Assembly (NCBI GenBank): GCA_947624265.1
Contig: CANQJQ010000007.1
Location: forward strand, 1 to 32,257
Length of the DNA: 32,257 bases
DNA from: Candidatus Gastranaerophilales bacterium
GTDB taxonomy: Bacteria; Cyanobacteriota; Vampirovibrionia; Gastranaerophilales; Gastranaerophilaceae
Direction: 5' to 3'
Part shown: positions 1-32,257 of the stretch, in pieces
How the letters are laid out: every line of letters begins with the position of its first letter
Numbering within the stretch: the stretch's first letter is position 1
Made by a program: the position numbers and the translations under genes
The notes under the pieces: model-generated
The model's input: the letters and a program-made list of their open reading frames with translations, nothing else
What the model was told of the DNA's origin: nothing
The model's database searches: none

Positions 1-262
1 CATCTTGGAACCCAAACGCAATAGCAACAGGTCCTTTTAAAGTATCTGCAAGAATTTCAAAAGGTGTTCCTTTTGATGCTAATTTTGCCAAAGTATTTTT
101 AGTTACCATGTAGTCGCTATTTTCTTTTTGAAGGCTGCGGCGAAGATTTGTTATTTCTTCAACGGTCATCCCTCTGTATTCGGTAACTACTGCAACTTTA
201 GCCTTTGCAAAATTTTCTTTCATTGCTTCAACTTTTTCTTGTTTGAAGGCTTTTGTTGACAT
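1..262 (-). CDS. rplJ: 50S ribosomal protein L10, 5' part (cut by window edge)
   Basis: Reading the minus strand from the ATG at 262 gives MSTKAFKQEKVEAMKENFAK and continues through VAVVTEYRGMTVEEITNLRR to the window edge; the Y-R-G-(M/L)-T-V-E-E-(I/L)-(T)-x-L-R segment is the hallmark of L10. About 87 of the usual 165-175 residues are present, so the gene is partial and absent from the ORF track. L10 anchors the L7/L12 stalk on 23S rRNA. An AGGAG Shine-Dalgarno lies 7 nt before the ATG. rplL would be expected beyond the left edge. The long structured leader upstream fits L10-mediated autoregulation. Confidence 0.95.
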   Translation of the reverse strand, partial: MSTKAFKQEKVEAMKENFAKAKVAVVTEYRGMTVEEITNLRRSLQKENSDYMVTKNTLAKLASKGTPFEILADTLKGPVAIAFGFQD

Positions 263-299
263 TTTGTGCTCCTTATTGTTGTAATTATCGACCTATTTT

Positions 300-440
300 G
301 GCTTTCGCCCTGCGTAAACTAAAAAAGATTTACGCTTAACCGTAAATCCTCAACAATAATTATAAAAAACCAATCCAAATTGACTTATTTAATTTTGTTA
401 ATCCTCGGCGGGGTATTATTTTAAGGTGATTAATCCGATT
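300..440 (-). promoter_or_regulatory. Putative L10 leader upstream of rplJ
   Basis: The stretch upstream of rplJ has no ORF. Read on the minus strand it contains CCCGCCGAGGATTAAC; a conserved GCCGAGG core is a feature of the L10 leader RNA family that binds the L10-L12 complex and regulates the rplJL operon. The position directly before rplJ supports the call. I could not fold or score it, so the boundaries are approximate. Further upstream (467-523) are an 11-bp palindrome CTGATAATCAG and two copies of a roughly 20-bp unit (482-501 and 504-523) of unknown meaning. Confidence 0.6.
321..348 (-). terminator. Attenuator-like terminator hairpin in the rplJ leader
   Basis: On the minus strand an 8-bp perfect stem (GATTTACG / CGTAAATC, loop GTTAAG) is followed at once by six T. 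It lies between the putative L10 leader core and the rplJ ribosome-binding site, where an attenuator would sit. The 3' half of the stem can alternatively pair with a TTTACGC segment just downstream (positions 312-318). Confidence 0.65.
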
Positions 441-649
441 TTCTATTAATAAGACTGGCTGCTTACCTGATAATCAGACGGGCTTTCGCTTATAACCAAA
501 CCGACTTTTGTTTATAACCAAACGGGTTTTTATACAAGCTTTACGCCCCACCCCCTGCTGTCTACGGTTGTGAGTCTAGTTTATATAAAACATGATAAAA
601 AAGCAATACATTTTTTATAATTTATTAAAAAAATTAAATTATAAGCTAT

Positions 650-678
650 TTGCAAAGTTATATCTTATCTGATACAAT
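650..678 (+). promoter_or_regulatory. infC operon promoter
   Basis: TTGCAA, a 17-nt spacer and TACAAT with an extended TGA before the -10. The expected transcription start is near 685, about 24 nt before the infC start codon. Confidence 0.7.
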
Positions 679-708
679 GATAGCGTTATAAAATAGGAGG
701 ATAGAAAA

Positions 709-1230
709 ATTAGCAGAGATAATAACCAGCCTAATGCTTTATTAAACGGCAATATTAGAGCAAGAGAAGTCAGATTGATTGACGATGAAGGCACAAATCA
801 TGGTGTAGTAGCAACCTCAAAAGCTCTTTTAATGGCAGAAGACAAAGGTCTGGATTTAGTTGTTGTATCTCCTAATCAAGAACCTCCTGTCGCTAAAATC
901 TTGGATTACGGCAAGTATAAATATGAAATAGAAAAACGTGCAAAGGAATCTAAGAAAAAACAGCATACTGTTGAAATAAAAGAAGTTAAAGTCAGATATA
1001 AAATTGATGTAAATGATTATAATGTAAAAATTAACAGTATTAAAAAATTTATTGCAAAAGGAAATAAAGTAAAAGTTGTTGTTATGCTCAGAGGCAGAGA
1101 AATGCAGCACAGCCATTTGGCTTATGATTTAGCTAACAGATTTCTTACAGACTTAGAAGGTGAAAAAATGACTGTTGAGAAAAAACCTTCTATGGATGGC
1201 AGAAATGTTGTTACTATTTTGGCGCCATAA
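709..1230 (+). CDS. infC: Translation initiation factor IF-3, ATT start
   Basis: IF-3 binds the 30S subunit, prevents subunit joining and proofreads start-codon choice. The ORF track begins at the internal TTG at 775, but the conserved IF-3 N-terminus (NGNIRAREVRLIDDEGTNHG) extends in frame upstream. The only suitable start is ATT at 709, 8 nt after a perfect AGGAGG at 695-700, giving 173 residues, the family's normal size. The C-terminal domain with KVRYKIDVNDYNVKI and the MLRGREMQHSHLAYDL region is intact. An AUU start on infC is the classic basis for autoregulation, because IF-3 discriminates against its own non-canonical start. First gene of infC-rpmI-rplT. Confidence 0.95.
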   Translation: MSRDNNQPNALLNGNIRAREVRLIDDEGTNHGVVATSKALLMAEDKGLDLVVVSPNQEPPVAKILDYGKYKYEIEKRAKESKKKQHTVEIKEVKVRYKIDVNDYNVKINSIKKFIAKGNKVKVVVMLRGREMQHSHLAYDLANRFLTDLEGEKMTVEKKPSMDGRNVVTILAP

Positions 1231-1343
1231 TTGACGCTTGCATATAAACTTGTTTGTTTTAAAATAAATTTATAAGGTTTGAAAATGCGGAGGCATGTCG
1301 CATAATCGACCGTTTATAAGTCAATGAAAAAAGGAGAAAAACG
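1231..1343 (+). other. infC-rpmI intergenic leader, possible L20 control region
   Basis: A 113-nt gap inside a normally compact operon. It contains ATGCG...CGCAT (5-bp stem, 9-nt loop) flanked by two TTTATAAG segments. In some bacteria L20 represses rpmI-rplT translation by binding mRNA here or upstream of infC. I see only the gap and the small hairpin; the L20 link is inference from operon position. Confidence 0.3.
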
Positions 1344-1550
1344 ATGCCTAAAATGAAAACACACCGCAGCGGCGCTAAAAGGTATAAAATTACTGCCGGC
1401 GGTAAAATTTTAAGAAGACAAGCAGGTAAAGGCCACTTGCTCCAGCACAAAAGTGCTTCAAGAAAAAGAAAACTTTCTTCTATGGTTGAGGTTTCTGCAA
1501 CACACAGAAACTTGGTACTTAAAGAACTTCCTTATGCGAAGTGCAGGTAA
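1344..1550 (+). CDS. rpmI: 50S ribosomal protein L35
   Basis: The 68-residue basic protein MPKMKTHRSGAKRYKITAGG matches L35 throughout (K-x-K-T-H-x-x-x-A-K-R at the start, HLLQHKSASRKRKL in the middle). It is two to four residues longer than usual (KCR tail). AAGGAG lies just before the ATG. It sits 113 nt after infC and 28 nt before rplT in the usual order. The infC-rpmI gap may hold an L20-responsive RNA. Confidence 0.97.
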   Translation: MPKMKTHRSGAKRYKITAGGKILRRQAGKGHLLQHKSASRKRKLSSMVEVSATHRNLVLKELPYAKCR

Positions 1551-1578
1551 TTAGAATTTAAGAAGAAAGGAAATAATT

Positions 1579-1929
1579 ATGAGAGTTAAACGTGGTAACG
1601 TCTTAAGAAAAAGACATAAGAAAATTTTAAAATTAGCTAAAGGCTTTAAAGGCGCAAGAAGCAGAATATTTAAAGTAGCTAACACTGCTGTTATGAAAAA
1701 ACTTAAATATCAATACAGAGACAGACGTCATTTAAAAAGAAATATGCGCCGTCTTTGGATTGTAAGAATTAATGCTGCAGTCAGACAACATGGATTAAGC
1801 TATTCTAAGTTTATGAATGCTCTTAAAAGAACTAATGTTGTTGTTAACAGAAAAATGCTTGCAGATTTAGCCGTTAATGAGCCTGAGGCTTTCGCAATTG
1901 TTGTAGATGCTGCTAAATCAGTAAAATAA
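1579..1929 (+). CDS. rplT: 50S ribosomal protein L20
   Basis: A 116-residue, strongly basic protein starting [20 protein letters not shown]. The [31 protein letters not shown] stretch is the L20 signature; the globular C-terminal part ([20 protein letters not shown]) is complete. L20 is an early 50S assembly protein and in many bacteria the autoregulator of its operon. A GAAAGGAAA ribosome-binding site precedes the ATG. Last gene of the operon, followed by a strong terminator. Confidence 0.98.
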
Positions 1930-1950
1930 CAACTTTAATTAAACAAAAAA

Positions 1951-1977
1951 AGTCCCTTTTTAAAGGGACTTTTTTGT
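1951..1977 (+). terminator. Rho-independent terminator after rplT
   Basis: Stem AGTCCCTTT / AAAGGGACT followed by a T run and preceded by an A run, 21 nt after the rplT stop. The A run means it could also work on the other strand. Confidence 0.9.
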
Positions 1978-2115
1978 TGTTAAGATTTTTAAATAAACAA
2001 ATGTAAATATATAAAAATTATATATGTTATATATAAATTATTTTGGGAATTTTAAATATATAAGCAATTTAACTTACTTATTTTCCTTCACTCCTTTTCT
2101 CCATAACAAGACTGT

Positions 2116-2138
2116 GGTCGCTACGCGACCTTTTTTTT
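2116..2138 (+). terminator. Terminator-like hairpin with no gene in front
   Basis: GGTCGC-TAC-GCGACC followed by eight T. It is a textbook terminator shape, but the preceding 140 nt hold no recognisable gene, so it may end a small RNA or act as a second terminator for the rplT transcript. Confidence 0.6.
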
Positions 2139-2141
2139 GCG

Positions 2142-2413
2142 CCGGCATAGCCGGTTTATGGTTTAGCTTGAATATAATAAGTCAGACTAAATATAAAGCT
2201 GCCGCTACAGCCCGGCATAGCCGGTTTATAGTTTGGCTCAAATATAATAGTTAGACCAATTTTGAAGCTGCCGCTGCAGCCCGGCATAGCCGGTTTATAG
2301 TTTGGTTTAATATAATAAGTTAGACCAAATATAAAGCTGCCGCTACAGCCCGGCATAGCCGATTTATAGTTTGGCTCGAATATAATGAGTTAGACTAACT
2401 ATAAAGCTATAAA
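2142..2413. repeat. Four tandem copies of a 69-70 bp unit
   Basis: Copies start at 2142, 2212, 2281 and 2350, with the last diverging near 2405. Each opens with the small hairpin CCGGCATAGCCGG (the fourth has CCGAT), then a GTTTRG segment, a TATAAT-containing AT stretch, TYAGACYAA and GCTGCCGCTRCAGC. The third copy can also pair TTTGGT with ACCAAA. The GC-rich hairpins stand out against the AT-rich flank. No coding sense is apparent; the gene-free 1930-2466 stretch is explained by this array plus the hairpins at 1951, 2116 and 2422. Confidence 0.9.
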
Positions 2414-2421
2414 TACAACAA

Positions 2422-2445
2422 TCCTTCCAAAATATTTTGGAAGGA
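2422..2445 (-). terminator. 24-bp perfect palindrome, probable terminator of the 88-aa gene
   Basis: TCCTTCCAAAAT pairs perfectly with ATTTTGGAAGGA. On the minus strand it lies 21 nt past the stop of the 88-aa gene and is followed by a T-rich TTGTTGTATTT. The T run is imperfect, so the call is moderate. Confidence 0.55.
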
Positions 2446-2466
2446 CAAAAATTATTTTATTTAAGA

Positions 2467-2733
2467 TTACATATCCATCGAAAAGGTTGTTGTAGGTTGA
2501 CCCTCTCGCATGACTTGCCCGAGCGTATATATTTGGGCTTGATATTTTTTTATTTCTCCTGCTATTTCGCCTGAAAAAACCCTGTCATTTTCTTCTAAAT
2601 AATCAACAAACGGATTTACGGTAATGTTTTCAAGTTCTTGTTTTGCAACTTTTTTAACTTCCTCAATGGTTTTTTTAGGAAGTGTAATATTTAATCCGAA
2701 CGGATTTTTTGATATGATTTGGTTATTGGGCAT
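2467..2733 (-). CDS. Small protein of unknown function (88 aa)
   Basis: I do not recognise this protein. It starts MPNNQIISKNPFGLNITLPK, is soluble-looking and weakly acidic, has no transmembrane segment and no cysteine, and ends GQPTTTFSMDM. The middle (KKTIEEVKKVAKQELENI) is a likely amphipathic helix. An AAAGGAA ribosome-binding site 5 nt before the ATG and the hairpin just after its stop favour a real gene. It is transcribed alone, divergent from the large membrane protein gene. Confidence 0.6.
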   Translation of the reverse strand: MPNNQIISKNPFGLNITLPKKTIEEVKKVAKQELENITVNPFVDYLEENDRVFSGEIAGEIKKYQAQIYTLGQVMREGQPTTTFSMDM

Positions 2734-2941
2734 AGTAATTCCTTTTATATTCTGTATATCGGAATAATTTAATTAAACTTTAATGTTTTACCTGATTATG
2801 TAAACAAAATATAAAGTAATGTTACGGTAATATTTTTTTGATAAAATAAAAAACGGCAAAATTTTAGTGTAACAAAATTTATGGCATGGTAGCAAAAAAA
2901 ATTTTGACATACATTAAGATTAGAGAAAAGATAAGTAGTAT

Positions 2942-4591
2942 ATGATAACAAAAGTAGATAATTCTTTAATACCAAGACAATTAGCCGAAAAAAATATTAA
3001 AGAAAACCAAAGTTTTAAAGGGATACCGGTTCCTGTTTTAGGCGGGTTACGTGCCTTAAATAACAGTCCGGCTATTGGTGCTTGCGCTGTCGATTTATGT
3101 TCTATGGTTATTCCGAGAACTGTAATTGAAATGAAGAATAGAGGCAAGCAATCAGGGATTGAAACATTTTTCAGAGAAGGGACAAGTTGTTTTATCCATG
3201 CTTGTGTAGGTTTAATCGGTTTAGGTGCAGCTACTTTAGTTTCAGGTAAGTTTAATAAGAATTTTAATATAAAAGCCCAAAATATTTTTGCAAGTGCAGA
3301 TACAATAAAAAATATGTCTAATTTATGGCAGGGTGCTAACGGGCAAACTAAACAATATTTTGAAGGTTTTGTTCAAAGTATAAAAGGTCTTAACGGACAG
3401 GCATGGAATAGTGTTTCCGCTGAGGCAAAAGGCGAAATTGTTGACGGTTTGGTAGCATTATCCGATAAAATGAAGCAGGTTTCCTTAACGAAAGGCGATG
3501 CAAAAGTAAAATTAGCTAAAGAAGCTAAAGAATTAAAAACTTTAATTATTTCTAAAATTACTAAAGACACAGGGGCTCAAGCTTCTTTTAAATTAAAAAC
3601 GGCACAAGAAGGAGTTAAAGAGGTTTCTTCAAGTTTATCCGAACTTGTTGATAATGCTGTTTCTCTTTCTAATTCTTTTAAAGGTAAATCACTTGATTCA
3701 ATCGGTTCCTTTGCGAAAGCGCTTACAAAAAATAAAACAGTTTCAACTGTTTTAGGGTTGGGTATTTGTGCTGCTTTATGTATGTCAGTACAGCCTATTA
3801 ACAGGTGGTTAACAAAAAAACGTACAGGTAAAGACGGTTTTGTTGGTGTTGAAAATAAACAAAGCGATAAATCTAAAGGATTTAAAAGAGCTAAAACAGC
3901 TTTAGGTATTGCGTTCCCGTTACTTGCCATAAGAACGATAGGAAAACCTTCAAATCTGATTTCAAATGTTCAATTTAACAGTAAAATTCCTTCGATTAAT
4001 CAATTTAAATTACTTTACGGACTTACAATCGGCTCAAGATTTATGTCGGCAAGAGACAGCAATGAACTTAGAGAATCCGTAATAAAAGATACTTTAGGAT
4101 TTACAAACTGGCTGATTCTTGGCGGTATGGTTTCTAAACTTACGGCAAGAGCTTGGGGTGGAAAAGAGCTTATTAATAATCCTATTGCTCAAGACGGTGC
4201 AAAAAAAGGTGCTAAGTATGCGTTTAACTGGCTGACGAAAGCTTCTGTTAAATCTTTTGATGAAGTACTTTTACCTAAGGCTAAAGATATAGCTAAAGAT
4301 GGTAAAATGCTGAAATTCTCTGAAATGTTTAAAAATGCCGCACCGGATGTTAAAAAGAAAATATTTAAGCTGGCGGGTTCTCAAATCGCAGGTTATTTAT
4401 ATTCGGGTATTGTTTTAGGTGTGGGTATTGCTAAGCTGAATATATTTATTACAAAGCAGGTTCAGGCAAAAAGAGATGCTAAAGAACAAATGGTTAAAAA
4501 GGTTACAGCTCCTGCTTTTGACAAAATTGATTTAGAATATATTAACAAAATGGATAATAAATCTAATTCGGTGTTCAAAGATTTTAATTAA
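2942..4591 (+). CDS. Large unknown membrane-associated protein (549 aa) with N-terminal FKG motif
   Basis: I do not recognise a named family. Visible features: an N-terminal NQSFKGIPVP segment with a second SFKG inside; hydrophobic stretches near residues 75-105 (ACVGLIGLGAATLVSG), 270-290 (VSTVLGLGICAALCMSV), 320-335 (AFPLLAIRTIG), 385-400 and 485-505 (IAGYLYSGIVLGVGIAKL); and a lysine/alanine-rich middle (residues 150-260) that looks helical or coiled. There is no classical signal peptide. No Shine-Dalgarno is visible before the ATG; TTGACA at 2904-2909 is a good -35, but the -10 (AAAGAT at 17 nt or GATAAG at 20 nt) is poor. It lies 17 nt before the CCA-adding enzyme gene. Possibly a lineage-specific envelope protein. 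Confidence 0.75.
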   Translation: MITKVDNSLIPRQLAEKNIKENQSFKGIPVPVLGGLRALNNSPAIGACAVDLCSMVIPRTVIEMKNRGKQSGIETFFREGTSCFIHACVGLIGLGAATLVSGKFNKNFNIKAQNIFASADTIKNMSNLWQGANGQTKQYFEGFVQSIKGLNGQAWNSVSAEAKGEIVDGLVALSDKMKQVSLTKGDAKVKLAKEAKELKTLIISKITKDTGAQASFKLKTAQEGVKEVSSSLSELVDNAVSLSNSFKGKSLDSIGSFAKALTKNKTVSTVLGLGICAALCMSVQPINRWLTKKRTGKDGFVGVENKQSDKSKGFKRAKTALGIAFPLLAIRTIGKPSNLISNVQFNSKIPSINQFKLLYGLTIGSRFMSARDSNELRESVIKDTLGFTNWLILGGMVSKLTARAWGGKELINNPIAQDGAKKGAKYAFNWLTKASVKSFDEVLLPKAKDIAKDGKMLKFSEMFKNAAPDVKKKIFKLAGSQIAGYLYSGIVLGVGIAKLNIFITKQVQAKRDAKEQMVKKVTAPAFDKIDLEYINKMDNKSNSVFKDFN

Positions 4592-4602
4592 TTTGTTATA
4601 AT
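4574..4602 (+). promoter_or_regulatory. Promoter of the cca-like gene, predicts a leaderless mRNA
   Basis: TTCAAA, 17 nt, TATAAT with an extended TGT. The -10 ends 6 nt before the ATG at 4609, so the start site would fall at or next to the A of ATG. No Shine-Dalgarno is present. Confidence 0.6.
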
Positions 4603-4608
4603 TCCGTA

Positions 4609-5808
4609 ATGGGTATTTTATTAGAAAAAAAATTTAAAAAATTTATTCCCGAACTTTATAAGTCTGTTATTGATAGTGCGGTTGATGTTGCGCAGCAGAA
4701 TAATATTAAATTATATTTAATTGGCGGAGCCGTCAGAGATTTAATTTTGGGTAATCCGTTTAAAGATATTGATATTACGGTTGAAGCTGATGCAATAAAT
4801 TTTGCAAATGTTTTAAAAAGCCAATTAAATTGTAAAATTATTTCGGTTCAAGAAAATCTTAGAACTGCAAAAATTGAATTTGGTAACGGAGTACAAATTG
4901 ATTTCGCTTCTACCAGACAAGAAAAATATATTGCTTCGGGTGTTTTACCTGTTGCTTTTAATTTTGGTTGTGAACTTGAAAAAGATGTAAAAAGACGTGA
5001 TTTTACTATAAATACTTTAGCCTTTTTATTAAACGGAGTTGATAAATATAAGTTGATAGACTATTGCGAAGGATTTGCCGATTTAAAAAGCGGAAAAATT
5101 AAAATTTTACATTCAAAAAGTTTTATTGATGATCCTTCAAGAATAATTAGGGCTTTAAAATTCATGGTCAGATTGGATTTTAAACTTGACAGTAATACTC
5201 AAAAATTAATGAAGGATTATTTATCCGAACCATTGAAAAAAATTCCGCTTGAACGTGTCAAAAATGAGTTGTTTCAGTATTTTGAAATACCAAAAAAAGG
5301 ATTGTATAAGTATATTATTGATTATAAAGTATATAAATTATTTGGGAATAATCCTATTACTAAATTTGAAGAAAAGGATTTAAGTAATTTTAAAAATGAA
5401 GAATTACAATTTATTTATTTTGCTTTTCTTGTTTTAAATTCCGAATATGAAGAGGAAAGATTTAACTTAACTTCACGCGAAAGAAAAATTTTAGATGAAA
5501 TAAAGCAGCTTTTGGCTAATGATATTCAAGTAAAAGATGATTTTGAAATTTATAAAAAATATAATCAAAAACAAGAACTTGCCATAAAAATATATTATTT
5601 AATAACAAAAGATGAAACAGTAATAAGATATAGTAATGTTTTATCGGCTGTAAAAGTATTAATAAACGGAGATGACCTTATAAAGTTAGGATTAAAGCCT
5701 TCAAAAGATTTTTCTTTAATATTTGAAGCTGTTTTAAAAGAAAAGCTTAAAGGGAAAATAAAATCAAAAGAAGAAGAAATTAATTTTGCAAAAAAATGGA
5801 GCAGATAA
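4609..5808 (+). CDS. cca: CCA-adding enzyme / poly(A) polymerase family nucleotidyltransferase
   Basis: A class II tRNA nucleotidyltransferase-like protein of 399 residues. The head domain carries LIGGAVRD (residues 37-44) and the catalytic carboxylates KDIDIT (about 52-57); RRDFTINTLAF (about 129) is the ribose/base-recognition motif and DDPSRIIRALKF (about 174) follows, with ERVKNEL in the neck. The family adds CCA to tRNA 3' ends or poly(A) to RNA; sequence alone does not separate CCA-, A- or CC-adding forms. The C-terminal part is shorter than in HD-containing homologs and no HD motif is seen. It is convergent with metK across a shared hairpin that includes its own stop codon. Confidence 0.88.
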   Translation: MGILLEKKFKKFIPELYKSVIDSAVDVAQQNNIKLYLIGGAVRDLILGNPFKDIDITVEADAINFANVLKSQLNCKIISVQENLRTAKIEFGNGVQIDFASTRQEKYIASGVLPVAFNFGCELEKDVKRRDFTINTLAFLLNGVDKYKLIDYCEGFADLKSGKIKILHSKSFIDDPSRIIRALKFMVRLDFKLDSNTQKLMKDYLSEPLKKIPLERVKNELFQYFEIPKKGLYKYIIDYKVYKLFGNNPITKFEEKDLSNFKNEELQFIYFAFLVLNSEYEEERFNLTSRERKILDEIKQLLANDIQVKDDFEIYKKYNQKQELAIKIYYLITKDETVIRYSNVLSAVKVLINGDDLIKLGLKPSKDFSLIFEAVLKEKLKGKIKSKEEEINFAKKWSR

Positions 5809-5829
5809 ATTCTGCTCCATTTAAATTTT
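5789..5829. terminator. Bidirectional terminator between cca and metK
   Basis: A perfect 10-bp stem (ATGGAGCAGA / TCTGCTCCAT) with loop TAAAT. The cca stop codon TAA is in the loop, so the last codons of cca double as the terminator stem. An A run precedes and a T-rich tract follows, giving U-tracts on both strands. Confidence 0.85.
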
Positions 5830-5832
5830 TTA

Positions 5833-7104
5833 TTAAACATTTGCGTTCATACATAATGCTTGTTCTTTAAGCAATTGAGCTTTATCGGTATGCTCCCACG
5901 GAACATCAAAATCAGTTCTGCCCAAATGACCGTATGCCGCAAGTCTTTGATAGAATTTACCGCCGTTTTTCTTTGGTAAGTTTCTTAAGTCAAATTGATT
6001 AATAATAGCGATAGGTCTTAAATCAAAGTTGTCTTGGACAAGTTTCATAATGTGGTCGTCAGAAATTTTGCCCGTGCCGAATGTTTCAACAAAAATGGAA
6101 ACAGGCTGAGCTACACCGATGGCATAAGCAAGTTCTATTTCGCATTTATCAGCTAAGCCTGCCGCTACTATGTTTTTAGCAACATATCTTGCTGCGTATG
6201 CTGCAGAACGGTCAACTTTTGTCGGGTCTTTACCTGAAAATGCACCGCCGCCGTGTCTTGAATAACCGCCATATGTATCTACTATTATTTTTCTGCCCGT
6301 TAAGCCTGCATCTCCCTGAGGACCTCCTATTACAAATCTTCCTGAAGGATTAATTAAGTATTTTGTTGAGCTGTCAGGTTTTAGCTGTTCTTTTTCAAAT
6401 ACATAATTAATTACATGCTTAATCATGTCATTTTTTATTGTTTCCTGAATAATTTTATTATCGCTTGACCCGTTGATAACTTCATCATGCTGGGTTGAAA
6501 TAACAATGGTGTCAATTCTTACGGGTTTATCATTTTCATATTCAACGGTAACCTGAGATTTGCCGTCAGGACGAAGGTAGTCTAAAATTCCTTGTTTTCT
6601 TACCTGAGCAAGTCTGTATGATAATTTATGAGCTAAACTGATAGGTAATGGCATTAATTCAGGTGTTTCGTTGCAGGCAAATCCGAACATAATACCCTGA
6701 TCGCCGGCTCCGATATTATTTGTTTCATCTGCTGAGGTTGATGCATTATTATCTCTTGTTTCAAAAGCTTTGTTAACTCCGCCTGCTATATCGGTTGATT
6801 GTTCATCTATACTTGTTATAACTGCGCAGGTTTTACTGTCAAATCCTCCTGAAGATTTCCCTGTATAACCTATGTTTTCTATTGTTGTTCTAACTACATG
6901 CGGAATATCAACATAACAAGATGAAGTTATTTCTCCCGCAACCAAAACCATACCTGTTGTAACAGATGTTTCTGCCGCAACTCTTGATTTTGAATCTTGT
7001 GTTAAAAATTCATCCAAAATAGCATCGGATATTTGATCGCAAACTTTGTCAGGATGACCTTCCGTTACGGATTCTGATGTAAATAAATATTTTTTTGAAC
7101 TCAT
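5833..7104 (-). CDS. metK: S-adenosylmethionine synthetase
   Basis: MetK makes SAM from methionine and ATP in the cytosol. [20 protein letters not shown] at the N-terminus carries the catalytic His/Asp; [16 protein letters not shown] is the adenosine-binding signature, [20 protein letters not shown] the triphosphate loop, and [17 protein letters not shown] is near the C-terminus. At 423 residues it is longer than the usual 380-400. A weak GAGAG precedes the ATG. It has its own promoter after the rpsO terminator. I saw no SAM riboswitch in the roughly 35-nt leader. SAM is the cosubstrate of the two radical SAM proteins in this window. Confidence 0.98.
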
Positions 7105-7144
7105 ATTCGGCTCTCTTTCATGACCTTTTATACTACTTTTATAA

Positions 7145-7173
7145 ATTTTACTTTTAAAATATTATCAAGTCAA
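7145..7173 (-). promoter_or_regulatory. metK promoter
   Basis: On the minus strand TTGACT, 17 nt, TAAAAT; start site expected near 7138, giving a leader of about 35 nt. Confidence 0.65.
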
Positions 7174-7185
7174 ATTAAAAGCTAT

Positions 7186-7217
7186 AAAAAAAAACCGCGA
7201 TTTCCGCGGTTTTTTTT
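7186..7217 (-). terminator. Terminator after rpsO
   Basis: Stem AAAACCGCG / CGCGGTTTT with a 5-nt loop, flanked by A and T runs on both sides; it lies 12 nt past the rpsO stop and insulates metK. Confidence 0.92.
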
Positions 7218-7229
7218 ATTTGGGTTAAA

Positions 7230-7505
7230 CTATTTTGCTTCTCTTATTTTGAGTGCTTTAATTAATTTTCTGTAATCATCAAGATTTCTTTCTTTTAAGT
7301 ATGACAGAAGTCTTTTTCTTTTTCCTACCATCATTAAAAGACCGCGTCTGCCTTGAAAATCTTTTGGATTAGATTTTAAGTGTTCGGTTAATTCTGTAAT
7401 TTTTTCTGTTAATAAAGCGATTTGGGTTTCTACGCTTCCTGTATCTTGGGCATTTTTACCGTATTTTTCAACGATTTTTGCTTTGTTCTTTAAATTTATT
7501 GCCAT
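7230..7505 (-). CDS. rpsO: 30S ribosomal protein S15
   Basis: S15 is a primary 16S-binding protein of the 30S platform. The true start is the ATG at 7505 ([18 protein letters not shown]), giving 91 residues; the ORF track's 27-residue extension runs through the promoter and has no family similarity. [45 protein letters not shown] and [14 protein letters not shown] are the S15 signature blocks. An AAGGAAAAGAG ribosome-binding region precedes the ATG. S15 often represses its own mRNA; a small hairpin sits in this leader. Confidence 0.97.
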
Positions 7506-7528
7506 TCTCTTTTCCTTTTTTATTATGT

Positions 7529-7548
7529 GACTTGGTGGTGGGTAAGTC
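7529..7548 (-). promoter_or_regulatory. Small hairpin in rpsO leader
   Basis: On the minus strand GACTT-ACCCACCACC-AAGTC forms a 5-bp stem with a C/A-only 10-nt loop, 24 nt upstream of the rpsO ATG. It could be part of an S15-responsive element; the link is inference. Confidence 0.35.
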
Positions 7549-7557
7549 TTTTGCATT

Positions 7558-7586
7558 ATCATAATAAGAAGAAAATAATATTTCAA
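7558..7586 (-). promoter_or_regulatory. rpsO promoter
   Basis: On the minus strand TTGAAA, 17 nt, TATGAT, just after the stop of the M20 peptidase gene; the leader would be about 46 nt. Confidence 0.6.
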
Positions 7587-7595
7587 GTACTATGC

Positions 7596-8831
7596 TTAAA
7601 TTTTATTAAATTCTTTAAAAAATTCTTTTAAAAATTCATAACCTTTAAGATATGTTTTATAGTTTATTTTTTCATCACTTGAGTGCATGTTAAATACATC
7701 AGCCATTCCTATAAGAACAGGTTTGAGAGTTTTCCCGTATTTATTTTTGTTATTTGCATAAATGTGGGTTTCAGCACCGGCATGGAAAGATGAAATATCG
7801 AGTTTAAGATTAAGATTTTCACCCGCCTTTTTTGCTGTATTGATAAGAGTTTCATCCTCACTTTTTTCAAACGGAGGCAGGTGCTCCGAAGTTTCAACTT
7901 CAGCAAGCGCAAACCCCGCATATTTGTTATTAAATTTATTAACTATTTCTTTTATTTCATTTATTAAATTATTTTCAAACTCTCTGCTTGAACTTCTTAT
8001 AGAGTATGCAGCACCCGCTTTAGTATTTATAACATTTGTAACAGCTTTATCTAAAATAGTTTCAAGATATTTATTGCTTGAAATTGATGAGTTTTTAATA
8101 TTATCAACGGCTGTTTCTATACCTCCGCCGATTATTACGCCAAGATTAATTGAAGTAATAACGCCAAACTCATCTTTTTTATAAACACCTTGAGGGATTT
8201 CACTAACCAGCTCTGCTATAAGTTTAGCGGCATTTAATCTTGTTTTATCATCAATATCAATCCCCGAATGTCCGCCTTTTAATCCCTTTACGTTTAGAAC
8301 GAGTTTGGTATAGCTTGCTCCTGATATTTGAACCTGACCTAATTTATCCGCATCAAGTACCAAAATATATTCCGACTCTAATTCATCCATTTTTACATTG
8401 TGAATACCTGTCATGTTTTGTTCTTCATCCCGTGTAAAAATTATTTCAAGTCCGCCGTGTTTAAGGTCTTTATTTTGGGATAATTCTATAGCTAATAAAA
8501 CGGCTGCGGCGACTCCCGCTTTATCATCAGCCCCGAGTGTTCTTGTTTTATCGGTTTCAATAATATCGCCGTTTAATTTTATATTAATAGGGCTGTCATC
8601 TCCGACTACATCCATATGCGCACTTAATAAAAGAGGTTTTTTTGTTGTATCCGTTGCTTTGACTTTTGCGGTAATATTCCCGTAATCATCTTTTTTTGCT
8701 TCAATATTATTTTCTTTAAAAACGGATAATATTTTTTCTGCAACTTTTTCTTCTTTTAAAGAAGGCGAGGGTATTTCAGCCAAAGTGCAAAATAAATCAA
8801 TAAGTTTATATTCTTTTCTTAAAGTTTCCAT
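7596..8831 (-). CDS. M20-family metallopeptidase (PepT-like)
   Basis: A di-zinc M20 exopeptidase of 411 residues, probably cytosolic (no signal peptide). Metal and catalytic motifs: SAHMDVVGD (about residues 69-77; His and catalytic Asp), GADDKAGVA (bridging Asp, about 99), FTRDEEQNMTG (catalytic Glu and metal Glu, about 132), LDADKLGQ (metal Asp) and SSFHAGAETH near the C-terminus (final His). GLKGGHSG marks the dimerisation lid. The order and spacing resemble tripeptidase PepT and its YqjE-like relatives; the exact substrate cannot be read. AAGGAG lies before the ATG. It is upstream of rpsO, which has its own promoter. Confidence 0.88.
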   Translation of the reverse strand: METLRKEYKLIDLFCTLAEIPSPSLKEEKVAEKILSVFKENNIEAKKDDYGNITAKVKATDTTKKPLLLSAHMDVVGDDSPINIKLNGDIIETDKTRTLGADDKAGVAAAVLLAIELSQNKDLKHGGLEIIFTRDEEQNMTGIHNVKMDELESEYILVLDADKLGQVQISGASYTKLVLNVKGLKGGHSGIDIDDKTRLNAAKLIAELVSEIPQGVYKKDEFGVITSINLGVIIGGGIETAVDNIKNSSISSNKYLETILDKAVTNVINTKAGAAYSIRSSSREFENNLINEIKEIVNKFNNKYAGFALAEVETSEHLPPFEKSEDETLINTAKKAGENLNLKLDISSFHAGAETHIYANNKNKYGKTLKPVLIGMADVFNMHSSDEKINYKTYLKGYEFLKEFFKEFNKI

Positions 8832-8915
8832 TTGTTACTCCTTTTTTAATCATTATAGATTATTTTTATTTAATAGTATATAATATATATATGTAATAAG
8901 GTGTAAGGAAATTGT

Positions 8916-9104
8916 ATGGCAAAAGTTTTATTATCAATACCTGATAAGTTTTTGAATCAAATTGATGTTGTAGCGGAAAATGAGCAAAGAACAAGAAGCG
9001 AATTGATAAGAGAGGCTCTTAGAAATTACATCAAAAGAAATAATATGTTTGACATGAAAAAATCTGCATCTGACGCTGAATTTTTAGATAAATTATTAGA
9101 TTAG
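8916..9104 (+). CDS. Ribbon-helix-helix (CopG/Arc-type) DNA-binding protein
   Basis: A 62-residue protein with a typical RHH layout: a beta strand (AKVLLSIPDKFLNQID), then EQRTRSELIREALRNYIKR, the R-S-E-L-I-R-E-A-L core of CopG-like proteins. Such proteins are transcription repressors or antitoxins. No toxin gene is adjacent, so I call it an orphan regulator. AAGGAAATTGT precedes the ATG, and an AT-rich TATAAT-containing stretch (about 8870-8890) is shared with the divergent peptidase gene. Confidence 0.85.
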   Translation: MAKVLLSIPDKFLNQIDVVAENEQRTRSELIREALRNYIKRNNMFDMKKSASDAEFLDKLLD

Positions 9105-9128
9105 AATTTAAAAAAATATTCAAATTAT

Positions 9129-9154
9129 AAGGGTTACGAGGTATGTACACCCTT
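9129..9154. other. Short hairpin between the RHH gene and the transglycosylase
   Basis: AAGGGTTAC / GTA(C)ACCCTT makes a 9-bp stem with one bulge and a 7-nt loop. No T run follows, so it is not a clean terminator. It ends 5 nt before the -35 of the next gene and could be an operator or an mRNA 3' end. Confidence 0.35.
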
Positions 9155-9158
9155 GCGG

Positions 9159-9186
9159 TTGAAATTTTAAATTTACGTAATACAAT
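9159..9186 (+). promoter_or_regulatory. Promoter of the transglycosylase-Nudix operon
   Basis: TTGAAA, 16 nt, TACAAT. The start site near 9193 lies before GAGGA and the ATG at 9236. Confidence 0.55.
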
Positions 9187-9235
9187 AAATTATAACCAAC
9201 TTTAAAGCGTGATAAATAAAGTAAAGAGGATTTAC

Positions 9236-9847
9236 ATGGCTCGAAAAGTATTGATTATAATTGCGGTAGTATGTTTTTTATTTATAAATTTCCCGCAAGT
9301 AACAAAGGCTGATGTGGTGCCAACAATAGCGGTAAAAAAGCTTATTGTAAAGCATGCCAAAGAGATGGGAATTGATCCTGCCATAGCTTTAAGTATTGCA
9401 AAAATCGAATCGGGTTTTTGCCAGAGCAAAAAAAGCAGATACGGCGCCGTAGGAGTATTTCAATTAATGCCTAATACCGCAAAAAAAATGGGTTATAATC
9501 CATACAGTATACACGATAACATAAAAGGCGGTATAGCATATTACAAAAAGATGTATAAAATGTTTGGTTCTATGGAGCTTGCGCTTGCAGCTTATAATGC
9601 AGGCCCCGGGAACGTTAAAAAATATAACGGTATACCTCCGTTTAAAGAAACAAAAAAATTTATTTCTTCAATAAAAACAAACTATAATCACTTTAAAACA
9701 AGCCCCGAATCCTCTATGGATACATATAAAAATATTAAAGATATTAATTACTTTGTAAAAGATGAAGATGAAGAAATAGCCGCAAATGATTTTAGAATGC
9801 AGCAAGATGCAATATTAAAAGAATTTTTGTCAGTTCAAGGAATTTAA
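9236..9847 (+). CDS. Exported lytic transglycosylase (SLT domain)
   Basis: I chose the ATG at 9236, not the track's 9209, because AAAGAGGA sits 5 nt before it and it gives a clean signal peptide (MARKVLIIIAVVCFLFINFP). The mature part has an SLT/goose-lysozyme-like domain: IDPAIALSIAKIESGF with catalytic Glu58, then YGAVGVFQLMPNTAKKMG and LALAAYNAGPGNVKKY, the three standard motifs of family 1 transglycosylases. It cleaves peptidoglycan glycan strands in the periplasm, forming 1,6-anhydro ends. Length 203 residues. It is co-transcribed with the Nudix-type regulator 11 nt downstream. Confidence 0.92.
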   Translation: MARKVLIIIAVVCFLFINFPQVTKADVVPTIAVKKLIVKHAKEMGIDPAIALSIAKIESGFCQSKKSRYGAVGVFQLMPNTAKKMGYNPYSIHDNIKGGIAYYKKMYKMFGSMELALAAYNAGPGNVKKYNGIPPFKETKKFISSIKTNYNHFKTSPESSMDTYKNIKDINYFVKDEDEEIAANDFRMQQDAILKEFLSVQGI

Positions 9848-9858
9848 GAGAGCAGAGA

Positions 9859-10539
9859 ATGTTTCAAGAGATAAAAACCCACGAAATCACCACCGACGTA
9901 GTTATATTTACTATCAAAGATAATAAACTGCAGGTATTGTTGGTAAAACGTGCTAATGAACCGTTTAAAGGCAGATGGGCTATACCGGGAGGCTTTATAA
10001 GATTATCGGAAAATCTTGACGCTGCTGCTTTAAGAATATTAAAAGAAAAAACGAATGTTGATAATATTTATCTTGAACAACTTTATACATTTGGCGACCC
10101 GCTTCGTTACCCCGGCTCAAGGGTTATAACGTGTGCATATTTTGCTTTAATAAGAAGTGATGATATAAAATTATCCGTTGATAATTCGCAGGGAATTACG
10201 GAAGTTCAATGGCACGAAGTGTATAATTTGCCGACTTTAGCTTATGACCATAAAGAAATTATAGAATATTCCATAAAAAGAATGCGTGAACGTTTGGAAT
10301 TTTGCCCCATCGCATTTCAGCTTCTGCCCGAAAAATTTACTTTGACCGAACTTCAAAAATCTTATGAATTAATATTGGATATGAAACTTGATAAACGTAA
10401 TTTCCGTAAAAAAGTTTTAACGGGTGCTATTTTAAAAGAATTAAACGAATATACCAAAATAGGTTCAAAACGTCCTGCCAGATTGTATTCTTTTGATAAT
10501 ATTACGTTGAACTCCAAAAGAGGTCATTTCTTCTCTTAA
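9859..10539 (+). CDS. Nudix-domain transcription regulator (NrtR-like), degenerate Nudix box
   Basis: 226 residues: an N-terminal Nudix fold (residues 10-140) and a C-terminal winged-helix part (about 150-226; LTELQKSYELILDMKLDKRN FRKKVL and GSKRPARLYSF), the NrtR arrangement. NrtR-type proteins bind ADP-ribose or related nucleotides through an inactive Nudix domain and repress NAD or sugar genes. The Nudix box confirms loss of catalysis: in GGFIRLSENLDAAALRILKE the expected R-E-U-x-E-E-x-G-U reads R-I-L-K-E-K-T-N-V, so two catalytic Glu and the Gly are replaced. No NAD gene is adjacent, so the regulon is unknown; pncC (NMN amidase, 31.2 kb) is a conceivable target. Confidence 0.82.
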   Translation: MFQEIKTHEITTDVVIFTIKDNKLQVLLVKRANEPFKGRWAIPGGFIRLSENLDAAALRILKEKTNVDNIYLEQLYTFGDPLRYPGSRVITCAYFALIRSDDIKLSVDNSQGITEVQWHEVYNLPTLAYDHKEIIEYSIKRMRERLEFCPIAFQLLPEKFTLTELQKSYELILDMKLDKRNFRKKVLTGAILKELNEYTKIGSKRPARLYSFDNITLNSKRGHFFS

Positions 10540-11535
10540 CTATTGATTTAATAAGGATTTTATAAGTTCTCCTACGGCATAATATTCAATATGAAGATCA
10601 AGTTTTTTGGCTTCTTGTTCAAAATATTGATAAAGTTCTATTATCGGATGATTTTTATCAAGTTTATTTTTATAGTGTGCATACCAGTGTGATTCAATAT
10701 CCATGATAACAGAATTAACCATTGATTCTTTACTTAAAATAAGCCAATTTTTGATTTGTTCTTTAGAAGCATTTGAATATACCCCGAATTCAAAAGGAAG
10801 CAGAATAAATTTTGTAGAAACACCGTATTCGTTATTTTTTTGAGCCTTAGCATATTTTTTAATATTTTTCCAAACATCGTTAAATTTATTAACTCTTTTA
10901 ATAGTTTTGTATGTATTGGCATCTGAACTGTCAGGGGAAATTGTTAATCTTGTATTTTCTTGAGATATGTATTTTTCAATGCTCTTGGAGAATTTGATTC
11001 CCGAAGAATTAATTTGCACACTTGCAATATTATTTTTATAGAAAAAATCCATAATTTTATCAAATTCTTTTAACAGCGTAGGTTCTCCTCCGCCGAAACT
11101 TAATCTTCCGTCAAATTTTAAAATATTTTTTTCTTTCATATCTTTAAGAATTGGCATAAAATTATAAGGTTTCATTTTCGTTTTTTTATCTAAATTGCAA
11201 TATATACAATTTGAATTACAATGAGTCCAATGAGATATAATTATAAAGTTAATATAAGGTTCCCAATCATCCCAATCTTTTTCTTCATAATACTGACAGT
11301 CTTTACAGAAAATACTCGGGTTCCCTTCTTTCATGTTTTGAAGTTGAGTTTTTCTTTCCCTCATTAGTAAATCCCAGTCTAAAGTTTCCCCGTTATAAGA
11401 GTTTTTAATTTTATAAAACTCAAAAAATCTTATGCCGGAATGACAACAATAATCTATTTCATTTGTCCAAAACATTATTGCATGTCTTAAAAATTCACAA
11501 CTTTTGTATTTCATATTGCTCTTGGTTAAAATCAT
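10540..11535 (-). CDS. Radical SAM protein with N-terminal SPASM-like Cys module (paralog 1)
   Basis: A 331-residue radical SAM enzyme. The [4Fe-4S] motif is HCNSNCIYC (Cys106, 110, 113; CX3CX2C), followed by the SAM-binding LSFGGGEPTLL and ITISPDSS-like strands (here LTISPDSS). Before the core there is a cysteine set: Cys13, CCH at 30-32, and CKDC at 77-80, arranged as in SPASM/twitch auxiliary-cluster domains, which normally lie after the core. It is clearly related to the gene at 17.7 kb (INSSGI(K/E)FS, ISPDS, K(R)xN(K/N)FN(D/R)VW(K/E)NIKKYA). The substrate is unknown; no precursor-peptide gene is evident. The start could be 11535 or the internal ATG at 11514. It abuts the stop of the Nudix gene convergently. 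Confidence 0.85.
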   Translation of the reverse strand: MILTKSNMKYKSCEFLRHAIMFWTNEIDYCCHSGIRFFEFYKIKNSYNGETLDWDLLMRERKTQLQNMKEGNPSIFCKDCQYYEEKDWDDWEPYINFIIISHWTHCNSNCIYCNLDKKTKMKPYNFMPILKDMKEKNILKFDGRLSFGGGEPTLLKEFDKIMDFFYKNNIASVQINSSGIKFSKSIEKYISQENTRLTISPDSSDANTYKTIKRVNKFNDVWKNIKKYAKAQKNNEYGVSTKFILLPFEFGVYSNASKEQIKNWLILSKESMVNSVIMDIESHWYAHYKNKLDKNHPIIELYQYFEQEAKKLDLHIEYYAVGELIKSLLNQ

Positions 11536-11763
11536 TAATCTTTTCTAATAAACTTTATTTTATATTATTCTATTGTAAAAATTAAGCGGAGCCAAATATT
11601 TAATGTAAAATTATTTAGTGTAAAAAATAAATTTGTAAAAGTTTATTTATATTTTAAGATTTTACTTAAAATTTGTGCTAAATTTGTCATGTAGATAAGA
11701 GATTAAATTATAAACTTAATCCCTAAAACAGTTTAAGAAATAGAGTCAAGGAGATTTATAGGT

Positions 11764-12360
11764 ATGCCGGAGTACTTGAGCAAAGAAGAAATTCGTAAAT
11801 GGAGAAGCTCATTAGAACGCATCACATTAGAGGAGTATGCTGCAAGGTTAGGTAAAGTTATTCAAGAAGAAAAACATGATGACAGTTTAGTTGACAGTGT
11901 TATGTTAAGATCTTTAAATTCCATGTCGGTTGAAAGTTATACCCCCACAGCGGAAAAAATACAAACACTTGCAATTAAATCATTTAATAAAGAAAAAGAG
12001 ATAAAGCAGGTAAGTAAAGAAACAACAGTTAAACCTGCTAAAAAACAAGAAACAAAAAAACTTCATGAAAATAAAGAAACCAATAAACAAGAACAATTAA
12101 AAACAAAAGAAATGCCTGTTATGCCTTCATTAAATGAAGATATTAATATTTCATTTAAAAAGGCTTTAACTGCAAGAGAACAAATAGTTTTTGATTATTT
12201 CTTGGCAAATAAAAATAATATAGTATATGCAAAGGATTTAGCAAGTATTTTGGAACTTCCGAGAGATTATGTATATAAATATATAAAAAATCTCAGAAGC
12301 AAAATGAATGAAGATGTTCTTCAAAATGCCGATAACGGCGGATATTTGCTGAAAGTATAA
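11764..12360 (+). CDS. Winged-helix regulator with unusual N-terminal region
   Basis: 198 residues. The C-terminal 65 (LTAREQIVFDYFLANKNNIV ... YVYKYIKNLRSKM ... DNGGYLLKV) look like an OmpR/PhoB-type winged helix: recognition helix YVYKYIKNLRSKM and the wing G-G-Y-L-L. There is no receiver domain; instead there is an N-terminal helical piece (YLSKEEIRKWRSSLERITLEEYAARLGKVI) and a lysine/glutamate-rich linker (about residues 70-125). I cannot name a family for the N-terminus. AAGGAG lies upstream of the ATG. It is 7 nt ahead of the DUF2229-type gene and probably regulates or is co-transcribed with it. Confidence 0.7.
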   Translation: MPEYLSKEEIRKWRSSLERITLEEYAARLGKVIQEEKHDDSLVDSVMLRSLNSMSVESYTPTAEKIQTLAIKSFNKEKEIKQVSKETTVKPAKKQETKKLHENKETNKQEQLKTKEMPVMPSLNEDINISFKKALTAREQIVFDYFLANKNNIVYAKDLASILELPRDYVYKYIKNLRSKMNEDVLQNADNGGYLLKV

Positions 12361-12367
12361 ATTATAA

Positions 12368-13495
12368 ATGGCAAAAGAACGGCTGAAAGTTGCATTTCCG
12401 CATATGGGAAATGTATATATATCGTGGGCTTCTGCGTTAAAAAAGTTGGGATTAGAACCTATTATACCCCCGAGAACAAATAAACGTACACTTGAGCTTG
12501 CTTCAAAATACAGTCCCGAGTCTATTTGTCTGCCATATAAGTTAATATTGGGTAACTTTTTGCAGGCTATAGAAAACGGTGCCGATTATGTTGCAATGAT
12601 TACATCCCCGGGGATTTGCAGACTTGGAGAATACGGTCAGAGTATCAAAAATGTTCTTACGGATTTGGGTTATGGCGATAAATATACTGAACTGCAGCTT
12701 TATGACGGATTTAAAGGCATGTATAAGTTTTTAATTGAACTTACGGGTGTAAAAAATCCGATTACCATTGTTAAATCTATAAATATGGCAGTAAGAAGTG
12801 TTTTTGTTGTTGATAAACTCGAAACTTTGTTTTCCTACTACAGAGCGCGTGAAATAAAAACAGGTACGGCGGAAAAGCACTTTAATAAAGCTCTTAATAT
12901 GGTAATGCAGGCTAATAATACGAAAGAGCTAAAAAAAATAGAAAAAGAAGCAATAAAAGAAATCAAACAAACAGAAATCGACCCCGCAAGAGAAGTAGTT
13001 AAGGTAGATATAACAGGTGAAATATTTCTTGTTCAAGACCCTTTTTCCAACCAAAATATTGAAAAAGAACTGGGCAGAATGGGCGTTCAAACAAGAAGAA
13101 GCTTAACCGTATCAGGTTTTTTAAAAGATGCAATAATTCCAAAATGGTTTAAAAAAGGCGAAACTCATTTAGAACGGGCTTTTAGAATGGCAAAACCATA
13201 TTTAATGCGTGATATCGGAGGGGATGCCCTTGAATCCGTCAGCGATGTAGCTTATGCTAATGAACGCGGAGTTGACGGCATTATCCATATAAGTCCTTTT
13301 ACCTGTATGCCTGAAATTATGTCCCAAAATATTTTCCCCACCATGAGAGAAAACTGTGATATCCCTATTTTAACTCTTATTATGGACGAACAAACTGGAA
13401 GAGCAGGTTATATTACCCGTCTTGAAGCTTTTGTTGATTTAATGAAACGTAAAAAGTATATAAAAACAAAGCAGAAAAAACCTCAAAAAGTTTAA
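12368..13495 (+). CDS. HgdB/DUF2229-type acyl-CoA dehydratase activase-related protein
   Basis: A 375-residue protein resembling the Fe-S half of the 2-hydroxyacyl-CoA dehydratase activase superfamily (HgdB / DUF2229): KVAFPHMGNVYISWASALKK at the start, conserved cysteines in ESICLPYKLILGN, SPGICRLGEYGQ and SPFTCMPEIM, and the LTLIMDEQTGRAGYITRLEAF tail, where a Glu-x-x-Gly segment is usual. In characterised systems such proteins pair with an ASKHA-type ATPase activator that fires electrons into a [4Fe-4S] cluster; no such ATPase gene is next to it here. No Shine-Dalgarno is visible; TATAAA at 12356-12361 ends 6 nt before the ATG. A terminator follows. Confidence 0.75.
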   Translation: MAKERLKVAFPHMGNVYISWASALKKLGLEPIIPPRTNKRTLELASKYSPESICLPYKLILGNFLQAIENGADYVAMITSPGICRLGEYGQSIKNVLTDLGYGDKYTELQLYDGFKGMYKFLIELTGVKNPITIVKSINMAVRSVFVVDKLETLFSYYRAREIKTGTAEKHFNKALNMVMQANNTKELKKIEKEAIKEIKQTEIDPAREVVKVDITGEIFLVQDPFSNQNIEKELGRMGVQTRRSLTVSGFLKDAIIPKWFKKGETHLERAFRMAKPYLMRDIGGDALESVSDVAYANERGVDGIIHISPFTCMPEIMSQNIFPTMRENCDIPILTLIMDEQTGRAGYITRLEAFVDLMKRKKYIKTKQKKPQKV

Positions 13496-13517
13496 ATATT
13501 AAGTTTTGTAAAGCATT

Positions 13518-13545
13518 AAAACCCTTATAAAATAAGGGTTTTTAA
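13518..13545 (+). terminator. Terminator after the DUF2229-type gene
   Basis: An 11-bp stem (AAAACCCTTAT / ATAAGGGTTTT, loop AAA) continuing into a T-rich tract, 22 nt past the stop. Confidence 0.88.
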
Positions 13546-13719
13546 ATATTTTTATCAAATTTAAGATAAAACGCGCAATTATTTAAATCGTATATACTTT
13601 ATATATATGTAGATGATAAACACAAGATATTAAGAGAACCAAATAAAGCAAATTATAAATTCATACTTACCTTACTTACTACCTTTACTAACACACGAGG
13701 AAATTGAAAAAGATTTCAG

Positions 13720-13747
13720 AGGAACAATTCTTGTTCCTTTTTTTTTG
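13720..13747 (+). terminator. Strong terminator hairpin in the pckA leader
   Basis: AGGAACAA-TTC-TTGTTCCT followed by a run of ten T (counting the last stem base). It lies 43 nt upstream of the pckA ATG and just before its AAAAGGAGG, so it either attenuates pckA or ends a short RNA made from about 13600. A small hairpin GAAAT...ATTTC directly precedes it. The rest of the 295-nt gap is AT-rich with a C/T-rich, repetitive CTTACCTTACTTACTACC tract near 13665. Confidence 0.85.
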
Positions 13748-13790
13748 TGTTATGCTAATAGTTAAGAAAATTAAAAGGAGGAACATTAGC

Positions 13791-15389
13791 ATGGAAACAT
13801 TCGGAATCGAAAAGTGGGGAATAATAAACCCAAAAGCCGTTTACAGAAACCTTACTCCTGCCCAATTGACAGAAAAAGCACTTGAAAGAGGCGAAGGTAA
13901 ATTAAGTAACACAGGCGCATTAGTAGTAACAACAGGTAAATATACGGGACGTTCTCCTAAAGACAAATTTATCGTTGATACAGATACAATACATAACGAA
14001 ATAGCATGGGGAAAAGTTAACCGTCCTATTTCAAGAGAAAAATTTGATTCAATAAAAGGCAAAATCGCAGCATATTTGGAAAACAGAGAAGTATTTATAT
14101 TTGACGGTTTTGCAGGTGCGGATAAAAAATATACAAAGAAATTCAGAGTTATAAATGAACTTGCAAGCCAAAACTTGTTTATACACCAATTATTAATAAG
14201 ACCTACTGTTGAAGAACTTGCAAGCTACGGTGAAGCTGATTATACAATACTTTGTGCCCCCGGTTATAAATGCGACCCCGAAGTTGACGGAGTAAATTCT
14301 GAAGCTTGTATAGCTATTGACTATGAAGCTCATACAATCATCATTTGCGGTTCTCAATATTCGGGCGAAATCAAAAAATCAGTATTCGCAACAATGAACT
14401 ATGTAATGACAAAAGAAAACGTACTTCCGATGCATTGCAGTGCAAATATGGACCCTGTAACAGGCGAAACAGCAGTATTCTTCGGATTATCAGGAACAGG
14501 TAAAACAACACTTTCTGCTGACCCTGCAAGAAAATTAATCGGCGACGATGAACACGGCTGGTCTCCTGACGGCGTATTCAACTTTGAAGGCGGATGCTAT
14601 GCAAAATGTATTAACTTATCTGCCGAACACGAACCTGATATTTACAACGCTATTAAATTCGGTTCTTTAGTTGAAAATGTAATTATGGATGACAAAACAA
14701 GAGAATTTGATTTCAACGACGGAAGCTTAACCGAAAATACACGTGTAGGATATCCTATTGATTATATTAACAACGCTCAAGTACCTTCTAAAGGCGGAAT
14801 ACCAAAAGTTGTTGTATTCTTAACCGCTGATGCGTTCGGTGTATTGCCTCCTATTTCAAGATTAAACAAAAATGCAGCAATGTATCACTTCGTAACAGGC
14901 TTTACATCTAAATTAGCAGGAACTGAACGCGGTGTAACAGAACCTCAACCGACCTTCTCAACCTTATTCGGTGAACCCTTTATGCCGATGGATGCTTCAG
15001 TTTACGCTAAAATGTTAGGCGATAAACTTGATAAATACGGCACACAAGTTTACTTGGTAAATACGGGCTGGGCAGGCGGAAGTGCAGCATCAGGCGCTAA
15101 ACGTATGAAATTAAGCTACACAAGAGCTATGGTTACTGCAGCATTAAACGGGTCATTTGATAACGTTGAATTCAAACATCATGATGTATTTAACGTTGAT
15201 TATCCGTCAAGTTGTCCTAACGTACCTGATGAAATGCTTGACGCTCGCGGTATGTGGGCTGATAAGAATGCTTACGATGAAGCGGCTAATAAGTTAGCTC
15301 AAATGTTTGAAGATAACTTCAAGGCTAAATATCCTAATATGCCTTCAGAAATCGTAAACGCAGGTCCTAAACCAAAATGCAGAGTTTAA
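13791..15389 (+). CDS. pckA: Phosphoenolpyruvate carboxykinase (ATP)
   Basis: It converts oxaloacetate plus ATP to PEP and CO2, the entry step of gluconeogenesis, or runs in reverse for succinate-type fermentation. The true start is the ATG at 13791 behind AAAAGGAGG; the track's extra 29 residues read through the leader terminator. 532 residues, normal for the ATP-dependent type. TGKYTGRSPKDKFIVD is the substrate loop, FFGLSGTGKTTLSADP the P-loop (about residues 228-243), IGDDEHGWS the metal-binding kinase-2 motif, and FTSKLAGTERGVTEPQPTFS the ATP-binding C-terminal part. Monocistronic, with a terminator on each side. Confidence 0.97.
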   Translation: METFGIEKWGIINPKAVYRNLTPAQLTEKALERGEGKLSNTGALVVTTGKYTGRSPKDKFIVDTDTIHNEIAWGKVNRPISREKFDSIKGKIAAYLENREVFIFDGFAGADKKYTKKFRVINELASQNLFIHQLLIRPTVEELASYGEADYTILCAPGYKCDPEVDGVNSEACIAIDYEAHTIIICGSQYSGEIKKSVFATMNYVMTKENVLPMHCSANMDPVTGETAVFFGLSGTGKTTLSADPARKLIGDDEHGWSPDGVFNFEGGCYAKCINLSAEHEPDIYNAIKFGSLVENVIMDDKTREFDFNDGSLTENTRVGYPIDYINNAQVPSKGGIPKVVVFLTADAFGVLPPISRLNKNAAMYHFVTGFTSKLAGTERGVTEPQPTFSTLFGEPFMPMDASVYAKMLGDKLDKYGTQVYLVNTGWAGGSAASGAKRMKLSYTRAMVTAALNGSFDNVEFKHHDVFNVDYPSSCPNVPDEMLDARGMWADKNAYDEAANKLAQMFEDNFKAKYPNMPSEIVNAGPKPKCRV

Positions 15390-15410
15390 TCTGATTTGTT
15401 TTTAAAGTTT

Positions 15411-15447
15411 ACGGGGGTAAAACATTAGTTTTACCCCCGTATTTATT
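15411..15447 (+). terminator. Terminator after pckA
   Basis: A 13-bp perfect stem (ACGGGGGTAAAAC / GTTTTACCCCCGT, loop ATTA). The following tract ATTTATT is only partly T, but the stem is very strong. Confidence 0.85.
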
Positions 15448-15466
15448 GCAATAATAAAAAATAGTC

Positions 15467-15495
15467 TTGACAAATTGTCTGCTATAGAATACACT
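15467..15495 (+). promoter_or_regulatory. Toxin-antitoxin promoter with embedded palindromic operator, predicts leaderless mRNA
   Basis: TTGACA, 17 nt, TACACT; the -10 ends 6 nt before the toxin ATG at 15502. The palindrome GACAAATTGTC (15469-15479) overlaps the -35 and is a likely operator for the HTH antitoxin. Confidence 0.65.
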
Positions 15496-15501
15496 AGTAA
15501 T

Positions 15502-15825
15502 ATGAAACAACGAATTATAAAAATAGCTCAAACAAGCAGTGGAAAAACTCCATTTATTGAGTGGATAAATTCGTTGGATAAAATGACAAAAGCAAGAGTT
15601 CAAAGCCGACTGACAAGATTATTGGAAAATAATTTTGGAGACCATAAAAAAGTTGACAGTGAAATTTCGGAGCTTAGGTTAAAATTTGGTTCGGGATATA
15701 GAATTTATTATACGGAAATTGATAATATTATTGTTTTATTAATCAATGGAGGAGATAAATCCACCCAAACTAAAGATATTGAAAAAGCAAAAAATATACT
15801 TCAAGAATGGAGAGACTTGCAATGA
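15502..15825 (+). CDS. RelE/HigB-type toxin (addiction module killer protein)
   Basis: A 107-residue protein of the phage Gp49-like HigB/RelE superfamily. TPFIEWINSLDKMTKARVQSRL, SELRLKFGSGYRIYYTEID and IIVLLINGGDKSTQTKDIEKAKNIL match the layout of the killer-protein family; G-x-G-Y-R-(I/V)-Y-Y and L-x-x-G-G-D-K-x-x-Q are its signatures. Members are ribosome-dependent mRNA endonucleases. The ORF track starts at a TTG at 15475, but that lies inside the promoter; the ATG at 15502 fits the family length. It overlaps the antitoxin by ATGA, so translation is coupled. The toxin-first order is as in higBA. Confidence 0.9.
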   Translation: MKQRIIKIAQTSSGKTPFIEWINSLDKMTKARVQSRLTRLLENNFGDHKKVDSEISELRLKFGSGYRIYYTEIDNIIVLLINGGDKSTQTKDIEKAKNILQEWRDLQ

Positions 15826-16127
15826 AAGAATATAAATACACTTTGGATTTAGAAAAATATTTAATTGAAAACTTAAAATCAGATGAAGATATTAAGCTAT
15901 ACTTAAATGCAAGTTTAAAAGATTATCTTGAAGATGGAGATTATAATTCTTTTTGTCGTGCATTAGAAATAGTTATTAAAGCAAAAGATTCTGTTTCGAG
16001 GTTTGCAAAAAAAATCGGGATGTCAAGGACTCATTTATATAGTTTGTTTAGGAATGAAAAAGAACCTAAATTTTCCACCATTATTAAAATATTTCGTGAG
16101 TTGGGATATGAATTAGAGATTGCCTGA
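15822..16127 (+). CDS. HigA-like HTH antitoxin
   Basis: 101 residues starting MKEYKYTLDLEKYLIENL at the ATG that overlaps the toxin stop; GGAGAG lies upstream. The C-terminal half is an XRE-type HTH (VSRFAKKIGMSRTHLYSLFRNEKEPKFSTIIKIFRELGYEL), and the whole matches the addiction-module antidote family that partners the upstream toxin type. The N-terminal part is expected to wrap the toxin and the HTH to bind the operator over the -35. Confidence 0.9.
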   Translation: MKEYKYTLDLEKYLIENLKSDEDIKLYLNASLKDYLEDGDYNSFCRALEIVIKAKDSVSRFAKKIGMSRTHLYSLFRNEKEPKFSTIIKIFRELGYELEIA

Positions 16128-16170
16128 GCTGTCAGTTTAAGCATTTTTCATCAGCAGGGAATATAGAACT

Positions 16171-16199
16171 TTTTGAAATCTCAAATTGTGATTTCAAAA
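16171..16199. other. 10-bp hairpin after the antitoxin gene
   Basis: TTTTGAAATC / GATTTCAAAA with a 9-nt loop. No clean T run on either strand. It lies between the antitoxin stop and the stop of the 34-aa ORF and may form the 3' end of both convergent transcripts. Confidence 0.5.
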
Positions 16200-16206
16200 T
16201 AAGAGG

Positions 16207-16311
16207 CTATATTTTTTCTTTTAATTCTTTTTGCGCTTTAATAAAAATCTTTGTACCGCATATAACTATAGCAATTGCAATTACACTTAAACAAATATCA
16301 AAAATATTCAT
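16207..16311 (-). CDS. 34-residue single-TM microprotein
   Basis: Not in the ORF track because of its size. The minus strand reads MNIFDICLSVIAIAIVICGT then KIFIKAQKELKEKI and a stop. Residues 3-18 are a continuous hydrophobic segment and the C-terminus is strongly basic, giving a one-pass N-out/C-in type profile. A perfect AAAGGAG sits 5 nt before the ATG, the best support for translation. Size and layout resemble type I toxin-antitoxin toxins and other small membrane peptides; no antisense RNA gene was demonstrated. It is convergent with the HigA-like gene. Confidence 0.6.
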   Translation of the reverse strand: MNIFDICLSVIAIAIVICGTKIFIKAQKELKEKI

Positions 16312-16366
16312 TATAACTCCTTTAAAATTTGTTTATAAAAATTTTAACATATATTATATTACTATA

Positions 16367-16538
16367 TAATTAAAATATTTTAATTACGCCAGCTCGGAAC
16401 TTCGAATAATGAAAATCTGAATTTCAGTATAGGCTCGCGAACTCACTTCGTTCATACAACGCTCGCCTTTGACTTTTCTTCAATTCGATTTTCAATTATT
16501 CTTCGTTATAGCTTGCTTTAATTAAAATATTTTTATTA
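16367..16538. repeat. 172-bp imperfect inverted repeat (element A)
   Basis: Arms 16367-16417 and 16487-16538 pair over about 50 nt with a few mismatches: AAAATATTTTAATTA at the outer ends and CGAA(G)AATAAT...GAAAATC inside. The tip (about 16430-16470) is GC-richer and contains a weak GGCTCGCG / CGCTCGCC pairing. There is no ORF. It accounts for most of the gene-free stretch between the 34-aa ORF and the XRE genes. Confidence 0.75.
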
Positions 16539-16561
16539 TTATTCGATTACGCTTAGCTAAA

Positions 16562-16822
16562 CTAAGGCTTTTCTAAAAAATCTTCGGGGAGTTCATTATC
16601 TAATAATTTTCCAAATTCTTCAAAATTCAAGCCTAAACCTTTGATTATCTTTGATATATTGTAAAATGATGCTTTTGTTTTAGCATTGATTATGTCATCA
16701 TATGTTGTCATTGGTATTTCATTTTCATAACAAAGTTCGGTATATTTAATACCTTTTTCATTTTTTACTGTATTTATTACCTTTGAAATTGCTAAATATA
16801 ATTTTTTTGTATCATCTTGCAT
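16562..16822 (-). CDS. Small XRE-type HTH protein (86 aa)
   Basis: 86 residues. KGIKYTELCYENEIPMTTYDDIINAKTKASFYNISKIIKGLGLNFEEF has the helix pattern of an XRE/Cro HTH, with a divergent recognition helix (MTTYDDIIN). The C-terminal NELPEDFLEKP is acidic. No Shine-Dalgarno is obvious. It follows a second HTH gene on the same strand, 67 nt away, with a small CCCGA...TCGGG hairpin in between. The target is unknown. Confidence 0.7.
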   Translation of the reverse strand: MQDDTKKLYLAISKVINTVKNEKGIKYTELCYENEIPMTTYDDIINAKTKASFYNISKIIKGLGLNFEEFGKLLDNELPEDFLEKP

Positions 16823-16889
16823 TTTATTAATAATAATGCTAATATCAATTTAATTTACCCGAAGTGTCGGGGTAGGAAGTGAGGTAAAA

Positions 16890-17102
16890 TTAAAATTCAA
16901 AAAGTTCTTTAGGGTGGATATTTAATGCTTTTGCAATATCAAATATTACCAACACGGGAACGTTAATTTCTGCCCGTTCAACCATTCCGATATAATTTCT
17001 CGTCTTATTAACTAATTCAGCTAATTTTTCTTGAGAAAAGCCTTTATATTTTCGTATATCTCGGATATTTTTGCCCAGTTTCTTTTGGTAATTTTTATTC
17101 AT
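16890..17102 (-). CDS. XRE-family HTH regulator (70 aa)
   Basis: A single Cro/C1-type HTH: LGKNIRDIRKYKGFSQEKLAELVNKTRNYIGMVERAEINVPVLVIFDIAKALNIHPKEL, near-canonical, with Q-E-K-L-A as helix 2 and YIGMVER as the end of helix 3. 70 residues, so DNA binding only. No Shine-Dalgarno; CATTAT ends 6 nt before the ATG, but I see no good -35. Divergent from the 151-aa unknown gene, which it may control. Confidence 0.85.
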   Translation of the reverse strand: MNKNYQKKLGKNIRDIRKYKGFSQEKLAELVNKTRNYIGMVERAEINVPVLVIFDIAKALNIHPKELFEF

Positions 17103-17216
17103 AAATTAATAATGTTTTATTTTTTTGCCATTTTCTACCAAGCCAGATTTGTCATAAATGGTAAAAAGAATAATTAAATAGGATAATTACAGATAAAAAA
17201 ATTAAAAGGATAAAAA

Positions 17217-17672
17217 ATGAAAAACATAAAACTAAATCCGAAGCAAATAGTTGACCTAATTAATAATAAACGAGTATTTTTAGGTTCCGGTGAGGTTGTT
17301 GAACTTTTGGATGACGAAATCATTTATAACAATAACGGGCGAATATCAAGACTGAATAACCTTAACCTTAAATTTTCGGAGCCCGAAGAAGATAATCCTT
17401 TTTTAAGAAAATTACTGTGCGAATACTTTAACTGCGAGACTTTTGAAATTATTTGCGTTGAAGCAACAATCCAAGATGCGGAATTCAGAATAAGATTTTC
17501 TCCCGAAAAAGAATTGAGAATTATTGTTCTTACTGAGGCTATGGCTAAATATAATTTGAGAAACCAGCTTGACTTTGATGAAAATTATAATGATTTTGTT
17601 TCAAAAGACCGCATCGGGCAGTATCGCAGAATAAATAATACAAATTACTTTTATCGTTGGGAAAATCCGTAA
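17217..17672 (+). CDS. Unknown 151-aa protein, divergent from XRE regulator
   Basis: I do not recognise this protein. It is soluble-looking, mixed alpha/beta and acidic (PEEDNPFLRKLLCEYFNCE; FDENYNDFVSKDRIGQY), with no signal peptide or TM segment. The N-terminal half (VFLGSGEVVELLDDEIIYNNNGRISRL) suggests beta strands. AAAAGGAT precedes the ATG. It sits next to HTH genes and a toxin-antitoxin pair, so it is probably accessory. It is convergent with the second radical SAM gene. Confidence 0.7.
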   Translation: MKNIKLNPKQIVDLINNKRVFLGSGEVVELLDDEIIYNNNGRISRLNNLNLKFSEPEEDNPFLRKLLCEYFNCETFEIICVEATIQDAEFRIRFSPEKELRIIVLTEAMAKYNLRNQLDFDENYNDFVSKDRIGQYRRINNTNYFYRWENP

Positions 17673-17701
17673 AATCAGGCGGTGTCTTGTAATTACTTTA
17701 T

Positions 17702-18694
17702 TTAAGCGTTTTCTATTATTTTTTTATGTTCATCTTTCCACTGGTAAGAGATTTCATAAGCGAGATTATTTTCTATAGCAAGTTTTTTCATTAAGATTGC
17801 CTGATTAATTATATCTTCATTGATATTGCCGAAAGGACTGTTTGGATTATTTGCGCTATTTGATTCACAGTCTATCACAATGTGTTTTACACCCGCTTCT
17901 TTGCATTTTTCAATAAATTGACGAATGTCATTTTCGTTTGCACTCATAGAAAAGAAAATATATTTAACAAAAAGCATATCGGGGTATTGAGCGTATTTTT
18001 TAATATTTTCCCAAACTCTGTTAAAGTTGTTCTGCCTTTTTATTTTAATATATGTTTCTTCTGTCCCCGAATCAGGGCTGATTTGAATACTCATGGAGCC
18101 GTCTTTTAACCCTTCAAGAATTACGTTTGAAAACTCAATCCCCGAAGAATTTATTGCCTGTCTTATATGATTTTTATGGAAGAATTCGGCTATATCTTCA
18201 AACTCCGAGCATAATAATGGTTCACCTCCGCCCCAGTTTATAAGGCAGTCTTCATTAAACATTTTTTCTTTCATCATTTGTTTTATTACGGGCAGAAGCT
18301 GAAATTTTATATCTTCTGTTTTCATTCCTATACCGCAATATATACAGTTGGAATTGCACTTTGTAAAATGGTTAATCGTAAAGAATTTAATTTGTTTTTC
18401 ATATTCAAATTTAGGAACTGTTTGTTTTGTTAAAAATTTACATCCATGGCAGACGCCGTTAGGTTTTTGGTTTGATGTCATAATTCTGTCAAGGTGCTTA
18501 AGATATATTTCAAGATTAATTTTATTGGGCATGCGGGCAATAAACGGCGGAGAATAAGGGGTTTTGGTGCAATGGCAGCATTTATGCACGCTTAAAGGCC
18601 AAAAAAGTACATCTTCATATATCCTCGGGCAGAATAAAAGCTCTTTTCCCGCCCATTTTTTATTAAATTTATTTATTTTAAATCTTTTAAACAT
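17702..18694 (-). CDS. Radical SAM protein with N-terminal SPASM-like Cys module (paralog 2)
   Basis: 330 residues, paralogous along its length to the gene at 10.5 kb. The cluster motif KCNSNCIYC has Cys113, 117 and 120; the SAM-binding glycine motif is INWGGGEPLL; ISPDSGTEETY and NRVWENIKKYAQ follow. N-terminal cysteines Cys22, 39, 40, 42 (CCHC) and CHGC at 82-85 repeat the layout of paralog 1 and suggest an auxiliary Fe-S cluster ahead of the barrel. The substrate is unknown. An extended -10 (TGATATAAT) ends 6 nt before the ATG with no Shine-Dalgarno. Confidence 0.87.
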   Translation of the reverse strand: MFKRFKINKFNKKWAGKELLFCPRIYEDVLFWPLSVHKCCHCTKTPYSPPFIARMPNKINLEIYLKHLDRIMTSNQKPNGVCHGCKFLTKQTVPKFEYEKQIKFFTINHFTKCNSNCIYCGIGMKTEDIKFQLLPVIKQMMKEKMFNEDCLINWGGGEPLLCSEFEDIAEFFHKNHIRQAINSSGIEFSNVILEGLKDGSMSIQISPDSGTEETYIKIKRQNNFNRVWENIKKYAQYPDMLFVKYIFFSMSANENDIRQFIEKCKEAGVKHIVIDCESNSANNPNSPFGNINEDIINQAILMKKLAIENNLAYEISYQWKDEHKKIIENA

Positions 18695-18700
18695 AAGTCG

Positions 18701-18709
18701 ATTATATCA
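18701..18709 (-). promoter_or_regulatory. Extended -10 of radical SAM paralog 2, predicts a leaderless mRNA
   Basis: The minus strand reads TGATATAAT, ending 6 nt before the ATG. The -35 position is only a T run, as is tolerated with an extended -10. Confidence 0.55.
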
Positions 18710-18773
18710 AATTGAAATATAAAAAAAAATAATTAATACATTAAACAGAGTATTTAAAATACCCGCAAAAAAG

Positions 18774-18791
18774 TACATACTTAAATATGTA
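18774..18791. promoter_or_regulatory. TACATA-n6-TATGTA inverted repeat before the TPR gene
   Basis: A perfect 6-bp inverted repeat with a 6-nt spacer, 15 nt upstream of the TTG start. It is a possible operator; no regulator can be assigned. Confidence 0.35.
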
Positions 18792-18806
18792 GAAAAGGCG
18801 GTAAAG

Positions 18807-20168
18807 TTGTACAACACTATATACCCAAATTATGTAAATAATTATTTTGGGGCTAATAACAGGCGGATAACAAGGAAGCAGGAGGAGGAGAAAAGTCCCT
18901 CTCAAACCTTGCAAAAAGCTGAGAATGAACCTCAGCAGGATAAACATGCGCCAAAAGACGGGGGAATGTATTTCCCAAACGGCGAAAAAACCGCTATAGA
19001 TTATACCAGAAGACAAATAAATATTGATCAGGTTATAAAAGATTTCAGGAATACCGCCAATGCAATAGGTGTTCCCGAGGAGTTAAAATCGGAAGTAAAC
19101 GGATATTTATCTTTAGTTGAAAGCCAGTCCCGAAAAGATGCGCCTAACCCGCAGATAATTCAATCAAATATAAAAACGGCATCCAAACTTTTGGATGAAT
19201 ATATAACAAATACGCTGAAAAAACCTTCAAGAGTTGTTGAAAATTGGGTGGATACACTGTTTTTACAAGAGGTTGATTATAAAAGCGCAATAAAACCGAC
19301 TGAAGAACCTGCAGAGGAAATTACCGACCCGACTCATGACGTTATTGAAGAAGAAACGGTTGAACCTGAAGTAATACCGAATGACCAACCCAAAAAAGGT
19401 TTTTATGTTCCCTCTGACGCGGATTTAAAACAGTTATTAACCGAAGCAAAAAGCTTTGCAAATAATAATAACAAAGAACACGCACTTTATTTGTTCCAGC
19501 AGGCTATGGATTATGCCGAACAAATAGGCGATTATCAGGCATGTGCAATAATTCATTATGAACAGGGGAAAATATATGACAGCTTTAACAGGCTTGAAGA
19601 TGCCCTGTATAATTACGACAGAGCTGCTAAACAATCAAATGATAACAATATAAAAGCAAGAGCTCATATATCTATGGGTAAAATCTATGATGATTTTATT
19701 TATTTTAAGCCTGCAGTTGACCATTATTGTGCTGCGGTTTCTTTTGCGGGAGAGTCTGATAACTTAAAACTGCAAACAAAAGCCTTAACCGATTTGGCTC
19801 AAATACACACAGACAGGTATGAAAAAGATAATGCCGTTATGTTTATTTCTTTTGCTTCCGCAATAGCGGAAGAAACAAAGGATAATAAGGTGAAGGGGTA
19901 TACATATTCTAAAGGCGCACGCAATTATACAAAATTGAATGATAAAGCACGGGCATTAAAATATTACGGAAATTCTGCTCAAGCATATTCTCTGGTTGAG
20001 GATAATGAGAATTTGGCTAAAAATTACCGAGATGCCGCGCAAATTATGCTCGGGTACGGCAATAAAGCAAAAGCAAGAACCTTATTATCTAAAGCATATA
20101 CTGCAGCGCAAAAAACGGATAATACCGTTTTAAGACAAGAAATAACGCAAAAAATTGCTGCTTTATAA
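18807..20168 (+). CDS. TPR-repeat protein, TTG start
   Basis: 453 residues. Residues 1-200 are low-complexity and mostly polar, with a proline/glutamate-rich stretch (TEEPAEEITDPTHDVIEEET). Residues 205-450 hold about six tetratricopeptide-like units, for example HALYLFQQAMDYAEQIGDYQ, DALYNYDRAAKQSNDNNIKA and ARALKYYGNSAQAYSLVEDN, so it is a protein-protein scaffold. No signal peptide is seen, suggesting a cytosolic location. The start is TTG at 18807 behind AAAAGGCGG; no ATG or GTG is available upstream in frame, and the next ATG would lose about 50 residues. Its partner is unknown. Confidence 0.8.
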   Translation: MYNTIYPNYVNNYFGANNRRITRKQEEEKSPSQTLQKAENEPQQDKHAPKDGGMYFPNGEKTAIDYTRRQINIDQVIKDFRNTANAIGVPEELKSEVNGYLSLVESQSRKDAPNPQIIQSNIKTASKLLDEYITNTLKKPSRVVENWVDTLFLQEVDYKSAIKPTEEPAEEITDPTHDVIEEETVEPEVIPNDQPKKGFYVPSDADLKQLLTEAKSFANNNNKEHALYLFQQAMDYAEQIGDYQACAIIHYEQGKIYDSFNRLEDALYNYDRAAKQSNDNNIKARAHISMGKIYDDFIYFKPAVDHYCAAVSFAGESDNLKLQTKALTDLAQIHTDRYEKDNAVMFISFASAIAEETKDNKVKGYTYSKGARNYTKLNDKARALKYYGNSAQAYSLVEDNENLAKNYRDAAQIMLGYGNKAKARTLLSKAYTAAQKTDNTVLRQEITQKIAAL

Positions 20169-20189
20169 ATTTTAAGTTTTTTTCAAAAA

Positions 20190-20218
20190 TAGACAAAATT
20201 CATTTTTTCGATTATAAA
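20190..20218 (+). promoter_or_regulatory. trkA promoter
   Basis: TAGACA, 17 nt, TATAAA, with AAAAAAGGAA before the ATG at 20246. Confidence 0.6.
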
Positions 20219-20245
20219 AGTAATAACCGAAAAAAAGGAATATAT

Positions 20246-21589
20246 ATGAAAATAGTTATATATGGCGCAAATGAAACTGCAGGCTTGATTGCGGCAAGTT
20301 TATTTGAAGATCACGATATAATTGTAATAGATGACGAATCAAACGTTAATGATGATATACAAAAACTTGATATAGAATACGTACAGGGAACTGGTTCAAA
20401 TATCGCACTTTTGGAGAAAATCGGAATAAAAGATGCGGATATTTTTATTGCCTGTACGGATAATGATGAAGCTAATATAGTTGCATGTCTGACCGTTACG
20501 AATATGACAAAACTTAAAACAGCTTGTTTTGTCAGTAAAAAAGAAAATGTTGAGTCTTTATCACTTGTCAGAGGTTCAAAATATCAGCGTGAACTTATGA
20601 TTGATTATGTTCTATGGCCGGAAGAACTTATGACTCAAGAAATTTTCAGAATAATTACTGTCCCTAACGCTATAGATGTTGAAAATTTTGCTAACGGTAA
20701 AGCAAGATTGCTTGAGTATAGAGTAGTAGAAAGCACAAATTTCATAAACAAAAAAGTAAAAGATTGCAGCTTTCCTGAAGAAACACTTATTGTGGGTATT
20801 ACAAGAGATGATACGCTTTTTATCCCTAACGGTGATACCGAATTAAAACTGAATGATAAAGTTATATTTATGGGTTCATCCTATTCTTTGGATATATTGG
20901 CAAATAAATTTTTTCAGGAAAAAAATGATGTTAAGCAGGTAACTATTATCGGAGGTGGTAATGTAGGTTTAATGCTTGCTCAAAACCTTGAAAAAGCCAA
21001 TATGAAAATAAAAATTATTGAATATGATTATGACAGATGTGTTGAACTGACCGAAAACTTAAAAAATACACTTGTAATAAACGGTGATGGTGCTAACTTT
21101 GCTCTGTTGGAAGAAGAACGGGTTAATGAATCGGATGTTGTTGTTTGTGTTACAAATAATGATGAAAAAAATCTTCTTTGCTCTTTATTATCTAAACAAT
21201 TGGGTGTCGATAAAGTTATAACAAGGGTTTCTAAAAATGCTAATGCAAATCTGTTTGAAAAAGTAGGCATTGATGTTGCTATTTCTCAAAACAGAGCTGC
21301 TATTGATGAAATTGAAAATCATTTGATTAAAACTGAAGTAGAAATTCTTGCAACCGTTGAAAGAGGACAGGGGAAACTTTTGGAAATATGTATTCCTTTT
21401 GATTTTAAAACTAATATGATTATGAACCTGAAACTTCCGTGTGAAGCAATAATAGCAATTATCCAACGAAGAAACAGAGTAATAATCCCCAGAGGTACTA
21501 CTCAAATAATGCCGTTTGATAACTTAATGGTATTTACAACTCAAAAAAATGCAGATGCAGTTTTAAATTACTTTAAAAGGTGTGTTTAA
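20246..21589 (+). CDS. trkA: Trk potassium uptake regulatory subunit TrkA
   Basis: 447 residues, the full two-repeat TrkA: RCK-N Rossmann, RCK-C, RCK-N, RCK-C. It is a peripheral cytosolic ring that gates TrkH in response to nucleotides. The second Rossmann motif is intact (VTIIGGGNVGLMLAQNLEKA, about residue 230), with the acidic ribose-binding end IIEYD. The first is altered: IYGANETAGLIAASL in place of G-x-G-x-x-G, though VIDDES keeps the acidic strand end. The trkH start lies 3 nt after its stop. Confidence 0.93.
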   Translation: MKIVIYGANETAGLIAASLFEDHDIIVIDDESNVNDDIQKLDIEYVQGTGSNIALLEKIGIKDADIFIACTDNDEANIVACLTVTNMTKLKTACFVSKKENVESLSLVRGSKYQRELMIDYVLWPEELMTQEIFRIITVPNAIDVENFANGKARLLEYRVVESTNFINKKVKDCSFPEETLIVGITRDDTLFIPNGDTELKLNDKVIFMGSSYSLDILANKFFQEKNDVKQVTIIGGGNVGLMLAQNLEKANMKIKIIEYDYDRCVELTENLKNTLVINGDGANFALLEEERVNESDVVVCVTNNDEKNLLCSLLSKQLGVDKVITRVSKNANANLFEKVGIDVAISQNRAAIDEIENHLIKTEVEILATVERGQGKLLEICIPFDFKTNMIMNLKLPCEAIIAIIQRRNRVIIPRGTTQIMPFDNLMVFTTQKNADAVLNYFKRCV

Positions 21590-21592
21590 TAT

Positions 21593-23077
21593 ATGAATTA
21601 CCGCAATATATTTAATACTATAAGTTTGATATTAAAATATATAGCCGTATTAATGCTTATACCCTGTATATGTGCGATTGTGTTTAAGGAATGGAATGCA
21701 TATCAGCCGTTTGTTCTTGCTTCGGTCGTATCTTTTTTGTTAAGTATAATACTTAGAGACCGTTCAAATACCGAAGATTTTAATAAAATTACAAAAGGAG
21801 AAACACTTGCTACAGTACTATTTTCGTGGGTGATTTTTGCCTTAATTTCTGCAATACCCTACTTGTATTATGGTTTAAGTCCTATAAATGCTTTATTCGA
21901 AAGTGTTTCGGGAGTAACTACAACAGGTGCAACAATATTAACGGATTTTAGTTTATATCCCAAAACCATGTTCTTTTGGCGCTCGTTCAGTCAATGGTTA
22001 GGCGGTATGGGAATATTAGTATTATTTATAGCAATACTTCCGCAATTTGCAATAGCCGGCAGACAGATGTTTTTTGCGGAATCCCCAGGAGCCGGCACGA
22101 CAGAAAGTAAATTGACTCCGAGAATAAGACAAACCGCAGCTGCTTTGTGGAGTATTTATTTTGTTTTGACGCTCTTAGAGGTGGTTATATTATACTGGCT
22201 TGGCATGCCTTTGTTTGATGCTATCTGTAATTCTTTTTCAACCGTTGCAAACGGAGGATTTTCACCTGCTGCCGATAGTATAATGCAATACGGCGACCCA
22301 AAATACTTGTGGACCGTAATCGTTTTTATGTTTCTTGCGGGTACCAACTTTGCCTTACAGTATAAAATTTATGTTAAAAGAAATATTCTTGCTCTCTTTA
22401 AAGATTATGAATTTAAACTGTATTTCTTTACCGTTTTGATATTTACAATATTAATAACAATAGTTCTTATATCTTCTAATATGTATAAGTTTACAAAGGC
22501 ATTTGAAGATGCTTTATTTCAGGTTGTATCAATAATAACCACAACCGGTTTTTACACGGTAGATTATAATGAATGGGATTTGAGAGCCAAATTAATATTA
22601 TTTATATTAATGTTTTGCGGTGCTTCAATCGGATCGGCATCAGGAGGTTTAAAATTATTAAGATTAATCTTCATTTTTAAATACTTGAAACGCCAAGTTT
22701 CAAAAATTTTTCACCCTAACGGCGTTTATCCCGTGAAAATTAACAGAGTTATTATAAATGAAGATATAGTAAGGCAAATGATATCTTTTGTAATTTTTTA
22801 TTATACGATTTTTGCAATAACAGCAGTATTATTAACATTTATTGAAGAGAATACAATTGTTGGGATTTCAAGTGCTATTGCTTCTTTAGGTAATGTAGGT
22901 CCCGGGTTCGGTTCAATAGGGCCTACAGGAAATTTTGCCGATATGCAAAATCTTTCAAAATTAATATGTATGATAAATATGCTCGTGGGGCGTTTGGAAT
23001 TAATCCCGTTTTTGGCATTATTACATCCTGATTTTTGGAGCTTTAAAAAAATAAAAAACTTGCCAAAAAAACAATAA
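21593..23077 (+). CDS. trkH: Trk potassium uptake pore subunit TrkH
   Basis: 494-residue multi-spanning K+ transporter of the TrkH/KtrB superfamily with four membrane-pore-membrane units. The filter loops are visible: SVSGVTTTGATIL (P1), SFSTVANGGFSPA (P2), SIITTTGFYTVDY (P3) and ASLGNVGPGFGSIGP (P4). SQWLGGMGILVLFIAILP is the conserved segment after P1. It partners TrkA directly upstream. The 3' end overlaps the promoter of the following operon. Confidence 0.95.
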   Translation: MNYRNIFNTISLILKYIAVLMLIPCICAIVFKEWNAYQPFVLASVVSFLLSIILRDRSNTEDFNKITKGETLATVLFSWVIFALISAIPYLYYGLSPINALFESVSGVTTTGATILTDFSLYPKTMFFWRSFSQWLGGMGILVLFIAILPQFAIAGRQMFFAESPGAGTTESKLTPRIRQTAAALWSIYFVLTLLEVVILYWLGMPLFDAICNSFSTVANGGFSPAADSIMQYGDPKYLWTVIVFMFLAGTNFALQYKIYVKRNILALFKDYEFKLYFFTVLIFTILITIVLISSNMYKFTKAFEDALFQVVSIITTTGFYTVDYNEWDLRAKLILFILMFCGASIGSASGGLKLLRLIFIFKYLKRQVSKIFHPNGVYPVKINRVIINEDIVRQMISFVIFYYTIFAITAVLLTFIEENTIVGISSAIASLGNVGPGFGSIGPTGNFADMQNLSKLICMINMLVGRLELIPFLALLHPDFWSFKKIKNLPKKQ

Positions 23078-23089
23078 ATATGATACAAT
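23060..23089 (+). promoter_or_regulatory. Promoter of the VWA/FHA/TonB-C operon
   Basis: TTGCCA, 18 nt, TACAAT with an extended TGA, overlapping the end of trkH. The start site near 23096 gives a leader of about 16-25 nt. Confidence 0.55.
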
Positions 23090-23111
23090 TTCCTTGTTAT
23101 AAAATAGTTTT

Positions 23112-23789
23112 GTGAGTCGTATGTTTAGAAAAACTTGTTTATTAGGAATAGTAGTATTAATAGCTGCTTATATACTGAAAATATTCGTAGTATCTTGTAT
23201 GAATATGGAGTTAGGTGAGTTTAAACCTGTAGCAACAATATTCTTGCTGGATATTTCAGCTTCAAACAGAGGTATTCTGGAACAACAAGAGCAGACAATA
23301 TTAAAAATATCAAAAAGACTTGATAGTGAAGATTTAAATTTGATATATGTTGTAACACAAGATGCTTATAATATATATAGCGGTAATCCTCACAAACTTG
23401 TTCAAATAAAGAAAACAATGCAAAAACAAGGAGAGTTTGATAAAGAAAAATGGGGTACGGCTTATGGTCTTGCTCTGAAAAAAGCAATCGGTGATGCATT
23501 AATATATGAACAAGAAGGGTTCAGACCGGCCATTATAGTTTTGGGTGATCTTGAAAATGAAGGAGATGTTACAAAACAGATTAATTGGAATACGCTGCCA
23601 AAAAATATTCAAAAAACTTTGAAATATACACCTGATTTAACATTGGCATTTTTATATGCACATCCTCAAAAATTAGATGTTGTTCGTCAGTCAATCTTGC
23701 CTGTTATGGGAGATAAAAATCTTATTTTGGCATCGGAAGAAAATGTAGATTTAGCTATTAGAAAAATTTTGGAAGCTATAGGAAGGTAA
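23112..23789 (+). CDS. Membrane-anchored VWA-like protein
   Basis: 225 residues. An N-terminal hydrophobic segment (LLGIVVLIAAYILKIFVVSC, residues about 10-29) anchors the rest outside the cytoplasm or leaves one TM helix. The body looks like a von Willebrand factor A domain: the strand ATIFLLDISASNRG carries the MIDAS D-x-S-x-S, KWGTAYGLALKKAIGDAL supplies the MIDAS Thr, and PAIIVLGDLENEGD the distal Asp. Such domains bind protein ligands through a divalent metal. The start may be GTG 23112 or ATG 23121 (GTGAG lies 4 nt before the latter). First gene of a three-gene operon. No exact family is recognised. Confidence 0.75.
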   Translation: MSRMFRKTCLLGIVVLIAAYILKIFVVSCMNMELGEFKPVATIFLLDISASNRGILEQQEQTILKISKRLDSEDLNLIYVVTQDAYNIYSGNPHKLVQIKKTMQKQGEFDKEKWGTAYGLALKKAIGDALIYEQEGFRPAIIVLGDLENEGDVTKQINWNTLPKNIQKTLKYTPDLTLAFLYAHPQKLDVVRQSILPVMGDKNLILASEENVDLAIRKILEAIGR

Positions 23790-23797
23790 AATTTTAA

Positions 23798-25471
23798 ATG
23801 AAAGTTGTTATAACTTCAAAAAATAATGAAAAAGTGTTTAATAATACAAATGTTATCAATATCGGTACAGCTCGTAATTGTGATTATAAATTGGATTTAG
23901 ATTTTGACTTGATTGTTTCACTGCAAAAATTAGAATCCGGAAGATGGCAGATAGTGAACAATTTCCAAAGCGACAGAATACTTTTTAAAGGACAACCTAT
24001 AGGAAAAACCATTGAAATTATAGGCTCCATTTGTAAATTGATGATAGCTGATACAGAAGAATTTATAGGTATTAAAATAACTGTGGGCGGAACAAATCCT
24101 AAAATTGTTTCGGGTTCTTTAGAACTTGCAAACAGAAAAAATGCCGAAAAACTTAAGCGTGAATCTCAAAAAACAATATCGATGATTGAAGATGAAGAGA
24201 TTAATGAACAAGATATAAAAACATTGTATGGTGATGGAGTTGGCGCTACAACTAAAATTAAAATAGACAGAAAAAAAGCTGATATTGAACGCAGAAGATC
24301 ACTGGTAACAAAAGAAATTGCTTATAAATCAAATGATTTAAGAGCAAAACTGGCACAGAATGAATTAATACTTGGTGTTTTAAACTTGCTCATAGCTTTT
24401 GTACCGCTGGCTATGGCATATATTTTAAAGGATATTATCAGACTGGAATCTTTAAACGGTCAGTTGCAGAATAAAATCTTATGCTTGGTATCAATATCAT
24501 TTATTATAATTACTTTATTGTTAAAACAAGGTCAATTTTTGGTACTTCAACAAAAAGGAAAATCAAGACTTTCCGCTTCTAATGTATTGATACAAAGATT
24601 ATGTTTATTATCATCTTGCGGTATTTTCGCAATGATAATAATAGCGTCATTAGCGGAATTAATGGTTCATACTTATAATTTACCGTTGTTAATACCTCAG
24701 ATGTTGTTATTATGTACATTTTTATGTATATTTTTAGGCATATTTGCCGGATTTACAAAAAATATGATAGCAGAAAGCGGTGAAGAACTTGACAGCTATG
24801 AATCAAGAGAAGATTTTCAGGCAGTAATTAAAGATTATCAGCAATGGATAAATTTATATGTAAACAACATAACCAAGAAAAAATTAAAAGATATAAATAA
24901 CAAAATATTTAATCTGCAATTAAAATCTTATTTGGAATTTTTCCTTGGTGTAATTACTGCTCCTTTCTTGGGATATGCGGTATCCCAAACATTGGGTGAA
25001 ATATTCCCTGAAGCTGCAGGATTTATAAGACTTTTAGGCGGAACATTAAAATTATCACCTATGTTCCTTGCTTTAGCGTCAATGATGATTATTTTTGCCT
25101 TCCATTGTTTTGCTACATCCTTTGCAACAACAAAAAGAATAAATGCTTCTAATGTAATAAAACAGGATGGTTTTAGTGATTATAATATACACGGAGTTAC
25201 CATTCACGGTGTAGAAAGCAGCAGAACTCTTAAAAAAGAAGCTAAAAAATGGTTACTGATAGCTATAGGTGTTATTATTATTGAATATACATTAAACGTT
25301 ACTTATTTCGTGGGAGTAATGGGCGGTGATATCTTAAATATGGTTATATGTGCTTTAGGGGCAGCTTTACCAACCGTTATTCTTATTATGGAAACCACAA
25401 TGCTTGGTAATACTAAATTTGAAATTATAATTCGTGAAGAATTATTGGAAAAAGTTGATAAGGATTATTAA
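23798..25471 (+). CDS. FHA-like domain fused to a multi-TM domain
   Basis: 557 residues. Residues 1-100 look like a degenerate FHA beta-sandwich: NVINIGTARNCDYKLDLDFD, then WQIVNNFQSDRILFKGQPIG and a hydrophobic strand, but the G-R and S-x-x-H phosphopeptide residues of true FHA domains are not clear. A charged linker (100-185) follows, then about eight TM helices, e.g. LGVLNLLIAFVPLAMAYIL, LVSISFIIITLLL, IFAMIIIASLAELMV, MLLLCTFLCIFLGIFAG, FFLGVITAPFLGYAV, LALASMMIIFAFHCFA and the C-terminal pair. I cannot name the membrane family. It is 8 nt after the VWA gene and 2 nt before the zinc-ribbon gene. Confidence 0.75.
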   Translation: MKVVITSKNNEKVFNNTNVINIGTARNCDYKLDLDFDLIVSLQKLESGRWQIVNNFQSDRILFKGQPIGKTIEIIGSICKLMIADTEEFIGIKITVGGTNPKIVSGSLELANRKNAEKLKRESQKTISMIEDEEINEQDIKTLYGDGVGATTKIKIDRKKADIERRRSLVTKEIAYKSNDLRAKLAQNELILGVLNLLIAFVPLAMAYILKDIIRLESLNGQLQNKILCLVSISFIIITLLLKQGQFLVLQQKGKSRLSASNVLIQRLCLLSSCGIFAMIIIASLAELMVHTYNLPLLIPQMLLLCTFLCIFLGIFAGFTKNMIAESGEELDSYESREDFQAVIKDYQQWINLYVNNITKKKLKDINNKIFNLQLKSYLEFFLGVITAPFLGYAVSQTLGEIFPEAAGFIRLLGGTLKLSPMFLALASMMIIFAFHCFATSFATTKRINASNVIKQDGFSDYNIHGVTIHGVESSRTLKKEAKKWLLIAIGVIIIEYTLNVTYFVGVMGGDILNMVICALGAALPTVILIMETTMLGNTKFEIIIREELLEKVDKDY

Positions 25472-25473
25472 TA

Positions 25474-26202
25474 ATGTATAGATGTACGGAATGTAACAAA
25501 GAATATGAAGAATGTCCTGATTTTTGCGAGTGCGGAAATGATACATTTGAAGAAGTAGATGTGGAGTTTAATGACTATGATGAAGAAGAGGAAATTATTC
25601 CTCCGCCCAAAAAACATTTAACTCCGCGTGAAAAAGAAGAACTGGCTCAAGAACAAAAAGAAAAAAATATGTCTTTAATCGTTATGGGTGTTGTTGCTGT
25701 CTTATTATGTATTGTTGTGTTTGTACTTCCTCCGCATAAAAAAGCAAAGATGGTAAAAGTTAAAGAGAAAGTTGCACAAGCTCAGGTTAAAATTCCTTCT
25801 GTTAATTCTTATTGGGATAATTCATTACCTTCAGTTTATAAAAAAGAAGATCCTTTGGCTAATTTACCTCTTTTAAATTCCAGATTCCGTTTTATATCAC
25901 CGGTACTTAGAGAATATCTTGTATATATCGGAAATGAATTTAGCAGAAAATGGGATAAGACAATTATTAATGGTTCAGGTGAAGCGAAAGTAGAATTTAC
26001 AATTGATAAAGAAGGTAATTTAGATTCAAAAAGAATAGTTTCAACTTCAAATAACGAAAGTTTAGATAATTCTGTTTTATTGGTTTTATCTAAATTGAAC
26101 AGTTTTGATGTTCCGCCTGATGACTATAAAGGTGAAAGAGTTTATATTACATTTAAGATAAATCCTGACAAATCATCCCAAGTTGTTTATCCGATGAAAT
26201 AA
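25474..26202 (+). CDS. Zinc-ribbon, single-TM, TonB-C-like protein
   Basis: 242 residues. The N-terminus is a small zinc ribbon (Cys4, Cys7 and Cys18, Cys20, with Cys14 between), followed by an acidic stretch (VDVEFNDYDEEEEIIPPPKK), one TM helix (SLIVMGVVAVLLCIVVFVLP, about residues 67-86) and a C-terminal domain resembling TonB-C/TolA-C: SRKWDKTIINGSGEAKVEFT, IDKEGNLDSKRIV and LNSFDVPPDDYKGERVYITFKI. The topology would place the ribbon in the cytosol and the TonB-like end in the periplasm. No ExbB/ExbD genes are nearby. The last 30 nt overlap the 3' end of aroA on the other strand. Confidence 0.78.
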   Translation: MYRCTECNKEYEECPDFCECGNDTFEEVDVEFNDYDEEEEIIPPPKKHLTPREKEELAQEQKEKNMSLIVMGVVAVLLCIVVFVLPPHKKAKMVKVKEKVAQAQVKIPSVNSYWDNSLPSVYKKEDPLANLPLLNSRFRFISPVLREYLVYIGNEFSRKWDKTIINGSGEAKVEFTIDKEGNLDSKRIVSTSNNESLDNSVLLVLSKLNSFDVPPDDYKGERVYITFKINPDKSSQVVYPMK

Positions 26203-27453
26203 TTCTAAAAATTCTGGGAAAGATATATTAACCCATTGAAATTCATTAATTTTAATGAGTTTTTTGCATATAAGTCCTGCAATAAAAGCGCTCATTGCAA
26301 TTCTGTGATCGTGATAACATTCAATAGAACAATCTCCATTAAGAGGGGTTTTGCCATTAATTATTAGTCCATCTTGAGTTTCCTGAATATCTGCACCAAG
26401 TTTAGAAAGTTCTGTTTTAATTGCCGTAATTCTGTCAGCTTCTTTGTTTCTTAAATCTTGTGCATCTTTAATAATAGTTGTACCTTCAGCTTGAGTAGCC
26501 AACACCGCTATTATAGGAATTTCATCAATTAATCTTGGAATAATTTCTCCTTGTATGTTTGTAGCTTTTAAATCAGAATATCTTACTTTTATATCTGCAA
26601 CTTTTTCATTAGAAATCACTCTCTTGTTAAAAAGTTCAATATCTGCGTTCATTGTTTTAAGTACATCAAGCATACCTGAGCGGGTTTCATTTATTCCTAC
26701 ATTCTTAATTATGATTTCAGACTCAGGTACAATAAGTGCGGCGGCAATAAAAAATGCAGCGGAGGATATATCTCCGCAAACGTTAATATCTACGGGATTA
26801 AGGCAAGATTTTTTAATTACTACTTTGTTCCCTTGAGTATTAATATCAGCTCCCATGTATTCAAACATAAGTTCAGTGTGGTTTCTGGATTTATAAGGTT
26901 CCGTAAAAGATGTTACTCCTTCTGCATTTAATCCTGCAAGTAAAAGACAGGATTTAACCTGAGCGGAAGCAAGAGGTGAAATGTAATCTATACCTTTTAA
27001 TTGTGTACCATAAATGTCTATGGGTAATTTATAATCTTTATGATTGAATTTAGCGCCCATCAGTTCTAATGGAGTTATTATTCTTTTCATTGGTCTTTTG
27101 GAAAGACTTTCATCTCCATATAAGGAGGAATTAAAGTTTTGTCCTGCCAAAATGCCTGAAATTAATCTTGTTGTAGTACCAGAATTTCCGCAATTAAGTT
27201 TATCGGAAGGTTTTTTTATGGCACTGACCGAGTCAATAATAAGTTCTTGTTCACTCAAATATTTGATATTACAGCCTAATTGTTCAATTATATTCAATGT
27301 TGACATACAATCAGCACCTTTTGAAAAATTAGTAATTTTTACCTGACCTTTTGTAAGAGCTGCGAACATAAATGCCCTATGGGTAATTGACTTATCCGCA
27401 GGAATTATAATTTCACCATTTAAAGATTTTACTCTATTTACCGTAATATCCAT
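26173..27453 (-). CDS. aroA: 3-phosphoshikimate 1-carboxyvinyltransferase (EPSP synthase)
   Basis: 426 residues; it transfers the enolpyruvyl group of PEP to shikimate-3-phosphate, the sixth shikimate step. ADKSITHRAFMFAALTKG holds the active-site Lys; LNCGNSGTTTRLISGIL the PEP/S3P loop; GDESLSKRPMKRI, SAQVKSCLLLAGL, DEIPIIAVLA (catalytic Asp) and RNKEADRI complete the site. The SAQVK and RNHTE strings resemble the class II (glyphosate-insensitive-like) form, but I would not assign a class without alignment. No Shine-Dalgarno; the promoter predicts a leaderless mRNA. Convergent overlap of 30 nt with the TonB-C gene. Confidence 0.96.
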   Translation of the reverse strand: MDITVNRVKSLNGEIIIPADKSITHRAFMFAALTKGQVKITNFSKGADCMSTLNIIEQLGCNIKYLSEQELIIDSVSAIKKPSDKLNCGNSGTTTRLISGILAGQNFNSSLYGDESLSKRPMKRIITPLELMGAKFNHKDYKLPIDIYGTQLKGIDYISPLASAQVKSCLLLAGLNAEGVTSFTEPYKSRNHTELMFEYMGADINTQGNKVVIKKSCLNPVDINVCGDISSAAFFIAAALIVPESEIIIKNVGINETRSGMLDVLKTMNADIELFNKRVISNEKVADIKVRYSDLKATNIQGEIIPRLIDEIPIIAVLATQAEGTTIIKDAQDLRNKEADRITAIKTELSKLGADIQETQDGLIINGKTPLNGDCSIECYHDHRIAMSAFIAGLICKKLIKINEFQWVNISFPEFLELFHRINNLG

Positions 27454-27460
27454 AGCTTTA

Positions 27461-27489
27461 ATTAGACAATAAATTTATTATAATTGCAA
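27461..27489 (-). promoter_or_regulatory. aroA promoter, predicts a leaderless mRNA
   Basis: Minus strand TTGCAA, 17 nt, TCTAAT; the -10 ends 7 nt before the ATG at 27453. Confidence 0.55.
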
Positions 27490-27528
27490 ATTAATAACAT
27501 AAGAAATATTATAAATATATAATTTATA

Positions 27529-27718
27529 AATTATTAAAATAAACAAAAAAAATAAAGTTTGAAAACCATATACGGAGTTTCGTAAATTTTCCTGCAAGAC
27601 AACATCAAGCGAGGACATGTTTGACGACCGAAGGGAGGAGTTCCGCAGCTTTGGTCGCAGCTGGAAAATTAGAAACGCAGTATCAGGTTAGAAAACTTTA
27701 TTTTTTTGTTTAATAATT
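27529..27718. repeat. 190-bp imperfect inverted repeat (element B)
   Basis: The arms pair over about 55 nt: AATTATTAAA and AAAAATAAAGTTT outside, then AACC, ATAC, GTTTC and ATTTTCC blocks with small internal loops. The GC-rich tip carries a second stem, CGACCGAAG / CTTTGGTCG. Nested inside the 26-bp outer repeat. Confidence 0.78.
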
Positions 27719-27724
27719 AAGCTC

Positions 27725-27887
27725 AAATAATATAAAAATTGCGTCCTGTCGCTTCGTATAGATAACTTCTAAGCTCAGTTTAAGCCCCGTAACTCAGGCT
27801 GCGCCTTCAAACAGACGGGGCTTTGATGTTTCTTCGCTAAGAAGTTTAACTATACTACGCAATGGACTTTAATTTTTATATTATTTT
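27725..27887. repeat. 163-bp imperfect inverted repeat (element C)
   Basis: Arms AAATAATATAAAAATT ... TTGCGT ... CGTATAG ... AACTTCT.AAGC pair with the far end with bulges. The tip holds a perfect 9-bp stem AAGCCCCGT / ACGGGGCTT. Same overall build as elements A and B but different arm sequence. Confidence 0.78.
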
Positions 27888-27934
27888 CGCTTTTTGAAAA
27901 AATTTTAAAAAATATATTTATAATATTTCTTATG

Positions 27935-28564
27935 TTAAATACTTATAGTAACTCTTGAACCTTCTTTATGGTAGTCGCCGCCACCACAAATTGTTTCTAT
28001 TACCTTTAACAAAAATTCTCTGGGGGCATCCATTTGATTTATATAAAATTCTTGGTTGCCTAAATGTCGTATTTTAATAATCGCCTTTCCTGTCTTATCG
28101 GCAGGAACATACAATGAAGATACCTCTAAATCTAAAAGTTTTTGCTCAACTTCATCATTGAAACCGTTTACAAGTTCAGGGCAAGTTCCTTTTATTGCAA
28201 TAATTCTGCCTGTGAACAAAGGAGCATCTTTTTCTCTGTGTAATGCTTTTGGGGTATCTTTCATATTTGAAGCTATAGTTATTGTATGCCATAGAATATT
28301 TAATAAGGCTATATGCCTTTGTTTATCGTATTCATAATATATATTTTCCGTAGGAATACCGCGTACAGAAAAAGATTGCTTTAAATATTCAACCGTAAGA
28401 GCCATATTCTCTACCATTTTATCAAACATTATCAAAGTATTTGCATTTGATTGTTGGTATTCCAAAAACTGCTTGTACATATGACTGGACACAAGACTCA
28501 TTCTTTCTTGTATTACGGAGGACTTTCTCGCTGTTGTTTCTATATCTTCAAAATTACTGCTCAA
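27935..28564 (-). CDS. Unknown 209-aa protein, TTG start
   Basis: I do not recognise a family. It starts at TTG 28564 behind AAGGAA; no ATG is close. The N-terminal third is helical (ERMSLVSSHMYKQFLEYQQSNANTLIMFDKMVENMALTVEYLKQSF), and the middle and C-terminal parts look alpha/beta (GRIIAIKGTCPELVNGF; KAIIKIRHLGNQEFYINQMDAPREFLLKVIETICGGGDYHKEGSRVTI). No TM segment or signal peptide. Its stop codon is the first triplet of the outer inverted repeat. Transcribed divergently from the formyltransferase gene. Confidence 0.75.
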   Translation of the reverse strand: MSSNFEDIETTARKSSVIQERMSLVSSHMYKQFLEYQQSNANTLIMFDKMVENMALTVEYLKQSFSVRGIPTENIYYEYDKQRHIALLNILWHTITIASNMKDTPKALHREKDAPLFTGRIIAIKGTCPELVNGFNDEVEQKLLDLEVSSLYVPADKTGKAIIKIRHLGNQEFYINQMDAPREFLLKVIETICGGGDYHKEGSRVTISI

Positions 28565-28655
28565 ACAATTCCTTCTCTTTCTGATTTTATTTTAATAAAA
28601 AATAAATCATTATAAAACTATTTTAAACTTTTTTATTACAAAAACGAATACTTAA

Positions 28656-28683
28656 TTTACATTATTTCTTTAGTGAATAAAAT
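28656..28683 (+). promoter_or_regulatory. Promoter of the formyltransferase gene, predicts a leaderless mRNA
   Basis: TTTACA, 16 nt, TAAAAT; the -10 ends 6 nt before the ATG at 28690 and no Shine-Dalgarno is present. Confidence 0.55.
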
Positions 28684-28689
28684 GAATTT

Positions 28690-29625
28690 ATGAATATAGT
28701 AATAATAGGTTACGGGGAACTATTCAGGGCTTCAATATTCGGGTTATTAAATACGGAACACGAAATTATAGGTGTGTTAACTCACGATAATGTGCTTTTT
28801 AATCCGATTAAAAAGTTCTTTTTTAGGCTGTTTACCCCCGATAGCGACTACAATTTTATTAAATCTCAAAAGCTTAAACTTATAAAGGCAAACAGTGTTA
28901 ACAGTAAAAAATTTCAAAAGGAATTACAAAAATTAAGACCTGATCTTATAGTTACTGCTTCATGGAGTGAAAAGTTCGGTCAAGAAACAATAAATATACC
29001 AAAACACGGATGTATTAATATTCATCCCTCGCTTTTGCCTAAATATAGAGGTCCAAACCCTTATTTACAGGTAATTTTAAATAATGAGATTATTACGGGT
29101 GTTACATTTCATTTGATGGATAATAATTATGATACGGGTGCAATTATTTACCAAAAAGAGGTCAAAATACTACCTGAAGATACTGGAGAAAGCCTTAAAT
29201 TAAGGTGCTGCGATACCGTGCGTAATAATATAGCCTTTGCGCTCAATAATTTTGAGGAAAAATTGGAAAATAAAATTCCACAAGATGAAAAAAATTCTTC
29301 TTATCAAAAACGAATTACTTTATATGATACAATTTTAGACTTTGAAAAAGAATCTTCAGAAGAAATATCAAGAAGGATAAGAGCTCTAACCCCTTGGCAT
29401 GAATGCCATATATGTTATAAAGATGAATTTTTTACGTTTAAATCTTATAAAATAACAAGTGAAAGCTCTCAAGTACAGGCAGGTTTACTTACATCTAAAA
29501 CAGATAATTCAATTTCAATAGTATGTAAAGACGGTAAAATAATTGAATTTTCCGAATTATTATGGAAAAGATATAATAACAAAACGGCAACAAAATTTTA
29601 TTTAAAATACTTTATTAAAGTTTGA
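28690..29625 (+). CDS. Formyltransferase family protein (Fmt-like)
   Basis: 311 residues with a formyl_trans_N Rossmann-like domain and a C-terminal OB-like domain. The catalytic Asn/His lie in INIHPSLLPKYRGPNP and the Asp in FHLMDNNYDTGAI, the N-H-D triad of 10-formyl-THF-dependent enzymes. IRALTPWHECHICYKDEFFTFKS matches the start of the Fmt C-terminal domain (I-R-A-L-x-P-W). Methionyl-tRNA formyltransferase is the likeliest function, but IHPSLLPKYRG rather than the more usual NxHxSLLPxxRGAAP and the absence of def beside it leave room for a sugar or other formyltransferase. Confidence 0.8.
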   Translation: MNIVIIGYGELFRASIFGLLNTEHEIIGVLTHDNVLFNPIKKFFFRLFTPDSDYNFIKSQKLKLIKANSVNSKKFQKELQKLRPDLIVTASWSEKFGQETINIPKHGCINIHPSLLPKYRGPNPYLQVILNNEIITGVTFHLMDNNYDTGAIIYQKEVKILPEDTGESLKLRCCDTVRNNIAFALNNFEEKLENKIPQDEKNSSYQKRITLYDTILDFEKESSEEISRRIRALTPWHECHICYKDEFFTFKSYKITSESSQVQAGLLTSKTDNSISIVCKDGKIIEFSELLWKRYNNKTATKFYLKYFIKV

Positions 29626-29654
29626 TGTATAATTAAAGGAAATAGGGAAAAAAT

Positions 29655-30479
29655 ATGTTAGATACAAATGCAATATATGAAGTAATAACTTTTGCAATCG
29701 GGGATACAAAAGCAGGTTCAAAAATGGGCAAGCTTCAAGTGAAAAATCTTGATGATGAAAGCATTTTGAACTGTATTTTATGGGAGGAAACATTAAACAG
29801 GCTTGATTCTAAGTTATTCAGGACAAATAATCATATTAAATTAAACGGAACATACAACGAAAAATATAATAATTGTTTGATTTCCGACATAAAACTTATA
29901 AAAGAAGCCAAATTAGGGCTTGATGAGGAGGAACGCCAAGCTTTATTTGAAAAAATAACGGGATATGTTAATAAAATACAAGATAAAAAGCTGGCTGAAT
30001 TTGTATCTTCTTTATTATTTGAATATGAGGAGCAGTTTAAGATAACACCTGCCGCAAAAATGATGCACCATAACTATATCGGCGGTCTGTTAGAGCATAC
30101 TTATGAATGTCTTGAGTTCGCGGATACCGTGCTTACAAAATGCAACAATAAAATCAATCCCGATATTGTTTATGCCGCTTGTATTCTTCATGATTTCGGA
30201 AAAATATTTGAATATAAAGTAGATATGGAAACAGGCTTAATAGAATACGATGAAGAATTTAAAAAAGACTGGAGAACCCATTCTCAATGGGGATTTTCAG
30301 TTTGTATGAATAACGGATTTAAACAAATCGCAAAAATGATAGCAGCTCACCACGGCAGAACCGATTGGGGTGCATTAATAGATTTAAATGATAAGGATGC
30401 CGAACCTTTTATGTATATTATTCATCACATTGATGATTTATCGGCAAAATTCGGTAAAATTTCTATTTCAGATATTTAA
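29655..30479 (+). CDS. YhaM-like 3'-5' exoribonuclease (OB + HD domain)
   Basis: 274 residues. An N-terminal OB-fold-like part (GSKMGKLQVKNLDDESILNCILWEE, about 20-80) precedes an HD domain: MMHHNYIGGLLEHTYECLEFAD, the metal-binding ILHDFGKI, and MIAAHHGRTDWGA and IIHHIDDLSAKFGKI near the end. This is the YhaM layout; YhaM degrades RNA and single-stranded DNA from the 3' end. It is shorter than YhaM of Firmicutes (about 314). AGGGAAAA precedes the ATG, and the next gene starts 14 nt downstream. Confidence 0.85.
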   Translation: MLDTNAIYEVITFAIGDTKAGSKMGKLQVKNLDDESILNCILWEETLNRLDSKLFRTNNHIKLNGTYNEKYNNCLISDIKLIKEAKLGLDEEERQALFEKITGYVNKIQDKKLAEFVSSLLFEYEEQFKITPAAKMMHHNYIGGLLEHTYECLEFADTVLTKCNNKINPDIVYAACILHDFGKIFEYKVDMETGLIEYDEEFKKDWRTHSQWGFSVCMNNGFKQIAKMIAAHHGRTDWGALIDLNDKDAEPFMYIIHHIDDLSAKFGKISISDI

Positions 30480-30493
30480 TAAAGGACAAAAAT

Positions 30494-31198
30494 ATGAAAA
30501 AATTATTTACTTATATACTTTTGATATTCAGCACGGTTGTATTAAGCACAAATGTAACCTTTGGTGCGATAAGCAAGCAAATTAATGCAAATATAAAGAC
30601 AAAAAGAGTACCTGCCGGAACCGTAATAAAATTGAAACTGTTAGATCCCGTAAGTTCTTCTACTGCATCGCTAGGCGATCAACTGGATATGATGATTGCG
30701 GATAATGTTACTGTGGATAATACCGTAGTAATTCCTCAAGGAACAGTTATAAGAGGTTCGCTGGAGGAAGTTCAAGCACCTAAAATGCTTTATAAGGGCG
30801 GAGTAATCAGGTTATATTTTGACCATATAGTAAGTCCTACAGGCAGACAGCTTCCTTTTTATGCAGGCATATATAATAACCCTAATGTAACTTATGACGG
30901 AGCTTTAAGCTCTAAAACAAATTATGCGACAGCATTAAATAAAACAGTAGAAAAAACAAAAAATATAGTAGTAACACCTACAACTTGGGCTTGGGATAAA
31001 GGAGAAGATATGCTGAACGGTGCACCAAAATATGTTTTTGCACCACTTACCGCTATTATTTCAGCTCCCGTAGCCGGAATTTATTTTGTAGGTGATTCTA
31101 TCATAAATGTATTCAGAAAAGGCGAAGATTTCGCGGTTAATCAAGGTGATACAATTGAAGTTCAACTGTTAAAACCGGTTGATATGCCGGTATATTAA
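30494..31198 (+). CDS. Exported protein of unknown function
   Basis: 234 residues with a clear signal peptide (MKKLFTYILLIFSTVVLSTN VTFGA, cleavage likely after FGA). The mature N-terminal half is beta-rich and recalls the TrbI/VirB10 C-terminal type of repeat (VPAGTVIKLKLLDPVSSSTA; VVIPQGTVIRGSLEEV; GGVIRLYFDHIVSPTGRQLP), though no conjugation genes are present. The C-terminal half has a weakly hydrophobic piece (VFAPLTAIISAPVAGIYFVGD). AAAGGAC precedes the ATG. Probably a periplasmic or envelope protein; I do not assign a function. Confidence 0.75.
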   Translation: MKKLFTYILLIFSTVVLSTNVTFGAISKQINANIKTKRVPAGTVIKLKLLDPVSSSTASLGDQLDMMIADNVTVDNTVVIPQGTVIRGSLEEVQAPKMLYKGGVIRLYFDHIVSPTGRQLPFYAGIYNNPNVTYDGALSSKTNYATALNKTVEKTKNIVVTPTTWAWDKGEDMLNGAPKYVFAPLTAIISAPVAGIYFVGDSIINVFRKGEDFAVNQGDTIEVQLLKPVDMPVY

Positions 31199-31199
31199 T

Positions 31200-31751
31200 A
31201 TGTGTATTAAAAAACTTTTTGTTAATACTTTTTTTATAATAAAAAATATTTTTCCGGTATTGTTTTTAACAAAGGAAAAACAAATAGCAAAGCTTTTAAT
31301 AAAAAATTCATTAAAATTATCAACTGCAGAATCTTGTACGGGAGGCTTAATAAGCTCCAGATTAACGGATATTTCGGGCTCGAGTGCATATACTTTCCAA
31401 AATTTTGTAACTTATGCAAATGAAGCAAAAGTAAAAATACTGGGAGTAAATCAGGAAACAATAGACAAGTATGGTGTTGTTAGTGAACAGGTAGCACTTG
31501 AAATGGCAGAAGGGCTTTTAAATAAATATAAGTTTGATATTGCCATATCAACAACGGGAATAGCAGGACCGTTGGGAGCAACTGACACAAAACCCGTCGG
31601 GCTTGTTTGTATTGCTGTCTCTAACAGAAAAAAAACAAAAACTTTTTCTTATAAAGCTAATCCTTTATTAATAAGACCAATAATGAAATATGCTTTTACA
31701 ATTAAGGCTCTTAAAATATTATTAGAATTTTTAAAAGAAAATTACAATTAA
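31200..31751 (+). CDS. pncC: PncC/CinA C-terminal family nicotinamide-nucleotide amidase, hydrophobic N-terminus
   Basis: 183 residues from the ATG at 31200 (1 nt after the previous stop; the track's 31179 start overlaps that gene). The core matches CinA-C: LSTAESCTGGLISSRLTDISGSSAYT, YANEAKVKILGV, YGVVSEQVALEMAEG, STTGIAGPLGATDTKPVGLV. PncC deamidates NMN to nicotinate mononucleotide in pyridine-nucleotide recycling. The first about 25 residues (MCIKKLFVNTFFIIKNIFPV) are hydrophobic and not part of the family core. Its stop TAA and the lepB stop share the four bases TTAA. Confidence 0.85.
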   Translation: MCIKKLFVNTFFIIKNIFPVLFLTKEKQIAKLLIKNSLKLSTAESCTGGLISSRLTDISGSSAYTFQNFVTYANEAKVKILGVNQETIDKYGVVSEQVALEMAEGLLNKYKFDIAISTTGIAGPLGATDTKPVGLVCIAVSNRKKTKTFSYKANPLLIRPIMKYAFTIKALKILLEFLKENYN

Positions 31752-32257
31752 TAGTTTTTGTGTTCAAAGTAATTAAAATGAGTAAATGGCCAGAATAGCA
31801 GTTTTGCTCTGCCTATAAACCTGTTTTTATTAACAACACCCCAATATCTGGAGTCGGACGAGTGACCTCTGTTATCTCCCATCATAAAATATTCGTCTTT
31901 GCCAAGGACTAAAGGTCCGCAAAACATTTGTTGCGTACAGGGCGGGTATTCATATCTATCCATAATATAAGGTTCTTCAAGTTTTTTATCGTTTATAAGT
32001 ACATCATTTGAACCGTCTTCATTATGAACAACTTCAATTTTATCACCGGGAACACCAATAATACGTTTAATATAAGCAACATCTTTGCAGAAAAAACCCG
32101 TTAAACGAGTAAAAACAGCAATGGGATTAGCTTTTAAAGTTTCTTGAGGCGGGTAAAAAACCATTACATCACCTCTTGAAGGTGTAATAAAAAATCTGGA
32201 AAGTCTTTCTACAAAAACTCTATCACCTTCTACAAGAGTCGGTTTCATAGATGCAGA
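31748..32257 (-). CDS. lepB: Signal peptidase I, 3' part (cut by window edge)
   Basis: The ORF track starts at an internal ATG (32248), but the frame stays open to the window edge as S-A-S-M-K-P-T-L, the catalytic-serine box (S-x-S-M-x-P-T-L). The gene therefore continues off the right side, where the TM anchor should be. The general-base Lys lies in YIKRIIGVPGD, and DEYFMMGDNRGHSSDSRYWG is the family's box E. LepB cleaves signal peptides at the outer face of the inner membrane, and would act on the transglycosylase and the exported protein in this window. Confidence 0.96.
   Translation of the reverse strand, partial: SASMKPTLVEGDRVFVERLSRFFITPSRGDVMVFYPPQETLKANPIAVFTRLTGFFCKDVAYIKRIIGVPGDKIEVVHNEDGSNDVLINDKKLEEPYIMDRYEYPPCTQQMFCGPLVLGKDEYFMMGDNRGHSSDSRYWGVVNKNRFIGRAKLLFWPFTHFNYFEHKNY

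Follow-up and report, generated by a model that had tools for sequence, protein, structure and literature searches.

Several described envelope proteins join an inner-membrane anchor to a TonB-type end. The TonB and TolA transducers of the TonB-ExbB-ExbD and TolA-TolQ-TolR systems have one transmembrane helix (TM) and a TonB_C domain, and a His within that helix is the residue by which they engage ExbB or TolQ. In Myxococcus xanthus, GltG crosses the inner membrane with a cytosolic FHA domain, a TM and a periplasmic TonB domain (PMC3169522). GltJ/AgmX proteins join a membrane anchor to a TonB-like end, and SjdR (TonB1) of Anabaena, a TonB-like protein with one TM that is extended at its cytosolic N-terminus, serves septal peptidoglycan structure, not siderophore uptake (both PMC8262864).

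The locus compared here with these systems lies in a MAG of Candidatus Gastranaerophilales (1.65 Mb, 85% complete). The window, that is, the whole stretch of DNA analysed, covers 32,257 nt (contig CANQJQ010000007.1), and the closest named relatives of its source are Candidatus Gastranaerophilales MAGs, many of animal-gut origin. Three genes, designated A, B and C, follow trkAH head to tail on the same strand.

20246-23077 (+), trkA and trkH, directly upstream of A; a steady neighbour in the genus
23060-23089 (+), promoter-like match upstream of A, TTGCCA-18-TACAAT with TG before the -10
23121-23789 (+), gene A, 222 aa; N-terminal TM and predicted periplasmic VWA domain with MIDAS
23798-25471 (+), gene B, 557 aa; FHA-fold head and eight TMs
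25474-26202 (+), gene C, 242 aa; four-Cys ribbon, one TM and TonB C-terminal domain

Gene order and distribution of the A-B-C locus

The gaps are 8 nt between A and B and 2 nt between B and C. The three ORFs, their coordinates and their spacing agreed with a preliminary description made from the letters of the window, apart from the start of A. This had been placed at GTG 23112, but the orthologues start with MFR or MFK, so ATG 23121 is probably the true start and the GTG a less likely alternative. A promoter shared by the three genes had also been proposed and could not be established. The region held 21 promoter-type sites against 20.2 expected, so the match at 23060-23089 is no better than chance, and no terminator was seen between trkH and A, which makes read-through from trkAH possible. 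Further 5', a gene for a TPR protein precedes trkA (18807-20168, +, called start TTG) and is conserved there at 24 loci of the genus; inspection of the protein revealed no signal peptide.

Within the genus, B was present in 33 of 35 genomes, and the order trkH-A-B-C was found in all 32 sampled loci, with B at approximately 59-88% protein identity. Convergent aroA came next in 30 of these loci. Two well-covered genus genomes (G008 and G032, 95-96% complete) were without B, so B is not essential; G008 had no full-length C either.

Most genera of the family carried a longer cluster, consisting of divergent plsY followed by T, A, B, X, two short membrane ORFs (Y1 and Y2) and C. The A-B-C set of the window is a short form of this larger T-A-B-X-Y1-Y2-C cluster and contains neither T nor X. 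Elsewhere in the window genome no X was found, in a search of the 85% complete MAG that was run without a positive control. Across the family, 94 B loci had enough flank to be compared (with a few places represented twice), and 31 of them were of the window type. A was directly upstream of B in 82 loci, with T there instead in the other 12, while C and/or X was downstream of B in all 94. The co-conservation of the three genes, put forward earlier as something to check, was therefore found. That the set directly follows trkAH was correct for the window but did not hold as a general link: the adjacency was seen in its own genus and one sister genus (L078/L158), and elsewhere the neighbours were plsY or other genes. 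For this study, trkA and trkH are not regarded as part of the A-B-C system.

The membrane part of B was matched in 110 genomes of one bacterial family among 339 genomes sampled across the phylum, with two other matches at noise level; G050, an incomplete genome of a different family in the order, gave one further match. It is thus essentially confined to Gastranaerophilaceae, where a genome may hold up to four copies of B. Three genomes of genus g22 (G113, G162 and G168) matched the full B profile at E ~1e-20 with the membrane part unmatched, and possibly encode FHA-only relatives. With its open frames, its domain matches and a gene order kept across a bacterial family, the A-B-C set is far beyond chance.

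Domain composition of the three proteins

Protein A has a single N-terminal TM (residues ~6-24) preceded by positive charge, and the charge together with the domain type would place the VWA domain that follows in the periplasm. In the profile search, the window protein alone matched VWA_2 at only E=0.09; 18 of 20 family members matched the same model, with a best E of 1.3e-6. The MIDAS consists of D44-x-S46-x-S48, T113 and D143, and among 95 distinct relatives these residues were conserved in 95, 94, 91, 90 and 90, respectively. Both the profile match and the DxSxS...T...D pattern of a VWA domain were thus present, and the anchored VWA with intact MIDAS of the preliminary description stands. 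A Lys or Arg was found inside the TM in 90 of the 95 sequences. A PDB sequence search with the A profile gave no useful match.

A is not indispensable everywhere: 12 of 94 clusters have no A, and in one ruminant sub-clade (L043, 3097-3762; L044, 9572-10237) its MIDAS is degenerate, with S48, T113 and partly D143 lost from A in an intact operon. A convergent gene next to the larger cluster encodes a secreted VWA protein whose DYSGS motif is intact (L035, 6260-7165; L031, 4987-5895; L034, 11784-12692). This gene was present also where the cluster was without A, which its product may replace.

Protein B comprises a cytosolic FHA-fold head (residues ~1-95), a linker with a long helix, and eight TMs by hydropathy. 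The FHA fold of the head was not detectable by sequence alone and was recognized by structure. In Foldseek, the AF2 model of the head matched FHA-1 of Rv1747 (6ccd) with a probability of 1.00, a TM-score of 0.75 over the domain and E=1.5e-3, and further FHA domains ranked after it, including that of CT664 (3gqs; TM-score 0.71 over the domain). The hydropathy count and this match bear out the eight TMs and the FHA-like head that had been described for B. The head shares its fold with the domains of Rv1747 and CT664, but differs from them in being joined to an eight-helix membrane domain and in having lost the phosphopeptide-binding Arg. All 110 sequences compared have T, S, N or A in place of this canonical residue, which makes binding of phosphothreonine unlikely, and the head appears to be a degenerate FHA domain.

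The membrane part of B was modelled from 50 sequences with fair confidence (pLDDT 84, pTM 0.72) and showed helices of up to 65 residues. Pfam (also tried with 23 members) and NCBIfam gave nothing beyond noise for B, and the PDB sequence search with the B profile gave no useful match. When the modelled membrane part was compared by Foldseek, no PDB entry matched at E<0.1 (best E 0.16) and the best viral model reached E 0.19; both best matches were dismissed as unrelated helical proteins. The membrane part of B is a new membrane protein family, with no known family or fold among those searched. A place for B among the MotA/TolQ/ExbB proton channels was checked: 23 members gave no Pfam match to that family, and no PDB fold matched at E<0.1.

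Five residues of B were invariant in 110 of 110 sequences: E496 and N500, which are membrane-buried in the middle of TM7, and H465, R337 and D339. Together with the Lys or Arg in the TM of A, E496 and N500 would mark the membrane core as functional. The idea that the TM Lys of A pairs solely with E496 was weakened, since E496 was retained in all 12 clusters without A and so has a use beyond any contact with A.

Protein C begins with a four-Cys ribbon (C4, C7, C18 and C20), followed by a TM (~67-85), a linker of ~57 aa and a TonB domain (146-227). All four Cys were invariant in 91 of 91 sequences. The C-terminal domain matched TonB_2 (PF13103, E=1.1e-11), TonB_C (PF03544, 2e-7) and TIGR01352 (2.9e-8), all above cut-off. 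The one TM, ribbon and TonB-C-like end reported earlier for C were therefore upheld, with the Pfam matches exceeding the curated cut-offs. From charge and domain type, the ribbon is predicted to be cytosolic and the TonB domain periplasmic. The periplasmic linker of window-type C proteins was 45-64 aa long (median 57, 13% Pro+Gln), compared with a median of 131 aa and 25% Pro+Gln in clusters with X; the long, Pro-rich, periplasm-crossing kind of linker was thus absent from window-type C. No partner was found for the TonB domain of C.

The larger sister cluster and T-like proteins

The proteins particular to the larger cluster were compared in the same libraries. T is a small secreted protein whose C-domain matched Pfam TrbI at E=1.9e-5, below the Pfam cut-off. 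No VirB10 chain was among its PDB matches, so Pfam is the sole source of the TrbI link. X has one TM, a long linker and a C-domain that is TonB-shaped by layout only. Pfam did not recognize this domain, and hhalign of C against X gave a weak 39-column alignment (probability 4.8); judged by layout, it may be homologous to TonB. The two tiny membrane ORFs between X and C (~45 and ~58 aa) were located at 8432-8761 in L100, 8445-8774 in L106 and 8448-8774 in L115. A K-P-x-M-H motif that follows the TM of the first is common to the start of X.

About five T-type genes were found in the window genome. One of them encodes a secreted protein of 234 aa and lies 4.3 kb downstream of the triad (30494-31198, +). 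Another is directly upstream of the only TonB-ExbB-ExbD-ExbD operon of this genome, on contig C12 (L136, 8244-11854), which encodes in order the T paralogue, a 398-aa TonB, ExbB, ExbD and ExbD. T is therefore found beside B clusters and beside a TonB operon, and T-like proteins accompany TonB-type arms in two settings. The same contig carries two tandem 574-aa ORFs (L136, 320-3835) with a near-identical N-terminal part and a diverging remainder, a recent duplication. By eye, the pair adjoins an MBOAT-like acyltransferase ORF, and the region is possibly a polysaccharide acetylation locus.

The larger cluster plausibly reaches the outer membrane. For the window cluster, where the linker of C is only 45-64 aa, the evidence favours a reach as far as the periplasm or cell wall over one to the outer membrane. 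The window version looks like a shortened sister that acts from the inner membrane through the periplasm to the wall and need not touch the outer membrane. The inside-to-outside coupling envisaged in the preliminary description is thus better supported for the larger cluster; for the window cluster, the part that extends to the periplasm or wall was retained and the step to the outer membrane has less support.

A predicted coupling complex and its alternatives

Taken together, A, B and C probably form one inner-membrane complex. This complex may link the state of the cytosol to a partner in the periplasm or wall, a reading to which, as a whole, we give about an even chance. In such a complex, B would be the platform, its eight long helices projecting into the cytosol and its degenerate FHA head serving as a protein-docking module rather than reading phosphorylation. 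A would be anchored beside B, with the metal-dependent VWA domain as the ligand-binding end in the periplasm. C would act as an arm that moves or tethers, with the four-Cys ribbon docked on the cytosolic side, the single helix packed against B, and the TonB-fold domain bound to a periplasmic or wall-located partner. Coupling would resemble that by TonB, TolA and GltG/GltJ, with B as the membrane partner in place of a co-encoded ExbB/TolQ protein.

We infer the physical association of the three proteins, and their coupling role, chiefly from conservation. Residues that never or hardly vary lie on either side of the membrane and within it (the MIDAS of A, the Cys of C and the core of B) and argue for a complex, and so do the co-conserved order trkH-A-B-C and the joint absence of B and full-length C from G008. 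The FHA fold of B, the TonB domain of C, the long modelled helices of B and the pairing of T-like proteins with TonB-type arms speak for the same reading. Against it are the 12 of 94 clusters without A, the degenerate MIDAS of one sub-clade, the short linker of C, the search for a partner of its TonB domain, which found none, the two genus genomes without B, and the C-domain of X, which resembles TonB in layout only.

The best rival to the A-B-C coupling complex is a motor-driven trans-envelope machine of the Agl-Glt/Nfs type for gliding, polysaccharide or wall work. Here, B and C would correspond to GltG and GltJ and A to a VWA adhesin, while the motor AglR-Q-S would have its counterpart in the distant ExbB-ExbD-ExbD set. 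We consider this unlikely, although the design principle is the same: the FHA domain, TonB end and membrane anchor of GltG and GltJ recur in the B/C set, with the two modules of GltG split over B and C. GltJ also has a cytosolic zinc ribbon, like C. In addition, C weakly resembles the AgmX/PglI C-terminal model NF033768 (E=0.0022, 18 bits, below the cut-off of 40), and the genome encodes a single TolQ-type protein and, side by side, two of the TolR type, which is the composition of AglRQS. However, neither B nor C unites FHA and TonB in one bitopic protein as GltG does; B has eight TMs and no TonB domain, and C has TonB without FHA. The conserved neighbours of B included no AglRQS motor and no GltC/D/E-type periplasmic TPR gene, so the motor genes are unlinked to the cluster. 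Gut Melainabacteria, moreover, are described as bearing flagella rather than gliding (PMC3787301). The earlier statement that no known system has this set holds in that no named system was matched, with the qualification that parts of the design occur in GltG and GltJ/AgmX.

SjdR, from the cyanobacterium Anabaena and set beside C by description only, likewise has one TM between a cytosolic N-terminal part and a TonB-like end. It differs from C in its incomplete TonB domain, and no four-Cys ribbon or A/B partners are reported for it.

A bolder and decidedly unlikely proposal is that B itself is a new ion-driven motor or gate, in which E496 and N500 (TM7), E380, P525 and E532 would form an ion path that moves C and X. 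If this were true, a force-transducing envelope machine would have evolved in the family independently of ExbB, TolQ and MotA.

In an ordinary Ton system, C would be the TonB that energises TonB-dependent outer-membrane receptors through the distant ExbB/ExbD. C does have a genuine TonB C-terminal domain, and like TonB and TolA it joins this to one TM; the genome also contains one ExbB, two ExbD and one receptor plug domain. We nevertheless hold this to be very unlikely. Each genus genome searched had exactly one ExbB match, and the single ExbB set of the window genome, on contig C12, is not encoded with C and comes with a separate 398-aa TonB whose TM contains a His. Of 95 C proteins, none had this residue in the TM core. 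Receptor plug domains were patchy, present in 9 of 23 genus genomes and in none of the triad carriers G003 (99% complete), G020 and G022. C further departs from TonB and TolA in its cytosolic ribbon, its short linker and its partnership with a VWA protein and B, and a Ton system leaves A and B unexplained. The ExbBD and receptor that had earlier been proposed for a search elsewhere in the genome were thus in part found, the former with its own TonB and the latter patchily.

A reduced type VI or type IV secretion apparatus, with the FHA, VWA and TrbI/VirB10-like parts as an export trunk, is highly improbable. FHA proteins accompany some type VI systems, noise-level matches to TssR/TssO models were obtained, and the TrbI match of T in the larger clusters recalls the C-terminal domain of VirB10. 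However, T is small, secreted, below cut-off and absent from the window-type cluster. The type VI sheath protein VipB was found in 0 of 24 genomes (E. coli control positive) and a VirB4-type type IV ATPase in 1 of 24, which was not the window genome (G000; control positive), so most genomes are without the latter. Least probable of all is that A-B-C assists or regulates the uptake of potassium by TrkAH, as suggested by its constant place right behind trkAH in the genus and the sister genus and by the missing terminator, since in most genera of the family A-B-X-C stands beside plsY or unrelated genes and, to our knowledge, TrkAH of other bacteria needs no such partner.

The operon is real, undescribed and lineage-specific, and no tested family fits it; its predicted role is trans-membrane coupling of the TonB/Tol/Glt sort. 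It would give the non-photosynthetic gut relatives of cyanobacteria, a common and hardly cultivated lineage, a lineage-specific coupling complex of their own, with as many as four copies in one genome. It also names a membrane family, B, that is described in no library used here, and suggests that TonB-type arms may pair with a partner other than ExbB/TolQ.

Follow-up and report, generated by a model that had tools for sequence, protein, structure and literature searches.

A probably mobile family of paired, folded repeats dispersed between the genes of Gastranaerophilales

The inverted-repeat block at positions 27495–27937 of the window, the whole 32,257-nucleotide stretch of DNA analyzed here, is one copy of a dispersed, non-coding and probably mobile repeat family of Gastranaerophilales that appears not to have been described before. 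It is probably a non-autonomous mobile element of a MITE- or REPIN-like kind, recognized through a folded strand and moved in trans. The repeating unit is a hairpin of ~125–190 nt, and in the block two such hairpins facing opposite strands within a shared terminal inverted repeat make up a composite of ~440 bp. The folded single strand would be recognized by an enzyme encoded elsewhere, which would move the element in trans, and homologous recombination between copies would shuffle the neighboring genes. Its members are repeated and intergenic, occupy a given site in some relatives and are missing from it in others, keep their fold on one strand, and recur at junctions of otherwise unlinked genes. 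Several observations count against this reading: the mobilizing enzyme was not found, no unit contains a gene, no clear target duplication was seen, and solo hairpins exist with quite different ends, so that some copies do without the terminal repeat.

The block is enclosed by two 26-bp arms that form a perfect inverted match. The left arm (27495–27520, + strand, TAACATAAGAAATATTATAAATATAT, including the outside TAA) contains the core CATAA-GAAATA-TTAT, and the right arm (27912–27937, − strand) is its reverse complement, the last three bases of which are the stop codon of a gene encoding 209 amino acids. The composite element proper, for which no strand is assigned, measures 437 bp (27498–27934, CATAAG ... 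CTTATG), with bounds set from 16 other units. Hairpin B lies on the + strand and spans 27529–27718 with its whole arms, as delimited by the long-arm repeat search and the fold. Its conserved core (27565–27689) scores 93.7 bits against R2, a covariance model that we built from the hairpin family alignment and whose E-values are rough; the + strand is the structured one, and the conserved tip, consisting of TGTTTGA, an apical stem and GAGTT, falls at 27618–27642 in alignment A1. Hairpin C lies on the − strand, with whole arms at 27720–27890 (approximate ends, from the minimum-energy fold) and a conserved core at 27743–27867 that scores 130.5 bits with R2 on the structured − strand. Its tip (27789–27816, alignment A1) reads TCTGTTTGA, apical stem and GAGTTAC on that strand. 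Elsewhere in the window, the intergenic interval 16390–16513 (− strand, R2, 66.3 bits) holds a third member of the family, a solo hairpin that has diverged.

Minimum-energy folding of either strand yields an outer stem carrying two hairpins. As RNA, the block folds at −144.6 kcal/mol against −79.2 ± 6.0 for dinucleotide shuffles (n = 100; z −10.8), and as DNA it folds with z −13.0; none of the 100 shuffles folds as well in either form. The perfect outer repeat around two large bulged hairpins, claimed in the original prediction, is thus present in the sequence, the repeat search and the folds. The right arm also ends in the TAA that terminates the 209-aa ORF (27935–28564), as had been stated. 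The idea that the left arm is an inverted copy of the 3′ end of this gene has to be dropped: only the TAA of the right arm is part of the gene, the gene ends without the arm at the loci of 29 relatives, and the terminal repeat recurs at unrelated sites. The 22-bp end is present on contigs C3, C17 and C53 of the same genome and, with one change, on C61, from which we conclude that the arm belongs to the element.

Searches of the genome and its relatives recovered dispersed copies. Within the genome, where copy counts rest on searches, the block retrieves long copies or halves on C3 (98%), C53 (85%) and C61 (98%), and solo hairpins on C1, C30 (twice), C54 and C89. Several of these copies lie at contig ends, as is usual for repeats in draft assemblies. 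B and C, which had been taken for independent hairpins, can be aligned to one another and to 33 further copies, and are related members of one hairpin family. Among genomes that are all drafts, R2 finds matches in 41 of 41 from the genus, with 1–52 copies each, and in 72 of 146 from the order, representing 15 of the 40 genera sampled (Candidatus Gastranaerophilales). In a phylum-wide sample, every genome among the matches listed belongs to the window's own family, and records matching the sequence pattern carry titles that refer to Candidatus Gastranaerophilales or to other uncultured bacteria of the gut. The block has no match in phage and plasmid collections; three viral contigs that fit the loose pattern fail to match the covariance model, and we judged these to be chance and rejected a phage or plasmid origin. 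Literature on the tip motif read as a peptide (FERSEF), or on repeats in this lineage, yielded nothing relevant.

The arrangement of two hairpins within the same ends is itself a recurrent unit. Flanked by the shared end CATAAnAnATRTTAT, it occurs at 17 loci in at least three genera and measures 409–602 bp, and the earlier suggestion of two elements that had landed inside a third is not supported. The conserved ends are 15 bp long (CATAA-N6-TTAT) and are near-palindromes around a constant 6-bp center, with the consensus TAYTTATAA-N6-TTATG-TA. Across the 17 units compared, we saw no clear target duplication. Adjacent hairpins are inverted in 33 of 39 pairs (24 −+ and 9 +−), and only 2 of 96 hairpin clusters overlap an ORF; these and the other arrangement counts given here come from loci selected through searches, which do not amount to random sampling.

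The hairpin alignments indicate that selection acts on a folded single strand, and that the structured strand is the one bearing the TGTTTGA...GAGTT tip. In a 32-sequence alignment, two-sided changes occur in 31 of 34 pairs and 88.9% of cells pair, values reached by none of 500 shuffles; the 138 distinct sequences gathered by R2, once fitted to that model, have 91.4% of their cells paired and show covariation at each of the 34 pairs. Relatedness among copies inflates these covariation counts, and slid and shuffled controls still fall far below the observed values. In the GNA/GNA loop between helices, G·A and A·G are each kept in 34 of 35 sequences, and the tandem GA/GA internal loop is kept in 107 of 138. 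Where the model pairs positions, there are 198 G·A mismatches against 11 C·T, and 146 G·T against 64 A·C. Such an asymmetry would not be expected of a duplex, which argues that the folded single strand matters. Past the core, the outer arms match inside a copy (mean score 12.3) and differ between copies (5.9). Hairpin-templated correction could be part of the cause, although the persistence of fixed mismatches, which such correction would tend to erase, counts against it. The original prediction had also allowed for a large structured RNA or a recombination site; the part of this that stands is a folded single strand, clearly under selection as judged from the alignments.

Comparison of relatives reveals both filled and empty sites. 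The block lies at the same place upstream of aroA in G000, G012, G026 and G034, with its right end alone at a contig end in G010, and hairpins or end remnants occupy this position in G003, G020, G027 and G031. Next to the same conserved ATTTGCAAAT...TTATTGTCTAAT flank, an empty site is seen in G001, G011, G018, G021, G024, G059 and G060, among others; the block is therefore not a sequence conserved in all relatives. The same contrast of filled and empty sites is seen at rluB-panD and between gene X and rplU. The identities of gene X, rluB and an scpB-like gene are putative, being our readings of the sequence. Together with the dispersed, same-ended, non-coding copies, the filled and empty sites uphold in outline the earlier proposal of a MITE-like non-autonomous mobile element.

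The far-side neighbor of the aroA copy differs in four of four species checked (G000 has the 209-aa gene there, G012 an aconitase-family gene, G026 a MazG gene and G034 gene X), which implies that copies are also rearrangement breakpoints. In G002, G033, G058 and G063, the 209-aa gene adjoins the aconitase-family gene with no block between them, and in G000 the aconitase-family gene ends at the block copy on C53. The simplest account of this draft gene order is insertion of a copy at each of the two places, followed later by recombination between the copies. Copies inside G012 are 98% identical, and the hairpins of the aroA copies are 89–93% identical between G000 and G012, pointing to recent copying or homogenization; aroA DNA is 78.4% identical between these two genomes. 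A solo hairpin between obgE and gatB in G000 and G023 (L009, L311) is 84% identical, against 77.5% for obgE DNA, and is by these identities an old orthologous copy. Such old orthologous copies, at aroA and obgE-gatB, also fit a retained function and count against the mobile reading.

The search for a mover found no mobilizing enzyme. The Y1 transposase family PF01797 is present in 11 of the 41 genus genomes and is absent from the copy-rich G000, G007, G023, G012, G026 and G014; a RAYT/Y1 mover was rejected, as the enzyme is absent from most carriers. Y1 is otherwise rare in the genus, and one strong example (140.9 bits) lies at L295 (G032:C1:92306–92662). No longer, gene-bearing unit was found in the genus search of 41 draft genomes or between distant hairpins, and the tendency of draft assemblies to break at repeats bears on this absence. 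As candidates for an autonomous element, the intervals between distant hairpins in G082, G148, G014, G007 and G023 were discarded; they hold ordinary-looking genes or no convincing ORF.

Four other explanations deserve weighing, and the confidence we place in them overlaps, since one element can both move and be transcribed. The element might be an ordinary DDE-type MITE, in which a TA-targeting transposase binds the terminal repeats as duplex, while the hairpins are merely carried along and their folding plays no part in movement. The sharp 15-bp ends fit such an element, as do the size, AT-rich arms and intergenic placement familiar from bacterial MITEs (PMC2229807), and TA lies directly outside 15 of 34 unit ends, against ~4 expected. 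However, just 5 of 17 units have TA at each of their two ends (independence of the sides would give 3.2), no same-ended autonomous relative was found in the 41 draft genomes of the genus, and the one-strand G·A loops, the covariation and the solo hairpins with other ends are left unexplained; we regard this account as fairly unlikely. An old set of vertically inherited palindromes, homogenized by gene conversion and relocated by chromosomal rearrangement only, would explain the shared site upstream of aroA in several species, the near-identity of copies in G012 and the presence of copies at rearranged junctions. That the family is not mobile is nevertheless very improbable in light of the empty sites with intact conserved flanks, the variation in copy number from 1 to 52 per genome, and the many near-identical short solo hairpins that G175 carries at unrelated sites, bounded by CAGTGAAATTT.

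A structured RNA is a reading that we hold to be unlikely. It supposes that the hairpins are transcribed, for example as message 3′ ends or small RNAs, and that selection and recombination maintain and disperse them. The covariation with G·A loops is RNA-like, the hairpins exceed the adjacent aroA coding DNA in identity between G000 and G012, 31 of 46 solo copies have an upstream gene of the same direction, and flanking genes are divergent at 9 sites and convergent at 27, with 38 in the same direction. Promoter-like sites within the ends also face inward (9 against 3.0 expected), a weak signal given how AT-rich the ends are. Yet at same-direction sites the solo hairpins show no preferred orientation (12 along the genes, 9 opposed), every composite has one hairpin per strand, and the outer arms vary between copies and so provide no conserved flanking promoter. 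Rfam contains no family that matches the block at the gathering score or at E up to 5, and G·T pairs make up 3.5% of paired cells, which is low for an RNA. A terminator scan found no terminator-like site; transcription termination was rejected on this ground, and the suggestion that the arms are simple terminators is not supported. In our preferred reading, single-stranded DNA rather than RNA is the favored form of the functional strand. The fourth alternative is a single-strand integration like that of CTXphi attP(+), an analogy we consider doubtful. Here the inverted ends would be dif-like sites that anneal into an Xer-like tyrosine-recombinase site beneath the two forked hairpins with their conserved G·A loops, a host recombinase would insert the folded DNA, and copies would drive rearrangements. 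The site dif has an 11-6-11 layout with partial dyad symmetry (PMC5357621), and in CTXphi two oppositely oriented dif-like sites pair with each other below a forked hairpin (PMC3089051). The near-palindromic ends with their constant 6-bp center resemble this arrangement, and the window's right end, TTATGTTAAAT, equals the right half-site of V. cholerae dif1. An AT-rich palindrome may, however, look like dif by chance, and the outer half-site past TTATG is not conserved in other copies. Copies are spread over many intergenic sites instead of sharing a single site at the terminus, so that integration at a chromosomal dif, as in CTXphi, was not seen. A host dif was not found either; we rejected the best candidate, near the G073 terminus, as it lies inside an ORF by our reading of the sequence.

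The preferred reading, a folded non-autonomous element moved in trans, places the family among several known systems. REPINs and BIMEs are doublets of REP sequences mobilized by RAYT, an IS200/IS605-type enzyme (PMC3116915). Like them, the family is intergenic and forms inverted doublets of imperfect hairpins, with singlets as well, and its structure is tied to one strand. It differs in its unit of 125–190 nt (the core alone takes ~125 nt) against ~20–60 for REP, in occurring at 1–52 copies and not hundreds, in having a terminal repeat of its own, and in the lack of a RAYT/Y1 gene in most carriers. It therefore resembles REPINs but fails to qualify as one, having no Y1 in most carriers and a much larger unit. 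With bacterial MITEs such as Correia/NEMIS, RUP and ERIC (PMC2229807), it shares a short, non-coding, AT-rich and intergenic character, terminal inverted repeats, enrichment of TA at the ends, and dispersed copies with empty sites, but the composite is larger and its one-strand structure covaries strongly. The CIR elements of Caulobacter and Brucella (PMC2229807) similarly have two long inverted repeats that give two arms joined by a linker, in another lineage and at another size. Integron attC, which has R′/R″ boxes and an integron integrase, is a further site of the folded-strand kind. The CTXphi attP(+)/dif module (PMC3089051, PMC5357621) has two inverted dyad-symmetric sites with 6-bp centers enclosing forked hairpins; in contrast, the copies described here are dispersed between genes, gene-free, and poorly conserved in the outer half-site.

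Dispersed palindromic repeats are common in bacteria, and selection on their folded shape has rarely been demonstrated. For this uncultured gut lineage, the conserved G·A loops and the 34 pairs that covary define a structure precisely enough for it to be tested. The copies mark where Gastranaerophilales genomes gained DNA or rearranged, supplying a shared set of junctions, and the family is a fresh example in which to ask how small non-coding elements can move when they encode no enzyme.

Several further features accompany the family. At L312 (G025:C3), three hairpins of the same orientation lie ~440 bp apart in a tandem array of the whole unit, and shorter tandem arrays occur at L313, L314, L319 and L320. 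A sister hairpin type (GCTTAACGAAGC ... core, different tip), which R2 reaches weakly, sits beside the B/C type at L028:1693–1801, L006 and L067. Another inverted repeat (GGTGTAAGATATTTACTTC ... GAAGCAAACATCTTACACC) lies directly left of several G175 hairpins (L177, L178, L179 and L182). Relatives also carry 6S RNA genes (RF00013) at L086:1329–1501, L330:2836–3008 and L036, and in L330 and L036, the latter judged by eye, a terminal repeat or its remnant follows directly downstream of the 6S RNA.
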